A stretch of DNA of 64,000 bases, taken from Natronorubrum bangense (GTDB lineage: Archaea; Halobacteriota; Halobacteria; Halobacteriales; Natrialbaceae). The notes below the pieces were generated by a model. That model was not told where the DNA came from, did not search any database, and saw nothing but the letters and a program-made list of their open reading frames with translations. The stretch is taken from NCBI RefSeq assembly GCF_004799645.1, contig NZ_CP031306.1:496001-560000 (forward strand), given 5' to 3'. The stretch's first letter is position 1. Every line of letters starts with the position of its first letter. Shown here piece by piece: positions 1 through 64,000 of the stretch. The position numbers and the translations under genes are program-made.

Positions 1-2
1 GG

Positions 3-182
3 GAGGTGTTCCGAGCCCGCTACCGGGACCACGCGTCGCTTGAGTCCGACTACCCTGTGCGGGCGCCGCTCTATAAGAGTCTGTGGCTCGCACAGTCGGC
101 GATCAACCTCGCGTCTGTCGCCCGTTCGTCTCGCGGCCGGACACAGATTCGTCGACAGCTGCGCACGATCGTCGATCGGTGA
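3..182 (+). CDS. C-terminal end of an unidentified protein (partial)
   Basis: An open frame enters from the left edge and stops with TGA at 180-182, giving 59 residues (start EVFRARYRDHASLE, end QLRTIVDR). Codons are G/C-ending and the composition is basic and amphipathic, so it looks like a genuine C-terminus rather than a shadow frame. The missing N-terminal part prevents a family call. It runs in the same direction as the ABC-2 genes that follow, 124 bases away and behind their own TATA box. Confidence 0.55.
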   Translation, partial: EVFRARYRDHASLESDYPVRAPLYKSLWLAQSAINLASVARSSRGRTQIRRQLRTIVDR

Positions 183-272
183 GCTCGGATTCGAGGACGG
201 CAAACCCTTTCAAAACGCGACTTTTTCTCGAGCACGCGTCTAACCGGCTGTCGTGTAAAACGGCTGCAACGC

Positions 273-279
273 TTTATTA
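273..279 (+). promoter_or_regulatory. TATA-like box of the ABC-2 exporter operon
   Basis: The A/T-rich heptamer TTTATTA begins 34 bases before the ATG at 307, with GC-rich DNA around it. The distance fits a leaderless haloarchaeal transcript starting at or just before the start codon. Confidence 0.5.
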
Positions 280-306
280 TGTCGCTCCCGTATACTGTCG
301 CAAACA

Positions 307-1248
307 ATGTGCGCCCAAACCGAAAACGCTGCACCGGAACCGGACTCCGAAACGGCGGTGCTCAGCCTGGATGGACTTACCAAACGGTATGGCGACACTG
401 TGGCGAACGGCGACGTCACTTTCGACGTCACTGCCGGAGAGATTTTCGGCTACCTCGGCCCAAACGGGGCGGGAAAAACGACGACCATTCGTCTGTTGCT
501 CGGGCTCATCAAGCCCACATCCGGTACCGCAGAAGTACTCGGTGCGGACATTCGCGACCGACGGGCGCTCACCGAAGCGAAAGCCAACATCGGATATCTG
601 CCGGATACACTCGGATTCGAGGACCGGTTGACGGGTCGACAAGTGCTCGACCACTTCGCTCGAATGCGTGGCGACGAACGACGAGACGAGTTGTTGGATC
701 TGTTTCGCCCACCGCTGGATAAGCCAGTCGAGACGTACTCCTCGGGTAACCGTCGAATGCTCGGGATCGTTCAGGCCTTCATGCACGACCCAGAGCTCGT
801 CATCATGGACGAACCAACATCTGGCCTGGACCCGCTCAAACAGGACCGAATGCACGCGTTTCTCGAGGAGGAACGGGACGCTGGCAAGACCATTTTTCTC
901 TCCTCACACATCCTCAGTGAGGTCCAGCGAGTGTGCGATCGAGTGGGGATCATTCGAGAGGGGAAACTGGTCGCTCTCGAGGATATCGAGGTGTTGCTCG
1001 AGCGGGGCGGCAAACAAGTGTGGGTTCACCTCGCGGAGCCGGTCGACAGCGGGCAGTTTACGACGGACGACATGATCGACGTCGAAGTAGTCGACAGCAC
1101 GGTCCGGTTTACCTACACCGGCGAGTACAACGAACTCATCGCCCACCTCGCCAGATTCGATATCGAAGACATCGGTATTGGAGATCCCCAACTCGACGAC
1201 ATCTTCAAACACTACTACGGGGACGACGCCACACCGGGTGCAGAATGA
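307..1248 (+). CDS. ABC-2 type transporter, ATP-binding subunit
   Basis: A 313-residue ABC ATPase that would power an exporter at the cytoplasmic membrane. Walker A is GPNGAGKTTT near residue 55, the degenerate signature is YSSGNRRML near residue 140, and Walker B is LVIMDEPTSGLDP near residue 165, followed by the switch histidine in SSHILSE. The ~80-residue C-terminal extension is typical of the CcmA/NatA group of drug, sodium or lipid exporters. It overlaps the permease gene by four bases (ATGA), so the two are translationally coupled. The substrate cannot be read from the sequence. Confidence 0.93.
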   Translation: MCAQTENAAPEPDSETAVLSLDGLTKRYGDTVANGDVTFDVTAGEIFGYLGPNGAGKTTTIRLLLGLIKPTSGTAEVLGADIRDRRALTEAKANIGYLPDTLGFEDRLTGRQVLDHFARMRGDERRDELLDLFRPPLDKPVETYSSGNRRMLGIVQAFMHDPELVIMDEPTSGLDPLKQDRMHAFLEEERDAGKTIFLSSHILSEVQRVCDRVGIIREGKLVALEDIEVLLERGGKQVWVHLAEPVDSGQFTTDDMIDVEVVDSTVRFTYTGEYNELIAHLARFDIEDIGIGDPQLDDIFKHYYGDDATPGAE

Positions 1249-2027
1249 CGGCTATCCTGCGCAATGAGTCCGAAAAGCGGATCCGTGGCTCACTGATCCT
1301 GACTGGCCTGCTCATCGTGCTCTCGGCGTTCTTCCTCGTTGTATTCCCAGCCATACAAGAAGAAGCGCAGTTGGTCGAGCAGGCGTATCCGGAGTACCTG
1401 CTCGAGCTCCTGGGGATCGAAGAGCTACACACGATCGAGGGGTTCCTCGGGGGCTATATTTTCCCGTTCATCTGGATACTGCTCGCGGGAATCTACTTCG
1501 CATACACCAGCGCGGGCATGATCTCGGGAGATATCCGCACTCGTCGAATGGATCTCACACTCTCCAATCCGGTGTCTCGAGAGTCGGTCCTGCTCCAGAA
1601 GGTCGCTGCGCTGTGGGTTCCTCTGGTCGCATTGAGCGTTGGACTCCTAGTCCTGTTACTCGTCGGTGTGAACGTTCTCGAGGAGTCGATCGATCTCGGT
1701 GCACTCATTATGGTCCACCTCCTCGGCGTTCCGTATCTGTTGGTCTGTGCCGGCATCGGTATCGTCCTGTCCGTCGTTCTCGAGCGAATCGAACGGGCGC
1801 AGGCTGCTGCACTGGTGTTGGTGTTTCTTCTCTGGCTGGTCGACGGTCTCTCGCATATGAATCCCGATTTCGAGTGGATCGGTGACCTCACTCCGAGTAG
1901 ATACTACGATCCGTCGGCGATTCTCATCCACGAGGAGTATGCCCTCCTTGATGCTGGTCTTCTCCTCGTGGTCTTTTTTGCCCTGCTTGGTGTCGCCACG
2001 TTCATTTTTACGCGGAGGGACATCTAA
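1245..2027 (+). CDS. ABC-2 type transporter permease (copy 1)
   Basis: A 260-residue integral membrane protein with about six hydrophobic segments, the first following the N-terminal MTAILRNESEKRIRG. The ATG at 1245 overlaps the ATPase stop, which fixes the start. It is a close paralogue of the next gene: both begin MTAILR.ES.KR.R, both contain the block LTLSNPVSRESV.LQKVA, and both end FTRRDI with identical length. It probably forms the channel with the ATPase, as a homodimer or as a heterodimer with copy 2. Confidence 0.9.
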   Translation: MTAILRNESEKRIRGSLILTGLLIVLSAFFLVVFPAIQEEAQLVEQAYPEYLLELLGIEELHTIEGFLGGYIFPFIWILLAGIYFAYTSAGMISGDIRTRRMDLTLSNPVSRESVLLQKVAALWVPLVALSVGLLVLLLVGVNVLEESIDLGALIMVHLLGVPYLLVCAGIGIVLSVVLERIERAQAAALVLVFLLWLVDGLSHMNPDFEWIGDLTPSRYYDPSAILIHEEYALLDAGLLLVVFFALLGVATFIFTRRDI

Positions 2028-2141
2028 CATGTACATTGAACACAACGCATTCGATGCACATACCGGACGAGTCGATTGTGGAACCGGTGGCCCCAGTCAG
2101 CGCTGTTGTCACGACCACGCGGACGATCTGGGGGTGACGGC

Positions 2142-2924
2142 ATGACGGCTATTCTCCGACTCGAGTCCAGAAAGCGGCTTCGTAGCTCGTTCATTCTGGT
2201 TGTGGTGTTTGCTCTGCTGTCAGTCCTCTATTTCTCGATGTTCCCTGGTATCCAAGAGGAAATGGAAGTGTTCGAGGAGGCGTTCCCGGAGTTCATGTTC
2301 GACCTATTTGGGATCGAAGAGCTACACACGATTGAGGGATTCATCGCTGCCGAACTATACTCCTTTTTCTGGGTTCTGCTCATCGCCATCTATTTCGCAT
2401 ACGCCGGCGCCGGGATGATCGCGGAGGACATTTACGACCGAAAGATGGACCTCACACTTTCCAATCCGGTCTCTCGTGAGTCGGTCGTGCTACAGAAGGT
2501 CGCGTCTCTGTGGGTCCCGCTGACCGTGTTGAACGTCGGGGTTCCGGTTATTGTCTACGTCGGCGCAATCGCTATCGGCGAGTCGTTCAACCCCGTCGCT
2601 CTCGCGATGACCCACCTACTCTCGATTCCCTATCTCTTGGTCTGTGCTGGGATCGGTCTCGTCATGTCCGTCGTTGTTGATCGAGTAAGGCGGGCTAGAG
2701 CAACAGCCCTGAGCCTGGTGTTTGTCCTCTGGCTGGTCGAAGGCGTCTCCAGACTGGACCCGGATTACGAGTGGGTCGGTGCCGCGATGCCGAGCCGGTA
2801 CTACGATGAAACGGCAATCCTCGTTCACGAAGAGTACGCGTTCCTCGACGCCGGTATCCTTCTAGTGGCATTTCTTGTCTTGTTGGGCGTTGCTATTTTC
2901 CTTTTCACGCGGCGAGATATCTGA
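2142..2924 (+). CDS. ABC-2 type transporter permease (copy 2)
   Basis: A 260-residue membrane protein with the same length, start and end as copy 1. The ATG at 2142 gives MTAILRLESRKRLRSS, matching copy 1; the upstream in-frame extension has no counterpart there. The 114-base gap from copy 1 has no obvious TATA box, so the three genes are likely one operon. The pair looks like a tandem duplication that produced a heterodimeric exporter. Confidence 0.9.
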   Translation: MTAILRLESRKRLRSSFILVVVFALLSVLYFSMFPGIQEEMEVFEEAFPEFMFDLFGIEELHTIEGFIAAELYSFFWVLLIAIYFAYAGAGMIAEDIYDRKMDLTLSNPVSRESVVLQKVASLWVPLTVLNVGVPVIVYVGAIAIGESFNPVALAMTHLLSIPYLLVCAGIGLVMSVVVDRVRRARATALSLVFVLWLVEGVSRLDPDYEWVGAAMPSRYYDETAILVHEEYAFLDAGILLVAFLVLLGVAIFLFTRRDI

Positions 2925-3042
2925 GTGTTTCAGACTCTATTTTTGTTGATTTAATATAAATTTATAGTAACCGAATAGCAGGCGACTCTTTTCGATGATT
3001 TATCTGCTGGTTTTCATAAGCAACGACGAACGAAGGTACGGG

Positions 3043-3048
3043 CTATAT
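3043..3048 (+). promoter_or_regulatory. TATA-like box of the Tat lipoprotein gene
   Basis: TATATC lies 27-32 bases before the ATG at 3075, in the position expected for a leaderless haloarchaeal transcript. Confidence 0.4.
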
Positions 3049-3074
3049 CGAACCAGAAACCGTACGGTATTCTT

Positions 3075-4088
3075 ATGACAATATCTCGACGAAAACTCCT
3101 CAAGTTCGCAGGCACAGCGGCTGTGGCCACTGCCGGAATCGCAGGCTGCCTGACAGTCGATGCACAGGATGCGAACGATAGCGATCTGCCTGCGTATAGC
3201 CGGTGGCTCACGATCGACGACGGTGGGCTCGAGTTTGCACACGTCGATTGGGCGACTCTCCAGGAGTACGTGGAGGGAGAACTCGAGGACGAAGATTTCG
3301 ATGCAGACGTTCCAGCAGAATTCGAAGCCGACCCGATGATTGCACCCGTCTCGGAGGGGCTGATCCAGGCGTACTTCTTTGTCGGCACCAGTCTCGCCCC
3401 GTACAGACTGGGCCAACTCCTCGACGACGACGCCGAACTCGAGTCGACTGCAGAAGACCTGCTTCTGACCACCGCAGCGTTCATTATGACCGGAGCGATG
3501 GTGCCCGACGAGATCGACGAGCAGATAACAGCTGAACCGGAACTCGACTTTTTCCGACAGATGGAACAGACAGACGAGATCGGTGGCTACGACATCTATA
3601 CGCCGGTTGCGGTCGAGGACAATGCCGCAATTGCCGTCGACAGTGACACACTCGTTTTTGTCGATGGCGAGGAAATCCAAGCCGGTGGCGATCCGTTGAC
3701 GGTACTCGAGACACTCATTGGCGCCTCGGGGGGTGACATCGAGCGGGCAACGGACGAATCCGAGGCACTCGAGTGGCTCGTCGAAACCGCTGGCCACGGC
3801 GATGTCACCGTCGGTCAGTACGGTGCTCGAGTCGGTGCTTCGGCTGACTCGACCGAAGACGAGGGGTTGATCGACCTGACGTTTGAGGGACTCGAAGATG
3901 CTGACGGCATCGTCTCGTCGCTCACTGTCGAAGACGAGGAGACATCTACTGGCGACTTCGCGGCGATTATCAACGACCCGGACGAGGACGCCCTCGAGGC
4001 GTTGCTCGGTGCTTCTGCGGATGAGCAATCGATTGACGTCGACGAAAACCGCGTTACTGCGACGGGCACGTGGCGAGAGCTTGAATGA
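3075..4088 (+). CDS. Tat-exported lipoprotein of unknown function
   Basis: A 337-residue protein with a twin-arginine signal (SRRKLLKFAG) and lipobox (GIAGC, Cys at residue 25), so it is predicted to be exported folded and anchored by lipid on the outer face of the membrane. The mature part is highly acidic, rich in Asp, Glu and Leu, without cysteines or a recognised catalytic motif. It contains repeated short blocks such as DLTFEGLEDADGIVSSLTVEDEE, shortened here to DLTFEGLEDADGIVSSLT. It is separated from the ABC-2 operon by 150 AT-rich bases and stands alone. No function can be assigned. Confidence 0.85.
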   Translation: MTISRRKLLKFAGTAAVATAGIAGCLTVDAQDANDSDLPAYSRWLTIDDGGLEFAHVDWATLQEYVEGELEDEDFDADVPAEFEADPMIAPVSEGLIQAYFFVGTSLAPYRLGQLLDDDAELESTAEDLLLTTAAFIMTGAMVPDEIDEQITAEPELDFFRQMEQTDEIGGYDIYTPVAVEDNAAIAVDSDTLVFVDGEEIQAGGDPLTVLETLIGASGGDIERATDESEALEWLVETAGHGDVTVGQYGARVGASADSTEDEGLIDLTFEGLEDADGIVSSLTVEDEETSTGDFAAIINDPDEDALEALLGASADEQSIDVDENRVTATGTWRELE

Positions 4089-4100
4089 CCGCTCATTGCC

Positions 4101-4122
4101 GTTTTCTAAAATGACAGAAAAC
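4101..4122 (+). terminator. Possible terminator hairpin after the lipoprotein gene
   Basis: GTTTTCT (4101-4107) and AGAAAAC (4116-4122) form a perfect 7-bp stem with an 8-base loop, 12 bases after the stop codon and followed by an A/C-rich stretch. There is no T-run, so termination is only suggested. Confidence 0.35.
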
Positions 4123-4752
4123 AAAACACTTCCCCCATTTAACAATCTGATTATATGTTGTCACACACTCCTCTTTGCTCAGGATCTCGCATCGACATCA
4201 CCGCCTTTCACGAAATTCTACTTTTCGCCAGCCTCCCAAGTAGCTTTCTGCCGGGGGTGCTGTAGTCGCCGAATACAATACCCATAGTGTCTTTGTCTGC
4301 CTCTATACTGATATCAGCGTTCGATCAGTGCTGTCGATCGGCGAGCGAACTCACGAGTACGCCGAGCATACTGTGAGTTGGAACGACTTCACCGACGAAC
4401 TGGAGTGTGCGCACTCGAGAACTCAGTCGCGAACAACGTTCTATACGGTTTTCAAATTTCTAAACAGTATATTTGTATGAGTATTAGTGAAGTAGCGTCG
4501 ACTGTCTCACTCCGCCAACTGACGTGCCGTATCTGCCTCTGATCTGCATAATAAAGCAGGGCGAGTACTTCGAGACGTGACCGCGAGAGGTGGTCCACCA
4601 GAGGCAACCAGGAAGCGTTCTGCTACACTTTCCACGTTCGATATAACAATAGCTCTGCTGAAAAGTGAAAGAGGGCTATGTGGATCGGCGACTGCCCCTT
4701 CGAGTGGTTCAATACGGTGTCGCGTCACTACTCATCGGTTTCAACCGATAGC
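4123..4752. other. Gene-poor intergenic stretch
   Basis: No credible gene was seen in about 630 bases. Short frames exist on both strands but lack a haloarchaeal start context, acidic composition or recognisable motifs. One startless frame around 4320-4480 includes EYAEHTVSWNDFTDELE and could be a gene remnant. AT-rich DNA around 4440-4490 could be promoter debris. Confidence 0.5.
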
Positions 4753-6063
4753 TCACCCAACGACTATTGCGCGTTCGACGATATCCTCACCGTACAGTTC
4801 CTCGAGGTCCTCGTGCTGATCTGGACGGTTCTCGTAGACGTCCTGGAACAGATTGATGGGCGTCTGGGCTGCCTGATAGGTCGCTTCGTCCCACATTCGG
4901 TCGTTGCTGATCTCGACTTCGACCCCGTCGATGACCAGTGTCGCCGCCCGTTCCATGGCGATCGCACCTTTTCCAGCTTCCTTGGCCGCTTCGAACTCCT
5001 CCATCGAGTCGACGATGTCGTTCAGACTCGGGATATACGACGCTAGGTCCAGCAACGCTTCGGACAGCTCGTCTCCGTCGAGGTCGCGTTCGTTGCTGCC
5101 GATGCGGAGTCGATACTGGTCATCGCCTGTCTCGTCGAGTTCGATTCCGTCACCCTCGTACACGAACTGACCATCTTCTTCGTCGAGTTCAACCTCGCGG
5201 CCGTTGGCCTCGAGGAGCCAGCTGCCGGTCTTCGGTGGTAGCGGCGATTTGTTCGCTTCCACTACTTGTCCGGGGGTTAGCGACCAGATACCGAGCATGC
5301 CTTTCGCCTGATTGTCGGTCATGCGCTCGTGATAGCCCTCAACGTCACGGATGTCGTCGTACGGTCCGTCGACGGCGATCAGGCCGGCCGCGCTCGCACC
5401 GCGAGAGGTGTTGTGTCGCAGCTCCGGCCACGGCGGGAGTTCTCCGGTGGGTGTGATCGCTCGCATGTTCTTGGTGTAGTCCACTTCGCCGTCCACGAGA
5501 AGAAACAGACGCTCGAGGTTGTTTGCGGGCTTGCCCATCTCCTCACGGAGGTCCCCGAGTGCCAGTTCAGCCTCGCCGCTTTCGACGATGACCGACATGG
5601 CTAGACTGCCTTCTTCCAGTCCGTGCTCGTTTTCGACGATGGTGATGAACTCGTCGGCCTTCTTCCAGTCGTCGATGTCGCCGACTTCCGGGATCACGAC
5701 ACCGTCAATGTGCTCGATGGCTCCGTTTTCCGGGTCGGCGAGTTCCATGATGTGCTGGAATCCTTGATATCTGGTGGCTGGGCTGTCCCTGTGCCAGACC
5801 ATACGGGGGTGGATCTCGCTGGGGTAGTCGGCGCCGTGCTCCGAAATCACATCGATGATGTTCTCGATTCCTTCATCACGCATCGAAGGAGCGGTTGCAT
5901 CTTCGTTGTCCGGGACCCAGACGTCCGGGGCTTCCATTCCGCGGAGTTGGGCGGCACTGCGAAGCATCTTGGCAGAATCGTCTTCTCCTTCCACTGCTGT
6001 TGGAGTGGTAAAGAACGTCCGCACGAACTTCCGGTCGTGGAGACGGTCGGTATGCGTACTCAT
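4753..6063 (-). CDS. aceB: Malate synthase, haloarchaeal H type
   Basis: A 436-residue enzyme that condenses glyoxylate with acetyl-CoA to give malate and CoA, the second step of the glyoxylate bypass. It closely follows the known haloarchaeal isoform, which differs from bacterial MSA and MSG and has a CitE-like barrel: RKFVRTFFTTPTAVEG at the N-terminus, WVPDNEDATAPSM, EIHPRMVWHR, VIPEVGDIDDWKKADEF and LRHNTSRGASAAGL. The ATG at 6063 gives MSTHTDRLHDR, matching the family start; an upstream in-frame codon at 6075 would add only four residues. No isocitrate lyase gene is in the window. It lies immediately downstream of an IclR regulator on the same strand, so glyoxylate may come from the neighbouring hydroxyacid oxidase. 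Confidence 0.96.
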   Translation of the reverse strand: MSTHTDRLHDRKFVRTFFTTPTAVEGEDDSAKMLRSAAQLRGMEAPDVWVPDNEDATAPSMRDEGIENIIDVISEHGADYPSEIHPRMVWHRDSPATRYQGFQHIMELADPENGAIEHIDGVVIPEVGDIDDWKKADEFITIVENEHGLEEGSLAMSVIVESGEAELALGDLREEMGKPANNLERLFLLVDGEVDYTKNMRAITPTGELPPWPELRHNTSRGASAAGLIAVDGPYDDIRDVEGYHERMTDNQAKGMLGIWSLTPGQVVEANKSPLPPKTGSWLLEANGREVELDEEDGQFVYEGDGIELDETGDDQYRLRIGSNERDLDGDELSEALLDLASYIPSLNDIVDSMEEFEAAKEAGKGAIAMERAATLVIDGVEVEISNDRMWDEATYQAAQTPINLFQDVYENRPDQHEDLEELYGEDIVERAIVVG

Positions 6064-6088
6064 GAATGCAACCAATAATATTACGTTC

Positions 6089-6101
6089 TAATATTAAAGC
6101 T
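6089..6101 (-). promoter_or_regulatory. Probable aceB promoter (TATA region)
   Basis: An AT-rich block, read on the minus strand as CTTTAATATT followed by AGAACG, starts about 26 bases before the aceB ATG. It supports aceB having its own promoter in the 85-base gap after the regulator gene. Confidence 0.4.
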
Positions 6102-6148
6102 ATTTGGTGACCCCACCGTCACGTCCCGACAATCATCGCCAGAACGAG

Positions 6149-6916
6149 CTAGACGTTGTACTTGTTCAACTCGATAACGTTCACTGCTCGACGCAGCTGA
6201 CTGACAAACTCGTTTGACTCCCAGTCGTCTTCGATTCGCGCCGTTGGGCCCGAAACGCTGATCGCCCCGATAACGTCCGAATTGAATCTGATCGGTGCAG
6301 CGATACAGCGGAGTCCCTCCAGTCGCTCCTCGTCGTCGACTGCAAAGCCGCGTTCCCGCGTCTGCTCGAGTTCCTCGAGAAGCTCATCGCGGGCTGTTAT
6401 CGTCTGGGGCGTCACCTGCGGGAGTCCATGCTGGTCGATGATCTCGTCAACCCGTTCAGTCGGGAGATGTGAGAGAATCGCTTTCCCGAACGCCGTACTG
6501 TGCATGTGGTGGCGACAGCCAACGTACGTATCCAGATCGACCGCGTGCTCGCCTTTTGATCGGCACAAATAGACGCCTTTTCCATCTTCTTCGACGACGA
6601 GGTGGACTAACTCTCCCGACTCTTCGGCTATCTCTTTGATCTTCGGCTCCGCAACTTTGTAGACATCTTTCTCACCCCGTATCTGGCCGCCGATATCGAG
6701 AAACTTGAGGCTGAGACGGTAGGTTTTGGTGTCTGAGTTTTTGATGACGTACCCGTGTTTCTCGAGTGTGCTGAGATGATTGTGAACGGCACTCTTCCCC
6801 ATCTCGAGTTCGTCCGACAGCGTCGTCAGTCGTGCCTCCCCGAGTCGATTGAGTTCTGCAATGAGCCGTAGCGATTTCTCGGTCGTTCGCACAGGATGTT
6901 TCGCCTGTTTTTCCAT
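6149..6916 (-). CDS. IclR-family transcriptional regulator
   Basis: A 255-residue regulator. An N-terminal winged helix (about residues 8-70; LGEARLTTLSDELEMGKSAVHNHLSTL) is followed by the IclR ligand-binding domain (about residues 85-250), with the family blocks HMHSTAFGKAILSHLP, RERGFAVDDEERLEGLRCIAAPI (shortened here to GFAVDDEERLEGLRCIAAPI) and VIGAISVSGP. The ATG at 6916 begins MEKQAKHPVRTTEKS, the usual start; the longer frame would run through a likely operator. IclR proteins often control glyoxylate-shunt and aromatic or hydroxyacid genes, and aceB lies directly downstream. Three palindromes upstream suggest autoregulation. Confidence 0.93.
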   Translation of the reverse strand: MEKQAKHPVRTTEKSLRLIAELNRLGEARLTTLSDELEMGKSAVHNHLSTLEKHGYVIKNSDTKTYRLSLKFLDIGGQIRGEKDVYKVAEPKIKEIAEESGELVHLVVEEDGKGVYLCRSKGEHAVDLDTYVGCRHHMHSTAFGKAILSHLPTERVDEIIDQHGLPQVTPQTITARDELLEELEQTRERGFAVDDEERLEGLRCIAAPIRFNSDVIGAISVSGPTARIEDDWESNEFVSQLRRAVNVIELNKYNV

Positions 6917-6948
6917 ACGAAATGACAGTCCGGCGAGCATCATAAGTG

Positions 6949-6969
6949 TTGTTCTGGTATAGAAAACTC
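6949..6969 (-). promoter_or_regulatory. Degenerate IclR-type operator (site 1)
   Basis: TTGTTCT, spacer GGTATAG, then a degenerate right half AAAACTC. The left half and spacer match the perfect site at 7089 except for one spacer base, and the right half keeps only part of the arm. It lies 33 bases upstream of the IclR start codon, overlapping the likely promoter. Confidence 0.5.
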
Positions 6970-7088
6970 CAGACACGTGTTGGGCAGCGCCACTACCGCG
7001 ATTCTGCCTGCAAGATACTGGACGGGCGCAGCGAAAGGGAAATCGCTCGGTGGTAACACTCGCTGTCTGTTCACTCAGCGACAGTCAC

Positions 7089-7109
7089 TTGTTCTGGAAT
7101 AGAGAACAA
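7089..7109. promoter_or_regulatory. IclR-type palindromic operator (site 2)
   Basis: TTGTTCT (7089-7095), spacer GGAATAG, AGAACAA (7103-7109): a perfect 7-bp inverted repeat with a 7-base spacer. The same geometry recurs at 7215-7235, which argues for one dimeric regulator binding both. Confidence 0.65.
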
Positions 7110-7214
7110 TAGGTGGTTAACAACCTCGTTTCGACCCTGCGCGTTCAAACGGTATTTAGAAATTTACAGTCATACATTTGTAACACATTCTTGACTTCTG
7201 TCGATAACTGGTCC

Positions 7215-7235
7215 CTATTCTGAAATAGAGAATAG
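7215..7235. promoter_or_regulatory. IclR-type palindromic operator (site 3)
   Basis: CTATTCT (7215-7221), spacer GAAATAG, AGAATAG (7229-7235): a perfect 7-bp inverted repeat with a 7-base spacer. It shares the core TTCT-GRAATAG-type spacer-AGAA with site 2. Confidence 0.65.
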
Positions 7236-7347
7236 CTGGTCACTGACCGAGTGTTCGAATCGTCTCTCTTGTCGTCAGATCACGCTATCGGAGACGATTG
7301 GCTCGCGACCCAAGCACCCACCATAGCCGCTATCAATCAATGCATGC

Positions 7348-7374
7348 CCGATCGCACAGCCACCGTGCGATCGG
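7348..7374 (-). terminator. Strong hairpin downstream of the VOC gene
   Basis: CCGATCGCAC (7348-7357) and GTGCGATCGG (7365-7374) form a perfect 10-bp GC-rich stem with a 7-base loop, 13 bases past the stop codon of the minus-strand VOC gene. No T-run follows, so it may stabilise the mRNA 3' end, terminate, or be a protein-binding palindrome. Confidence 0.5.
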
Positions 7375-7387
7375 TGTGTAACCCGTT

Positions 7388-7768
7388 TCAGTTGGTGCTC
7401 TCGTCCAGTGATTCGACGAGTTCGACTTTTCGTCCGTCAGGATCGTAGACGAACGCTGTTCGAGCACCGGCTTCGGGCTGATCGCCTGGTTCTTTCACGA
7501 CGCCGTAGTGATCGATGTCTTCGAAAACGGCGTCGACGTCGTCGACTCCGATTGCAAGGTGGTCCCACGCCGTTCCCTGGTCGAACTCCTCGTCACCAGT
7601 CGTATCGGAGAGTTGCAGTTCAATCCCGTTGTTGTCCGCAATGTACCGATTTTTCGTTTCGCCATCCGGCGTTTCGAACTCCCAACTCTCTTCAAAGCCG
7701 AACTGCTGATAAAATTCGATCGTCTCGTCGGCGTCGGCGACGTTGATATTGATATGGATGAGTTCCAT
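7388..7768 (-). CDS. VOC-superfamily (glyoxalase/bleomycin-resistance-like) protein
   Basis: A 126-residue single-module vicinal-oxygen-chelate protein. The N-terminal metal-ligand region is MELIHININVADADETIEFY, the middle has the aromatic and acid blocks RYIADNNGIELQLSD and WDHLAIGVDDVDAVFEDI, and the end AFVYDPDGRKVELVES carries the last metal Glu. The pattern resembles lactoylglutathione lyase, so methylglyoxal detoxification is possible; haloarchaea lack glutathione, so the thiol partner would differ. The ATG at 7768 matches the family start. Nearby lactate/hydroxyacid genes make a 2-oxoaldehyde role plausible but unproven. Confidence 0.85.
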   Translation of the reverse strand: MELIHININVADADETIEFYQQFGFEESWEFETPDGETKNRYIADNNGIELQLSDTTGDEEFDQGTAWDHLAIGVDDVDAVFEDIDHYGVVKEPGDQPEAGARTAFVYDPDGRKVELVESLDESTN

Positions 7769-8114
7769 ACCCTGTTTGCTCACGACTACAATCTTAAATT
7801 CATTGATTGTCGCGCATTGTGGACTGCTGATCAGATACGCACCCACTTTCAGCGTCCACGAGGAATACCTGTCTGCCGTGTTCTGCGCTTCGAGCTTCCG
7901 TCGCCAGAACTCGTGACAACTTCACTGGTTTGCTCCCCGATTGGTCTTCGTCTGTTGGCATACACCATGCCTTTCCAGACGTGTTCTCGACGGCTGTCAG
8001 CCATCAGTGGTTTCGCCCGAGCTATATTTCAACTTTAATTGTAGTCATACAACACCTCTCGGAAATGGAAATAATGGTAGAATTTATAATGATCGATATT
8101 GAAGGTGTCAAATA
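7769..8114. other. Divergent promoter region between the VOC gene and the hydroxyacid oxidase
   Basis: No gene is seen in these 346 bases. The last 80 are AT-rich. TTTATAA at 8083-8089 lies about 26 bases before the ATG at 8115, giving a leaderless promoter. ACACCT near 8052 and AGGTGT near 8104 bracket this box as a 6-bp inverted repeat and might be a regulator site. Confidence 0.5.
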
Positions 8115-11105
8115 ATGGCGGTTGAAAAGCCTCAAGACGGCCTTCATAGTTATGAGGAGTTTCGAGAGACACTCGACCATGACTACAGCGATGTAAGCGA
8201 GTACGTCGAACTCGCAAACGATCTTCGAGCGGTTACCAAAGGCGATGTTCGCTTCGATGAATACGCACAGATACTGTACGCGACCGACGGCAGCATCTAC
8301 CAGGCTCGTCCTGCGGGAGCCGTGTTCCCTCGTGATACCGAGGACGTAAAACACGCCGTTCGCGTCGCAGCTAAACACGATGTTCCGATCATCGCACGCG
8401 GGGCCGGTTCGTCACTTGGTGGACAGACGGTGGGGCCAGGCTGTGTCGTGCTCGATATGACGGTCTATATGGATGATATCCTGGCGGTCGACGCCGACCG
8501 GAAGCGGGCACGTGTCCAGCCAGGGGTTGTCCAAGACCACTTCGACGAACACGCCGCACAGTACGGACTCAAGTTCGCTCCGGATCCTGCCTCGTCGAAC
8601 CGCGCGACGATCGGCGGCGGGATCGGAAACAACTCGACTGGTGCACACTCCGTTCGGTATGGCATTACCGACGCCTACACCGAGGAGTTGAAAGTCGTTC
8701 TCGCCGACGGCTCGCTTATCCATACTCGCGAGGTCGTCCTCGATTCTGATGAGTACGACGAGATCGTGTCGAAAGACGACCGCGAAGCGGCCATCTACCG
8801 GACCGTCCGCGGGCTCGTCGAGGAACACGCCGACGAAATCGATGCCCGCTATCCTGATCTCAAACGGAACGTCTCCGGGTACAACCTCAACAAGGTGATC
8901 TACGAGAACGAGGCGGGCGAAACGGTGATCAATCTCTCGAAACTCTTCGTTGGCGCAGAATCCACTCTCGGCGTGATCGTCGAAGCCGAGATCAGCCTCG
9001 TGACACTCCCCGAAGAGACGGCGCTCGTTCTCTACTGTTTCACCGATCTGCTCGAGGCACTCGAGGCAGTCCCCGAAGCTCTCGAGTTTGGTCCCAGCGC
9101 GGTCGAACTCATGGATGACGAGATGTTCAGACTCGCTCGAGAGTCCGAACAGTTTTCTCAGTACGAGAAGCCGATTCCTGACGAGACGGAAGCGGCGCTG
9201 ATGTTGGAGTACGACTCCGAACTCCACGATGATTTTGAAGCGGCGATTGGGCAGACGAACGCCCATTTCGTCGACGAGGGTGACGCTTTCGAGGCTATCG
9301 AGGCGTACACCGACGCCGATCAGGCCGACCTCTGGAAGCTTCGGAAGGCTGCGATTCCGCTGTTGATGGGCCTCAAAGGCGATCCAAAACCCTACCCCTT
9401 CATCGAAGATGCAACGGTTCCACCCGCCGAGCTCGCGGAGTACGTCGAGAAATTCATGGCCGTCCTCGACGATCACAACACCTCGGCTGCGTACTTCGCC
9501 CATGCAGGAAGTGGGACGCTTCACATCCGACCCATTCTCAACCTGAAAGCGGACGACGGCATCCAGACGATGCAGTCGATCACCGACGACGTGACCGATC
9601 TCGTCCTCGAGCATAGCGGGTCGTTCTCGGGCGAACACGGTGATGGGCTTGCACGAACGGCGTTCAATCCGAAGATGTACGGCGAGGAGCTGTGGTCGGC
9701 GTTCCAGGAAATCAAGTCGGTCTTCGACCCCGACTGGCGGATGAACCCCGGAAAGGTCGTCTACACCGACAAGGACCCGACTGACATGCGTGAGAACCTT
9801 CGCTACGGGGCGGGCTACACCTCGATCGAGCCGCAGACGAAACTGGACTTCTCCGACGAGGGTGGGTTTTCGCATCTGGTCGAACTGTGTAACGGCTGTG
9901 GAACCTGTCGGCAGACAGATGACGTGATGTGTCCGACGTACCGGGGGATGAAAGACGAAATCGCGACAACCCGTGGTCGGGCGAACATGCTTCGAGCGGC
10001 AATCTCCGGTGAGATCCCCGAAGAGGAGCTGTACTCCGCGCGCTTCCAGGACGAAGTCCTCGACCTCTGTGTCGGCTGCAAAGGCTGTAAGAGCGACTGT
10101 CCAACCGGCGTCGACCTGGCGAAACTCAAAGCCGAAACCAAGTATCAGTACTACGAACGAGAGGGTATCGGGCTTCGAGAGCGGTTGTTCGGCAACATCG
10201 ATACCGTTTCGAAGATCGGAAGCACGCTCGCACCACTCTCGAACGTCGGCCAGAAGCTGCCGGGAAGCGACCTCGTGATGGAGAAAGTCGCCGGGATCGC
10301 TTCCGATCGGGACCTTCCCTCGTTCAAGCGAGAGTCCCTACAGGACTGGTATGCAACACGCGGGTCGCGAGTCAGCCCGACGGAGGCCGACCGGAAGGTC
10401 GTGTTGTTCCCCGACACGTATACGAACTACTGCCATCCAAGGGCCGGTAAGGCCGCCATCCGCGTGCTCGAGTCCGCCGGTGTCCACGTCGAAATTCCCG
10501 ATGACGTCGCCCCGAGCGGTCGGGCGGCGTACTCAGTGGGGATGCTCGATGCCGCTGAAGAGCGTGCCCGGACGAACATTGACCTGTTCACCGAGTACAT
10601 CGAGGATGGGTACGAAATCGTCGCGATCGAGCCCTCCGATGCCGTGGTCTTCCAGGATGAGTATCTCGACCTCGTGACCACGGCTGACGCGGAAACGGTC
10701 GCTACACACACGTACGGTATCAGTGAATACCTTGATACGTACCGACTCATCGAACGGCTCCCGTTCGAGGAAACCGACGAAACCCTCTCATATCACGGCC
10801 ACTGCCATCAGAAGGCAACCGGAAAGGATCACCACGCCGTCGGTGTCCTGCGCCGCGCCGGCTACGCAGTTGACCCGATCGAATCCAGTTGTTGTGGGAT
10901 GGCTGGCTCGTTCGGCTACGAAGCTGAACACTATGATCTCTCGAAGGAGATCGGTGAGCAACTCTACGAGAAACTCGACGAGAGCGGCGGAGCGCCGGTC
11001 GCCCCGGGTGCGTCCTGTCGGAGTCAGATCGGCGACCGCGATACACGAACGGAGAAACCGCCGCACCCGATTGAGAAGGTGAACGACCTGCTCTCGGGAT
11101 CGTAA
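8115..11105 (+). CDS. FAD/Fe-S D-2-hydroxyacid dehydrogenase (D-lactate or glycolate oxidase type)
   Basis: A 996-residue fusion of the GlcD and GlcF-like parts that oxidises a D-2-hydroxyacid to the 2-oxoacid and passes electrons on through Fe-S centres. Residues ~65-240 are FAD_binding_4 (ARGAGSSLGGQT), ~250-560 the FAD-oxidase C-terminal domain (HAGSGTLHIRP, SGEHGDG), ~590-665 two ferredoxin-like cysteine clusters (CNGCGTC and CVGCKGCKSDCPTG), and ~760-960 two CCG domains. The second CCG motif (SSCCGMAGS) is intact. The first has lost its cysteines: FPDTYTNY, DDVAPSGRAAY and EPSDAVV replace C, CC and C of the paralogue at 21 kb. It is not preceded by a signal. Location between aceB and lctP supports lactate or glycolate as substrate. 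Confidence 0.9.
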   Translation: MAVEKPQDGLHSYEEFRETLDHDYSDVSEYVELANDLRAVTKGDVRFDEYAQILYATDGSIYQARPAGAVFPRDTEDVKHAVRVAAKHDVPIIARGAGSSLGGQTVGPGCVVLDMTVYMDDILAVDADRKRARVQPGVVQDHFDEHAAQYGLKFAPDPASSNRATIGGGIGNNSTGAHSVRYGITDAYTEELKVVLADGSLIHTREVVLDSDEYDEIVSKDDREAAIYRTVRGLVEEHADEIDARYPDLKRNVSGYNLNKVIYENEAGETVINLSKLFVGAESTLGVIVEAEISLVTLPEETALVLYCFTDLLEALEAVPEALEFGPSAVELMDDEMFRLARESEQFSQYEKPIPDETEAALMLEYDSELHDDFEAAIGQTNAHFVDEGDAFEAIEAYTDADQADLWKLRKAAIPLLMGLKGDPKPYPFIEDATVPPAELAEYVEKFMAVLDDHNTSAAYFAHAGSGTLHIRPILNLKADDGIQTMQSITDDVTDLVLEHSGSFSGEHGDGLARTAFNPKMYGEELWSAFQEIKSVFDPDWRMNPGKVVYTDKDPTDMRENLRYGAGYTSIEPQTKLDFSDEGGFSHLVELCNGCGTCRQTDDVMCPTYRGMKDEIATTRGRANMLRAAISGEIPEEELYSARFQDEVLDLCVGCKGCKSDCPTGVDLAKLKAETKYQYYEREGIGLRERLFGNIDTVSKIGSTLAPLSNVGQKLPGSDLVMEKVAGIASDRDLPSFKRESLQDWYATRGSRVSPTEADRKVVLFPDTYTNYCHPRAGKAAIRVLESAGVHVEIPDDVAPSGRAAYSVGMLDAAEERARTNIDLFTEYIEDGYEIVAIEPSDAVVFQDEYLDLVTTADAETVATHTYGISEYLDTYRLIERLPFEETDETLSYHGHCHQKATGKDHHAVGVLRRAGYAVDPIESSCCGMAGSFGYEAEHYDLSKEIGEQLYEKLDESGGAPVAPGASCRSQIGDRDTRTEKPPHPIEKVNDLLSGS

Positions 11106-11416
11106 CGGCTGATCGGGCCTCGTTTTCGATCACGTGTCCTCGAGTTCTTCGACCGCTGCCGTTTTTGAGAGGCGATCAGTGTGACTACTTGCAGCCTTCC
11201 TGTCGAATCGGCGTGGAATAGCGTGTACCGTCGGTGCCATTGACTGGCAGTTCACACTCCATCGTAGAGCCGACGTGTACTGGGTGTGGAACTCGTTTCA
11301 GTTGTACAACCACCTCGAGTGATGCGTCGGCATTGTCGACGCTCTCGAGGTGACGCCGGACTCGGTGCACAGCAATTGGCAAAAAACAGATCCTGTTACA
11401 GAGCCGTGCTAGTCGC
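11106..11416. other. Intergenic stretch between convergent genes
   Basis: The 311 bases lie between two convergent genes. A minus-strand frame at 11185-11382 could encode up to 65 residues but has no ATG near its beginning and no recognisable family, so no gene is called. Confidence 0.5.
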
Positions 11417-13150
11417 TTAAAACACGTCGAACACCGCCGGCATCACGTCGGGCATGACGTAGACGAACAGCATGGCCCAGAAGCCGACAAACACCGCGTA
11501 GTAGACCAGCGGGATCAAGTTCAGTCGAATAATCCGTCCTTCCTGACCCACGAGGCCGACGGTCGCCAGTGCCGCGATGATGTTATGGATCGCAACGAGG
11601 TTCCCGATCGCACCACCAACGGCCTGTGCGCCGACGATGATCTGTGTGGGGAAACCGAGCTCCGATGCTGCTTCGAACTGGAACGCACCGAACGTGATGT
11701 TCGACGCGGTGTTCGACCCGGTCATTGCTGCGGCGAGTGCACCGATCAACGCCGCGATAGCGGGATAAGCCGGCCCGAAGATGTCCGCGGTTGCAACCGC
11801 GAGCACCTCGATCATGCTTCCGACCGCCGGTGCACTGTCTGGCGCGCCGGAGAGGAGCATCACTTGCACCATTGCGATCACGAACACGAGCGCGATCAGA
11901 GGCGAGATGAGTTTCTCACCGGCTTCCCGCCACGCTTTGCTAACCTGGTCCGTGTTCATGCCGAAGAGCGGAATCGCAACGACTGCGCTCACGAGCAACC
12001 ACAGGCCAGGAGCGTGTCCCCATGCGATCGCTGCGTCGTGTGGCGTCCCTAGGATGTTCGACCACTCGATAACGAACAGCGAACTGTTGAAGAACTCCGT
12101 GATGGGCTCGATCACACGAGTAAGCACCAGTAACACGACGAGGAAGAGATACGGCGACCACGCTTTGAACAGCGACATCGCTTGCCCACCGTTCGTCGCG
12201 GCCGTCTTCCCAGCACCGTTCTGGCCTGGCTCGATCGTGCCGACCCAGTGGCTGGGCCACTCCTCTCGCGGCGGGAAGTCCCACTCTTCGTCGGGAAGGA
12301 AGTATCCCGCTTTGAGCGCAGACACGACGATCGCAGTCCCGACCATCGATCCGATCAGCGACGGGAATTCGGCCGTCAGGAACCACGCCGAGAGCCAGTA
12401 CGGGACTGCAAAGGCGATTCCTGCAAACAGACAGAGCGGCCAGACATCCAGTGCCGGCTTGAGCGAGCGTTCGCCTTTCGGACTGAAGAAGTAGACGACC
12501 ATCCCAACTGCGAACAGTGGCATGACGAACCCGACCAGCGCGTGGTAGGTCGCTGCCCACGCTGCGACCTGGACCGAGTACTCAGCGACGGTCAGTCCCT
12601 CGGCTTGGATCGCCTCTTCTGTGAACGAAACGCTCGAGAGCGGGTCTCGAATACCGACGATGATCGGTGTCCCTACCGCCCCGTACGTTACGGCAATGAT
12701 ATGTCCGATCAACGCCGCAAGCACCGCTGCAAGTGCTGGGAACCCGAGTGCGAGCAACAGTGGTGCAACGACCGCGGCAGGGGTCCCGAAGCCGGCAGCA
12801 CCCTCGATGAACGTCGCGAGCAAAAAGCCAAGCAGGACGATCTGAACGCGACGGTCATCTGAGATTGCCGTGAATCCTCTGTTGATCCGATCGAACGCGC
12901 CAGCCTGCATCAGCGTGTAAAGCAAAATGAGCGCTCCGAAAACGATCCACAGGATCTCGAGGGCTGTCATCATCCCAACTATTGACGCAGCTGCGAGATA
13001 CTCAGGGGGGTTATTCCACATGGTAAATCCGATAGCGAGAGCGGCGACCCACGCAATCGGCATCGCATACGTTGCCGGCCATAGAAATCCGACGATCAGC
13101 ACAGCGACGATTAACAATGGCAACGCTGCAGCAAGGATCTCGACTACCAT
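11417..13150 (-). CDS. lctP: L-lactate permease (LctP family)
   Basis: A 577-residue membrane transporter with about 13-14 hydrophobic segments, importing lactate and possibly glycolate with protons. Family blocks are visible: FIEGAAGFGTPAAVVAPLLLALGFP (shortened here to EGAAGFGTPAAVVAPLL), GAVGTPI, TGSNTASNITFGAFQ and GAQAVGGAIGNLVAIHNI. The start MVVEILAAALPLLIVAV puts the first helix at the usual place. It is convergent with the FAD/Fe-S oxidase, an arrangement that couples uptake with oxidation. Its promoter appears distant: the nearest AT-rich TATA-like DNA is 110-140 bases upstream, implying a leader or an activator site. Confidence 0.95.
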   Translation of the reverse strand: MVVEILAAALPLLIVAVLIVGFLWPATYAMPIAWVAALAIGFTMWNNPPEYLAAASIVGMMTALEILWIVFGALILLYTLMQAGAFDRINRGFTAISDDRRVQIVLLGFLLATFIEGAAGFGTPAAVVAPLLLALGFPALAAVLAALIGHIIAVTYGAVGTPIIVGIRDPLSSVSFTEEAIQAEGLTVAEYSVQVAAWAATYHALVGFVMPLFAVGMVVYFFSPKGERSLKPALDVWPLCLFAGIAFAVPYWLSAWFLTAEFPSLIGSMVGTAIVVSALKAGYFLPDEEWDFPPREEWPSHWVGTIEPGQNGAGKTAATNGGQAMSLFKAWSPYLFLVVLLVLTRVIEPITEFFNSSLFVIEWSNILGTPHDAAIAWGHAPGLWLLVSAVVAIPLFGMNTDQVSKAWREAGEKLISPLIALVFVIAMVQVMLLSGAPDSAPAVGSMIEVLAVATADIFGPAYPAIAALIGALAAAMTGSNTASNITFGAFQFEAASELGFPTQIIVGAQAVGGAIGNLVAIHNIIAALATVGLVGQEGRIIRLNLIPLVYYAVFVGFWAMLFVYVMPDVMPAVFDVF

Positions 13151-13550
13151 CTGCAGCTGACCTCCGTTGGCCCGGTCCGACTAGTGACTTTCCGCTCTGT
13201 ACACGGATTCGACTCGGATGATATGGCTGAAATAGTGGTCATTGCGAACACCTCACCCACATGTATTATAATGTTATTAATAAATATGATGATGAACATT
13301 TCAGCACGCAATACACAAATTCATCATCTATTTATCTAATAGAACCGTCTAATAAGTTAAAGAAAACTCGAGTGTGTTGGAACTAAACTGGAACACACAC
13401 CTATTGTATATCTGTTGTGCAATCAGTCACATTTTGGCACTAGCAATAGATATAGTTATAAAATTATAGACTTTTAACACAAATCCTCAAAATTCTATGA
13501 AAGTTGACTATCCCACGCTACTCATCTTGAATGCGGTCAGTAGTATCACG
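13151..13550. other. AT-rich regulatory region upstream of lctP
   Basis: No gene is seen in 400 bases. GTATTATAATGTTATTAATA at 13263-13282 is the best TATA region for the minus-strand lctP. A second AT-rich block lies at 13440-13490. A GAAATAG sequence at 13229-13235 equals the spacer of the IclR-type site at 7215, but the flanking arms do not match. Confidence 0.45.
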
Positions 13551-14279
13551 CTAGTCCTTCTCGCTACTGTCGACGACCTGATTCCGAAGGGTTCCAACTC
13601 CCTCATACGTAATCTCGACGGTGTCTCCGGGTTCAACGAGGCCAGGATTTGCAGGACTGCCGAACGCGACGACATCCCCTGGCTGGAACGTAAACCGTTT
13701 GGAGAGATAGGAGATAATCTCGTACGGATCGAACAGCATCAGCTCCGTGTTCGCTTCCTGTCGTCGTTCGTCGCTCACGTCGGTCCACATGTCGATTCCA
13801 GTCGGGTCGATATCTGTCTCAATCCACGGACCGAGCGGGCCTGAACCGTCGAAGGCCTTTCGTGCAGTTCGTCCCTGTTGGTCAAGAGCGTCCACGTCGT
13901 TCATAATCGTGTACCCGCGGACGATTTCGGGGACTTCGCTCTCTGGAACGTCATGGCATGTTTCGTCGATGACCGCCGCGAGTTCACCAGCGTAGGTCAG
14001 TTCACTCGTAAACTCTGGATAGGCAATCGGTGTGTCGTGGCTCACCAGGGAAGCGGGCGGTTTGATAAAAAAGTCGGGCTCTTCGGGCCGTTCGTACTCC
14101 ATTTGATCTAACGTTTCTGCGTAGTTGCGGCCGACGCAGTACAGTGCTGTGGGCTCACAAGGCGGACGCAGCTCTCCGTCGACACCGACTTCGTAGCTCT
14201 CCTCGTCCGTGTGGACGACGCCGTTCTCGTACCGTCCCGTAACCGTTCCATCGGAAGTTTTGATCCGTGCAAGTCGCAT
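13551..14279 (-). CDS. Fumarylacetoacetate hydrolase (FAH) family protein
   Basis: A 242-residue protein of the FAH fold, whose members hydrolyse or decarboxylate beta-dicarbonyl acids or act as oxaloacetate decarboxylase/tautomerase. The family blocks are YCVGRNYAETLDQ, DFFIKPPASLVSHDTPI, GYTIMNDVDALDQQ, GPLGPWIETD and GDVVAFGSPANPG. The usual metal-binding E-x-E is YAGEL here, with Ala for the first Glu (codon GCT near 13993), so the classical Mg site may be incomplete. The ATG at 14279 gives MRLARIKTSDG, the family start. It stands alone downstream of an AT-rich gap; pyruvate or oxaloacetate chemistry would fit the lactate genes. Confidence 0.85.
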   Translation of the reverse strand: MRLARIKTSDGTVTGRYENGVVHTDEESYEVGVDGELRPPCEPTALYCVGRNYAETLDQMEYERPEEPDFFIKPPASLVSHDTPIAYPEFTSELTYAGELAAVIDETCHDVPESEVPEIVRGYTIMNDVDALDQQGRTARKAFDGSGPLGPWIETDIDPTGIDMWTDVSDERRQEANTELMLFDPYEIISYLSKRFTFQPGDVVAFGSPANPGLVEPGDTVEITYEGVGTLRNQVVDSSEKD

Positions 14280-14874
14280 TATTGGCGGTTGTGAATCCAA
14301 GTGTGTAGGTCTACCGATTCGATTTCTGTGTCGCTCTCGGGGTCTTCACAACCGCTGCCACGATTGCTCGGATGCGATCAAGAGAGTGCAGTACAGAATC
14401 GTTTGAGTGATCTTCGCTCGAGCAGACAGTTCTGGGAACCGAACAATCGGAGCTACGGTTTCACTGTTCTTGGTCTTGGCGACGAAACTGTTTGGGAGAG
14501 AAGATGATTGTGCAACTACTCTGTGAGTTATGTGTCTCTAGATGCCTATTCGAACACTCTTCAACTCGAAATAGTATTGTTACAGTCTGTATTTAAATAA
14601 TTCTGCTACATCAAATTGTATTGATTAACTACGTGAGTTCTTGGCATCCGATGTCGGACAGCTGCTCATCGAACTAACGTAGAGTGTCTACCACGATATG
14701 GTCGGTCGCGTCATACTATCCACGGAGCGATACTCTAAATCGCATAAACCTCATTTACGCTAATATGTCATTTGGGTGTGTTGTATATGGAGATATCAGT
14801 TAGCACTTCGATGCGCTGGGCCACTCGGTGACACCTCGAGGCACACAGCCCGTGGTCCCTGTCGAACGAGCGGC
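14280..14874. other. Intergenic stretch with AT-rich DNA
   Basis: No gene is recognised in 595 bases. AT-rich blocks lie at 14570-14635 and 14740-14775. The short frames present lack haloarchaeal codon use. The 3' ends of the HAD/APH operon and the promoter of the FAH gene face this region. Confidence 0.45.
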
Positions 14875-15888
14875 TCACGGTCGTCCTGTATCCTGGCTGT
14901 TCGGCTTGACACTCGAGGGCGGATCGTTTTCGACTGCGGCCTCGAGTGCCCGGCGATGGAACGCGACTGCATCGTGGTGTTCGAGTTCCGGATACTGCGG
15001 GTTGGTTACGGTGCCTGTCGAATCGACTGCACTGTCCGCGATTGCAGCCACATGGTATGCTGTCGGAACTGATGGATATGGTCTGACGCTCTCGTATCCC
15101 GTCTTGAAAGCGTCTCGAAGCGGTTCTGGCTCCGGAACGTACCAGTCTGCGATGAGATACTCGGCTTTTGCCACCGACAGTGACGCTGGGGCGGCCAGTG
15201 GAGCCTCCCAGTCCACGATCGCCGCTATACTTTTGTCAGCAACGAGTGCGTTCCCAGGGCGGAAATCCCACGGATACAGCCGTGCAGGAGGTGCCGACTC
15301 GACGGGCGAATCGGCAATCAGCTCTCGCAGTTCGGACCGGAGCGGATCGAACACCGGTGGGAGCCGCCTGACAGCTCGGTGTCCATACTCGCGAAACCAC
15401 GCTTCCCAGTCGTCGCGTCGTGGGGTGAGCGTTTTACTCGTTGTCTCGAGCGTGCCGTACCCATCGAACTGGAACGCTTCGTGGAGGTGGGCGAGAGACG
15501 TTCCGAACGACTGGGCAAGCTCGCGTTGTATCGCCGAGTCGAATACAGTGAACCGCTCGTGGAGGTCAGCACCGTCGATGTACGCCGTGAGCATGTACGC
15601 CACGTCATCGTGACAGCCCGAAGTGAGTACAGGCGGTACCGGAACGCTGGTTCGGTTTCGTATCTCAGTGAGCAGTGTCGCCTCGGTTTGTAACCACGTC
15701 GCCTCGTCGCTCACCTGTACTACTACTGGATCTCGCTGTGCAAATCTGGCAACTGCCGTTTGTTTTCGGTTTCCACGGTGTATTTGCACTATTTCCGTGA
15801 CTGACTCGGCAAGAGCTGTGAGGGCAACAGCAGCGCCAGCTCGCCGTTTGTCATCTTCGAACGCCTTTCCCAACAGCTCCTCAGTCAT
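14875..15888 (-). CDS. Aminoglycoside-phosphotransferase-fold kinase
   Basis: A 337-residue member of the APH/choline-kinase superfamily, phosphorylating a small metabolite with ATP. The catalytic loop is YPWDFRPGN near residue 215 (Asp base and Asn ligand present, His of the usual HxD replaced by Pro-Trp-Asp context) and the metal Asp is in IAAIVDWEAP near residue 230. The N-lobe has ARFAQRDPVVVQVSDEA with no clear Lys. The start codon overlaps the stop of the HAD gene (ATGA), so the kinase and phosphatase-like protein are translationally coupled. The substrate is unknown; antibiotic resistance is not implied. Confidence 0.85.
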   Translation of the reverse strand: MTEELLGKAFEDDKRRAGAAVALTALAESVTEIVQIHRGNRKQTAVARFAQRDPVVVQVSDEATWLQTEATLLTEIRNRTSVPVPPVLTSGCHDDVAYMLTAYIDGADLHERFTVFDSAIQRELAQSFGTSLAHLHEAFQFDGYGTLETTSKTLTPRRDDWEAWFREYGHRAVRRLPPVFDPLRSELRELIADSPVESAPPARLYPWDFRPGNALVADKSIAAIVDWEAPLAAPASLSVAKAEYLIADWYVPEPEPLRDAFKTGYESVRPYPSVPTAYHVAAIADSAVDSTGTVTNPQYPELEHHDAVAFHRRALEAAVENDPPSSVKPNSQDTGRP

Positions 15889-16562
15889 CGCTTTTCGTTC
15901 AGCACGTCTGGAAGGTCCGACAGTGAGTCAAGCACGTACTCCGGGTCGTACGCCCCGGCGTCGTCGTCCGTCCCGCGGAGCCACGCGGCCGACAGTCCGG
16001 CGTTCTGTGCGCCTGCAACATCGTACTCGAGTGAGTTACCAACGTACAACACCTGCGTTGGCACCAGGTCGAGTTCGGCGAGCGAGCGTTCGAACGGGAC
16101 TGTGTGTGGCTTTCTTCGCGATAGTTCTGCGCCGTAGACGATCACGTCAAATTGGTGCACTATGTTGAGTGCCTCGAGTTTCGCCTGCTGGCGGTCTTTT
16201 GGACCGTTCGTGACCATTCCCACAGGCCCAATTTCGGCCGCACTCTCGAGTGCATGCTCTGCACCCGGCAACAGGGTCACCGCGCTGTCGTCGACGAACC
16301 CATTGAGTGCCTCCGCAAGCGCAAGCGGATCGACATCCGTCCGGCCGTGTTGTGCGGCGAGACGGGCAAACCCAGCACCGATGTAGCCAAGCCAGTCGTC
16401 GTGGTCTGCCGATCCATCGAGCGCTGCCCAGAGTGCAGTGGGCTCGCCAAACGGCTCTTCGCCGACCTGCTCGAACGCGTTCGCGTAGATCGCATCAGTG
16501 TCCTGGTTTCGATGACAAAGTGTTCCATCGAGGTCGAATAAAACGGCGTCGAAAGCTGTCAC
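15885..16562 (-). CDS. HAD-superfamily phosphatase
   Basis: A 225-residue haloacid-dehalogenase-type hydrolase. Motif I is FDLDGTLCH near residue 8 with both Asp, motif II is MVTNGP, motif III Lys is in RRKPH, and motif IV is VGNSLEYDVAGAQNAG, with Asn in place of the first usual Asp. The alpha-helical cap lies between motifs I and II, as in phosphoglycolate phosphatase and pyrimidine nucleotidase relatives. The GTG at 16562 was chosen because it places motif I at the normal distance; the upstream in-frame extension to 16676 has poor composition. It is the first gene of an operon with an APH-fold kinase. Confidence 0.85.
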   Translation of the reverse strand: MTAFDAVLFDLDGTLCHRNQDTDAIYANAFEQVGEEPFGEPTALWAALDGSADHDDWLGYIGAGFARLAAQHGRTDVDPLALAEALNGFVDDSAVTLLPGAEHALESAAEIGPVGMVTNGPKDRQQAKLEALNIVHQFDVIVYGAELSRRKPHTVPFERSLAELDLVPTQVLYVGNSLEYDVAGAQNAGLSAAWLRGTDDDAGAYDPEYVLDSLSDLPDVLNEKR

Positions 16563-16868
16563 GCACGCTAGTTGGCTGGATACAGCAAAAGCCTCGCGGT
16601 GCCGAAATAGACTGGGAGTAACGAATCTATAGAATGTCTCGAGATGATTAACAACCTCTACCGTAAGCACATGCATGCATGTAACACTAGTATCGTTACC
16701 ACACCTTGTGAAGGTGGATTGTGGATCCCATCGGTTTCTGGCCCAAGTCCCGTTTTACTGTCGCTCAAGACGAGATACACTGTTTGGTTGCACTACGTGT
16801 TGCTGGCGAACGACGACGGAGCCCTTGCCACTCCAACCATTTTGTCACTCGAAACCGTACCACGGACC
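16563..16868. other. Divergent intergenic region
   Basis: The region separates the minus-strand HAD gene from a plus-strand small gene. An open plus-strand frame runs through it from 16644 but is cysteine-rich and non-acidic before the ATG at 16869, so it is treated as non-coding. Confidence 0.45.
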
Positions 16869-17063
16869 ATGCAGTACGACAGAATCGATCTGCGAGTCCA
16901 CGAGCACGACGGCGACCGACGAATCGAGGTTGACGGCTACTTCCGACCACATCCGGAGTCGAAGCCGCCGGAATACAGGCGAAATGTGATCGTCGATCTC
17001 ACGGAAGAACAGGCACAGCAACTACACGACGATCTCGGCGAGCAACTGGAAGCATGGGAGTAA
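16869..17063 (+). CDS. Small conserved-looking hypothetical protein
   Basis: A 64-residue soluble protein (MQYDRIDLRVHEHDGDRR..., ending LGEQLEAWE) with a predicted beta-strand half and a charged C-terminal helix (VDLTEEQAQQLHDDL). The ATG at 16869 marks the switch from atypical to haloarchaeal composition in the frame. No family is recognised. It is convergent with the next gene, 13 bases away. Confidence 0.6.
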   Translation: MQYDRIDLRVHEHDGDRRIEVDGYFRPHPESKPPEYRRNVIVDLTEEQAQQLHDDLGEQLEAWE

Positions 17064-17076
17064 CGGCTGCCGGCAG

Positions 17077-17676
17077 CTAGTTGCTTGACGACAAAATTCG
17101 CACGCGCTGAATATCATCGAGTTCGGACCCCAATCGCCAGAGTGCGCGATAGAGCGTCCACATATCGCACTCGAGGTGGTCGGCCAGCGATCGACAGCGT
17201 TCGAGGTACGTTTCGTACGCCTCGAGTGAGAGCGTATCCGGATAGACCTCAGGCAACTGTCCAGCGGCATCCAGAACTGCCAGTTCTCGTTCGCCAACGA
17301 CGATAAACGACGATGGATCGATAAACAGCAGATAGGCGGAAGCGACCGGAACGTCTACGCCCTCCAACGTTGTCAGTCGGGAGACTCGCTCGGACACGTC
17401 GGATGCCGTGGCCGCGTCACCGATAACACGTTTGACCATCTCAAAATCGTTCTGTCCGAACCGGTCTTCAGCTGCTCGACGCTCTGCGTTCGGAACGTCG
17501 CCGAGAGAGCGCCGATAGTACCATCTGACGACCCACTCTGCATCACGCCACCCGAATTCGCCGCTTTCGAACGCTCCCGGTAGCCCCTCGATCTGTTCTT
17601 GCTCGACAAGGTACAGTGGCTCTTGTGTCCGGTATTCCTCAGCTTTCGTCTCGATGATGGTCCGTGTGAGCTCCAC
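17077..17676 (-). CDS. Hypothetical protein, haloarchaeal type
   Basis: A 199-residue, mostly helical, acidic protein without membrane segments or cysteine clusters (one Cys). Features include EGLPGAFESGEFGWRDAEWV near residue 32, aromatic-rich WVVRWYYRRSLGD, and a C-terminal leucine-rich helix (LEAYETYLERCRSLADHLE). The central piece VPVASAYLLFIDPSSFIVVGER recalls DNA-glycosylase-like helical proteins, shown here as VASAYLLFIDPSSFIV, but this is only an impression. The start at 17676 gives MELTRTIIETKAEEYR. No function is assigned. Confidence 0.7.
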   Translation of the reverse strand: MELTRTIIETKAEEYRTQEPLYLVEQEQIEGLPGAFESGEFGWRDAEWVVRWYYRRSLGDVPNAERRAAEDRFGQNDFEMVKRVIGDAATASDVSERVSRLTTLEGVDVPVASAYLLFIDPSSFIVVGERELAVLDAAGQLPEVYPDTLSLEAYETYLERCRSLADHLECDMWTLYRALWRLGSELDDIQRVRILSSSN

Positions 17677-17963
17677 GATACTCGATTGTTCACGGGCGTT
17701 CGAGTAGAACTTTTGCCCCTGGTCGCCGCGCTGGTGGCATCGACCGCTTTTCGAGCGGGCGAGTGTGACGGTGGATCGATGAGCGACGGGCTGTGTTTGT
17801 CAGTCCCGATGCGACCGCAACACCTCCTGTGCTCGTGCGGGACATCGGTGCGGCAGACCGTACCGTGGCAGCTGAACTGAGGTGGTCAGTGCTAGAAAGA
17901 GTCATACATGTGGAGGTTGATAGTCGCTGTAGCGCGACTTACGAACGTAGCCGAATGTGACCC

Positions 17964-20075
17964 ATGTCCAGCGATAATCCAGATCCCGTGAAAACTATCT
18001 GTCCGTACTGCGGTGTCGGGTGCGGAATTACGGTACAGCCTGGTGAAGAGCCCAGTGACGTCCGGTTTATGCCGTGGGGTGATGCACCAGTAAACGAGGG
18101 CCGTGTCTGTATCAAAGGTGGAGCAGCGACGGAAGTCGTCGATCATGAGGACCGGTTGACCAACCCACTGATCAAAGAGGACGGTGAGTTCCGCGACGCA
18201 TCGTGGGAGGAAGCCTACGAGTACGTTGTCGACGAACTTGCCCGCATTCGAGACGAGCACGGGCCCGACGCGATGGGGTTTTACGGCTCATCGAAGGTGA
18301 TGAACGAGGAGAACTACCTTCTCCAGAAGCTGACCCGCCGCTACGGAACGAACAACGTCGACAACTGCACGCGAATGTGTCACGCGTCGACCGTCTGGGC
18401 GCTGCGAACGAGTCTGGGCGCGGGTGCGATGACCAACAGCATGGAGGACCTTCGAGACGAGGCGGACGTCTTCTGGATCCAGGGTGCGAATCCTGGCGAG
18501 CAACATCCCATCGCCAACAGCCAGTACTTCCGGCAGGCAGTGCTCGACGGTGCGACCGTTATTCAGGTCGACCCACACGCGAACAAGACGACGCGGTCGT
18601 TCAAGATCGACGACACTGACCGCCACCAACACCTCCAGTTGAACCCGGGAACTGACATCCCGCTGTTGAACGTCGTCATCAAGACGGCACTCGAGAATGA
18701 CTGGATCGACGAAGCGTTCATCGAGGAGCGAACCGAAGGCTTCGAGCATCTCGAGCGGTCCCTTCGAGACTTCGATAAAGCGGCCGCCGCCGAGGAGTGT
18801 GGCGTTCCACTCGAGGAGATCGAACTGGCCGCAGAGAAGTACGCCACGGCCGACAACGCGGCCATCTTCACCGGAATGGGGATGAGCCAACATCGGTGTG
18901 GTGTCGACAACGTCCAGAACGAGATCAACCTCGCGCTGATCACGGGGAACGTCGGTCGACCCGGGACGGGTGTGAATCCACTTCGAGGCCAGAACAACGT
19001 CCAGGGGACCTGTGATGTCGGTGCGATGCCGAACGTGCTCCCGGGCTATCAGCTGGTCGACGACGATGCCGCTCGCGAGCGCGTCGAACAGGTTTGGGGG
19101 TTCGAGGTGCCCGACGAGCCGGGGCTGACGAACGTCGAACTCTCCCATGAGTTCGGCGAGTCAGTCAAGGGGCTGTACGTGATGGGGGAGAACCCGGTCA
19201 TGTCCGAGCCCGACGCCAATCGAGTCGCCGAACGAATCCAGCAACTCGAGTTCATCGTCGCACAGGACATCTTCATGACCGAGACAGCCAAGTACGCCGA
19301 CGTCGTCCTTCCGGCGACGAGTTGGGCCGAACGCGGTGGCACTGTCACGAACACCGACCGGCGCGTCCAGCGCATGCGTGGCGTCGGGAAGGTCCACGAA
19401 AACACGAAACACGACCTCGAGATCGTCTCGGAGATCGGGAAACGGCTGTTCGACGATGGGGAAGCGCTGTTCGACTTCGAGGACCCCGAGGCGGTGTTCG
19501 AGGAACTCCGGCAGGTCTGTCCCATCTATCACGGGATGACCTACGACCTCCTCGGCGAGGAGGGGCTCCACTGGCCGTGTTATGAACCCGGCGACGAAGG
19601 AGACCTGTTCCTGTACGAAGACGAGTTCGACACTGAGAGCGGTCTCGGACACATCGAGGGGGTTCGCCACCAGCCACCAGCCGAGACGCCAGATGAGGAG
19701 TATCCACTGATTTTGACGACGGCTCGGCTCGAGGAACACTACAACACCGGCACGATGAGCACCCGATCACCGACGCTCAACCGGCAGACGCCCGAAAATT
19801 TCGTCGACGTCAACCCTGCAGATGCAGAGCGATACGGGATCGAAGACAGCGACGAAGTCACACTCAAATCACGGCGCGGCGAGATCACAGTCGAAGCACA
19901 AGTCACGGAAGACATCAAAGAAGGTGTCGTCTGGACGACGCCGCATTTCGCGGCCGCCTCCGCAAACAGACTCACCAACGACGTTCTCGACGAACGAGCG
20001 AAGATCCCCGAGTACAAGGCTGCAGCTGCCGAGATAGAGGTCTCAATCGACGCCAACACAGCCGCTGACGACTGA
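17964..20075 (+). CDS. fdhF: Formate dehydrogenase-like molybdopterin oxidoreductase, catalytic subunit
   Basis: A 703-residue bis-MGD enzyme. An N-terminal 4Fe-4S domain (CPYCGVGCG, closed by GRVCIKG near residue 50) precedes the molybdopterin domain, and the MoCo dinucleotide-binding domain is at the end (ARLEEHYNTGTMSTRSP, VDVNPADAERYGIE, VWTTPHF). The metal ligand is Cys139 followed by His140 (NCTRMCHAST), as in Cys-type formate dehydrogenases, so formate oxidation to CO2 is the best call. There is no Tat signal, so it is cytoplasmic. No beta subunit, diaphorase or fdhD lies nearby, and the electron acceptor is unknown. Start chosen at the ATG directly before the cluster. Confidence 0.9.
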   Translation: MSSDNPDPVKTICPYCGVGCGITVQPGEEPSDVRFMPWGDAPVNEGRVCIKGGAATEVVDHEDRLTNPLIKEDGEFRDASWEEAYEYVVDELARIRDEHGPDAMGFYGSSKVMNEENYLLQKLTRRYGTNNVDNCTRMCHASTVWALRTSLGAGAMTNSMEDLRDEADVFWIQGANPGEQHPIANSQYFRQAVLDGATVIQVDPHANKTTRSFKIDDTDRHQHLQLNPGTDIPLLNVVIKTALENDWIDEAFIEERTEGFEHLERSLRDFDKAAAAEECGVPLEEIELAAEKYATADNAAIFTGMGMSQHRCGVDNVQNEINLALITGNVGRPGTGVNPLRGQNNVQGTCDVGAMPNVLPGYQLVDDDAARERVEQVWGFEVPDEPGLTNVELSHEFGESVKGLYVMGENPVMSEPDANRVAERIQQLEFIVAQDIFMTETAKYADVVLPATSWAERGGTVTNTDRRVQRMRGVGKVHENTKHDLEIVSEIGKRLFDDGEALFDFEDPEAVFEELRQVCPIYHGMTYDLLGEEGLHWPCYEPGDEGDLFLYEDEFDTESGLGHIEGVRHQPPAETPDEEYPLILTTARLEEHYNTGTMSTRSPTLNRQTPENFVDVNPADAERYGIEDSDEVTLKSRRGEITVEAQVTEDIKEGVVWTTPHFAAASANRLTNDVLDERAKIPEYKAAAAEIEVSIDANTAADD

Positions 20076-20163
20076 GTCTTCGACTCTCGTTCTACTCGAG
20101 AACACGGCGACGTTCATCATCATGAATTGACAAAACCCCATTATAAAATCAGAGCCGAACGGA

Positions 20164-20931
20164 TCAGTCCTGATCGGATGACCGCGTCGCTCGGACAGGG
20201 TTTTGCTCGTGTGCTTGCTCGAGATCGCTCGCAGTAACAGGTGCGCTGACAACACCGTTCTTCGTATCTCCCTCTGAACGAATCCGTCCATCTGGTCCGG
20301 CAACGAGACTGTGTCCAGCATGGCTGCGCCCGTGTTGATCTCCAATGTGATTCGAGGCAACGACGTAGAACGGACCGTCTCGAGCACGGGCACGTGAAAG
20401 GAGTCGCCAGTCAGAGAGATACGAGGTTCGCCACGCCGCGTTCACGGTGAGGACGTCACAACCAAGCTGGGCGTACTCAAGTCCGACTTCCGGAAAATTG
20501 AGATCGTAACAACAACAGAGACCAACGGTTCCAACAGGTGTCTCGACGGTCGTTGGCCCCTCACCCGAGCTGAATACTTCGGCTTCTGCACCCCAGGGAT
20601 ACTGTTTTCTGTATGCTGCTTCGACACCATCTCCGGAGACGACGACCGTTGTATTGTACAGGTTATCGCCGTCCCGTTCGGGGAGACCAACGGCGAGCAG
20701 AGATTGGATACTCCCTGCGATCTCGGTAAGTGAGTCAGTGATGGGGCCTGGGACAGACGCTGCGAGGTCGGGAACGGTCTCGAGGTCGTAGCCGGTGACA
20801 CAGAGTTCGGGAAAGACGGCAAATGCGACGTCCGTCCGAAGATCACTACCGAGAGCACGTATCGACTCGAGGTTCGCATCGATATCGCCGATAGCCGGCT
20901 CGAACTGGCAGGCTGCGATATGATCACTCAC
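20164..20931 (-). CDS. Carbon-nitrogen hydrolase (nitrilase superfamily amidase)
   Basis: A 255-residue single-domain member of the nitrilase superfamily, hydrolysing amides or nitriles. The catalytic Glu is in FAVFPELCVTG (near residue 42), the Lys in AAYRKQYPWG, and the nucleophile Cys in GLCCCYDLNFPEVG. A second Glu in the SSGEG region may assist. The length and end fit omega-amidase or N-carbamoyl amidohydrolase groups. It is transcribed away from the broken FAD/Fe-S oxidase with 224 bases between them, so the two probably share a regulatory region. Confidence 0.88.
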   Translation of the reverse strand: MSDHIAACQFEPAIGDIDANLESIRALGSDLRTDVAFAVFPELCVTGYDLETVPDLAASVPGPITDSLTEIAGSIQSLLAVGLPERDGDNLYNTTVVVSGDGVEAAYRKQYPWGAEAEVFSSGEGPTTVETPVGTVGLCCCYDLNFPEVGLEYAQLGCDVLTVNAAWRTSYLSDWRLLSRARARDGPFYVVASNHIGDQHGRSHAGHSLVAGPDGRIRSEGDTKNGVVSAPVTASDLEQAHEQNPVRATRSSDQD

Positions 20932-21155
20932 GGCAGCTCACCCCGTGAAGTACCTCGGGGTCGAGCCCCGAGGCACTCTCGCTGTATCTCTGTAGAAGTT
21001 TTGTTTCGACTGACGCGCTGGAAGTTCCATACCCTCGCTTGGTCTCGACCGGGAATGAGCGTTCGGTCGGACATGTCTCGAGATTAACCTTCCACTGGGA
21101 CAAAAAGGGTTCCGTCTGTACGACTCGAGGGTTAACCTGTGGGAGTTCCAAGCAA

Positions 21156-24028
21156 ATGGTAATGGGTGTCACAACGAGCGACCTGCGAGTACCGACCCCC
21201 CTTGAAGGCGTGCTCGAGGGAGAGGCCGATTTCGGCGAGCCGACGCGGACGCTGTACGCGACGGATGCCAGTATCTACGAGGTCAAACCCGCGGGAGTGG
21301 TCTTTCCCGCGGGACGAGAGGATGTCCGTCGGGTCGTCGAATACGCCCGTGAACACGGTGTGAGCATCACGCCAAGGGGGCGGGAAGCAGTCTGACCGGT
21401 AACGCTGTCGGTGAGGGGATCGTCCTCGACTGTGAACGGCACATGGACGAGATCGTCTCGGTTGACTCCGAAGCAAAGACGGTGACGGTTCAGCCGGGCG
21501 TGGTTCTCGACCAGTTGAACGACCGTCTGGCCGACGACGGGTTCTACTTCCCGCCAGACCCGAGCACCTCGAGCACCTGCACGATCGGTGGCATGGTCGC
21601 TAACGACGCCGCAGGAGCACACTCGGTTCGACACGGAACGACCCGTGACAATGTTCGATCGGTCGAGTGTGTCCTTGCAGACGGCACTGTCTCGAGGTTC
21701 GAACACCTCGAGGGCGATCGTCTTGAAACCGTCTGTGACCGAGAGAATCGGCTCGGTGATCTCGCTCGCACCCTTCGCTCGATCGGGTCCGATCACACCT
21801 CCGAGATCGACGAGCGCTATCCCGACGTCGAGCGCAACTCGAGTGGCTACGACCTCGATGAAAGCGTCGCTCCCGACGGCTCGTGGCTCGATCTCTCGAA
21901 GCTGATCGTCGGCAGTGAGGGAACACTCGGTGTCATCACTGAGGTCACCCTCGAGTTGACGGAACTGCCCGAGCGGAAGGCTGCGGCTCTGGTCTTTTAC
22001 GACGGCGTGATCGAGGCGGCCGCTGCTGTCGAATCGACGCTCACAGCAGATCCGAGTGCGGTCGAACTCGTCGATGCCGACGTCCTCGGATATGCTCGAG
22101 ACGCCTGGGGATTCGACCTTGTCCCAGCCGATGCGGGGGCGGCGTTGCTCCTCGAGGTCGAAGGCGATTCGGTTCGGATCGAAGACGCCCTCGAGACAGC
22201 TCTCGAGGCCGCCGAGACGAACGCAACTCTCGGTGTCGAACGAGCACGCTCCAAAGAGAAACAGGAGACACTCTGGAAGATCCGGAAAGCGTCGAATCCA
22301 CTTCTCAACCGTCGACCCGGTGACGAGCAAGCCCCGTCGTTTATCGAAGACGCTGCGATCCCGCCCGAACAGCTCCCGGAGTACCTCGAGCGGGTACGTG
22401 AGATCCTCATTGAGTACGAACTGGACGCGAGCGTGTTTGGACACGCAGGACAGGGTGTGTTACACGTCAAGCCGTTTCTGAACCTCAAAACTGAACGGGA
22501 CCGCGAGCGGCTGCGGGCGGTCAGTGAGGCGGTCCACGACGTCGTCCTCGATCTCGGTGGCTGTGTGAGCGGCGAACATGGTGATGGTCGTCTCCGATCT
22601 GCATATCTCGAGGCGATGTACGGCGAGACGCTGTATGCAGCGTTCTGTGAGCTAAAGCGTGCGGCGGATCCCAACGACGTATTCAATCCGGCAAAGGTCG
22701 TTCCCGACTCGGAGGGGCGACTGGCTGGTGTTGAGGACGGACTTCGCTTCGACGGCTACGATCCCGATGCGCTCGAGACGGCACTCGATTTCGACGACGA
22801 GGATGGCATTGGCTCGCTCATCGAACAGTGCAACGGCTGTTCGAAGTGCCGAACGACCGACAGTGGTGTGATGTGTCCGTCCTACCGAGCGGAAGAAACG
22901 GAGGTGACGAGCACGCGTGGTCGGGCGAACGCACTCCGAGCCGCTATCGACGGCCGTCTCGACGAGGATGCCATCACGAGCGACTGGTTTACAGAGGAAG
23001 TTCTCGACCGCTGTCTCGCCTGCAAGGCCTGCGAAACTGAGTGTCCGACCGGCGTCGACATGGCGAAGCTCAAGACCGAACTCAAGCATCAGAAACATCA
23101 GCAAGACGGCGTTCCACTTCGCTCGAGAGTGTTTGCGAACGTCCGTACGCTCAACCGGCTCGGGAGTGCACTTGCCCCCATTTCGAACCGACTGGCCTCT
23201 ATCGGATCGGGCCGGGACATCCTCGAGCGCATTGTCGGTATCGACCGGCGTCGCGAACTGCCCGCATTCGCCTCGGAGTCGTTCCTCGAGTGGTTCGACG
23301 GTCACGTCCCCCATTCCACTGCTGGCGAGCGCGGCCGCGTCGTGCTCTTTCCTGACTGTTATATGGCTTACAATCATCCGGAGGTCGGACGGGCAGCAGT
23401 GAGGGTGCTTGAGGGCTGTGGCTATGCCGTCTCCGTTCCCGACGTATCCTGTTGTGGGCGACCAGCGCTTTCTCAGGGAATGATCGATCACGCCCGTGAA
23501 GACGCCGCAGACAACGCGGAGACGCTCGCTGGCTACACTCAGACGGACGTCCCGGTTCTCTCCGGCGAACCCTCCTGTGTCAGCGCGTTGCGGGAGTACG
23601 ACGACATACTCGAAAACGCCGCTGGCGTCCCGAACGCCGCTACGAGCGTCTCGGCGTTTTTGCTCGAGGAAGTCGGCGACGACCTCGTCGAACTCGTATC
23701 CACCGGAGGAACCGATCACGTCGCGGTCCACACGCACTGTCACTCGACGGCCAAGGGGTTCGATCGCGCGCCGGTCGCCTTGCTCGAGCGGGCGGGCTAC
23801 GACGTTGACATCGTCGATGCGACCTGCTGTGGGATGGCCGGAGCCTTCGGTTACGAGAGCGAACACTACGACCTCTCGCGGTCACTCGGTGAGAATCTGA
23901 ACATGAAGATCGACGCGCTTGAACCAGATATCGTGGCAACGACGGGTGCATCGTGTAGCCAGCAACTGGCCGATCTCGATCGGGAGACGATCCATCCACT
24001 GGTGTTGCTCGCGGAGGTGATCGAATGA
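21156..24028 (+). pseudogene. FAD/Fe-S D-2-hydroxyacid dehydrogenase with one frameshift
   Basis: A second GlcD/GlcF-type fusion, about 957 residues if read through. The reading frame breaks at the five-G run 21376-21380: one extra G restores TPRGAGSSLTGNAVGEG, which matches the family FAD loop and the paralogue at 8115. Downstream, all domains are present: FAD-oxidase C-terminal (HAGQGVLHVKP, SGEHGDG), ferredoxin cysteines (CNGCSKC, CLACKACETECPTG) and two complete CCG domains (VSCCGRPALSQG and DATCCGMAGA). The rest of the frame is intact over 2.6 kb, so this is either a very recent mutation or a base-calling error. The stop overlaps the next start (ATGA). Confidence 0.85.
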
Positions 24029-24882
24029 CGGCTGACTGGCTCGAGGGCGCGATCGACGTCCACGTCCACACCGCACCGGCGATGGTCGACCGTGCGCAGG
24101 ACGATCCAGCGCTCGCTCGAGATGCCCTTGAAGCGGGACTGGACGCTGTCGTGGTCAAGAGTCACGTCGTGCCGACGGTCGGGCGCGTTGACGCAGTCAA
24201 CAGCGCGCTCGGCGAGCAGATCCTCCACGGCGGAATCACGCTCAACGGGAGCGTCGGCGGGCTCAATCCCGAGGCTGTCGAGACAGCACTCGAACTTGGC
24301 GCGAAGATCGTTTGGCTGCCGACCACGTGGGCGCGAAACCACGCTGCCAGAGCGCGGGCGGCCGGCGAAGCGGTGTTTGTCGGACAGCGTGTACCCACTG
24401 AAGCGGAAGACCTCGAAGTAACGAACGGGTCGGGTGTAACCACGGCGGTACAACGAATTATTGACCTCGTTGCCGAGTACGATGCAGTGCTTGCAACGGG
24501 ACACATCTCACCCACCGAAATCGAGGCGGTCGTCGACGCCTGCACCGAGAGGGAGGCGACGTGTCTGATCAACCATCCGTTTTTCCGGATTACCGACCTC
24601 TCGATCGAACAGCAACTGTCTCTCGCTGAACGTGGTGCAGTAATGGAGTACTGTGCGTACGCAGTCGAGAGCACACCCGGGCACACTGTTGATCGGGTCG
24701 CTGAGGCGCTCGAGCGACTGGGGTCGAGCCACTGTGTGCTGGCGACCGACTACGGCCAGGTCGGAAATCCGGCAGTTCCCGGTCTGGCGGAGTTTGCGAC
24801 GGCTGTCTCCGACGCTGGTGCGTCCGAAACGGCAGTTCGGCGGTCGTTGACGGACACGCCCACCCATCTGATCGGGTTGTGA
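24025..24882 (+). CDS. Metal-dependent hydrolase (DUF6282-like, amidohydrolase fold)
   Basis: A 285-residue TIM-barrel metallohydrolase. Predicted metal ligands are all visible: DVHVHTAP near residue 12, VVKSHVVPT with the Lys/His pair near 47, TGHIS near 160, INHPFF near 180 and ATDYGQVGNP near 240. The substrate is unknown. Translation is coupled to the upstream oxidase (ATGA overlap), so it likely acts in the same pathway. A second hydrolase follows 87 bases later. Confidence 0.8.
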   Translation: MTADWLEGAIDVHVHTAPAMVDRAQDDPALARDALEAGLDAVVVKSHVVPTVGRVDAVNSALGEQILHGGITLNGSVGGLNPEAVETALELGAKIVWLPTTWARNHAARARAAGEAVFVGQRVPTEAEDLEVTNGSGVTTAVQRIIDLVAEYDAVLATGHISPTEIEAVVDACTEREATCLINHPFFRITDLSIEQQLSLAERGAVMEYCAYAVESTPGHTVDRVAEALERLGSSHCVLATDYGQVGNPAVPGLAEFATAVSDAGASETAVRRSLTDTPTHLIGL

Positions 24883-24969
24883 CCGACGGGATATCTTGGA
24901 CCCCTACTTGAACCCTACCACGTGTCCCAGTGAACGCTGATACTGGAATCCCCCAAAGCACAGGGTGTA

Positions 24970-25785
24970 ATGACGGACACACCGGTCGTCAACGCACACC
25001 ACCATATCGGTAACGAGAACGAAGAGAAAGATCGCACGTTCGAGTGGAACGAAACCGTCGACTCGGTTATCGAGGCGATGGACGAGAACGGCGTCGACGC
25101 GACGATCCTCCAGCCACTCGGCGGTGACAACGACAAGTCGGTCGCCGAAACCCACGATCAGATCTACGAGGCGAGCCAAGAACACGAGGGTCGCATCTTC
25201 GGAACCGCGGCGGTCAACCCCCACCTCGGGACGGAGTTCGTCCACGAGGAGATCACCCGCTGTGTGCAGGAACTCGATTTCAAGTACGTCAAACTCCACA
25301 CGCTCGCATGGGGTGTCGATCCAACCACGGACATCGCCTACGACGTCTTCGACGCCTGTGTCGAAAACGACGTCCCCGTGATGGTTCACACCGGCCCACA
25401 CGGCATGCCGTTCTCGGTTCCCGGGATGTACATGCCCGTCGCCGAGGACTACCCCGAACTGGACATCGTCTTCGCTCACATGGGCGGAGCGTACACGCTC
25501 GCCCAGGAAGCCATCTTCATGGCCGAACGGTACGACAATATCTACCTCGACACCACGCTCGTGTTGAACATGTACCTCAAGCGGGCGCTCGAGGCCGTCG
25601 GTGCAGACCGGATCATGATGGCTGCCGAACACTCCTCGAACATCCCCGTTGCGCTCACCAAAGTCGACTGTATCGGCGCGACAGAGGAACAAAAGGCCAA
25701 GATTCTCGGTGGCACCGCCGCCGACTTCTACGACCTCGACGTCGCAAAGCAGTCCTTCGAGGACCAGCTCGCCGCCGACGACTAA
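24970..25785 (+). CDS. Amidohydrolase-2 family protein
   Basis: A 271-residue TIM-barrel protein of the amidohydrolase_2 group (decarboxylases and lactonases such as ACMSD and 4-sulfomuconolactonase). Metal-site elements are NAHHHIGN at the N-terminus, VMVHTGPHG near residue 140 and FAHMGGAY near 165. The last catalytic Asp, usually in a GSDxP context, is replaced by MMAAEHSSNIP. The family also shows DFKYVKLHTLAWG, close to the usual GFKGIKLHP strand. It sits in the same direction as the oxidase and the DUF6282-like gene. Confidence 0.82.
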   Translation: MTDTPVVNAHHHIGNENEEKDRTFEWNETVDSVIEAMDENGVDATILQPLGGDNDKSVAETHDQIYEASQEHEGRIFGTAAVNPHLGTEFVHEEITRCVQELDFKYVKLHTLAWGVDPTTDIAYDVFDACVENDVPVMVHTGPHGMPFSVPGMYMPVAEDYPELDIVFAHMGGAYTLAQEAIFMAERYDNIYLDTTLVLNMYLKRALEAVGADRIMMAAEHSSNIPVALTKVDCIGATEEQKAKILGGTAADFYDLDVAKQSFEDQLAADD

Positions 25786-26180
25786 GCCGGATCGCTCGGT
25801 CAACCGACTCGCCAACCACTTTTTCGTTCCAATGTCCGATGCCTGTGAGCGTACGGCTGTTACCGACTTGGCCCGCACGGTCCGACTCGAGACGAACCGT
25901 GGCGTGTTCGAATGGGGGACACCCACTCGCGCTCGCGGTGGGCGAGAACGACCACTCTCCGAAACGGATCACCTCGAGAAACGTCGGCAGCTGTTCGCGT
26001 TCGCTGACGTCGACTTGCTGACTACATATATAGACTAATCGACATTTCTATCGCGTCTATCATATACCTCGTTGACACACTCGAGTCGGGCAATTATCGT
26101 GACTCGTTCTGTTCGACACCCGATGGAATATCAATCACACTTCAACATTCTATTTATATCCCCTATGAGTTGTTAGCAGT
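25786..26180. other. Intergenic region with the promoter of the HTH_10 gene
   Basis: No gene is seen in 395 bases. TTTATAT at 26153-26159 lies 22-28 bases before the ATG at 26181 and is a good leaderless TATA box. The short plus-strand frames around 25800-26030 lack recognisable features. Confidence 0.5.
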
Positions 26181-26879
26181 ATGCTGACTGCGGAACTAAG
26201 CGTCCGATACGAGGGCGATTGGACTGACGAACTCGCAAAGTACGACGTCTTTGGGGAGTTTTTAGCCTCGACGTTCCGCAACCGGGAATACATCGGGATC
26301 ATGGCCCTTGAAACGGACGACCTCGAGGCCTCACTCGAGGTGATCCGCGACCATGCGATGACCGAATCGGTCGAAGTGGTCGAGCGGTACTCGCCCGCAC
26401 CCGGGGATCGGATGGCTGCGACGCTGTTTATCCGCGGTCAGCTGACCGAGTTCACCCCGTTGCAGACGTTGTTGTACGAGGGATATCTGCCGATTGGCCC
26501 CACCACGCTCGAGGACGGCAGGGAGTGTTTCGATCTTCTCCTCTCCGATCGTGATGAGCTATCGAAGGCAGTTGAGGTGCTCGATGACTTCGGTAACGTC
26601 CAAATCAAACGGATTTCCCGGGATTTTAGCCGCCAGATCCTTCCGAGTGCTGCGGGCTGGCAAGAACTGCTCTCGTCGTTTCCCCCACGCCAGCGTGAGA
26701 TACTCAACGTCGCCTACGAGCAGGGCTACTACGAGATCCCTCGGGAGACAACGCTCGAGGAGATTGCAGACGAGATTGGGATCACGAAGACGACGGCGTC
26801 GAATCACTTGCGAAAGTCCGAGCGACGCGTCATCGAGTTTCTCGTGACGTATCTCAATCTTGCGGCGAGCGACGGATAG
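26181..26879 (+). CDS. HTH_10 (bacterio-opsin-activator-type) transcriptional regulator
   Basis: A 232-residue regulator of the Bat/DmsR family. The N-terminal ~155 residues are the sensor-like domain seen in these haloarchaeal proteins (RYEGDWTDELAKYDVFGEF). The C-terminal winged helix begins LSSFPPRQREILNVAYEQGYYE and carries the recognition region TLEEIADEIGITKTTASNHLRKSERRVIEF, split here as TLEEIADEIGITKTTASN and HLRKSERRVIEF. It has its own TATA box. Position after the oxidase/hydrolase cluster makes it a candidate local regulator. Confidence 0.88.
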   Translation: MLTAELSVRYEGDWTDELAKYDVFGEFLASTFRNREYIGIMALETDDLEASLEVIRDHAMTESVEVVERYSPAPGDRMAATLFIRGQLTEFTPLQTLLYEGYLPIGPTTLEDGRECFDLLLSDRDELSKAVEVLDDFGNVQIKRISRDFSRQILPSAAGWQELLSSFPPRQREILNVAYEQGYYEIPRETTLEEIADEIGITKTTASNHLRKSERRVIEFLVTYLNLAASDG

Positions 26880-26987
26880 CTGGCAGACACGAACTGATCT
26901 ACGTCTCTCTCCTGAGAAATTGCTACAGCTAAAACACTTCTGGAGAGACGAAGTCAGAGCACAATCAAACGGTGTCGTTCGGTCGTG

Positions 26988-26996
26988 TTATTTATA
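26988..26996 (+). promoter_or_regulatory. TATA-like box before the Tat-exported hypothetical
   Basis: TTATTTATA lies about 25-33 bases before the ATG at 27021, inside a short AT-rich stretch. Confidence 0.45.
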
Positions 26997-27020
26997 TGAA
27001 TATAATTTCAATTGCAACTA

Positions 27021-28274
27021 ATGCCCTACAGTAGACGCCGCCTTCTCGTGACCGGGTCGGTCATCGGCCTTGGAAGTGGGGTCGCTGGCTATACTCAACG
27101 ACGTAGAATTTTTCGGTATTCGGATCTCCGAACGCTTCGTGATATACAGGACCGTCCGCTTCCAGAAGGGCCAGAGCCACTCATCGTCCCGGATGCGTAC
27201 CTAGCGGACTCGCGAAAACGACTCGACGAACTCGTTCGACGTGCACGAGAACACGGACTTTCGGAGGATGACGATCACATCGCGTACGCTCTTGACCTCC
27301 GCGAGCGTGCCGCCGAGGCGGCATTTTCGATCGAAGCAGCGTACGATCTTTCTGCAGCACGAGGTGCCACAGCACGTATACTCAGTTGGACCCGCCGAGA
27401 AACCGGCGACTTGACTGAAGCAGATGTCGAGGCCGAAATAACGGATATTCGACAACGCGTTGATGACACGACGCTCACGTACGATATCGGGCCCGAGACA
27501 CACCTCATGGTCTCACATCACGGTGCAGAACTTGCGCTTCGCTCGGCAACAGGTTCGCTCACCGGCACAGAGCGTCAGAGCCCCTCGAGAAGAATGGAAG
27601 TAATCGAGCGAGCAACTGCATACCGTGACTTGGCGGTCTCCCTGTCCGACGGCGGCGACGGTGACTCTCGGGAGGCCAGCCTGCAAGCTCTCAGCCGAGA
27701 CCTCGAGGAGAGGGTCGCCAATCGAATGGCGTCTGTCACCCACGACTTCGATCCCAAGTACATCCGATGGCGCTACAAAACCATCGGTGTCGTAGGAAAG
27801 TCACGCACACTCGCCTCTAATGGGCTGTTCAGCGGTTCCCCTTCGGATTACGGTGATGAGTATCCTGCATCGGTGGCTGTGACACGGCTTCGGGATCTGG
27901 TGCTAGCGACGGTGGCAACCGACGTCGGTCCCGAGTTTGCGGCCAGTTACGATACAAAGGCGTCATTCGCCGATATCGGGGAAATTGACGAGATGAAACG
28001 AAACGCGACTGACGCCCTCGAGTCGGTCCCGGATGACGCGATGGCCGATCCTCTGGTGAAATTGTTTTCCGCAGCGGCAGTCCACGCGGCGGAATGCGGT
28101 GATCGTCAGTTACAGTCGGCGATCGAGAGGGTGAATCAGCTCGAAACTGGAAGCTGGAACCTCCGTCTGGAAGATGCCTTTCTGGGGTACCGTGCCGCTC
28201 TGGAACTAGCCAAGGAGGCTCCAAGGATCGCTCAGGAGCTACCACAGAGCATTGGTCATTATAGTAGCAGTTGA
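27021..28274 (+). CDS. Tat-signal hypothetical protein
   Basis: A 417-residue protein beginning with a twin-arginine segment and hydrophobic stretch (SRRRLLVTGSVIGLGSGVAG) without a lipobox, so it may be exported or anchored by the uncleaved helix. The mature part is mostly helical, acidic and free of cysteines except near residue 360, with long amphipathic helices such as ADSRKRLDELVRRAREHGL. The ATG at 27021 is preferred over the in-frame TTG nine bases earlier because of the TATA spacing. The family was not recognised. Confidence 0.75.
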   Translation: MPYSRRRLLVTGSVIGLGSGVAGYTQRRRIFRYSDLRTLRDIQDRPLPEGPEPLIVPDAYLADSRKRLDELVRRAREHGLSEDDDHIAYALDLRERAAEAAFSIEAAYDLSAARGATARILSWTRRETGDLTEADVEAEITDIRQRVDDTTLTYDIGPETHLMVSHHGAELALRSATGSLTGTERQSPSRRMEVIERATAYRDLAVSLSDGGDGDSREASLQALSRDLEERVANRMASVTHDFDPKYIRWRYKTIGVVGKSRTLASNGLFSGSPSDYGDEYPASVAVTRLRDLVLATVATDVGPEFAASYDTKASFADIGEIDEMKRNATDALESVPDDAMADPLVKLFSAAAVHAAECGDRQLQSAIERVNQLETGSWNLRLEDAFLGYRAALELAKEAPRIAQELPQSIGHYSSS

Positions 28275-28526
28275 AACTGTTTACACACCGATCGCACTGA
28301 CGTTCAGTGGCTATTATAAACAATGTCGGGATGGAGGGTTTCCGGGAGGTCGACGATGAGTACGGCGACGAGTTACGATCCCCCACATCTTGCCCAACCG
28401 GCTTCTTTTTGACACACTCGCGCACTTGGTCCGCTTTCGCTGCCGGCTGTTCTCAGACACCGCTAACAAAAACCCTCAGAGATGTTCCCCCGTGATACTA
28501 TCGCTGGCCAGCCCAGAGATGTTGAT

Positions 28527-28979
28527 ATGGATACAATCCTCCTGCCAGTGACGAGTCACACAGGCTGGGCGAGAGACGTCGCTGCCGCCGCAGTCGAGAC
28601 CGAAGCGGGAACGGAGACAGAGGCCGTCGTCATGCACCTTTTCGAAGACGGCGAGGCGGAGACGACACGGTCGAACCTCGATTATCCGGTTGACGAAACA
28701 TTGACGCTCGATGAACTTGCGACACGTAAACGAGGCGTTTCGGCCACCACCGACGTCTTCGAGGACGCAGGAATCAACGTCCAGGTTCGAGGGTACAACG
28801 GTGGCGACGAACCCGCAGGAGAGATCGTTGCCGCCGCTGAACGTGAGGGTGCAGATCGCATCTACCTGTACAGTCGCAAACGGAGTCCGGCGGGAAAGGC
28901 CGTCTTCGGCAGTACGATTCAAAAGGTTCTCCTCAATGCTTCGTGTCCGGTCGTTGTCTATCCCTTTGGTGCTCGGTGA
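28527..28979 (+). CDS. Universal stress protein family (UspA)
   Basis: A 150-residue single USP domain, starting MDTILLPVTSHTGWARDVAA and ending with the ATP-loop-like segment RKRSPAGKAVFGSTIQKVLL followed by ASCPVVVYP. The glycine loop is atypical (G-x2-KAVFGS), consistent with the USP family. The ATG at 28527 gives the family start; the longer frame adds 15 atypical residues. It lies 71 bases upstream of an osmoprotectant importer operon on the same strand, which suggests a role in salt or starvation stress and perhaps control of the transporter. Confidence 0.88.
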   Translation: MDTILLPVTSHTGWARDVAAAAVETEAGTETEAVVMHLFEDGEAETTRSNLDYPVDETLTLDELATRKRGVSATTDVFEDAGINVQVRGYNGGDEPAGEIVAAAEREGADRIYLYSRKRSPAGKAVFGSTIQKVLLNASCPVVVYPFGAR

Positions 28980-29050
28980 ACAATCATTATAAACCCCACG
29001 AGCAGTTGGAGACAACCGTTAATGGTATTTCGTCCCTTTCAACGCATGCA

Positions 29051-30007
29051 ATGACTTGGCACACTTCGAGACGGAACCTATTGCGAACGACGGGGGCCGC
29101 GGCGGGGGCGGTGGGCCTCTCGAGTCTGGCAGGGTGTATGGGAACAATCGGTGGTGGAAGCGGTGTGAAAGTGGGTTCGAAGCAGTTCTCTGAACAGCGA
29201 GTACTCGGATCCCTCGCTTACGAGACGCTCTCGGAGAACACTGACCTCGAGATTAGCGACGAGACGGGTCTCGGTGGGACCACTCAGAACTTCGAAGCGC
29301 TTCGCAGCGAGGAGATCGACCTCTACTGGGAGTACACCGGTACCGCGTGGTTGACACTCCCACCGCAACACGACGACCCAATCGCTGACCCTGATGAGAT
29401 TCACACAGAAGTGAAACAGGAGTTCGAAGCGGAACATGGGGTTACCGTACTCGAGTATGCGCCACTCGACAACACCTATGTGTTGACGGCGAACCCGGAT
29501 TGGCACGAGGAGACTGGGGTCGATTCGTTGAGCGAACTCGCAGCACACGTCAACGATGGCAACACTGACCTCGACCAGGTGATGAACGCAGAGTTCAGCG
29601 AGCGAGACGACGGCTGGTCGGGGCTCGTCGAACACTACGACTTCGACGACGACGCTGTCGACGACCTCGCTGCTAACACCAGTACTGTCGACGATGAGGT
29701 CGTCTATCAGGTTGTCGGGGAGGGAGAAGCAGACATCGGGATGGGCTTTAACACCGATCCACGGATCCTCCAGTTCGACCTTCACGTTTTCGAGGACGAC
29801 GAGGATTTCTTCCCGGCATACAACGCTGCCCCACTCGTCCGCGAAGAGTTACTCGAAGAAAGCCCCGAAATTGAAGACGTCCTCAACGAACTCTCACCGT
29901 TACTGGACACCGATACCATCCGTGAAATGAACAACGAGGTCGCAAACGAGGATCGCAATCCCCAGAACGTTGCATCCGAGTTCCTCGAAGACGAAGGCCT
30001 CATCTAA
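29051..30007 (+). CDS. Osmoprotectant ABC importer, substrate-binding lipoprotein (OpuAC family)
   Basis: A 318-residue binding protein for quaternary amines such as glycine betaine, choline or carnitine. Tat signal SRRNLLRTTGAAAGAVGLSS with lipobox LAGC, then VGSKQFSEQRVLGSLAYETL, DLYWEYTGTAW and the aromatic-rich ligand cage typical of OpuBC/ProX. The ATG at 29051 places the twin Arg at residue 7. First gene of a four-gene operon; 28985-28993 (CATTATAAA) is the likely TATA box, giving a ~40-base leader. Confidence 0.92.
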   Translation: MTWHTSRRNLLRTTGAAAGAVGLSSLAGCMGTIGGGSGVKVGSKQFSEQRVLGSLAYETLSENTDLEISDETGLGGTTQNFEALRSEEIDLYWEYTGTAWLTLPPQHDDPIADPDEIHTEVKQEFEAEHGVTVLEYAPLDNTYVLTANPDWHEETGVDSLSELAAHVNDGNTDLDQVMNAEFSERDDGWSGLVEHYDFDDDAVDDLAANTSTVDDEVVYQVVGEGEADIGMGFNTDPRILQFDLHVFEDDEDFFPAYNAAPLVREELLEESPEIEDVLNELSPLLDTDTIREMNNEVANEDRNPQNVASEFLEDEGLI

Positions 30008-30009
30008 TC

Positions 30010-30726
30010 ATGACCTCGCCGACACCAGTCGTACCGGGCCAGCTTGCTGCTTACTGGGAGTTCATTCTCGAGAATCTCTCACAGCTCATCGTGGCGACGC
30101 TCGAGCACATAGAAATCATCACGATTTCGATCGCGCTCGCCGTGCCGATCGGCGTTGGACTCGGGATTCTCATCACATTCGATGACCGGCTCGCAACGGT
30201 TGTCATCTGGCTCGCTGGGGTGATGATGACCATCCCAAGCATCGCAATGTTCGGCCTCTTGATCCCGTTCGTCGGGATTGGTGCCGAACCGGTCATCGTC
30301 GCACTCGTCCTGTACTCGCAGCTGCCGGTCATCCGCAACACGTACGTGGGACTGACCGATATCGATCCGGCGGCACTCGAGGCCGGCAGAGCGATGGGTA
30401 TGACGCGGGTGCAGCTACTTCAGAAGGTTCAGATTCCAAAGGCGTTGCCAGTGATCATGGCTGGAGTGCGTAACTCGGTCGTGATCCTCATCGGAATCGC
30501 AGCCATCGGCGCGTTCATTGGTGCCGGTGGGCTTGGGACCTTCATCTTCGACGGGATCGCGCGTGCGAACGTTCCGATGATCGTCGTTGCAACGATCATT
30601 CTGTCAGGGCTCGCACTCGTATTCGACTACGCTTTCAAGGTCAGTGAACAGGTGTTTCGACTCAAAAACGGTGAACAGATCGAGCCGTCCCGGGTTACAC
30701 GGCTCATTCAGCGGGTGAGAGCATGA
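30010..30726 (+). CDS. Osmoprotectant ABC importer, permease 1
   Basis: A 238-residue BPD-type permease with about six transmembrane helices. The EAA loop is EAGRAMGMTRVQLLQKVQIP near residue 120. The start is two bases after the stop of the binding-protein gene and the end overlaps the ATPase gene by four bases. A C-terminal ~20-residue charged tail follows the last helix. It pairs with permease 2 at 31721 to form a heterodimeric pore. Confidence 0.92.
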   Translation: MTSPTPVVPGQLAAYWEFILENLSQLIVATLEHIEIITISIALAVPIGVGLGILITFDDRLATVVIWLAGVMMTIPSIAMFGLLIPFVGIGAEPVIVALVLYSQLPVIRNTYVGLTDIDPAALEAGRAMGMTRVQLLQKVQIPKALPVIMAGVRNSVVILIGIAAIGAFIGAGGLGTFIFDGIARANVPMIVVATIILSGLALVFDYAFKVSEQVFRLKNGEQIEPSRVTRLIQRVRA

Positions 30727-31724
30727 TCACATTCGAAAACGTCACGAAACAGTACGAAGACGGTACCGTCGCGATTGAAGAGATTTCCTTTACGGTCGAG
30801 AGAGGGACGACGACCGTTCTCGTCGGCCCCTCCGGCTGTGGGAAGACGACGACAATGAAGCTCGTCAACCGACTCGAGGACCCAACCGAAGGGACTGTCT
30901 ATCGCGACGGGGATCCGATCTCCGAGTTCGACCCGATCGAACTCCGACGAGAGACCGGCTACGTGATCCAGGAGATCGGGCTGTTCGATCACATGACGGT
31001 TGCTGATAATATCGCGACTGTTCCACGGCTCAACGACTGGGACGAAGCGGATATCGACGCCCGTGTGGACGAATTGCTCGAGTTGATGGACCTGCCACCG
31101 GAAATCTATCGTGATCAGTATCCGACGGAGCTTTCGGGTGGACAGCGACAGCGTGTCGGCGTCGCTCGTGCGTTCGCGTCGGACCCGGACGTCATCCTGA
31201 TGGACGAGCCATTCGGCGCACTTGACCCAATTACGCGTGAAAACCTGCAAAACGAGTTCATTGACATTCAGTCGGAACTGGATACGACTATCCTGTTTGT
31301 CACACACAGCATCGACGAGGCGCTGAAGATGGGAGATCGGATTGCGATCTTTGACGTCGGCGAAATCGTCCAGTACGATACACCTCAGGCAATCTTGAAC
31401 GACCCGAAGACGGCGTTCGTCGAGGACTTTATTGGCTCCGACCGACCATTGAAGAAGCTCAAAGTAACGAACGTTGAGGACGTAATGAGTTCAACGACCG
31501 ACGGATTTGCAACCACCAGTGGAGCGAACAGTGCCGCTGAAATGGTACAGAGCGACGGTGGGGAGTCCGTGGCACCGCTTGCCCCAACGGATACTGCGCT
31601 CTCGGCGCTCTCGAGATTGGTCGAAAGCGACCATGGCCGTCTGCCAGTCGTCGATGACGACCGAGTGGTTGGGACGGTGTCCGACGAAGACTTACGACAG
31701 AGTAACAGAGGCGTGCAACAATGA
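30723..31724 (+). CDS. Osmoprotectant ABC importer, ATPase with C-terminal CBS region
   Basis: A 333-residue ATPase of the OpuCA/ProV type. Walker A is VGPSGCGKTTT near residue 38, the signature is ELSGGQRQRVGVARAF near 140, and Walker B is VILMDEPFGALDP near 160. Residues ~255-333 carry a CBS-like region (DVMSSTTDGFATT and LVESDHGRLPVVDDDRVVGTV), which in OpuA senses ionic strength or second messengers. Four-base overlaps couple it to both permease genes. Confidence 0.93.
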   Translation: MITFENVTKQYEDGTVAIEEISFTVERGTTTVLVGPSGCGKTTTMKLVNRLEDPTEGTVYRDGDPISEFDPIELRRETGYVIQEIGLFDHMTVADNIATVPRLNDWDEADIDARVDELLELMDLPPEIYRDQYPTELSGGQRQRVGVARAFASDPDVILMDEPFGALDPITRENLQNEFIDIQSELDTTILFVTHSIDEALKMGDRIAIFDVGEIVQYDTPQAILNDPKTAFVEDFIGSDRPLKKLKVTNVEDVMSSTTDGFATTSGANSAAEMVQSDGGESVAPLAPTDTALSALSRLVESDHGRLPVVDDDRVVGTVSDEDLRQSNRGVQQ

Positions 31725-32389
31725 GTGAGATCATTGCTGGGTTCGAGTACCTTGTTGACAACTTCGATGAGTTTCTGATGCTGCTCCAGCAACATCTCGC
31801 GCTTGTGCTCGTTTCCGAACTGGCGGCGATCGCCGTCGCGATTCCCGCCTCGATACTCGCTGTTCGCAACGCTCGAGCGCGGCGAGTCGTCCTCGGCGTC
31901 GGTAACGTCGCCCAGACGATTCCGACACTCGCGATCATCGCACTTGTGTTCCCGCTCATCGGGATTGGTTTCTGGCCCTCTGTGATCGGGCTCTGGGCAT
32001 ATGCGATACTGCCGATCATTACAAACACGATCAGTGGGATCGAGAACGTCAGTGACGACACCGTCGAAGCCGCACGCGGGATGGGGATGACCGATTGGGA
32101 AGTCCTTCGCAAGATTCAGGTTCCGCTCGCGTTGCCCGTGATCTTTGCAGGGATCCGAACGAGCATCGTTCTCAACGTCGGGACTGCCTACCTTGCCTTC
32201 TTCATTGGTGGCGGCGGACTTGGGCTCTGGGTCGTCGGTGGGATTCAGCTGTACAACATGCCACAAGTGCTCGCAGGAGCGATTCCTGGTGCCTTGCTTG
32301 CCATCGGAGCAGACCTCGTGCTCGCTCGAATCCAACACCGACTTGGTGGTGAGAGTGACGTCAATAATCCCACCGCGGGGGCTGCGTAA
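31721..32389 (+). CDS. Osmoprotectant ABC importer, permease 2
   Basis: A 222-residue permease with about six transmembrane helices and an EAA loop EAARGMGMTDWEVLRKIQVP near residue 118. It is homologous to permease 1 but diverged, so the pore is probably heterodimeric. Last gene of the operon, overlapping the ATPase gene by four bases (ATGA). Confidence 0.92.
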   Translation: MSEIIAGFEYLVDNFDEFLMLLQQHLALVLVSELAAIAVAIPASILAVRNARARRVVLGVGNVAQTIPTLAIIALVFPLIGIGFWPSVIGLWAYAILPIITNTISGIENVSDDTVEAARGMGMTDWEVLRKIQVPLALPVIFAGIRTSIVLNVGTAYLAFFIGGGGLGLWVVGGIQLYNMPQVLAGAIPGALLAIGADLVLARIQHRLGGESDVNNPTAGAA

Positions 32390-32580
32390 CTGCTGTTTCT
32401 TTCTCGAGCGAGTACTGGGTGTCGTTCGGAAACCGGAGCTTCCGCTCAGTGACGAGACGCAGTCAGTGTCTCGAGCCACCTGCCCCCAAGGTGCTTCATA
32501 CTCCACAGCAGCCGTTCTGTCGGGTCGACCGGCGGTACAGTCCGGTCGTGATGTGCCTCTCGGCGATCGTACCAGTCTCG

Positions 32581-33504
32581 CTAGGCGACCGCTTCGATTT
32601 CAATGGCCGCCGTCTCGGGCAGGTCGTCGACTAGCACCGTTGCCTCTCCCTCGATCACTCGCTCGCCGTCCGCGTTGAGGACGTCGGTCGTCAGTTCGAA
32701 CTTCCGATCACTGATTTCGCCGACGATCTCACAGACCGCCGTGACGCGTTCTCCCAGGCCGATTGGTCCCAGGAACACCAGGTCCTGTGAGACGTAGATC
32801 GTCAACCCCGGGAGTCTGGCGAGGGCGGCGCTGATGAGCCCGCTCACGAGCGTTCCGTGGGCGATCCGCTGGCCGAAACGCGTCTCGCGAGCGTAGCTCT
32901 CGTCAAGGTGGAGACGGTTAGTGTCACCCGACGCCGTCGCGAACGACCGCACGTCTGTCTCGGAGATGGTCTTCGAGAACTCCACTCGGTCGCCCACGCT
33001 CAGCTGGTCGCAAGAGACCGTCGAGCACTCGAACTCCCAGTCGGAGAGTTCGTACTCGGTCTCCTGTCTGGCGTGGTACTGGGCCGTTGGCTCGGATTCG
33101 CCGGCGAGTGCGCCTCGGTGGAAGACCTGTGGAGCGTACCGGATCACGTCGTCGGTGCTCACCAAGCCGACGAGACGGCCGTCCTCGACGACGACCAGCC
33201 GCGCTACCCCGTGGTCGTGCATGGTCTCGAGGGCATCCTTGAGTTCGGCGGCCGGGCCGGTCATGGCGACCGGCGCAGACATGACGGCTTCTAACGGCTT
33301 CTCACGCGGCGACTCGTCCTGGTCGAGCGCCTGAATGAGGTCCGTTCCGGTGACGATGCCGGCGGCCTCATCATCCTCGACGATCACGACCGAGTTGATT
33401 CCCTCCTCGAGGAAGGTCCCTGCGGCGTCGGAAACGGTCTCATCTGGCGCAGCCGTGACCACCGGCGTGCTCATAACATCTGCAACACGGATCGGATACG
33501 ACAT
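32581..33504 (-). CDS. CBS-pair/MaoC-like dehydratase fusion
   Basis: A 307-residue two-domain protein. Residues 1-130 are a tandem CBS pair (VADVMSTPVVTAAPDETVSD and AVMSAPVAMTGPAAELKDAL), an adenosyl-ligand sensor. Residues ~165-300 are a MaoC-type hot-dog hydratase with the active-site block ATASGDTNRLHLDESYA and the downstream FGQRIAHGTLVSGL. MaoC proteins hydrate enoyl-CoA thioesters, and fusion to CBS suggests allosteric control by AMP, ATP or CoA derivatives. The ATG at 33504 starts MSYPIRVADV. Its neighbour upstream on the same strand is a dienoyl-CoA-reductase-type flavoenzyme. Confidence 0.85.
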   Translation of the reverse strand: MSYPIRVADVMSTPVVTAAPDETVSDAAGTFLEEGINSVVIVEDDEAAGIVTGTDLIQALDQDESPREKPLEAVMSAPVAMTGPAAELKDALETMHDHGVARLVVVEDGRLVGLVSTDDVIRYAPQVFHRGALAGESEPTAQYHARQETEYELSDWEFECSTVSCDQLSVGDRVEFSKTISETDVRSFATASGDTNRLHLDESYARETRFGQRIAHGTLVSGLISAALARLPGLTIYVSQDLVFLGPIGLGERVTAVCEIVGEISDRKFELTTDVLNADGERVIEGEATVLVDDLPETAAIEIEAVA

Positions 33505-33660
33505 GGATCGATACGTATGCTGCCGTCGGTCATAGTATGACGACCCGATTTTCAACGCGATAAAACCGTGGGCCACTCCGACGCCAAACAGCCGATCAGA
33601 CCCTGTCGATTGAGATTCGGCCACGTGGCTTTTGACCGAGCGAAACGAGGGCGCTTAAAA

Positions 33661-35643
33661 TCACAGCTGCGGGCTGAAGGTCCGGTACGGATCGCCAATC
33701 GAGATACCGGCCTCGGTGCCGTCGAGGGTCGCACGATAGACGTCTCGAGACTCCCGGGCGTCGCCGACGACGTAGATCGACGCAGGGTACGCATCGAGGT
33801 CGTCGGCGAGGTCGTCGTTTGGCTCGTGTCCCACTGCAAGCACCACTCGGTCGGCCTCGTGTATCGTTTCCCCGCCGTCGGCGTCGGCGGTAGTCACAGC
33901 ATCCTCCTCGATAGCTGTCACCGTCTCACCAGTAACGAGCGCGACGCGGTCGTTCGACTCGAGGGCCTGCAGCACGTCGATGCGACTGATCCGTTCTTTG
34001 TCCGGCGCGATCCGGTCTGTCTGCTCAACCACGGTGACCTCACAGCCCTGTTCGGCCAGGAAGCTGGCGGTGTCACAACCCACATCGCCCCCACCGATGA
34101 CGACGACCGATTCGTCACCGACCGGCACCGATCCGTCGATGACGTTCCACGACTGGACGACGTGATCTGCGTCGACCCCTGGGATGTCGATCCTGCGGGG
34201 CCTGGCGCCAGTCGCCACGACGACGGCGTCGGGGTCGACCGCCTCGACCGTCGATCGGTCGACGCGCTCTCCCAGACGGACCTCAACCGGGTGGCGCTCG
34301 AGTTGGGTCTCGAGGTACTCGAGGTACCACCCGTTTTTCTCTTTTCGCGGCGGCGCGGCCGCGAGGTGGAGCTGGCCGCCCACCTCCTTGGCTGCGTCGT
34401 ACAGCGTCACATCATGTCCCCGGTCAGCACTTTGGATGGCTGCCTGAATCCCAGCCGGGCCTGCACCGACGACGAGCACCCGCTGGCGCTCCGGTGCGGG
34501 CTCGAGGGTGGCGAACTCCCGTTCGCGGCCCACCGTTGGGTTGACTGTACAGCCCATCTCCCTGTCTGCGAAGATCCCCTCGCCGATACAGCCGATGTTA
34601 CAGCCGATACACCGGTTAATCTCTTCTACACGTCCCTCCTTGGCCTTGCGCGCGAAGTGGGGGTCCGCGATGTGACCGCGGCCGAGGGCGACGAAGTCGG
34701 CGTCACCCTCGGCGAGCACCGCTTCGGCCGTCTCCGGCTGGCGGACGACGCCGACGGTGATAGTGGGGATGTCGACGGCGTCACCGATCGCTGCGGCGTA
34801 GTGTGAGCGCCAGGCCTCCTCATACCCCATCGGCTCGAGGGTCTGGGTCGGTGCGCCGTAGGCGCCAACTGTGACGTCAAGGACGTCAACGCCGGCTGCG
34901 GCGAGCATTTCGGCCATCTGCGTGGCCTCCTCGAGCTCGTAGCCGCCGTCGACGAACTCCTCGGCGCTCAACCGGAACGACAACGCGAGGTCGTCGTCTA
35001 TCGCTTCTCGGATACCTTCGACGATCTCCGTCGGAAACCGCATTCGGGAATCGAAGTCGCCTCCGTATCGGTCGTCCCGCTGGTTGTTCCGTGGCGACAT
35101 GAACTCCTGGATGAGGTAGCCGTGTGAGCCGTGCAGTTCTACCCCGTCGAATCCCGCCTTCTGTGCGCGTTTCGCGGCATCCACGAACCGTTCCACCAAC
35201 GATTCGACCTCTTCGGTTTCCAAAACTCGCGGGTTCCGGGCGTTGTACGCGTTCTCGGCTCTCGAACTCACCACCGGTCGGGCCCCGCCGGTTTTCTTTA
35301 CTGTGGTGCCGCCGCCGGCGTGGTGGAGCTGCACGAACGCCTTCGCACCGTGTTGTTGGATGCGCCGCGCGAGCTTCGAGAGTCCCGGGACGAGGCTGTT
35401 GTCGGCTATCGATAGCTGGTTGACGATCGCGCGTCCTCGCGGGTGCTCGACTGCCGCGGTGCCAACGGTGACAAGCCCGGTTCCGCCGGCCGCGCGTTCG
35501 GCATAGTAGTCGAGAAGTTGGTCAGTGACTTCTCCGGTGGCAGTGGCGTAATTCGTCCCCATTGGTGCCATGACGAGGCGGTTTCGGAGTTCGATGGGAC
35601 CGATACATTCGGGGTCAAACAGGTGTGGAAATTCGGAACTCAT
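33661..35643 (-). CDS. Old-yellow-enzyme/2,4-dienoyl-CoA reductase family flavoprotein
   Basis: A 660-residue protein with an FMN TIM barrel (residues ~1-340; LRNRLVMAPMGTNYAT, VELHGSHGYLIQEFMSPRNN), a 4Fe-4S motif (CIGCNIGCIG then a further Cys at GCTVNP) and a FAD/NAD(P) half (~385-650; VLVVGAGPAGIQAAIQSADRG shortened to VVGAGPAGIQAAIQ, and VVVIGGGDVGCDTASFLAEQG shortened to VVVIGGGDVGCDTA). Such enzymes reduce activated C=C bonds with NADPH, e.g. dienoyl-CoA, trimethylamine-like or enone substrates. The His-Asn/His pair for the substrate appears as HGSHGYL. ATG at 35643 is the family start. Confidence 0.9.
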   Translation of the reverse strand: MSSEFPHLFDPECIGPIELRNRLVMAPMGTNYATATGEVTDQLLDYYAERAAGGTGLVTVGTAAVEHPRGRAIVNQLSIADNSLVPGLSKLARRIQQHGAKAFVQLHHAGGGTTVKKTGGARPVVSSRAENAYNARNPRVLETEEVESLVERFVDAAKRAQKAGFDGVELHGSHGYLIQEFMSPRNNQRDDRYGGDFDSRMRFPTEIVEGIREAIDDDLALSFRLSAEEFVDGGYELEEATQMAEMLAAAGVDVLDVTVGAYGAPTQTLEPMGYEEAWRSHYAAAIGDAVDIPTITVGVVRQPETAEAVLAEGDADFVALGRGHIADPHFARKAKEGRVEEINRCIGCNIGCIGEGIFADREMGCTVNPTVGREREFATLEPAPERQRVLVVGAGPAGIQAAIQSADRGHDVTLYDAAKEVGGQLHLAAAPPRKEKNGWYLEYLETQLERHPVEVRLGERVDRSTVEAVDPDAVVVATGARPRRIDIPGVDADHVVQSWNVIDGSVPVGDESVVVIGGGDVGCDTASFLAEQGCEVTVVEQTDRIAPDKERISRIDVLQALESNDRVALVTGETVTAIEEDAVTTADADGGETIHEADRVVLAVGHEPNDDLADDLDAYPASIYVVGDARESRDVYRATLDGTEAGISIGDPYRTFSPQL

Positions 35644-35822
35644 TGGTGGTATAGGTAACGTGAGCGGAGGATCGAACCTTGAGATAGTGACCATCGGTAT
35701 CGATAAAAATGCTCGTCATGGCGCAACTTTCGAGGGTCAACGGTACAGCGCCCGCACGAGCATCCGCTATCCCCCGGTCTGGGTCGCTTCAGTGTCACGC
35801 CTCGAGGTACTCGACTTACCGA

Positions 35823-36284
35823 TCAAACACTAACAGACAACGGATTGAACCAACCACCCGCAGTGGCGACGAGCAACAAGAGGGGAAGCAGTGCGATGCT
35901 CAGCGCGACAAAGTGCAGGGCAGTTGTCTCTGCAAAATGCGTTCTGGTGCGCAACTCCGTGGCCATCGTGAACGCTATCACGGAGCCGAAAAACAGCACG
36001 ATCGACCCGAAGACACTCGCGTTGTACTCTGCCCGGACGGCTGGGCGATCAAGCGTGTAGTGGAACGCGAAGAGGTCGGCCCAGGCTGAGTCGTGGAACG
36101 CCCGCAACTCAGTCTCGTAGACGGGCGCGATGTGGTGGATGTCGGGTCCCAGCCCCCAGAGCCCACCGAGTGAAACGAGCCACAGCGGTATCCACGGAGA
36201 TAGGCGATAGCGGAGTGCAACAGGTGTTGCGACCAACAGCAGAATCGATGCGCCGACGAGGAAGTGGGTAATTGCAGGTGCCAT
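35823..36284 (-). CDS. Multi-spanning membrane protein of unknown function
   Basis: A 153-residue protein with four predicted helices: ITHFLVGASILLLVATPVAL, PLWLVSLGGLWGLGPDI, ASVFGSIVLFFGSVIAFTMA and LSIALLPLLLLVATAGGW. Conserved-looking polar residues are in MAPAITHF, GPDIHHIAP and HDSAWADLFAFHYTLDR, recalling membrane metal-dependent hydrolases of the DUF457/YdjM kind, though this is only a resemblance. The ATG at 36284 was chosen since it places THF at residue 6; upstream codons to 36398 are atypical. Confidence 0.75.
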   Translation of the reverse strand: MAPAITHFLVGASILLLVATPVALRYRLSPWIPLWLVSLGGLWGLGPDIHHIAPVYETELRAFHDSAWADLFAFHYTLDRPAVRAEYNASVFGSIVLFFGSVIAFTMATELRTRTHFAETTALHFVALSIALLPLLLLVATAGGWFNPLSVSV

Positions 36285-36508
36285 CGGTGTGTGGGGTCGT
36301 AAGACCGACCGAACGAACTGATCCGACAGCTGTGACCTTCGGTAATTTGTGAATACTCGTTTGGGGTTCACCGCCGATAGTACAGTGGATGTGTCCAACG
36401 GCCTGAATTAGTCGCGTAATAGATCTGCTTACACTGTATCAACTTATTCAAGCTATTGTCCCCCCAGAGCAGGGAACAGTTAACCAGTTAGAACGCGAAT
36501 ATATCTCT

Positions 36509-36730
36509 GTGAAGGGACTGACCTTGACTCGGACCGAACAAAAGAAAATCGGAGCAATACTTGTTGGCGTTACACTTGGCATCCCAATTTATGCGATACT
36601 ATTCAGCCTACTAGGCCTAATTGATCAACCAATCACCCTGTCGTTTCTTCGATTTTCGATCGCATTTTCGTTTGTTTTTTCACTTCCATTGGTAGCATTT
36701 TTTATTGCAATCAAGGATAAGACACCATGA
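36509..36730 (+). CDS. Small two-helix membrane protein
   Basis: A 73-residue protein starting with GTG at 36509. Lysine-rich N-terminus (MKGLTLTRTEQKKIG) followed by helices AILVGVTLGIPIYAILFSLLG and FSIAFSFVFSLPLVAFFIAI, shown partly, and a short charged end. The coding DNA is AT-richer and uses more Phe and Lys codons than its neighbours, as expected for recently acquired DNA beside a mobile element remnant. No family is recognised. Confidence 0.55.
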   Translation: MKGLTLTRTEQKKIGAILVGVTLGIPIYAILFSLLGLIDQPITLSFLRFSIAFSFVFSLPLVAFFIAIKDKTP

Positions 36731-36820
36731 TGGCTGTGTTCACATACCTCTGAAGATACTGTTAAACACAATGGCAATGAGAGAGCCATGCTGAATAAGA
36801 CGGCCTTATCTCGAATCGAG

Positions 36821-37223
36821 GTGCTAAAACCCCGTCCTTTAGGGCGGGAATACAGAACCGCACATTTCGAAAACGGCCGAATCAACGGTTTTAGGTGCCC
36901 CACGGACGTATATTCAATCGTCGACGCGCCGGTTCCCCGTCGTGTCTCGACACCCACAAACTGGCAGTTGACTCGGTGTTTGCCTCATCAAAAAGTAAGC
37001 CCGTGGGACACAGACCGACAGAAAACAATGAAGTAACTCCGAGTCCCGTGCGGGATAGGAGTAACGGATGCGTGGCACCTCCATCGGTTTGTCGGACCGA
37101 AAACCATAAATCTCCCAACGAACCGCCCTTTTGGTGGGCGTGGGAAGCCTCGTCGTCGTCGGGCTCTGTCCGACTGCCTGAGGGATCTTCGATCCCTCTC
37201 CGTTTACGACGAGGAGGATGTCA
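36821..37223 (+). mobile_element. Non-autonomous IS200/IS605 (tnpB-type) element, copy A
   Basis: Begins GCTAAAACCCCGTCC, with the hairpin CCCGTCCTTTAGGGCGGG and then GAATACAG, and ends with a long stem-loop and the terminal motif GGAGGATGTCA, the typical haloarchaeal right end. The middle is a decayed TnpB C-terminal region in frame with VTPSPVRDRSNGCVAPP, KSPNEPPFWWAWEA. The copy at 40654-41010 is the same element inverted. There is no tyrosine recombinase TnpA and no catalytic TnpB region, so it can move only in trans. The right end here has an extra hairpin (GAGGGATC..GATCCCTC) not seen in copy B. Confidence 0.75.
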
Positions 37224-37244
37224 CAATCGGTCAGTATGTGGATC

Positions 37245-37934
37245 TCAGTTAGTTACCTTCCGAACGCACCATCCAGCGTAAGCCAACAACCCGCCACCCA
37301 AAGTAAATAGAACCACTCTGACTCCGCTAAGATTTCCACCTGCCGTCCAATGGCCGCCTTGAGATCGATATCGTGTTTGCCAATAATAGTCCTCGTCGTG
37401 TTCAATAATCAGGTTCTGTTCAAACTCCTCAACACGTTCGCCGTATACTGTAACCGATCCTGTTTCGACTGCCTCACGGACTTCTTTAGAGCGGTCCTCT
37501 GCATCCACACTGGCGTGTTCAACTGCATCCATACTGCTGATGTTTGAGAGCGTCAATATCGTCCTATTATTTTCGTATTCGCTTTCTGGAAGGTACATTT
37601 CGCCTTCAATCCTGACTATGGGATACAACCGCGGGTCTTCACTAGTAAGAGGGTCATCACGGGCCTCCTCGTAGTCATCTATGAATCCGTCGTATTCAAC
37701 AGAACCCGTTTCAAGTATTTGTCTTTCCAAGGCACAAGGACGTTCGCCGGGACAGTGTAATACTTGTTCAGATTGCAGAAGAGCCACTTCAGCTACACTT
37801 TCATTTTCAATCTCTTCAACATGGTACGTAACTTCGAAATCTCCGCCTCCATCCGGGTAGAAGTAGAATGGGTTTAACATAAGGATGAGGCCGAGAAGTG
37901 CGATTCCCGCAACAGCAATATATGTGCGGTTCAT
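37245..37934 (-). CDS. Membrane-anchored hypothetical protein of low GC
   Basis: A 229-residue protein with an N-terminal hydrophobic segment (TYIAVAGIALLGLILMLNPF), an extracellular acidic part of about 170 residues with two close cysteines (VLHCPGERPCALE) that could form a disulfide, and a C-terminal helix (VVLFTLGGGLLAYAGWCVR). Two-pass topology, both ends facing the cytoplasm. Codons are markedly more A/T-rich than the surrounding core genes. Its 3' end lies 21 bases from the right end of element copy A. No family is recognised. Confidence 0.7.
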   Translation of the reverse strand: MNRTYIAVAGIALLGLILMLNPFYFYPDGGGDFEVTYHVEEIENESVAEVALLQSEQVLHCPGERPCALERQILETGSVEYDGFIDDYEEARDDPLTSEDPRLYPIVRIEGEMYLPESEYENNRTILTLSNISSMDAVEHASVDAEDRSKEVREAVETGSVTVYGERVEEFEQNLIIEHDEDYYWQTRYRSQGGHWTAGGNLSGVRVVLFTLGGGLLAYAGWCVRKVTN

Positions 37935-38004
37935 AAATCGTCTTTTGGTTCTTTATAAAAACGTGTTCCGATAATTAGTATATGCTAGAACATAGTGGCA
38001 TCCA

Positions 38005-38430
38005 ATGACGATTACAGAATACACGGAAAGCTATCCAGTACCTGCTTGGCCTGTACTTACAGAACATCGAGGAGAACGCCCACGACGTCAGTCGTGTGGA
38101 GGATGTCAACGATCAAGCCCTCACGTTTTGGCTCCGTGCGGACACTGTTCGAGACGACCGACTACTGCCTCGAGAACGATATTTCCATGTTCAGGGGTAG
38201 GAAGTTCGAACTCGGCGTCGGCCGCAAACACCTCCACGCGCTCGTGTCGCTGTCCTATTTGGACGCACAACGACATCGCCCCGGTCGGGTACAACGATCC
38301 AGAACTGGAAGGTGATCTCCCCTCGAGTCCGCTTTCGCCGTCGTCGGATTCCTTCGGTCTGGAGTGATACTGCAGTACCTGATATCGGAGACCGGAGTCC
38401 AATCGGGGACTCGAGTCACGACTGGTGTGG
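38005..38430 (+). pseudogene. Decayed gene region, function unknown
   Basis: Three plus-strand frames each carry plausible haloarchaeal protein for a stretch before breaking: QALTFWLRADTVRDDRLLPR (to 38200), then KFELGVGRKHLHALVSLSY (to about 38290), then PELEGDLPSSPLSPSSDSFG (to 38366), followed by VILQYLISETGVQSGTRV. Read in order they look like one protein damaged by frameshifts. A minus-strand frame of 93 residues covers much of it (38121-38402), so the strand is not certain. The 5' part overlaps the element right-end remnant at 38057-38108. Confidence 0.4.
38057..38108 (+). mobile_element. Solo right end of a tnpB-type element
   Basis: From TTACAGAACATC to GGAGGATGTCA, including the stem CACGAC-gtca-GTCGTG (38081-38096). 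The terminal motif equals that of copies A and B, and 49 of the 52 bases equal the inverted sequence at 54588-54639. No transposase gene is attached. Confidence 0.55.
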
Positions 38431-38499
38431 TTCGCCGGAGCCGACCAACCGATACCCGTACTACTATTGTCACTGAAAGTGAACGATCACTGAACATCC

Positions 38500-39714
38500 G
38501 TGGCTGCCACATCAGATCCGTCGATAACGCTCGTTTCCGAAGCGGAGTCCGAAACGCGCCGTCGTCTCGAGGAGATTGCGGCCGACGCGTTCGCCACTCC
38601 GCAGGACTATCTTGTCAGTCTCTCCGCTCACACGCTCGCCGCACGGGTCGATGGCGAGGTCGTGGGTGGCGTCGTCCTCGATATCGTCGACGGGTCGGCG
38701 GGCGACGTCGGGATCGTGTCGTGGCTGTTTACCTCCCCGTCGGCACAAGGCCGGGGGATCGGAGACCAGCTGGTCAACGCCGCCCTGGACTACCTCGTCG
38801 AACAGGGCTGTCGGGCAGTCGTGACAGTGGTCCAGTGGCCCAACACTGCCTCGAGTGCGCTATTCGCCCGCAGAGGGTTCAGTCGTATTTCCTCGAGTGC
38901 GCTCCTCGAGCGGTTCGGCCCGAAACAGGGCGGACTCGTCTGGCACAAGACGTTTCACTTCGTAAACGTCGGCTGTGATCTCTGGTATCTGGAACTCCCT
39001 GGAGAAGAGTCGCCCGAGCCGTCGAGGAATCCGCCGGAAAAGCCCGCAAACGCAACTGATCGAGCGACCAGTGACAGTGAGGTCAGCAACTCTCGTGGCC
39101 GTCAGCGCCGCTCACCGCTTCGGACGGCCCGCCGTTTTTCCGAGACAGTCCTCGTTCATGTGGTCTTGCTCGCCATCGTCGTCGGTGGACTCGACGTCCA
39201 GTCGTGGGATCTGACGACTGTTGGTCTCGCCGTGACGGCCGGCGTGTTGCTCTCGCTTCGGTGGGCTCCGTACGCTGTATTCACATCTCGTGACCGCAGG
39301 CAGTGGGTCTTCTGGGACTGGGGAAACGTATACCCGTTCGCTGGCGCCATCGCCGTGTTCGGTGGCTTCCTTCCCGTTCCGGGCCACATCACCCCCGAGC
39401 GGTCGGAGTGGGACTATCGTGACGAGCTCTCGGTGTTGGGCCCAGCGGCGACGGCATGGGGAGTTCTGTTGCTTGCCACGCTTCTCGGCGTTATCGCTAT
39501 GAGTGAGTGGCTCGGCACGAGCGGCTGGCTCGAGGCTGCCACGCTGGAATCGCTGGTTCTTACACTTACGGTGTTCGTCGTGGTGGACCTGTTGGTGATC
39601 GTCTGGCCCTTTGATAGCTACAACGGACGGATCGTCTACGACTGGAACCGTGTCGTTTGGGCGGTGCTCTCGGGTGTCGCGGCGCTAGTTCTGGTTGTAT
39701 ACTATTTCGGGTAG
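38500..39714 (+). CDS. GNAT acetyltransferase fused to a six-helix membrane domain
   Basis: A 404-residue protein. Residues ~20-150 are a GNAT N-acetyltransferase: VVGGVVLDIV, the acetyl-CoA loop SPSAQGRGIGDQLVNAALDY near residue 82, and ASSALFARRGF near 125. A ~45-residue polar linker rich in Ser/Arg/Glu follows. Residues ~215-404 hold about six hydrophobic helices, e.g. VLVHVVLLAIVVGGLDV, LGPAATAWGVLLLATLLGV, LVLTLTVFVVVDLLVIV and VLSGVAALVLVVYYFG. Start is GTG at 38500; a downstream ATG would cut into the fold. The acceptor is unknown; a membrane-tethered acylation of lipid or envelope components is possible. Confidence 0.8.
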   Translation: MAATSDPSITLVSEAESETRRRLEEIAADAFATPQDYLVSLSAHTLAARVDGEVVGGVVLDIVDGSAGDVGIVSWLFTSPSAQGRGIGDQLVNAALDYLVEQGCRAVVTVVQWPNTASSALFARRGFSRISSSALLERFGPKQGGLVWHKTFHFVNVGCDLWYLELPGEESPEPSRNPPEKPANATDRATSDSEVSNSRGRQRRSPLRTARRFSETVLVHVVLLAIVVGGLDVQSWDLTTVGLAVTAGVLLSLRWAPYAVFTSRDRRQWVFWDWGNVYPFAGAIAVFGGFLPVPGHITPERSEWDYRDELSVLGPAATAWGVLLLATLLGVIAMSEWLGTSGWLEAATLESLVLTLTVFVVVDLLVIVWPFDSYNGRIVYDWNRVVWAVLSGVAALVLVVYYFG

Positions 39715-39793
39715 CCCGACACAGGACTATCTCATCAGACATCCTGACTGGCACCACGGTCCGGCTCAAATGGCGTTTTTCAGCGGCCTCCGA

Positions 39794-39940
39794 TCACTCC
39801 CGTGGCACTTCGTGTCGCTCGCGGTCGACGTATCGCTGTACGAACCGTTCGGGGTCCTCGAAGACGTAGTCGTGGGACTCCCAGATGCTTATTTCGCTTG
39901 GGTACCGAGGACCTGTATGCAGTGGTGCGACCAGCCAACG
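39794..39940 (-). pseudogene. Possible minus-strand gene remnant
   Basis: A minus-strand frame ending TGA at 39794-39796 reads SEISIWESHDYVFEDPERFV then QRYVDRERHEVPRE, with strongly G/C-ending codons and acidic composition, like the C-terminus of a haloarchaeal protein. Upstream (toward 39960) the frame stays open but has no suitable start codon and less typical composition. It may be the truncated end of a gene. Short plus-strand frames over the same DNA are less convincing. Confidence 0.35.
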
Positions 39941-39999
39941 AGACCATCCGGGAGCGAGGGTGTGAAGGCTTGGAACCGAAGCCTGAAGGAGGAAGTGGC

Positions 40000-40653
40000 G
40001 TGACCGCTGACCCCCTTCCAGCCGAACACCTCTCGTCGCTCGCCACGCTTGTTGATGAGGTACTCGCAGGCGTCGGCTACGAGGTGACGGCCGCCACAGA
40101 CGTCATCGACAACGCTGTTCCCGGCTACGGCGGTCTCTTCGACCCTGCGACCTCCCCGACCGAGTTGCGTCGCGCGATCGAAACTCTGCCGGGGTCGGAA
40201 CTCACTCACCCACCCGTCCCAGAGCCGACGAGCGACACATTCATCCTCTATGTCGACGGCAGCTCCCGGGGCAACCCCGGTCCCGCAGGGGCAGGCGCTG
40301 TCATCATGGACGCTGCGGAGGACCAACTTGCCCGTCTCGGCCGACCCGTCGGCTCCCGGACAGGGAACAACACCGCCGAGTACGTCGCTCTCCAGCTTGG
40401 ACTCTCTCAACTATTGGCTCGCTACGAGCCACGTCGGCTGGAAGTCCGAATCGATTCGATGACAGTCATCCAAGACGTCTGGGGTGGCGATGATCCGACG
40501 GAATCGGGCGTCGAAACGTACAGCGAGGCCGTCGCAGCGGCGCTGTCGAGCATCCCGGAACACCAGTACACGCATCTGGCCGACAGCGACCCGAACCCCG
40601 CCGACGCATTGGCGACTGTAGGTGCCGATATCGCGGCCTTTGGGCCTGGCTAG
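40000..40653 (+). CDS. rnhA: RNase HI-like protein
   Basis: A 217-residue protein. The C-terminal ~140 residues are an RNase H fold: DTFILYVDGSSRGNPGPAGAGA with the first catalytic Asp, TGNNTAEYVALQLGL with the Glu, and LEVRIDSMTVIQDVWG with the second Asp; DSDPNPADALATVG supplies the last Asp. It would cleave the RNA strand of RNA-DNA hybrids. The N-terminal ~70 residues (AEHLSSLATLVDEVLAG...) form a helical extension as in other haloarchaeal homologues. GTG at 40000 is the likely start (GTGA overlap with a dubious upstream frame). The stop TAG is directly followed by element copy B. Confidence 0.85.
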   Translation: MTADPLPAEHLSSLATLVDEVLAGVGYEVTAATDVIDNAVPGYGGLFDPATSPTELRRAIETLPGSELTHPPVPEPTSDTFILYVDGSSRGNPGPAGAGAVIMDAAEDQLARLGRPVGSRTGNNTAEYVALQLGLSQLLARYEPRRLEVRIDSMTVIQDVWGGDDPTESGVETYSEAVAAALSSIPEHQYTHLADSDPNPADALATVGADIAAFGPG

Positions 40654-41010
40654 TGACATCCTCCCCGTCGTAAACGACGGGGCCTCCCACGCCCACCAAA
40701 AAGGGCGGTTCGTTGGGAGATTTACGGTTTCGAGTCCGACGAACTCGTGGAGGTGCCACGCATCCGTTACTCCTATCCCGCACGGGACTCGGAGTTACTT
40801 GGTTATTTTCTGTCGGGCTGCGTCCCACGGGCTTACTTGTTTAATGAGGCAAACACCGAGTCAACTGCCAGTTTGTGGGATGTCGAGACGCGACGGGAGA
40901 CCGGCGCGTCGACAAACGAATATACGTCCGTGGGGCACTAAGTCTTCCGTTGGGACGTTTGCGAAACGTGCGGCGCTGTATCCCCGCCCTAAAGGACGGG
41001 GTTTTAGCGC
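40654..41010 (-). mobile_element. Non-autonomous IS200/IS605 (tnpB-type) element, copy B
   Basis: An inverted relative of copy A at 36821-37223, sharing nearly all segments over about 357 bases with mostly point differences. On the minus strand it starts GCTAAAACCCCGTCC with hairpin CCCCGTCCTTTAGGGCGGGG and ends CCCCGTCGT-TT-ACGACGGGG (40663-40682) then GAGGATGTCA. The middle again holds a fragment of the TnpB C-terminal reading region (VTPSPVRDRSNGCVAPP). The right end begins at the base after the RNase HI stop codon. No transposase is encoded. Confidence 0.75.
40663..40682 (-). repeat. Right-end stem-loop of element copy B
   Basis: CCCCGTCGT and ACGACGGGG form a perfect 9-bp stem with a two-base loop, nine bases from the element end. 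In IS200/IS605 elements such end hairpins are recognised by the transposase and, in tnpB units, form the 3' part of the guide RNA scaffold. Confidence 0.6.
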
Positions 41011-41249
41011 CTCAATTCATGATAACGTTACGCCGCTACGGATTTCGACGAAACCACCGAACTGTTGCTCGAGACTCTTTCACTCGCTGGTCGCTCACGC
41101 CATTGATCGACTGTTAAGCCGAGTGCGGCGATGGAATTGAACAGGGACCAGCCACCGGTTGTGATACCGTCAGCGGTAGTGAGACCTTGTGTTTAATTCA
41201 CGCGACACAAATACGAGTACTCATGATCTCTCACTTGTATATTCTAGCT

Positions 41250-41435
41250 ATGACTGCTCCCCTTCGAATCGTCGGTCTTGGCGTGGTCGGTCTCGTTGCA
41301 CTGTGGATTGTCCTCGAAATCGTCGCCGTCGTCTTCGGAATCGTAACGTGGATTGTGAGTACGGTCGTCTCACTCGCGATTCTTGCTCTGTTGCTGTACA
41401 TTGGCTACATCGTCGTTACGAACGTACTCTCCTGA
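41250..41435 (+). CDS. Small haloarchaeal membrane protein
   Basis: A 61-residue protein, almost entirely hydrophobic, with two helices (IVGLGVVGLVALWIVLEIVA and VSTVVSLAILALLLYIGYIV). The ATG at 41250 (MTAPLRIVGL) was chosen over upstream in-frame codons because the preceding residues are atypical. Such tiny two-helix proteins are common and uncharacterised in haloarchaea. Confidence 0.6.
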   Translation: MTAPLRIVGLGVVGLVALWIVLEIVAVVFGIVTWIVSTVVSLAILALLLYIGYIVVTNVLS

Positions 41436-41640
41436 AGTTGCAACACGCCAACGACTCAGAGCGTGTTCCAACTGGACTCCGTATTATCCACTTTAGAACG
41501 ATTCGTTTGCCGTCTCGTAGTCGACGTACTCTTGATCACGCTCGCTCTACTCGAGCGATCCCGTCTCGCTGTTGTAGTTCGTGCCAGACTGATGTCTGTA
41601 CCGTCTTGGATACTACTGCTTGACCTGCTGTTCAGGCCGT

Positions 41641-41883
41641 CTAGTCGGTATCGATAATAATCTGGTCGTTCACCGTTTTGATCTGGCTCACGGGGATCCG
41701 GAGCCGATCATCGTCTGTTTCGTCGGTGACCATTGACGAAGATTGGTCGTGCGGGTCGACAACGAGGTTGCAGAGTTCGCCGGATCCGGGCTTCATTGTG
41801 ACGTTGTACAGCGTCCCAAAACTGGTGCCGTTGGTCCCGACAATAGATTTTTGCTGCAGGTCTCGGCCTAAGATCTCGTTCAT
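41641..41883 (-). CDS. PRC-barrel domain protein
   Basis: An 80-residue single PRC-barrel, starting MNEILGRDLQQKSIVGTNG and containing GTLYNVTMKPGSGELCNLVV and RLRIPVSQIKTVNDQIII. Haloarchaeal stand-alone PRC-barrels are related to CdpB proteins that join FtsZ/SepF at the division site, though other PRC proteins serve RNA processing or photosystems. No linked division genes are present, so the role is inferred only from the fold. Confidence 0.85.
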   Translation of the reverse strand: MNEILGRDLQQKSIVGTNGTSFGTLYNVTMKPGSGELCNLVVDPHDQSSSMVTDETDDDRLRIPVSQIKTVNDQIIIDTD

Positions 41884-42090
41884 ATTGTCTCCATACTATA
41901 TCTGTGTATTAAATAGCACGGGGACACAGCACTCTGCGAGACACAGCCTAGATAAATGAGTACGAATTGGTTACCCAATTTAGTCATCTCCATCAGAAAT
42001 CCAATTCGGTTGGATTACGCCCAATCCATATTGAGTGTCCGAACTATCGGCCGCCCTTATCTCGTCGTTCCGTCGTATCTGAACTGCATC

Positions 42091-42450
42091 ATGACAGATC
42101 GAACTATCACACGTCGCCGGTTGATATCGCTTGCCGGCGCGGGTGCAGTAGTGGGACTGGCTGGCTGTGGAGACCTCGGCGAGACTGACGGGGACGAGAC
42201 GACAGCTGATGAGGATGGTGAGACAGACGAAGATGGCGAGCTGGACGAAGACGACGAGATGAACGACGAGGATGGGCTCGAGGAGGAAGAAGACGATGAC
42301 GCGGATGAAACCGAAGCCGGTGATGGAGACGATGGCGCGGATGAGAACGGAACCGGTGATGAAGACGATGACGCCGAAGTTCAGGAGATTGAAGGGTATG
42401 GCCGCGACGCTGACCTCGAGGAAGACGGTGACGAGGAGAGCGGTGAGTGA
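42091..42450 (+). CDS. Very acidic Tat lipoprotein
   Basis: A 119-residue protein with a twin-arginine signal (ITRRRLISLAGAG) and lipobox (GLAGC). After the lipid anchor almost every residue is Asp, Glu, Gly, Thr or Asn (e.g. GETDEDGELDEDDEMNDEDG), with no predicted globular fold, giving a lipid-tethered polyanionic tail on the cell surface. The ATG at 42091 is fixed by the signal; upstream in-frame codons cannot belong to it. It could bind cations or be part of a redox-linked pair, but no function is known. Confidence 0.75.
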   Translation: MTDRTITRRRLISLAGAGAVVGLAGCGDLGETDGDETTADEDGETDEDGELDEDDEMNDEDGLEEEEDDDADETEAGDGDDGADENGTGDEDDDAEVQEIEGYGRDADLEEDGDEESGE

Positions 42451-42593
42451 GAGACGTAGCTGGCGTTGTATGAGGGTGTCGTAGAACGATTGGCATGGTG
42501 TTTCTCTCGCACCACCCAAGCTGAACTATCCGTTTTGATCACCAATCTAGTCTCCAGATACCGTGGCGATCGCTTGAAAAGCCATACTGTTGA

Positions 42594-43049
42594 TCATTCG
42601 GCCGGTTCGATGGTCACGTTCGTTGGCGTCGGGTTTCCGATGTTATCGCCGACGGGACAGCGCTCCTCGACCTCCGCTCCCAGCGCATCTAGGGTTTCCT
42701 CGTTGGCATCCGACTCGACTTCGATGTTCACCTCCAGCTCTTGATACCCCGCTCGGACATCTTCGACGACGCCGAGGAACTTTCGAGGATCGAGGTCACC
42801 TTGAATCTCGATTTCGACGCTATCGAGATCGATTCCACGCTCTTCGCTGACGGTATGTACGACGACAGTAAGACAGCCAGCCCACGCGCCGATGAGGTAC
42901 TCAACGGGGTTAGGGCCACTGTTCGTGCCGCCCAGTGCTGCAGGCTCATCCACGATGAATTCGAAGTCCCGGGCCTCGACAACCGTCTTCGTCTCGCTCT
43001 CACTTTCAGCCGAAACCGCGAATCGTTCGATCTGATCTGCCTTGCTCAT
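42594..43049 (-). CDS. OsmC family peroxiredoxin-like protein
   Basis: A 151-residue OsmC/Ohr-type protein, reducing organic hydroperoxides. The first reactive-Cys region is WAGCLTVVVHTVSEERGID near residue 60 and the second is EEVEERCPVGDNIG, shortened to EERCPVGDNI, near 130, giving the usual pair. GGTNSGPNPVEYLIGA is the family signature before the first Cys. It stands alone. Confidence 0.92.
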   Translation of the reverse strand: MSKADQIERFAVSAESESETKTVVEARDFEFIVDEPAALGGTNSGPNPVEYLIGAWAGCLTVVVHTVSEERGIDLDSVEIEIQGDLDPRKFLGVVEDVRAGYQELEVNIEVESDANEETLDALGAEVEERCPVGDNIGNPTPTNVTIEPAE

Positions 43050-43340
43050 TGATTCGTTCGAAGGGCCACTATCGTATCAAGCGAACGTTCGTGGATGAAT
43101 GCACCGCCCTTGGTGACGCTCACGCCTCCCCTCTTTCCAGCGGACAGGCCTCTCGAACCGTTGTTTACCGCGAATTTGGATGGTAAAGAGAGTCATTGGT
43201 TTCGGCAACTATCGCCATTGATAGCGACTCTGGCAACCAAGTCACCTGCACTTACCGTTGTTGGGTAGTCACAGAGAGTCTGCGCTCACGGGTCGTTCCT
43301 CCCCGTTCGCTGTCCGCGGTTCTCACTCACTTCGTTCGTT

Positions 43341-43378
43341 CCGAACCGCGTACGCCGAACCGCGTACGCCGAACCGCG
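43341..43378. repeat. Short tandem repeat, 14-bp unit
   Basis: CCGAACCGCGTACG occurs at 43341-43354 and 43355-43368, followed by a partial third copy (43369-43378). It lies in the gene-free stretch. Confidence 0.7.
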
Positions 43379-43902
43379 CTCTCGCCGTGCGATCGGATGT
43401 GTACTGACGGTCAGTGGCTGCGATAGGTTTCAGCGATGCAGAACCGACGGCTGTGCTCGCTCGAGACTCGAATGACTCCCTGACGAGACTCCGACGACGG
43501 TGTCCGTCGATAATCTGATCGGCGTCCTCGAGCCACACCGGAGCGTTCGGCAATCTCTCTAGGGGGAACTTGACACGACTGCCCGCTAGCAGACTGAGGA
43601 GTAGTCGAAGAATATGTGAGCAAGCGATCGTTCGAGGCTTCCAACAAGTCGGTCGAGAATTTGCTGTACCGCGCTTTTCACTCGGCGCTTGTTTTGCCTA
43701 CTGTCGCCAATCTCTCTCAAATCGTTTTGTTCGTGCTTACCGCTGCCCCATTGGATGGTTGTACTGAACGCTGCCCGAGTCACTCACACTGAGTAGTCGC
43801 TGCCAACTCGATACCGAATATGTATCAGGCTTCACCAAACTCTTTTTCAAAATATAAACTGAAAAAACTGACTTACACATACTGAGAACGGTCGTCACTC
43901 CT

Positions 43903-43913
43903 TATTATTAATA
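43903..43913 (+). promoter_or_regulatory. TATA-like region of the beta-helix protein gene
   Basis: TTATTATTAATATATT spans roughly 43901-43916, with the core about 25-30 bases before the ATG at 43936, fitting a leaderless transcript. Confidence 0.5.
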
Positions 43914-43935
43914 TATTGTGGGTATCTCAGACACA

Positions 43936-45000
43936 ATGTCTACAACACAACGCGACGAGCGAAACGGAATCAACAGACGGACGTACCTCGGGATGGCCGG
44001 TGCGGCAGTTGTCGGCACGGCTGCGATCGGGACCGCATCAGCATCCACATCCGAGACCGTTACCGTCGCTGAAGATGAGCGAAAGGTCGTCGAGGTCGGC
44101 GATTCTGAGACGCTCGAGAACGTGCGGTTTGACGTCACTGCACCAGGCGCGGGCGTCACCATCATCGCAACGGGGACGGACTGGACGATTCGAAACGTTG
44201 CCGTTGAGGGGACGGTGGATATGGGCAATCACACGATCCTGGGCGTCGCCGATACCGATGGCGGGACGTCGCGTATCGAGAACGTGTGGCTCGGCGACGG
44301 CTCCGTCTATGAGGAGAAAGGCGCAATCGGGCTCTGGGTCGACCCTGATCACAGTGGGCACCTCGAGATCGAACGCGTCAACGTCCAGGAAATGAGTGAC
44401 AATGCCTTCTACTGCTCTGCCCCCGGTGACGACCACGGCAGTGGTGGGACGGTCGCCATCCGCGACTGTTATGCGGCAAACTGTTGGACCTCTCACTACC
44501 GACTCGCCGAGGGCACTGTCGAGAACTGTGTTGCGTCCGTTACTGACGACCGTCAGTACCGCAAGGGGCGCGGTGTCTGGGCGTGGTCGCCCGGCCCAGT
44601 TGATGTCAAAGACTGTCACTTCGACATGAACGGTCACCACTACTCGTTCGTCGCCGGAGCAAACGAGGAAGGGAGTCAGATCGATGTCTCCGGGACGGAG
44701 TGGGATGACGAGTTCCATGGCGGATGGCGCACCATCGGCGATGGATCCGTGAATTTTAAGGACGGAAACGGCAACGATCCCGAAAACTTCGTCCCCGAAG
44801 GCTGTCCGACGTCAGCCGATGATGCAGTTCCTGCAGACGATGACCCTGAGGACGACGCCCCATCGCTCGATGACTATCGGAGTGATGACACCGACCGGGT
44901 CGAAACTAGCGGCCTTCAAAAGGCGTTCTCCGACTGGCGCAGTGGACACATCAGCATGGCGTTGCTGGCCACGGTTTTCGGCGCGTGGCTCAGTGGCTGA
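43936..45000 (+). CDS. Tat-exported parallel beta-helix protein
   Basis: A 354-residue protein with a Tat signal (INRRTYLGMAGAAVVGTAAI) and an Ala-x-Ala cleavage region (TASAS). The mature part has short repeating strand-turn units with IRNVAVEGTVDMG, SRIENVWLGDGSV, LEIERVNVQEMSDN, VAIRDCYAANCW and DVKDCHFDMNGHH, i.e. a right-handed parallel beta-helix like pectate-lyase-type proteins. Four Cys in the helix and an acidic Asp/Glu-rich stalk (~300-330) follow. The last 20 residues are hydrophobic (MALLATVFGAWLSG), a possible C-terminal anchor. The substrate is unknown; polysaccharide binding or cleavage is plausible. Confidence 0.78.
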   Translation: MSTTQRDERNGINRRTYLGMAGAAVVGTAAIGTASASTSETVTVAEDERKVVEVGDSETLENVRFDVTAPGAGVTIIATGTDWTIRNVAVEGTVDMGNHTILGVADTDGGTSRIENVWLGDGSVYEEKGAIGLWVDPDHSGHLEIERVNVQEMSDNAFYCSAPGDDHGSGGTVAIRDCYAANCWTSHYRLAEGTVENCVASVTDDRQYRKGRGVWAWSPGPVDVKDCHFDMNGHHYSFVAGANEEGSQIDVSGTEWDDEFHGGWRTIGDGSVNFKDGNGNDPENFVPEGCPTSADDAVPADDDPEDDAPSLDDYRSDDTDRVETSGLQKAFSDWRSGHISMALLATVFGAWLSG

Positions 45001-45134
45001 GACGATCGTTCAACTGAACGGTAGCGCGGAGTCCCCTGCTGCTCACGGCTTCGCCGTTCGCACGGTCAGCGGAACCCTTGATTCTGCACTATCCTCAACT
45101 CGACCAGCAGGATGTCACCGGGTCGCTGTCGTGG

Positions 45135-48100
45135 TCACTTATCCGCAGCATCTGCCGCTGGCAGCGTAAACGAGAACGTCGCGCCCTCACCCGGTTCGGA
45201 GTCGACCCAGATGTCGCCGCCGTGACGCTCGACGATCCGTTCACAGAGTGCGAGGCCGATCCCGGTGCCGTCGTACTCCTCGCGGCTGTGGAGTCGGTCG
45301 AACACCGTGAAGATGCGGTCTTGATTCTCGGAATTAATCCCGATCCCATCATCTGCGACCGAGATTACCCACTTCCCCCGACGGTGGTGGGAACCGACAT
45401 GAACCCGCGGTGGCTCGTCCCCGCTGTACGTGAGCGCGTTTGAGAGGAGATTCTGGAACACCTGCCGCAGCTGACCGGCGTCGCCCTCGACACGCGGGAG
45501 GTCTTCGGCGGTAATCTCGGCATCATTCCCTTCAATCTGGAGCTGGAGATCAACGAGCACGTCGTCGAAAAGGGCGTTCAGATCCGTCGGTTCGAACGGA
45601 TCGCCACACGTCTCGACGCGGGAGTACTCGAGGAGGCCGCCGATCATCTCACGCATCCGCTCGGCCCCGTCGACGGCGAACGCGAGGAACTCTTCACCGT
45701 CTTCGTCGAAGGCATCGCCATAACGCTTCTCGAGCAACTGGAGGTAGCTCGTGACCATCCGGAGTGGCTCCTGAAGGTCATGGGAGGCCGCGTAGGCGAA
45801 CTGCTCCAACCGCTCGTTCGACTCCTCGAGTTTGCGCTGGTACTCACGGCGTTCGGTGATATCCGTCAAGGTGACGACGGCACGGCTCATGTCGCCACAC
45901 TCGTCTCTGATCGGCATGCCGTGCTCCATGATGATGCGTTGTTCGCCGTCGAATGCGCTGATTTCGTAGACGTTCGGCTCCGTGACCTCGACTCCGTAGA
46001 GGACCTGGGACATCGTCCAGTCGTCCGAAGTGACCGGCTCGTCCGTATCCGCCCACACCGCGGGATACTTGTCGTACTCTGCGATCGACTCCGCGTCGAA
46101 CACGTCGCCACCCCAGATCTCCCTGGCCGTGTCGTTGGCTCTGATCAGCGACCCGTCTGCGTCGGCGACGACAACGCCGATCGGGAGGATATCGACCAGC
46201 GTCTCTAACTGCTCCATGGTCCGCTGGCGCTCGAGTTCGGCGTGCTTGCGCTTGGTAATATCAGTCAGCGCGCCTGGGAACGTCAGCGGACTGCCGTCGT
46301 TGTCGCATTCGACGCGACCGCGTGCGACGACCCAGCGGAGTTCCCCGTCGGCGTTCCAGACACGGTACTCCGCTTCGTACTCGCTGCAGGTCTCGACAGC
46401 GTCCTCGACCTTGCTGACCACTCGCTCACGGTCGTTCTCGTGGACGGCGTTGATGAACCGATCGAGCGAGACGCCCTGCTGGGCTGCGTCTGGATCAACA
46501 CCGAAGGTCCGCGCGAACGACTGCCCGACGACCATCTCGTCGTTCTGGACGTCCCACTCCCACGTCCCGATTGCGCCGGCCTCTGTCGCCGCCTCGAGCT
46601 GGGACTTGGCGTCCCGAAGATACCGTTCGCTCATCTTCTGCCCGGTGATGTCCTGAGACATGCCCATGGCGGCGAAAATCTCCCCGCTGTCGTCTCGAAC
46701 CGGCATGAAATAGAACTGGTAGGACCGACCGCCGATCGTGCTCTCGAATTCGGATGCTTGGCCGTCGAGCGCGTCCTCGTACCGTGGGACGACGACGTCT
46801 GCCAGCTCTTGCGGCAGTGCGTCTCGAAGCGGCTCCCCCTCGAGGTCCGCACGCGTCACGTCCGTGTCTCCCTCTGGGGTGCCGCCGAAGGTGACGTACC
46901 GGAAATCCTCGTCGACGAGAGCGACAGCGCCGTTCGGGAAGTGTTCGACCAGGGTGTGGTAGCGCCGTTCGGACTCTTCGAGTTCGCGTTCGCGCTGCTT
47001 GCGCTCGGTGATGTCCTGGACTACGCCAACCGCACGAGTCGGCTCCCCATCGCTGTCGAAGTGGAACTCTCCCTGGGCCGATATGATACGCTGCTCGTCG
47101 TCGGCTCGGGTGATCTGGCACTCGAAATCCCACGTTCCCGTCTCGAATGCCTCTTCGAATCTCCGTTTCACTTCCTTGCGGTCGTCCGTCTGGACATGGT
47201 CGAGGAATGTCTCGAAGTCCCACTCGTCGAGCGGGTCGTCGTAGCCGAAGATGCGGTCGTGCTGTGGGGAGCGGATGGGCGAGTCCCTCGTCTGGAGGTC
47301 AAGCTCCCACGTCCCCATCTCTCCGGCTTCGAGAGCGAGCCGTAACCGCTCCTCGTTTTCCTGTAACTCGCGCTCACGCTGCTTACGTTCGGTGACGTCA
47401 CGGTCGGAGACGATGATAGAGACGACGTCACCGTCGTCGTCCATGACCGGTCTGAAGACGCCGTCGAGCGTGTACTGTTCGCCGCTGGGCCTGGTGAGAT
47501 CGGTCTCGAAATCGACGTATTCGCCGGCCGCTGCGCGCTTGATCCATTTCCTCACGTCTGCGCGGATCTCCTCGCCAGCTCCCCACCATGGCGTCTCCCA
47601 GAAGGGATCGCCGGCCACTTCGTCGAGGTCGGCCTCGATGTACTCCATCGCCGTCCCGTTGATGTCAACGACCGTTCCGTCAGGTTCGAGGAGGCCGACG
47701 AGGATGTTCGGGTCCTCGAAGATCGCCTCGAAGCAGCGCTTCGTCCGCTCGAATTCATGTTTGCGTTTCCGGCGCGCCGTCACGTCTCGAGCGACTGCGA
47801 GGACGTACTCCCGGTCGAGTTCAACGTGGGTCGCGGTGACTTCGACCGGATACGTCGTCCCATCGCCTCGCCGGTGGCGGCCGTCGAATGCGATCGTTCC
47901 GTTTGCCCGCAGTTCGTCGACGAGCGCGTGCCACTCGGTCAGATCGTCGATGTCGACCTCGAGGTCGGGAACGGATAGCGAGAGCAGCTCTTCCCGCGAG
48001 TAGCCACTGCGCTGACGGGCCGTCTCGTTGACGTCGATGTACTCCCCGGTGTCGGGATCGACAATCAGAACGCTGTCGGTCGAGTGGTCGAGCAAGGTCC

Positions 48101-48374
48101 GACACAGCTCGAGGTCGTGCTCACGTCGGTCTGGCGATGGCGGTTTTGGTGACAATCGTGGCTGCCACCAAACACGCTCGTTCGTGCCGACGGTCTTCGT
48201 CTCGAGTTCATCGTAGTCGACAAGGCGCTCGAGGCGCTCGTTGGTACTCTCACGATCGAGACCAAGCCGGTCTGCCACTTCGGTCGTCGTCAGTGGGGCT
48301 CCGGACTCCTCGAAAATAGAGAGTGTCTCTCGGAGCGTCTCGCTCAACGAACTGGCGGTCACTGTTGTGATCAA
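45135..48374 (-). CDS. Multi-PAS sensor histidine kinase with N-terminal HTH
   Basis: A 1079-residue cytoplasmic kinase. Residues ~10-70 are a winged helix (TTTEVADRLGLDRESTNERL). Six PAS/PAC units follow (about 85-850), e.g. STDSVLIVDPDTGEYIDVNE, NGAVALVDEDFRYVTFGG and IGVVVADADGSLIRANDTA. HisKA at ~862-925 has the H-box ASHDLQEPLRM, and the HATPase end carries N-box NLLSNALTYSG, DNGIGI-like VADDGIGINSEN and GTGIGLALC. No transmembrane helices are present, so input is cytoplasmic (redox, light or oxygen). The kinase end is nearly identical to that of the paralogue at 50764. No response regulator is adjacent. Confidence 0.93.
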   Translation of the reverse strand: MITTVTASSLSETLRETLSIFEESGAPLTTTEVADRLGLDRESTNERLERLVDYDELETKTVGTNERVWWQPRLSPKPPSPDRREHDLELCRTLLDHSTDSVLIVDPDTGEYIDVNETARQRSGYSREELLSLSVPDLEVDIDDLTEWHALVDELRANGTIAFDGRHRRGDGTTYPVEVTATHVELDREYVLAVARDVTARRKRKHEFERTKRCFEAIFEDPNILVGLLEPDGTVVDINGTAMEYIEADLDEVAGDPFWETPWWGAGEEIRADVRKWIKRAAAGEYVDFETDLTRPSGEQYTLDGVFRPVMDDDGDVVSIIVSDRDVTERKQRERELQENEERLRLALEAGEMGTWELDLQTRDSPIRSPQHDRIFGYDDPLDEWDFETFLDHVQTDDRKEVKRRFEEAFETGTWDFECQITRADDEQRIISAQGEFHFDSDGEPTRAVGVVQDITERKQRERELEESERRYHTLVEHFPNGAVALVDEDFRYVTFGGTPEGDTDVTRADLEGEPLRDALPQELADVVVPRYEDALDGQASEFESTIGGRSYQFYFMPVRDDSGEIFAAMGMSQDITGQKMSERYLRDAKSQLEAATEAGAIGTWEWDVQNDEMVVGQSFARTFGVDPDAAQQGVSLDRFINAVHENDRERVVSKVEDAVETCSEYEAEYRVWNADGELRWVVARGRVECDNDGSPLTFPGALTDITKRKHAELERQRTMEQLETLVDILPIGVVVADADGSLIRANDTAREIWGGDVFDAESIAEYDKYPAVWADTDEPVTSDDWTMSQVLYGVEVTEPNVYEISAFDGEQRIIMEHGMPIRDECGDMSRAVVTLTDITERREYQRKLEESNERLEQFAYAASHDLQEPLRMVTSYLQLLEKRYGDAFDEDGEEFLAFAVDGAERMREMIGGLLEYSRVETCGDPFEPTDLNALFDDVLVDLQLQIEGNDAEITAEDLPRVEGDAGQLRQVFQNLLSNALTYSGDEPPRVHVGSHHRRGKWVISVADDGIGINSENQDRIFTVFDRLHSREEYDGTGIGLALCERIVERHGGDIWVDSEPGEGATFSFTLPAADAADK

Positions 48375-48536
48375 TCTCTCACAAGTTATAAGATCATCGC
48401 CGGGAGAGGGAAGTTGGATACTGGTTTCGGTGGCGAGCGGCGTTTAGCTGGAAATGGGGCTGCTAAGCCCCCGTCCTCAAGGAGCGAACGGAGCAACGCG
48501 AAGTGAGTAAGTAGGGCGAGGATACAGCGCCCTACT

Positions 48537-48570
48537 CACTCAGTTAAAACGTGCGCCACCTAACTGAGTG
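48537..48570. repeat. Inverted repeat in the element left end
   Basis: CACTCAGTTA (48537-48546) and TAACTGAGTG (48561-48570) form a perfect 10-bp stem with a 14-base loop, probably a transposase recognition hairpin. Confidence 0.6.
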
Positions 48571-48595
48571 CTCTACATAGGTAGCAGGCAGAGTG

Positions 48596-48617
48596 CCCCG
48601 GGCCACCGTGCCCGGGG
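48596..48617. repeat. GC-rich hairpin 1 (covarying with hairpin 2)
   Basis: CCCCGGGC (48596-48603), loop CACCGT, GCCCGGGG (48610-48617). It has the same design as 48880-48901: both stems are 8 bp, and loops and flanking C.GGGC/GCCCG.G match, with one compensated base-pair change. Confidence 0.65.
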
Positions 48618-48691
48618 CTGAATGCCGTCACTCAGTGCACCTCTCACTGCTGGTCTGTAGTTTTATAATGGGTTCTCCAAATGATAGACAT

Positions 48692-48943
48692 ATGCAAGAG
48701 GCAGAGCTCACCCACTCGCTGTCGTTCGGCCTCGACATTACTGAGGGTGAGCCTGCCAACTTGCGTGAGGCGTCGCTTGAAGCTAGACGTATCCGTAACG
48801 AAGTCAACCGTCTCGACCGGCAAGGGTGGGACTGGGACGACATCGAAACCCCAATCACTGAGCGCGCTAAACACGGACGCCGCGGGCCACCGCGCCCGCG
48901 GTACTTCACAGACTGGGTACTCGACGAGAGCCCGGCTAGATGA
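48692..48943 (+). pseudogene. tnpB: TnpB N-terminal fragment with a foreign tail
   Basis: An 83-residue open frame. Residues 1-~55 (MQEAELTHSLSFGLDITEG, ANLREASLEARRIRNEVNRL, WDWDDIETPITERAK) match the N-terminus of haloarchaeal IS1341-type TnpB, an RNA-guided DNA nuclease. After that the frame leaves the family and continues HGRRGPPRPRYFTDWVLDES to a stop. All catalytic motifs are absent. Whether the short peptide is made is unknown. Confidence 0.65.
48880..48901. repeat. GC-rich hairpin 2 (covarying with hairpin 1)
   Basis: CCGCGGGC (48880-48887), loop CACCGC, GCCCGCGG (48894-48901). It lies at the junction where the TnpB-like frame ends. Compared with hairpin 1, both paired positions of one base pair are swapped, keeping the stem perfect. 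Confidence 0.65.
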
Positions 48944-48971
48944 TTATTATGTGCCAACACATACCATAGAT

Positions 48972-49790
48972 ATGGATGCAGAACTCGACGACATCGAGTT
49001 CCTCGTCAGTTCGGACCACCGCGTCGGGGTGCTCGACGCACTGGCCAGCGGTCCGTGTGATCGGGACGACCTCCGTACCACAACGGGAGCGTCTTCACCG
49101 ACCCTGGGCCGAATCCTTACCGACTTTCAGGATCGCCACTGGATCGAGCGAGATGGGAAGACGTACCAGCTGACCGATTTGGGTACGTTCGTTGCCGATC
49201 GGTTCGAGGAGTTCAGGGACGCGATGGCGTATCAGCGACGACTCCGCGAGGTCTGGCCATGGCTGCCACACGAAATCGATGGATTTAGCCTCGAGTTGTT
49301 CTCCGACGTGGTGGTCTCCCAGCCAGGACCCGGATACCCCTACAGGCCTATCGAACGTCTCACAGAAAGTCTCACGACAACGAGAACGATGCGCGGATTC
49401 GGCATGGCACTGCTCAAGTCGGGGAATTTGGAGCCGTTTTTCGAACGGGTCCGAAACGGTCTGGAGTGTGAATACATCTACCCGCCTACTGTTTTCGAGG
49501 AACTCCTCTCGTGGGACGAAGAAACTGTCGTGGAGATGGCGACACAAGCCAACTACACCGTCCTGCTACACGATGACCTTCCCCTTGACGTCCGGTGTGG
49601 CATCTGCCTGTTCGATGAGCGTGTCAGCATCTGCTGCTACGACCCGGAAACAGGGACGTTACAGTCACTCGTTGACACCGGGAGCGACGGGATGCGTACG
49701 TGGGCGGAGACCTACTACGAACAGTTCCGAGACGAGGCCCGACCGCTCGAGGACGCAACCGACCTGCTCTCGGTCAAATCGCTCAACTGA
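48972..49790 (+). CDS. Winged-helix regulator with FilR1-type middle domain
   Basis: A 272-residue regulator. Residues ~5-80 are an ArsR/MarR-like winged helix (FLVSSDHRVGVLDALASGPC, TTTGASSPTLGRILTDFQDR). Residues ~130-260 match the methanogenesis-regulator FilR1 (DUF1724) domain seen in many haloarchaeal regulators, with DLPLDVRCGICLFDERVSIC as the final strand block. The ATG at 48972 gives MDAELDDIEFLV; TTATTATG at 48943-48950 is a fitting TATA box. It probably controls nearby stress or respiratory genes. Confidence 0.85.
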   Translation: MDAELDDIEFLVSSDHRVGVLDALASGPCDRDDLRTTTGASSPTLGRILTDFQDRHWIERDGKTYQLTDLGTFVADRFEEFRDAMAYQRRLREVWPWLPHEIDGFSLELFSDVVVSQPGPGYPYRPIERLTESLTTTRTMRGFGMALLKSGNLEPFFERVRNGLECEYIYPPTVFEELLSWDEETVVEMATQANYTVLLHDDLPLDVRCGICLFDERVSICCYDPETGTLQSLVDTGSDGMRTWAETYYEQFRDEARPLEDATDLLSVKSLN

Positions 49791-49902
49791 TCGACGCCAC
49801 CCAACTCGAATTGGTCCCGAGACCGTGCTTTCACGGCGTGAAACATTTCACTAGGCATTTATACTTATGTTCGCGGTGTATCCGCGTTCGTGGTGAGTGC
49901 AT

Positions 49903-50730
49903 ATGAGCAATCACGCAAATCAATCGGCTGGCTGGCAGCTCGAAGGGAACGCCTCCGAGGCCTATGAACAGTACTTGGTGCCACCGATTTTCGCGCCGTG
50001 GGCCGAACACCTCGTCGAGACTGGAGAGATACACGCGGGAGATCGAGTCCTAGATGTTGCCTGCGGGACCGGTATCGTGGCGCGTCGAGTTGCTTCTCGA
50101 GTCGGCACTAGCGGGTCCGTCGTTGGACTCGACATCAACGACGGAATGCTTGCAGTGGCGGAGGACACCGCTGTCGACATCCAACCCTCGATCGAGTGGC
50201 GACAGGGCGACGCGGCCGACCTCCCGTTCTCCGACGAGGGGTTCGACGTCGTCTGCTGTCAACAATCGCTCCAGTTTTTCGACGATCCCGTCGCTGCAGT
50301 CACCGAGATGCGACGAGTCCTCGCCCCAGGTGGGCGTGTGACACTAAGCGTCTGGCGACCGCTCGATTTCCAGCCTGCGTACGTGATACTGACCGAAGCG
50401 TTAGAGCGGCACATCGGTGACGAGGCCGGAGCAATGATGCGCTCTCCGTTCCCTGAATGGGATGGGGAGGAGCTACGAACGCTCGTTCAGGATGCAGGAT
50501 TCGATGACGTATCGGTCACCATCGAAATCGGTTCTGTCCGCTATCCGTCGGTCGAGGAGTTCGTTCGCCGCGAGGCAGCAAGCTCGCCGCTCGCTGAACC
50601 AATCGCAGCCGTCGAGCAAGAGGTGCGAGACGAGCTTGTTCACGAGGTTGAGGAGGCGTTGCATCGGTACAGTGACGACGAAAGCATCGTTTCGCCAATG
50701 GAGTCGTACGTTGTCACCGCAGACCGGTAG
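49903..50730 (+). CDS. SAM-dependent methyltransferase (class I)
   Basis: A 275-residue enzyme with a Rossmann-type SAM fold. Motif I is VLDVACGTGIVARRVA near residue 50, the acid is in VGLDINDGML, motif II is GDAADLPFSDEGFDVV and motif III is EMRRVLAPGGRVTLSVW. The overall pattern matches UbiE/COQ5-like or small-molecule methyltransferases. ATG at 49903; TATA-like CATTTATACTT is at 49856-49866. The acceptor is unknown. Confidence 0.9.
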   Translation: MSNHANQSAGWQLEGNASEAYEQYLVPPIFAPWAEHLVETGEIHAGDRVLDVACGTGIVARRVASRVGTSGSVVGLDINDGMLAVAEDTAVDIQPSIEWRQGDAADLPFSDEGFDVVCCQQSLQFFDDPVAAVTEMRRVLAPGGRVTLSVWRPLDFQPAYVILTEALERHIGDEAGAMMRSPFPEWDGEELRTLVQDAGFDDVSVTIEIGSVRYPSVEEFVRREAASSPLAEPIAAVEQEVRDELVHEVEEALHRYSDDESIVSPMESYVVTADR

Positions 50731-50763
50731 TTCACTGAAGATGGCGACGTCAGCACAGACCGT

Positions 50764-53700
50764 TCACGTATCGACAGTTGAAAGGGTAAACGAGAACGTC
50801 GATCCCTCGTCGGGTTCAGAGTCGACCCAAATCTCGCCGCCGTGGCGCTCGACGATCCGCCGGGATAGCGCGAGGCCGATGCCCATCCCCGAGTGTTCCT
50901 CGTGTGTATGCAGTCGTTGGAACACCTCGAAGATACGGTCCTGTTCATCTGGATCAATCCCAATACCGTTGTCCTGCACTGAAATAATCCATTGGTCGCC
51001 ACGACGCGTGGCGGAAATGTCGACCTGCGGCGGCTCGTCCTCGCTGTACTCGATCGCATTACTCAGCAGGTTCTGGAAGACTTGGCGCAACTGGCTGTCG
51101 TCACCATCTACACACGGGAGATCGTCGGTTGTGATTTCGGCGTTGCTTTCGTCGATCCGCATTCGGAGATCTTCGCGAACATCATCAAGGACGTTGTTGA
51201 GGTCGACCGGTTCGAACGGATCGCCACGCGTTTCGATGCGCGAGTACTCGAGCAACCCGTCGATCATCGCCCGCATCCGCTCGGCCCCGTCGACGGCGAA
51301 CGCGAGGAACTCCCGGCCGTCCTCGTCGAGGGCGTCGGCGTACCGTCGATCGACGAGTTGGAGGTAACTCGAGACCATCCGAAGTGGTTCCTGGAGGTCG
51401 TGGCTGGCCGCGTAGGCGAACTGCTCTAACCGTTCGTTCGACTCCTCGAGTTTGCGCTGGTACTCCCGGAGTTCGGTGATATCCTGCACGACGACCGTCC
51501 CTGCGTAGACCTCGTTGTCGGCGTTCCTGACGGGAAGCGTGTGCGCCAGCAGGTGACGTTCATCGAGATCGATGTCGAACGTACTCGATTCGCCGTCGAA
51601 GACGGCACGGAAGTATGGTTTGATCCGGTCGATAAGTTCGTCGGGATACCGTCCGTAAATCGTCGTGCCGACGATCTCGTCCGGTGAGAAGCCGAGGTCG
51701 TCGATGAGTTCACCGCCGGCGACGCTGTAGGTCAAGTCCTCGTCGTAAAGCCCGACCGCACCGTTCGGGAAGTGTTCGACGAGCGTCCGGTAGCGAAGCT
51801 CGCTCTCCTCGAGCGCACGCTCGCGCTCCTTGCGTTCGGTGATATCGTCGACGATTCCGACGATACGGCGAATTTGGCGCTCCTCGTTGTGGACTGGGAC
51901 AGCCTGTACGTCGAGCCACCGAACCTCGTCGTCGGGTCGAACGATACGGTACTCCTCGTCAAACCCGTCGTCCGGCACGGCCTCGTACGCTTGCTCGACG
52001 CGCTGATGGTCGTCAGGATGGACCGTCTCGAGGAACGAGGTGGGATTCTCGTACAGCCACTCTCGGTCGCGCCCCCAGATCGTCTCGGCGGCGGGATTGA
52101 TATAGAGCAGTTCTCGCGTGTCTGGTGTTTCGATCCACACCATCTCCTCGAGATTCTCGGCAAGCATCCGGAATCGCGCTTCGCTCTCTTTGAGGGCGCG
52201 TTCGCGCTGTTTCCGTTCGGTGATGTCACGCGCGACGCCGATTCGTTCGCGCTCGTCGCCGGGTAACATAGCGAACGTCGCCTCTGCTGGGACGCGACCG
52301 CCGTCTGCCGTCCGTAATGTGGCTTCCATCACCGGTTCGTCGACGCTGCCCTCCGCAATCACCTCCTCCAGCACTGTTGCCCGTTCGATGGTATCCTCGT
52401 CGGCGACGAGCGAGACGTGCGATCCGAGCAGTTCCTCCCGGGAGTAGCCGGTCAGCTCGGTGTACGCGTCGTTGACCATGATGAAACGGCCCTCTTCGTC
52501 GACCGTGTAGATGCCGTCGTTGACGGTCTCGACGATCGTCTCATACTTCGCCAGTTCCCGCTCGCGCTCCTTACGCTCGGTGATGTCCAGGGCCATCGTC
52601 ATTCCCCCGTGAATCTCGCCATCCTGATCCGCAAGGGGAACGACGTGGAGAATCCACTCGCGCCCCTCGGACGTGCCCTCAACCGATTGCGTCTCGCCTT
52701 CAAGTGCGGCCCGGAACGCGGGTTCGATCGTTTCGACCACGTCGTCGGCCCACACCTCGTGGAGGTGACGGCCTTCGACGTCATCCGGCGAGTGGGGGAG
52801 GTAATCAAAGGCCTGGCCCTCGGCGAGCGTGTACCGAAGCTCCTCGTCGAACTGGGTGACGACCCCGTTCGGGAAATTCTCAACGAGTGTCCGGTAGCGA
52901 CGTTCCGACTCACGGATTGCCTGCTCGCGCTGTTTCCGTTCGGTGATGTCACGGAAGTACACTGAGAGCCCGGTTTCGGAGGGGTACACTCGAACTTCGA
53001 ACCATCCGCCGAGGGTGGGTAACGTTTCCTCGTAGGACACTGCCTTCTGCGTCTCGAGTGCCTGGTGGAACGCCTCGTAGCCGTGGGTGTTTCTGGATTC
53101 CGGAAACATCTCCCAGACCTTCTCTCCGATCAGCTCTTCCGTGGATCGCTGTAGGAGTTCCTCGGCACGCTTGTTGACATGAGTAAATCGAAAGTCTTCG
53201 TCGACGGCGTAGAACGCATCGGAGATCCGGCCGAACACTCGCTGGAGTTCGCTCTCGAGTTCCTGTTCGCGCTCGTGACGCTCGGTCATATCGCGGGCGA
53301 CTTTCAGATACCCTTGCGGTGTTCCGTCTTCGTCGTGAACCGCTGTAATCGTCACGTTTGCCCAGAAGCGTGTGCCGTCCTTTCTGACGCGCCACCCTTC
53401 GTCTCCGATCGATCCCGTTTTGGCGGCCCGTTCGAGATGCCGTTCGGGGGTCCCCGTTGCTCGATCTTCTTCGGTGTAGAACGTCGAGACGTGTTCGCCG
53501 AGAATCTCTTCGGACTCGTATCCCTTGATCTCCTTCGCACCCTCGTTCCAGCTGGCGACGTGACCCTTCGGATCGAGTCGAAAGATCGCGTCCTCCTCGA
53601 CGGCGTCGACCAGCGACCGAAACCGACCCTCGGTTTTACGGCGGGCATCTTCCGATCGCTTTTGGTCCGTGATATCGTAGTATAGTTCGATTCGGCCGCC

Positions 53701-54483
53701 GGCGTACTGCCCCGATTCGATCGGTTTACTCTGGTGTTCGAGCCAGCGTTCTTCACGGTTGTCGCTTGCCGTGACACGGCACTCGAACTCCTCGATATAG
53801 CTATTGTCGTCGTACGTCGCCAAGACCGTCTCTGCAAATCTGTCCGGATCGTCGACTGTGTCCGCGACGAGTTCGTGGACGACCTGCCGTTTGTCGCGGC
53901 CGATGAGGTCGTCCCGATCGAGGCCGAAATATTGTTCAATCGTCTCGTCGGCCCACGCAACTTCGAACTCGGCGTCGAGAATGAAGACGCCGATGTTCGC
54001 CTCGTCAAGAACGCTCGTGATCGAATCGTACGACGCCTGTGCTGACTCGAGTGTGGCCACCCGCTGCTTTTGTTCGGAGACGTCCCGAACGACGCCGATC
54101 GATCCCTGAAACTCCCCCTCCTCGATCAGCGGGTTGATCCGTAGTTCACAGGGAACCACGTCTCCATCGGCGGCTTGGACGCCGAGTTCGAAGATGACAA
54201 TGTTCTCATTCTCTGTTTCGATCTGATTCTTGATTTCACGCTCGATGTGTGCAATATCGTCGTCGGTGAGAACGAGCGAGACGTCCTCGCCGAGGAGTTC
54301 CTCGCGGGAATACCCCGTTGTCTCGATGATCACGTCGTTGACCGCAACGAAGTGCCCGTTCGAATCGAGTTGATACACTCCATCGCCGATCGTGTTGACG
54401 AGCGTCCGATACCGGCGAAGCGCTACCTCATCATTGACGTCACCCCAAAATGCCCCGTCGGGGGACCCCGCTCGTGTACTCAT
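50764..54483 (-). CDS. Multi-PAS sensor histidine kinase (eight PAS domains)
   Basis: A 1239-residue soluble kinase. Eight PAS/PAC units span about residues 20-1015, e.g. IGDGVYQLDSNGHFVAVNDV, NIGVFILDAEFEVAWADE, AIFRLDPKGHVASWNEGAKE, NDGIYTVDEEGRFIMVNDAY and NGAVGLYDEDLTYSVAGGE. HisKA at ~1020-1085 has ASHDLQEPLRM, and the HATPase end has NLLSNAIEYSE, QDNGIGIDPDE and GMGIGLALSR. There is no N-terminal HTH, unlike the paralogue at 45135. The C-terminal third is nearly the same in both. It is preceded by 230 bases that hold an element remnant. Confidence 0.93.
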   Translation of the reverse strand: MSTRAGSPDGAFWGDVNDEVALRRYRTLVNTIGDGVYQLDSNGHFVAVNDVIIETTGYSREELLGEDVSLVLTDDDIAHIEREIKNQIETENENIVIFELGVQAADGDVVPCELRINPLIEEGEFQGSIGVVRDVSEQKQRVATLESAQASYDSITSVLDEANIGVFILDAEFEVAWADETIEQYFGLDRDDLIGRDKRQVVHELVADTVDDPDRFAETVLATYDDNSYIEEFECRVTASDNREERWLEHQSKPIESGQYAGGRIELYYDITDQKRSEDARRKTEGRFRSLVDAVEEDAIFRLDPKGHVASWNEGAKEIKGYESEEILGEHVSTFYTEEDRATGTPERHLERAAKTGSIGDEGWRVRKDGTRFWANVTITAVHDEDGTPQGYLKVARDMTERHEREQELESELQRVFGRISDAFYAVDEDFRFTHVNKRAEELLQRSTEELIGEKVWEMFPESRNTHGYEAFHQALETQKAVSYEETLPTLGGWFEVRVYPSETGLSVYFRDITERKQREQAIRESERRYRTLVENFPNGVVTQFDEELRYTLAEGQAFDYLPHSPDDVEGRHLHEVWADDVVETIEPAFRAALEGETQSVEGTSEGREWILHVVPLADQDGEIHGGMTMALDITERKERERELAKYETIVETVNDGIYTVDEEGRFIMVNDAYTELTGYSREELLGSHVSLVADEDTIERATVLEEVIAEGSVDEPVMEATLRTADGGRVPAEATFAMLPGDERERIGVARDITERKQRERALKESEARFRMLAENLEEMVWIETPDTRELLYINPAAETIWGRDREWLYENPTSFLETVHPDDHQRVEQAYEAVPDDGFDEEYRIVRPDDEVRWLDVQAVPVHNEERQIRRIVGIVDDITERKERERALEESELRYRTLVEHFPNGAVGLYDEDLTYSVAGGELIDDLGFSPDEIVGTTIYGRYPDELIDRIKPYFRAVFDGESSTFDIDLDERHLLAHTLPVRNADNEVYAGTVVVQDITELREYQRKLEESNERLEQFAYAASHDLQEPLRMVSSYLQLVDRRYADALDEDGREFLAFAVDGAERMRAMIDGLLEYSRIETRGDPFEPVDLNNVLDDVREDLRMRIDESNAEITTDDLPCVDGDDSQLRQVFQNLLSNAIEYSEDEPPQVDISATRRGDQWIISVQDNGIGIDPDEQDRIFEVFQRLHTHEEHSGMGIGLALSRRIVERHGGEIWVDSEPDEGSTFSFTLSTVDT

Positions 54484-54587
54484 TACTCCTCAATGATCAG
54501 TGTCCAAGTTAAATCACTCGCCGATCGTACAAGAGTTTATGTTTTGTCTGGAGATTATCCAGTTAGACGTATTATTTCGCAGGATTT

Positions 54588-54639
54588 TGATATCCTCCAC
54601 ACGACGGAAGTCGTGGGCGTTCTCCTCGATGTTCTGTAA
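54588..54639 (-). mobile_element. Solo right end of a tnpB-type element
   Basis: On the minus strand it runs from TTACAGAACATC to GGAGGATATCA, with stem CACGAC-ttcc-GTCGTG. 49 of 52 bases equal 38057-38108; the last motif has one change (GATATC for GATGTC). No coding part remains. Confidence 0.55.
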
Positions 54640-54712
54640 ACGACCACGGGTCAGGTGACCCGTGAAACGCTCGCTGTTTTCTTCAGATACCGTGCCGTAT
54701 CCGGCGTTGAGG

Positions 54713-55189
54713 TCACTGCTCGAGTTCGAATTTCGTCTTTGTCCGCCCGTCGCCGATGTTTTCACGACCGGTGAGAGATTCAATCTCGAGTTCATACCAC
54801 TCGATCGCCGTCTCATTTGCTTCCTGGCGGACGGGTGTCTCAACGTTCGCAGCGTTCGTGAAAAAGATCGCTGCAGCCCAGTTCGCAACGTCCTCACTCG
54901 AGAGCGACACCAGCGATCCAGTGGCGATCGCACTCTGCCACGTATCGTCAGCATCGTACTCGTAGGTCGTCAGCGTGACAGTGTCGCTTGCCTCGAGAAA
55001 TTGTTGTTTTTGACTCGCTGTGTCGAGCACGAACTGCATGATACACCGTCCCGTCTCCAAGTCATACCCATACGAGATTGGAACTCCATGCCCATCGTTA
55101 TCGTCCGCAAGTGAGAGCACGCCGTGGCCACGACTCGCAAAAAATTTCTCGGCCATTTTTGCAGATATGCCGTCGCCAATGTTAGCCAT
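54713..55189 (-). CDS. Pyridoxamine 5'-phosphate oxidase-like (PNPOx) flavin-binding protein
   Basis: A 158-residue split-barrel protein. N-terminal helix MAEKFFASRGHGVLSLADDN followed by VPISYGYDLETGRCIMQFVL, TLTTYEYDADDTWQSAIATG and EWYELEIESLTGRENIGDGR, the usual order for the haloarchaeal pyridoxamine 5'-phosphate oxidase family. FMN, F420 or heme binding is possible. The ATG at 55189 gives MANIGDGISAK. Confidence 0.85.
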   Translation of the reverse strand: MANIGDGISAKMAEKFFASRGHGVLSLADDNDGHGVPISYGYDLETGRCIMQFVLDTASQKQQFLEASDTVTLTTYEYDADDTWQSAIATGSLVSLSSEDVANWAAAIFFTNAANVETPVRQEANETAIEWYELEIESLTGRENIGDGRTKTKFELEQ

Positions 55190-55437
55190 ATATCATATTT
55201 TCCGCTCTCCCTTTAACCCCTTCCGATTGACATCCGAGGACGGGACGGCTACGACTCGAGTGCGTACCTCAATTCGACTATCTTCAGGCGCTCACACCTT
55301 CTGCTTCGCTCGGCGAGAACATCCAGTCACACAGTCTCTCGGAACACGATGTTCTCCACAACGAACCCGAATTCCTGTTGTGCACGGAGTTTGAGATTCG
55401 GGAGCCACAAACGTACTACACGGTTTTGCCGACTCTC

Positions 55438-56601
55438 CTACGAAACGTCGACCACGTGTGCGGCCTCGGGTTCGAACGCCACCTCCACCTCGCCGGACAA
55501 GGGGTCGTGTGTCCGCACGAGCAGCTCCCGATCGTACCACTCGAGATGTACTCGCGTCGTTTCGCCGAGGAACTCGGCGCTCACGACGGTTGCAGTCGTC
55601 GCGTTGGCACTAGGCTGGTCGGACAGCCGCTGACCGCTCGAGCGCTCTTGTCCTCCGTCGACCCGCAAATACTCGGGTCTGATACAGAACGTGACCTCGT
55701 CGCCGATTGCGATTTCGTGTTCAGCAACGGCAATCGTGACCGTCTCGGGGCCGATATCGATTTGAGCCTGTGGCAATTTGCCTGTAGTCTCGTCTACTGA
55801 GGTGACGGTGCCAGTAAAGACGTTGTTGTCGCCGACGAACTCCGCGACGAACCGGGTTTCGGGGCGGCGATAGATCGCTTGCGGAGGTGCGATCTGTTCG
55901 GGTGTTCCCCCACGCATGACGGCGACCCGATCGGAGACGGCGAGTGCCTCCTCCTGATCGTGGGTGACGTAGATCGTTGTAATCTCGAGTTCCTGCTGGA
56001 TTGCTTTCACCTGAACCCGCAGTCGTTCTCGGAGCTGGGCGTCGAGCGCACTCATCGGCTCGTCGAGCAAGAGCACGTCGGGGCCAGGTGCCAGCGCCCG
56101 AGCGATCGCAACCCGCTGTTGTTGACCGCCCGAAAGCTGGTCCGGCTTGCGAGCTTCCATCCCTGCGAGATCAACTAACTCGAGGAGTTCTGAGACGCGC
56201 TGTTCGTCGGAGACGCCACCAGGTGCGTCGGCGAACTGCAGCCCATAGCTAACGTTTTCGCCGACAGTCATGTGCGGAAAGAGCGCGTAGTTTTGGAAGA
56301 CAACGCCGATATCACGATCTTCAGGCGGGACCCCGGTGACGTCCTCGCCGCCGAACGAGAGGACGCCCTCGGTGGGCGTTTCGAAGCCGGCGATCAGCCG
56401 GAGCGTCGTCGTTTTGCCACAGCCGGAGGGGCCAACGAGGGTGAAAAACTCGCCCTCGAAAACTGATAGTGAGACGTCGTCGACCGCAGTCGTCTCCCCG
56501 TAGCGTTTACTGACACTCTCGAGTTCGAGAGCGATCGGTGCTTCGGTGTTTGGCGACGCGACATTTGACAAGACGTCCTCTTCAGATGCCAAAGCTCTCA
56601 C
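55438..56601 (-). CDS. ABC importer ATPase (thiamine/spermidine-putrescine type)
   Basis: A 387-residue ATPase. Walker A is VGPSGCGKTTTL near residue 45, the Q-loop is VVFQNYALFP, the signature is QLSGGQQQRVAIARAL near 140, Walker B is VLLLDEPMSALDA, and the switch is YVTHDQEEA. The ~130-residue end is a TOBE regulatory barrel (FCIRPEYLRVDGG). The GTG at 56601 overlaps the permease stop region by 20 bases; an earlier TTG at 56607 is possible. Last gene of the importer set. Confidence 0.9.
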   Translation of the reverse strand: MRALASEEDVLSNVASPNTEAPIALELESVSKRYGETTAVDDVSLSVFEGEFFTLVGPSGCGKTTTLRLIAGFETPTEGVLSFGGEDVTGVPPEDRDIGVVFQNYALFPHMTVGENVSYGLQFADAPGGVSDEQRVSELLELVDLAGMEARKPDQLSGGQQQRVAIARALAPGPDVLLLDEPMSALDAQLRERLRVQVKAIQQELEITTIYVTHDQEEALAVSDRVAVMRGGTPEQIAPPQAIYRRPETRFVAEFVGDNNVFTGTVTSVDETTGKLPQAQIDIGPETVTIAVAEHEIAIGDEVTFCIRPEYLRVDGGQERSSGQRLSDQPSANATTATVVSAEFLGETTRVHLEWYDRELLVRTHDPLSGEVEVAFEPEAAHVVDVS

Positions 56602-58417
56602 CCCCAAGTCGATCGATGATAACGAAACTCACGCTCGTGACGACGAGCAAGACAACACCCATAGCGGTTGCCGGTCCGAGTCGCCGCCCGATGAAGCGTT
56701 CGATTGCGATCGGCATCGTGTACTGGTTGGTCCCCGTCGCGAGAATGATCGTCGAGGAGAACTCGCCCATCGAGATCGCGACGACAAACACTGCCCCGGC
56801 GACGACGCCCGGCCAGACCAGCGGCAGTTCGACGTCGACAAGCGCCCGAACTCGAGAGGCTCCGAGGGCTCTTGCGGACTCGATGAGTGATCGGTCGATC
56901 GACTCGAGGCCGGGGGCGACCGTCCGAACGACGAACGGGTAACAGGAGACAGCATGGGCGGCGACGATTGCAAGTGCGCCCGCGATCGTAATTTGCCACC
57001 CTGCAATCTCGACGCCGAAGACGGGACCTCGAAGGAGGCCGATACCGACGATGATCCCCGAGACGGCAAACGGTGCCATCAGGGTGACATCGACGAGTTT
57101 TCGCCCGCGATACTGCCGGGTCGTCAGCACGGAGATCGCCAGCCCCATCGGCAAGGCGAGTGCGAGCGCGCCTGCTGCAAACACAATCGAGTTGCGGATG
57201 GCCGTCCACGGCTGCACCTGAAACGCCGCGGCACTCGACTGGCGATCGATGAGAAACTGGTAGTGGGCGACCGTGAGCCCGTTGGGCCCGCTGACGCTCG
57301 CATAAATCATACTAACGATCGGTGCGACGAAGACGAAAATAGCGACAACGCCGTAGATCCCGAGGCCGACTCGGGGGAGGAGTTCCCGCACTGAGGCCGT
57401 GTTCGGAACGAGCGATCGGCGCGGAAGCGGTCGAATGCCCCGCGATCGGACGACGTGTTTCGCCTCGTATCGGAGATAGGCATAGAGAATACCGAGTGAA
57501 ATGACGAGTTCGACGATCGCCAGCGCGGCGGCTTCGGTGTAGTTCAAGTTCTGGATCAGGTTGTAGACGAACACCTCGACGGTCACGAGATTGAGGCCCC
57601 CAAGAGCCAGCACTATCGGAAACGTTCCAAATGTGAAGACGAAGGTGAGCGCGGCACCCATCAGGATAGCCGGGTAGAGCTGCGGGGCGACGACATCCAA
57701 GAACGCACGGTGTGGACTCGCCCCCAGACTTCGGGCCGTCTCGATGGCACTGGCATCGACTGACTCCCAAGCAGCCGTCGTCACCCGTGCAACGAGTGGG
57801 GCGTTGTAGAAGGCGTGAGCGAGCAACACGATCTCGAGGGTGTACAACATCTCGAACGGGCCGAGGCCGACGGTCGAAAAGAGTCCGTTGACCGTCCCAT
57901 TGCTACCGAACGTGGCGACGAAGCCAACGGCAACCATGATCGACGGCATAACGAACGGCAGGATCGTTAGCGATCGAAGTGTTCGCCGGCCGCGAAACTC
58001 ATAGCGGGCAAGCAGGTACGCCGCCGGAAGCCCAAGGGCGACGGCGACGAGCGTCGAGAGCCCCGCCTGATAGGCGGTGAAACCAACAACCCCGAGGCGG
58101 CGATCGCTCGAGAGGAAATCCTGTCCAACAGCAAGCGGTGACTCACCCGAAAGCAGTCGGGCGAAATCACCGAAGTAGAACGGATCTCGCAGGAGGTCGG
58201 CAAAGACCGAGAGTGTGAGGACGCCCTCGACGAGAACGGACTCGATGAAGACGGTCGCAACCGGATAATAAAACATCAACACCAGCAAAAGCCCTGTCAA
58301 GATGCCGAAACCGGCGATTGCCCGCCGTTCGACGGTTCCGTGGATTCGCCGAGCCAGCGTGTCGGAACTGGCGTCTTGCCGGCCAGTGCTGTCGGCCGTC
58401 ATGTGGCTTTGCTCCAT
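56582..58417 (-). CDS. ABC importer double permease (ThiP type)
   Basis: A 611-residue permease made of two fused six-helix domains. Each carries an EAA loop: ETARSLGASPHRAFLDVVAP (first half) and ESARALGASRVRALVDVELP (second half). This double-permease form is typical of ThiP/FbpB transporters for thiamine or ferric iron. The first ATG is at 58417 (MEQSHMTADSTG); an internal ATG at 58402 is an equally good start. The stop overlaps the ATPase start, so the two genes are coupled. Confidence 0.9.
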   Translation of the reverse strand: MEQSHMTADSTGRQDASSDTLARRIHGTVERRAIAGFGILTGLLLVLMFYYPVATVFIESVLVEGVLTLSVFADLLRDPFYFGDFARLLSGESPLAVGQDFLSSDRRLGVVGFTAYQAGLSTLVAVALGLPAAYLLARYEFRGRRTLRSLTILPFVMPSIMVAVGFVATFGSNGTVNGLFSTVGLGPFEMLYTLEIVLLAHAFYNAPLVARVTTAAWESVDASAIETARSLGASPHRAFLDVVAPQLYPAILMGAALTFVFTFGTFPIVLALGGLNLVTVEVFVYNLIQNLNYTEAAALAIVELVISLGILYAYLRYEAKHVVRSRGIRPLPRRSLVPNTASVRELLPRVGLGIYGVVAIFVFVAPIVSMIYASVSGPNGLTVAHYQFLIDRQSSAAAFQVQPWTAIRNSIVFAAGALALALPMGLAISVLTTRQYRGRKLVDVTLMAPFAVSGIIVGIGLLRGPVFGVEIAGWQITIAGALAIVAAHAVSCYPFVVRTVAPGLESIDRSLIESARALGASRVRALVDVELPLVWPGVVAGAVFVVAISMGEFSSTIILATGTNQYTMPIAIERFIGRRLGPATAMGVVLLVVTSVSFVIIDRLGGESFGI

Positions 58418-58476
58418 GTAACCGGCGGTGTCAGCCAAACCCAACGACTATACTGTGGTCGGGCAAATGCCGTGAT

Positions 58477-58788
58477 ATGACCGTATTCGGACTGCTTCGT
58501 GTCACGCCAGTAACGACCGAGGACATCACCGAAGACGTCGCCGCGGCAATCGACGCACTCGAGAGCCACGACGTCACTTACGAGACGACGCCGATGGCGA
58601 CGATCATCGAGGCCGAAGACGTTCACGAACTGTTTGCCGCCTGTGCGTCCGCCCACGACGCAGTCAGTACCGACGAAATTCAGACGCTGGTGCAGGTCGA
58701 AGAGAAACGAGCCGTCGAAATGACCGGGGCTGACAAGATGGATGCCGTCGAAGGCGAACTCGGCCGCGAGGCTCGAAGCGACGAGTAA
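58477..58788 (+). CDS. MTH1187/YkoF-type thiamine-binding protein
   Basis: A 103-residue protein of the thiamine-binding (MTH1187/YqgV, PF01910) family, starting MTVFGLLRVTPVTTEDITED and containing HDVTYETTPMATIIEAED and TDEIQTLVQVEEKRAVEM, the family pattern. It has the opposite orientation between the permease and the binding-protein genes, so it lies inside the transporter locus; its start is 60 bases from the permease start in a divergent promoter region. It supports thiamine (or a thiazole/pyrimidine precursor) as the substrate. Confidence 0.85.
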   Translation: MTVFGLLRVTPVTTEDITEDVAAAIDALESHDVTYETTPMATIIEAEDVHELFAACASAHDAVSTDEIQTLVQVEEKRAVEMTGADKMDAVEGELGREARSDE

Positions 58789-58822
58789 GCCCCGACTCGA
58801 GTCGCTCATCGACTCCATCTGT

Positions 58823-59875
58823 TTAATTGCCACCCGTGACTTCACGTTCCCAGTTGCGCAGCCACGTCGAGAGGTTGTCCTCGAGTTCGTCGTATCCAAA
58901 GAAGACGGGTTCTTCCGGGTCGACCGCGTACTCTTCGTACACCTCTGGGAGTTCGGTTTCCGTATTGACTGGCCCAGTAACGTTTCGCTCGGCGATTACG
59001 GCCTGGACCTCCGGCTCGAGGATGAAGTCCATGAACTCGTAGGCGAGTTCGTCGTTCGTTCCCGCTGCAAAGCGGGCCATCCCGGCCATGTTGGTGTACC
59101 CCTGCCCGTTCAGCAGCGCGACCTGGTGTTTCTCGAGGTCGTTGCCAAAGCGCTTGGCGAAGACGCGATCGTTTGTATAGGAGACAACAGCCTCCGATTC
59201 ACCCTCGGTGAATCGGTTGTAGACGTCACCCCATGAGTTGAGGATCCGTGCGTCGTTATCCGCGAGGTCGTTCCAGTAGTCGATCGCTCCCTCTTCGCCG
59301 AACTCGTTGACCGTCCAGAGGAAAAAGAGGAGACCAGTCGTCGACCCGTTGGGGTTCGAGAGGGCGAGGTTCCCTTCGTACTCCTCGGAAAGCAGATCCT
59401 CGAAGGTTTCTGGGGCTGACAGCGATCGGCCGTCGTAGACGATTCCGCAGTGGCTCTGGAAGGTCGGAATCACTCGATCGTGGGGATCGAAGTAGAACTC
59501 CTCGCCGATGTCGCCGGCGTTCGAGAGTTCGCTTTCGTCCGTCGACGCGAACAGATCGCCGTCGATGTTCTCGTCGGCACGCACGAGATTCTGTGGTCTG
59601 ACACCAAGGAAGAGTTCCGCGTCGATCTCCGCACCCTGATTGTGACGTTCGACGTAATGATTGAGTTCCCGGCTTGGCGTCTCCCATCGGAGTTCGACAT
59701 CGTGGCGCGACTCGAACTCGTCTTTGATCCACTCGCCCGGACTATCACTCGGTGCATCGATAAACGACTCGTAGGTGCCGACAGTAAAGGCATCGTTACC
59801 GTCGCTTCCAAGACAACCAGCTAAACCGACAGTCGCGATCCCCGCACTCGTCGTGAGAAACGTACGCCGTCTCAT
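58823..59875 (-). CDS. ABC importer binding lipoprotein (thiamine type, ThiB-like)
   Basis: A 350-residue periplasmic-type binding protein, Tat signal (MRRRTFLTTSAGIATVGLAG) with lipobox (GLAGC). Mature part: DAFTVGTYESFIDAPSDSPG, EIDAELFLGVRPQNLVRADE, PTFQSHCGIVYDG, TTGLLFFLWTVNEFG and EPEVQAVIAERNVTGPVNTE, the ThiB/FbpA-like two-lobe pattern. It is 49 bases downstream of the asparagine-synthetase-like gene on the same strand and 406 bases upstream of the permease, with the thiamine-binding gene in between. Confidence 0.88.
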   Translation of the reverse strand: MRRRTFLTTSAGIATVGLAGCLGSDGNDAFTVGTYESFIDAPSDSPGEWIKDEFESRHDVELRWETPSRELNHYVERHNQGAEIDAELFLGVRPQNLVRADENIDGDLFASTDESELSNAGDIGEEFYFDPHDRVIPTFQSHCGIVYDGRSLSAPETFEDLLSEEYEGNLALSNPNGSTTGLLFFLWTVNEFGEEGAIDYWNDLADNDARILNSWGDVYNRFTEGESEAVVSYTNDRVFAKRFGNDLEKHQVALLNGQGYTNMAGMARFAAGTNDELAYEFMDFILEPEVQAVIAERNVTGPVNTETELPEVYEEYAVDPEEPVFFGYDELEDNLSTWLRNWEREVTGGN

Positions 59876-59924
59876 TACTGGGTAATCTCACCCGGTGGTA
59901 TGTAAGGGTCGCGTTTCTGTTTTC

Positions 59925-61679
59925 TCAGTCCACACAACCTGTCAGAATGGATAATACAGTTGTCTCCGGGACTGGACTACCCGCATCCGAAAGGTCAAGC
60001 CGTCCCGTTTCGGCCAGCGTTCGAATCGCATAGAAGCTCTGAACCGGTGGTAGCCGCCTGCGCAGCTCGTCGTCAACCGCGCCGTACCACGCGAGGGGAT
60101 GCTGTTCCGGCTCACCCCATGCCGACTGTGGGGCGAGAAACGGCGGTTCCCAGTCGCCGCCGCGTTCGGTGAACTGACCGACCGGCGTCTGTCTGAGCAG
60201 CGAGAGCTGTCGATCGACCGGCGAGAGCGATCGGTCCGTAATCGCGGCTCGCCGATATGAGACGCCGGCAGCCCGGCGGTAGCGATCGACGGCAAGTTCG
60301 GCATGGGCTCGCTTCTCGCGACGCCATTCGAGTGGCACCTGTTCCCAGGCCCGAACGTACGCTGGATCCCATAGGGGGAGCCACCAGTCGACGCCCGCAT
60401 TTTCGTACGCCCGCAGGTCACCGTTCGTAAACGTGGCCATGCGACCGCGCCACTCCCAGCGCTCGTAGCTTGCGGCGGCGCGTGCGGGATCGACAATGGA
60501 GTCGGGGTCTCGATCGCCGAGCAACCCGCGACGAATCCGATCGCGAGCAGCCGTCCGAAACGCCTCGTCGTCCCACTCCCAGAGCGTGTAGTGGGTCTCG
60601 AGTACGTAGTCGACGAGCGCCTCGGTCGACGGGGCAATAGTCTCTCGATCAGGCGTCTCCGTCGCATCAACGGCCGGCCCGCAGCCAACGAGGGTTTCGG
60701 TCTCGCTTCGATTGGGTTCTCCTACAAACACTGGAAGGCGTTCGCTTGGGGTCGCGACGGTGTGGCCCGGACAAAACAGCGCGTCTCGTGGGAGCCGATC
60801 CACTTCGAGAAGTCGGTGGAGCGCGGGGACTTCTGCGAGAAACGGGAGTGCGTCGCCACCGAAGGCTCGAGCGCGGTACTGTTTCGCCCTCGTACTGTGA
60901 TACCACTCGTCCCACAGGGCTTCGTCGTACGCGACGAACTCCCAGCGGATTCCGAGCCGGGTCGCAACCTCGCGGCTCACTTCGACGTCCGGATGGCCCG
61001 AGCGACCGAACGTAAACGCGATCACGTCGCGACCGCGGGCAACGAGTGCCGACGCAAGCAGCCGGGAGTCGTAGCCGCCCGACAGCGGCAGGACGATCGG
61101 CCGATCGCCGGCAACACGCTCTAACCGATCGAGGGCGATTTCGAGAGCGGGTTCCAACTGCGTGACCGGGTTCTCACTGTTCTCGGCGTACTCACTCGAT
61201 GGACCGGCGGGCCAGTAGTCGCGATACGTTCGCTCGGTGACCGTGCTGTTTTCGAGGGTGACGACCGCACCGGGCTGAGTCGCATGGACGTCTCGCCAGA
61301 TCGTCTCCGAACCCGTCACGTACCGCGTGAGCAGGAACTCGCTTTCGGCGATCGGATCACGCTGGGCACCGATAGTATCCCGGACGACCCGGCCGCGATC
61401 CGAGACGACGGTTCCATCGGCGTCGTAATAGATCGGGATCGATCGGGCTCCGTCGGCGACGAGCGTCGCTGTTTCGTCCGTCGTAAGAACCGCAGCATAA
61501 AATCCCTCGAGCTCCGTGGCAATGGCCGATACGGAGTCGAGTGGCCGCTCCTCATCGAACTCGAGGAACCGCGCCGCGAGCCGCTTCCCCTCGAGTACTG
61601 TGCTGTCGTCGAACGCTTGCCCGCGAACTGCACAGCCGTCGACGCATATCCAGTCGTTCGCCCGGAGAGTCGTCTGCAC
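59925..61679 (-). CDS. Asparagine-synthetase-like ATP-pyrophosphatase protein
   Basis: A 584-residue protein. Residues ~1-180 resemble the Ntn glutaminase fold but begin MQTTLRANDW, so the essential Cys2 is missing. Residues ~190-460 are the ATP-PPase domain: PP-loop VLPLSGGYDSRLLASAL, then GRSGHPDVEVSREVATRLGI and FGGDALPFLAEV-like region. Such proteins make amide or peptide-like bonds via an adenylate (asparagine, beta-lactam or glycan amidation), using free ammonia or another amine. It has the same strand as the thiamine binding-protein gene. The start MQTT is at a good distance for the fold. Role in surface glycan or cofactor chemistry is possible. Confidence 0.8.
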   Translation of the reverse strand: MQTTLRANDWICVDGCAVRGQAFDDSTVLEGKRLAARFLEFDEERPLDSVSAIATELEGFYAAVLTTDETATLVADGARSIPIYYDADGTVVSDRGRVVRDTIGAQRDPIAESEFLLTRYVTGSETIWRDVHATQPGAVVTLENSTVTERTYRDYWPAGPSSEYAENSENPVTQLEPALEIALDRLERVAGDRPIVLPLSGGYDSRLLASALVARGRDVIAFTFGRSGHPDVEVSREVATRLGIRWEFVAYDEALWDEWYHSTRAKQYRARAFGGDALPFLAEVPALHRLLEVDRLPRDALFCPGHTVATPSERLPVFVGEPNRSETETLVGCGPAVDATETPDRETIAPSTEALVDYVLETHYTLWEWDDEAFRTAARDRIRRGLLGDRDPDSIVDPARAAASYERWEWRGRMATFTNGDLRAYENAGVDWWLPLWDPAYVRAWEQVPLEWRREKRAHAELAVDRYRRAAGVSYRRAAITDRSLSPVDRQLSLLRQTPVGQFTERGGDWEPPFLAPQSAWGEPEQHPLAWYGAVDDELRRRLPPVQSFYAIRTLAETGRLDLSDAGSPVPETTVLSILTGCVD

Positions 61680-62152
61680 AGTCAGACATTCGGGGAGCTG
61701 TATATAGATTCGGCGGCTGGTTGCTCCGTCACTGATCGATCGAGTTTGGCCTAATGCTGATACGACTGGTTCGGCTACTCTTAGTGAACTATCCCTGCCT
61801 ACTCAGCCGCTGATACGGCTTCCTTGAGGCAGGGGCTTGATCCCGAAGCTAGCGAGAGAAATGATAAAGAGGAATCCTCGTTCGAGTCCAGCGAACTGCT
61901 ACTAGTGGTGTTTTAACCTTTGACTTGTGAGTATCAGCATCCGTGCAGTGGCAGATTTGAACTGTGAACAGACAGTAATAGCGTGCAAGACTTAGAGGAT
62001 CAGTGCAGCACGACGACTCTGTTTGTTTCACACTGCAGTCAATGAATCATCTACTCACTACACGCGCGTACTGTTCGATGTTCTCCAGTACATGACATTC
62101 AGATTGTGCTGTCGCCATAACTGCTTATAAATCGGGGAGATGTCTCTTCTCT
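61680..62152. other. Intergenic region with the DUF2270 promoter
   Basis: No gene is seen in 473 bases. CTTATAAA at 62124-62131 lies 22-29 bases before the ATG at 62153 and is a good TATA box. A direct stretch GAGGCAGGGGCTTGATCCCG around 61824-61843 resembles the GC-rich ends of insertion sequences but has no partner here. Confidence 0.45.
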
Positions 62153-62872
62153 ATGACCGATTCAAGTAGCGACGAGTTCGACCCAACAGCACCAGATCAA
62201 CGGGAGATCGGTCGTGAAATGGTTGACGACAGTACGGGACTCGGTTCGGTGATGGCCCACGCCTATCGCGGAGAGATAGACCGAGTGGGGACGTGGCGCC
62301 AGCGCCTCGACGAGACGACGACGTGGGCGGTGACGCTGATGGCAGCAATCTTGACGTGGGCGTTTTCGAGTCCCGATAACCCACACTATATCTTGCTGAT
62401 CGGGATCGTTGTTGTCACCATCTTTCTGGGAATCGAAGCACGGCGGTACCGGGACTACGACGTCTTTCGCTCTCGTGCTCGAGTCATCCAAGAGAACCTG
62501 TTCGCAAACGCCCTCGATCCGTCCCAAGGCATTGAAAGTCACGACTGGCGAGCGGAACTGAGCAGGGATTATCGCAGGCCGACGCTGAAAGTCTCGGTAT
62601 ACGAAGCACTCGCAAACCGGCTCCGGCGTGTGTACCTTGCGCTGCTCAGTGTCCTCTTGGTCGCGTGGGTCTTCAGGATTACAGCGTTCGCGCCACGCCA
62701 GGACTGGCTGACAACCGCTGAAATCGCCCGTATCCCCGGAATTGCTGTGGTTGCCGTTGTAGGTGTGTTCTACGTCGTACTCCTTGGCGTCACCTTCTGG
62801 CCCCACGAGCGCCATGCCAAGGGTGAATTCCGTGAAGGAGACCCGGACGACTGGAAAGAGACGGACCGATAA
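62153..62872 (+). CDS. DUF2270 membrane protein
   Basis: A 239-residue protein matching the DUF2270 family: FDPTAPDQREIGREMVDD, MAHAYRGEIDRVGTWRQRLD, TWAVTLMAAILTWAFS, EARRYRDYDVFRSRARVIQE and NLFANALD. Four hydrophobic helices at about residues 55-75, 80-97, 160-180 and 198-220. Function unknown; members are widespread in haloarchaea and some bacteria. Confidence 0.92.
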   Translation: MTDSSSDEFDPTAPDQREIGREMVDDSTGLGSVMAHAYRGEIDRVGTWRQRLDETTTWAVTLMAAILTWAFSSPDNPHYILLIGIVVVTIFLGIEARRYRDYDVFRSRARVIQENLFANALDPSQGIESHDWRAELSRDYRRPTLKVSVYEALANRLRRVYLALLSVLLVAWVFRITAFAPRQDWLTTAEIARIPGIAVVAVVGVFYVVLLGVTFWPHERHAKGEFREGDPDDWKETDR

Positions 62873-63179
62873 ATTCGTTCCCTGTACTGAGCCTTCGACC
62901 TTCCGCGTTGATCGCTCCTCAGTCCGTGCGACATTCGCGCTGTGTATCTTGCAGGGCTTCAGAGAAATGAGTTTGAACTGGCAGTTTGATCGTAGGATGA
63001 TGTACTCACAAGTTCACGGTTGAAGCTACACTCAGTGGTCATCTTGGATGAGCCGCCGATAGTCCTTCAAACCTCGTCTCTTTTGATCACACATCGTGAT
63101 CGATACGCACATGTAGTGACCGAACTCCTGAACCGATTTCTGATGGAATTCTGAATAAAGTAATCACACTACTCTGCTG
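62873..63179. other. Intergenic stretch between convergent genes
   Basis: Nothing recognisable was seen in 307 bases. The composition is lower in GC than the flanking genes. Confidence 0.5.
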
Positions 63180-63455
63180 TTAGTCCCGATCCGATAACTT
63201 CGTCGAGAGACGATCGAGGCGCTCCTGTGCAGACTCCTTGCGAGACTGTGTGACTTCAGGAAGGTATTCGGCTTCGCAGGGTTCGCTTGCTTCGACAGTG
63301 ATTTCGAGAACTGACCCTTCGTGCTGAGCCGCTGGTGGCAGCCTCGTTACGTCGACGTCGAGTTGGTCGACAGTCTCGCCGTTCTCCTCGAGCAAGAGCA
63401 CCGCTGTTTGTCCGTCGACGATCCGATCGAGGGTCGCAGTGTAGGTTTCGGTCAT
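63180..63455 (-). CDS. DUF3006 family protein
   Basis: A 91-residue protein. The first 65 residues match DUF3006 (TATLDRIVDGQTAVLLLEEN, LDVDVTRLPPAAQHEGSVLE), a small beta-barrel-like domain often paired with ComEC/metallo-beta-lactamase genes. The acidic-basic end (QSRKESAQERLDRLSTKLSD) is a helix. Its start overlaps the stop of the upstream metallo-beta-lactamase gene by one base (TAATG), so the pair is translationally coupled. Confidence 0.85.
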   Translation of the reverse strand: MTETYTATLDRIVDGQTAVLLLEENGETVDQLDVDVTRLPPAAQHEGSVLEITVEASEPCEAEYLPEVTQSRKESAQERLDRLSTKLSDRD

Positions 63456-64000
63456 TAGCCGACTAGTGGTGCTGTAGGCACGTCAATCGGGTGGGTGATC
63501 GACGCTTGGGTGTCGTCATCGTCAGCTGGTTTCTCCTCGAGGAGGTCCTCTGCATCAGTCGAGAACTCGTGTTCCGTCTCGAGTTCGACATCGTTCCCGT
63601 CAGTCGTGAGGACGACGTCGCCGTGAACGGCGGTCCAGTACGTTTCGATTCCTCGATCAGCGAAGTCCTCGAGAACCTCATCATGTGGATGTCCATACTG
63701 GGAGTCGTACGCACTCGAGATGATCGCCACGTCCGGTGTGACTTGGTCCATGAACGGCGTTGTCGAGGACGTCGTCGAACCGTGATGGCCCGCCTGATAC
63801 GCGTCTGCCTCGAGTTGGTCTCCGTGTTCGTCGACCATCCGTTGCTCCGCGGCGGCTTCCGCATCGCCGGTGGTGAGATAGGAGAACTCACCGAACTCGA
63901 TCGAGAGTACGACACCGTTATTATGAAGGTCTGAACCCGAGTCTCCTTCGGGTGGGTTGAGCACGTCGACGTTCGCGTTGCCGAACTCGAAGTGATCGCT
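63455..64000 (-). CDS. ComEC/Rec2-type metallo-beta-lactamase protein (partial, 5' end outside)
   Basis: The frame is open to the right edge, so the N-terminal part and start are missing. The visible 181 residues hold the C-terminal half of a ComEC-like metallo-hydrolase: SDLHNNGVVLSIEFGEFSYL, TTGDAEAAAEQRMVDEHGDQ with the Asp metal ligand, AGHHGSTTSSTTPFMDQVTP with the His ligand, and SSAYDSQYGHPHDEVLEDF with the last His. An acidic tail (DAEDLLEEKPADDDDTQASI) follows. It likely cleaves DNA or a phosphodiester at the cell surface. Coupled to DUF3006. Confidence 0.88.
   Translation of the reverse strand, partial: SDHFEFGNANVDVLNPPEGDSGSDLHNNGVVLSIEFGEFSYLTTGDAEAAAEQRMVDEHGDQLEADAYQAGHHGSTTSSTTPFMDQVTPDVAIISSAYDSQYGHPHDEVLEDFADRGIETYWTAVHGDVVLTTDGNDVELETEHEFSTDAEDLLEEKPADDDDTQASITHPIDVPTAPLVG

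Follow-up and report, generated by a model that had tools for sequence, protein, structure and literature searches.

Two inverted units with IS200/IS605 ends

The window, by which we mean the whole 64-kb stretch of DNA analysed (G000:C2:496001-560000, from a haloarchaeon), contains two short units with both ends of an IS200/IS605 element, which raises the question of how such units move and whether the RNA that they could encode is used by a nuclease made elsewhere. The answer that we find rather likely is that they are non-autonomous, PATE-like IS200/IS605 elements, moved by TnpA in trans and encoding an RNA that uses TnpB in trans. Sequence comparison gives good support to the element itself, its mobility signature and the selection on its RNA.

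The original prediction described one unit present twice, in inverted orientation, at 36821-37223 and 40654-41010. Pairwise alignment confirms that the two are inverted homologues (87.6% identity across 354 bp), with true ends slightly wider than proposed. Copy A spans 36810-37224 on the plus strand (415 bp, TCAC at its end) and copy B spans 40653-41021 on the minus strand (369 bp), borders that were set by alignment with other copies and by the empty sites of sibling copies. Copy A is the longer because two extra hairpins lie within its right-end hairpin; the same two recur at C2:683.5 kb, in an element that has decayed. A transposase is indeed absent, no TnpA or TnpB domain being found within the window, and neither copy contains a protein gene. 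The predicted left end, TnpB C-terminal-like frame and right hairpin followed by GGAGGATGTCAC are all present.

Both copies abut a TTAT outside the element, the target and left cleavage tetranucleotide with which most copies are bordered on the left (36806-36809, plus strand, for A; 41022-41025, minus strand, for B, as placed by the alignment of copies). The left end consists of the guide AAAA and a subterminal hairpin, CCCCGTCCTTTAGGGCGGGA in copy A (36826-36849, plus strand), where the outermost pair is lost (CCCC...GGGA), and CCCCGTCCTTTAGGGCGGGG in copy B (40982-41005, minus strand). There follow a 5' RNA domain (A, 36919-37023, plus strand; B, 40808-40914, minus strand) and an omegaRNA-like scaffold (A, 37031-37215, plus strand, together with the TnpB-like frame; B, 40662-40800, minus strand). 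The frame VTPSPVRDRSNGCVAPP of the mini-elements resembles genuine TnpB C-termini such as ITPSPHGEDRSNGCVAQPS and VSPSLATDGGDRSNGWLAQPS. The TEM and right cleavage site, GGAGGATGTCAC, occupies 37213-37224 on the plus strand in A and 40653-40664 on the minus strand in B, with predicted guides starting at 37225 and running from 40652 downwards, respectively. Subterminal palindromes are present at both ends of A and B, and terminal inverted repeats are absent.

The ends follow the IS608 code

The empty-site evidence comes from the sibling copies L034 and L035; A and B are judged by their borders alone. Sites empty of L034 were found in the sister species G008 and G003, and sites empty of L035 in G008, G003, G006, G007 and G009. 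At all of these sites the junction lies immediately 3' of TTAT, and nothing is duplicated. The RNase HI gene next to copy B is homologous to plasmids up to the element border and no farther. In two Haladaptatus plasmids, 13 and 14 places match.

For IS608, the published combinations of guide and cleavage site are AAAG/TTAC and GAAT/TCAA (PMC5934647). The mini-elements carry AAAA/TTAT on the left and GAAG/TCAC on the right, and a left guide AAAA calls for the cleavage site TTAT, as the IS608 code predicts. A sot0042-type tnpB element of the same genome (C2:419 kb) has exactly the IS608 values, AAAG/TTAC and GAAT/TCAA, and another resident element with tnpA and tnpB has AAAG/TTAC and GAAG/TCAC. 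Read position by position, a rule that is our own reading, the fourth-position changes in guide and cleavage site obey the IS608 code, as those of TnpA substrates should.

Seven TnpA frames are present in the genome. A candidate TnpA donor is L184 (G000:C2:632000-636500), an IS605 element that carries both tnpA and tnpB and has exactly the same left hairpin, CCCACGACTTCAGTCGTGGG, as L034 and L035. Its loop GTGGCT is able to pair with its own TEM, AGTCAC.

A U.G wobble in the left hairpin had been taken as a sign of selection on an RNA. The pair is real, but the argument fails: TnpA recognises the left hairpin on that same single strand, in which T.G can pair too, and the hairpin sits 5' of the omegaRNA, so the wobble cannot tell RNA from DNA. 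TnpA recognition of a single strand predicts it equally, and we therefore reject it as proof of RNA.

A family spread over haloarchaeal genera

Copies A and B, with L034 and L035 on contig C1 (~68% identity), make up the four type I copies of this genome, 359-415 bp in size, laid out as TTAT, left hairpin, 5' RNA domain, omegaRNA scaffold, right hairpin and TCAC. The nearly invariant core CTGGCAGTTGACTYGGTGTTTGCCTCAT served as the search pattern for the family. It occurs at 16 loci in GTDB genomes, in Halogranum, Haladaptatus, Natronococcus, Halomicroarcula, Natrinema, Halegenticoccus, Natronoglomus and other genera. Among 392 Halobacteriales genomes it recovered about 46 copies in 23 genomes and 14 genera, and the reversed pattern matched 0 times in those 392. 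After removal of duplicates we examined 47 units, a right end being detected in 41. The distance from core start to right end is 210-240 nt in most complete copies, copy A (264) and L073 (279) being outliers; right ends are nearly always TCAC, and the sequence beyond the element differs between copies. No similarity to TnpA or TnpB was found inside any of the 47 units, and at four type I loci a separate TnpB lies farther off.

In a tree of scaffolds, 36 of 40 type I units cluster with a second orphan type and with no TnpB-linked RNA (weak support, 65-70); four units with a different insert are placed elsewhere. L046, L062, L102 and L103, which this tree sets apart, form a type I subgroup whose 5' domain has a longer insert (ACGGCGAGAGCCG...) following TTTGCC. 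Other elements with a sot0042-like RNA are type II-like (L036, L086-L090, L099-L101, L190-L192, L194 and L207) or type III-like (L038, L039, L195-L203 and L208-L209). They have other 5' domains (motif GGCGG...CCGCC...GAGACAGTATCCG), and TnpB similarity is mostly absent nearby. L197-L200 and L202 are near-identical copies with different right flanks. In G002, most of the 17 retrieved sot0042 loci have no TnpB similarity nearby.

Compensatory changes in an omegaRNA-like scaffold

The 3' half had been proposed to be omegaRNA-like, and this is borne out by the Rfam family sot0042 (RF02656), a haloarchaeal omegaRNA called sotRNA, which aligns end to end with A and B and also with L003 and L082. Positions 1-174 of the model are covered in both copies (A, 47.8 bits, E 4.7e-10; B, 55.7 bits, E 2e-12). 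Scores in the mini-elements are 33-56 bits against a gathering score of 88, that is, below threshold; judged from the alignment, the A and B scaffolds are homologous to sot0042, and we do not file them as RF02656 members.

In the consensus structure of 36 units, 96.1% of cells are paired and 18 of 44 pairs show compensatory change. Its covariation score of 0.315 exceeds those of slid versions (0.038-0.072) and shuffles (0.153), the structure having been predicted from the same alignment that was used for scoring. Compensatory changes are located in helices 2 and 3 of the 5' domain and helices 7, 8 and 9 of the omegaRNA part. The stems are kept through compensatory change; the left outer pair of copy A is broken. 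The opposite strand, too, folds better than its shuffles do (z -12.9 vs -15.3), with lower covariation there. A pseudoknot between loop and TEM has been reported for haloarchaeal omegaRNA (PMC12558985). Here GTGGCA:TGTCAC forms 6/6 pairs in 38 of 40 units, three of which, in Halogranum, have changed to GTGGCC:GGTCAC. RNAs linked to tnpB carry TTGGCA:TGTCAA or GTGGCA:TGTCAC.

Compensatory changes together with a kept pseudoknot indicate that RNA, and not the DNA ends alone, has been under selection. This bears on the foremost alternative, that the units are ordinary PATEs, DNA passengers of TnpA in trans whose omegaRNA part is an unused tnpB relic. Such elements have been described in Haloquadratum, where HqIRS71 includes part of the tnpB C-terminal region (PMC3119063), and DNA ends alone would explain the mobility. 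However, TnpA has no need of the compensatory changes found across many genera in helices 2, 3, 8 and 9 and in the pseudoknot, and the conserved 5' domain lies outside its sites; we consider this alternative unlikely. That neither the loop nor helices 7-9 are needed by TnpA favours selection on an RNA fitting TnpB. The covariation is a record of past selection on the family, not of present function in copy A, where one pair of the left stem is broken.

Possible TnpB partners

Eight sot0042-like RNAs are present in this genome, and only one follows a TnpB. The omegaRNA part of the mini-elements overlaps no tnpB 3' end. The sole resident TnpB with a sot0042-type omegaRNA (C2:419 kb) is of class TTGGCA/TCAA, whereas A and B are GTGGCA/TCAC. 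A TnpB of the GTGGCA/TCAC scaffold class that also has TTAT as its target was not found among those of this genome, and A and B may therefore be unserved now. Complete tnpB-bearing relatives, called for by the original prediction, do exist: in other haloarchaea, full elements carry a TnpB frame preceded by a left end that shares 93% identity with the left end of copy B over 56 bp. In the sister species G002, G003, G005 and G008, TnpBs are found with a GAAG...TCAC right end and a GTGGCA loop. The TnpB elements L230, L231 and L233 have a small frame (MERFEINGHEVVDGDVRPTGNGAHVYVPRRWLGADVKIVRVSE...) ahead of TnpB, right after the left end that they share with copy B.

The RNA of A and B probably uses TnpB in trans. 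A Y1 TnpA from another element would excise and insert the mini-elements as single strands. A transcript running toward TCAC would carry a guide copied from the right flank, and TnpB would load this RNA in trans through the conserved scaffold and pseudoknot. It could then find and cut the vacated donor site (TAM TTAT plus flank), and we propose that the element would be regained when a sister copy serves as the template for repair of the cut.

The same RNA might instead act as a decoy that occupies TnpB and limits cleavage rather than guiding it. A role of this kind has been proposed for circular omegaRNAs (PMC12558985), and it would suit both the retention of TnpB-binding features with an added 5' domain and the excess of resident sot0042-like RNAs that have no TnpB of their own (7/8). 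The intact boundary between TEM and guide would be superfluous for a decoy, yet TCAC is needed by TnpA too. On balance we regard antagonism of TnpB as improbable.

A 5' RNA domain in the place of tnpB

Use of TnpB in trans leaves a role to be assigned to the 5' domain, the ~110 nt that separate the left end from the scaffold. It comprises a hairpin and a closing stem in which three pairs change in a compensatory manner (CCGAA/TTCGG and CCACA/TGTGG types), and its interior hardly varies. In copy A its core is CTGGCAGTTGACTCGGTGTTTGCCTCAT. Helices 1-6 of the consensus structure fall in the domain. A model of the domain, R1, scores 108 bits (E 4e-22) in A and 105.8 bits (E 1.4e-21) in B, having been trained on these same copies, A and B included. 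R1 had no match in 22 TnpB loci of this genome, and the domain matched no Rfam family.

The units had been called tnpB-derived. They are related to tnpB and have both IS200/IS605 ends, but they are not simple tnpB deletions, because a conserved and separate RNA domain occupies the place of tnpB; its absence from the 22 resident TnpB loci leads us to reject a simple internal deletion of a tnpB element. We favour the view that the domain helps to produce or load the omegaRNA where there is no tnpB message. It probably stands in for the context of the tnpB mRNA, whether in folding, 5' processing or TnpB recruitment, and this is the weakest point of our explanation.

The domain might also have a function independent of TnpB, as a ribozyme, a riboswitch or a binding site for a host protein, the omegaRNA half being only a DNA end. 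Its invariant blocks, its covarying closing stem and its lack of an Rfam family would agree with this, but the pseudoknot and hairpins of the omegaRNA half co-evolve too, and such a function seems to us very improbable. An IStron was rejected, as group I intron matches were absent from four units (E<=1) and from the window region (E<=0.1); so were a classical MITE, there being neither terminal inverted repeats nor target duplication, and a compound transposon built from the inverted A/B pair, the borders being independent and the copies 12% different.

Relation to known systems

Like the PATEs of Haloquadratum walsbyi, the mini-elements are short and transposase-free, with IS605-like subterminal palindromes, no terminal inverted repeats and no target duplication, and one PATE type has a tnpB C-terminal segment (PMC3119063). 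They differ from those PATEs, for which RNA coding is not described there, in having a conserved 5' RNA domain and an omegaRNA scaffold, whose base pairs change in a compensatory way in many genera. With sot0042 and the haloarchaeal omegaRNAs (RF02656; Halobacterium sotRNAs, PMC12558985) they share the alignment over positions 1-174, the order of hairpins, the right-end hairpin, the TEM and the pseudoknot; unlike sot0042, they have no overlapping tnpB, an extra 5' domain, and GTGGCA/TCAC in place of TTGGCA/TCAA. The guide/cleavage code and the left ends (93% over 56 bp) are those of IS608/IS605 and IS1341-type tnpB elements, from which the mini-elements differ by lacking tnpA and tnpB. A search of a limited literature for TnpB-less or trans-acting omegaRNAs found none, which does not prove novelty.

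For IscB, omegaRNAs are known whose genes lie apart from that of the nuclease; for bacterial IS605 elements, PATEs are known. TnpB is the ancestor of Cas12. Separation of a guide RNA from its nuclease gene is the step from OMEGA to CRISPR, and a mobile element reduced to its DNA ends plus a scaffold of guide RNA under selection is a natural example of such separation. The mini-elements predict multi-guide TnpB complexes within one cell, and with them simple genetics could show whether TnpB is able to maintain elements that are not its own. More tentatively, they could represent a dedicated class of mobile trans-omegaRNAs in which the 5' domain replaces the tnpB message. Such protein-free elements would parasitise TnpA for movement and TnpB for retention by cutting of the vacated site, and would exist in several haloarchaeal 5'-domain types, together outnumbering tnpB-attached omegaRNAs in some genomes.

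The window also contains, at 38057-38109 on the plus strand, a TTAC followed by a 49-bp element made of termini only (AGAACATCGAGGAGAACGCCCACGACGTCAGTCGTGTGGAGGATGTCAA). Its left end is like that of the resident 419-kb tnpB element and is fused at the palindrome to the right end of that element, an arrangement resembling the 52-bp core-deleted PATE of ISHwa23 (PMC3119063).

The same right-end hairpin, followed by GAGGAGGUCAG, is found at the end of the Rfam consensus of HgcC RNA (RF00062), which scored above threshold in one control genome. The loop of the first HgcC hairpin, CUGACC, is fully complementary to GGUCAG, and by this likeness HgcC may itself be an omegaRNA-type RNA.
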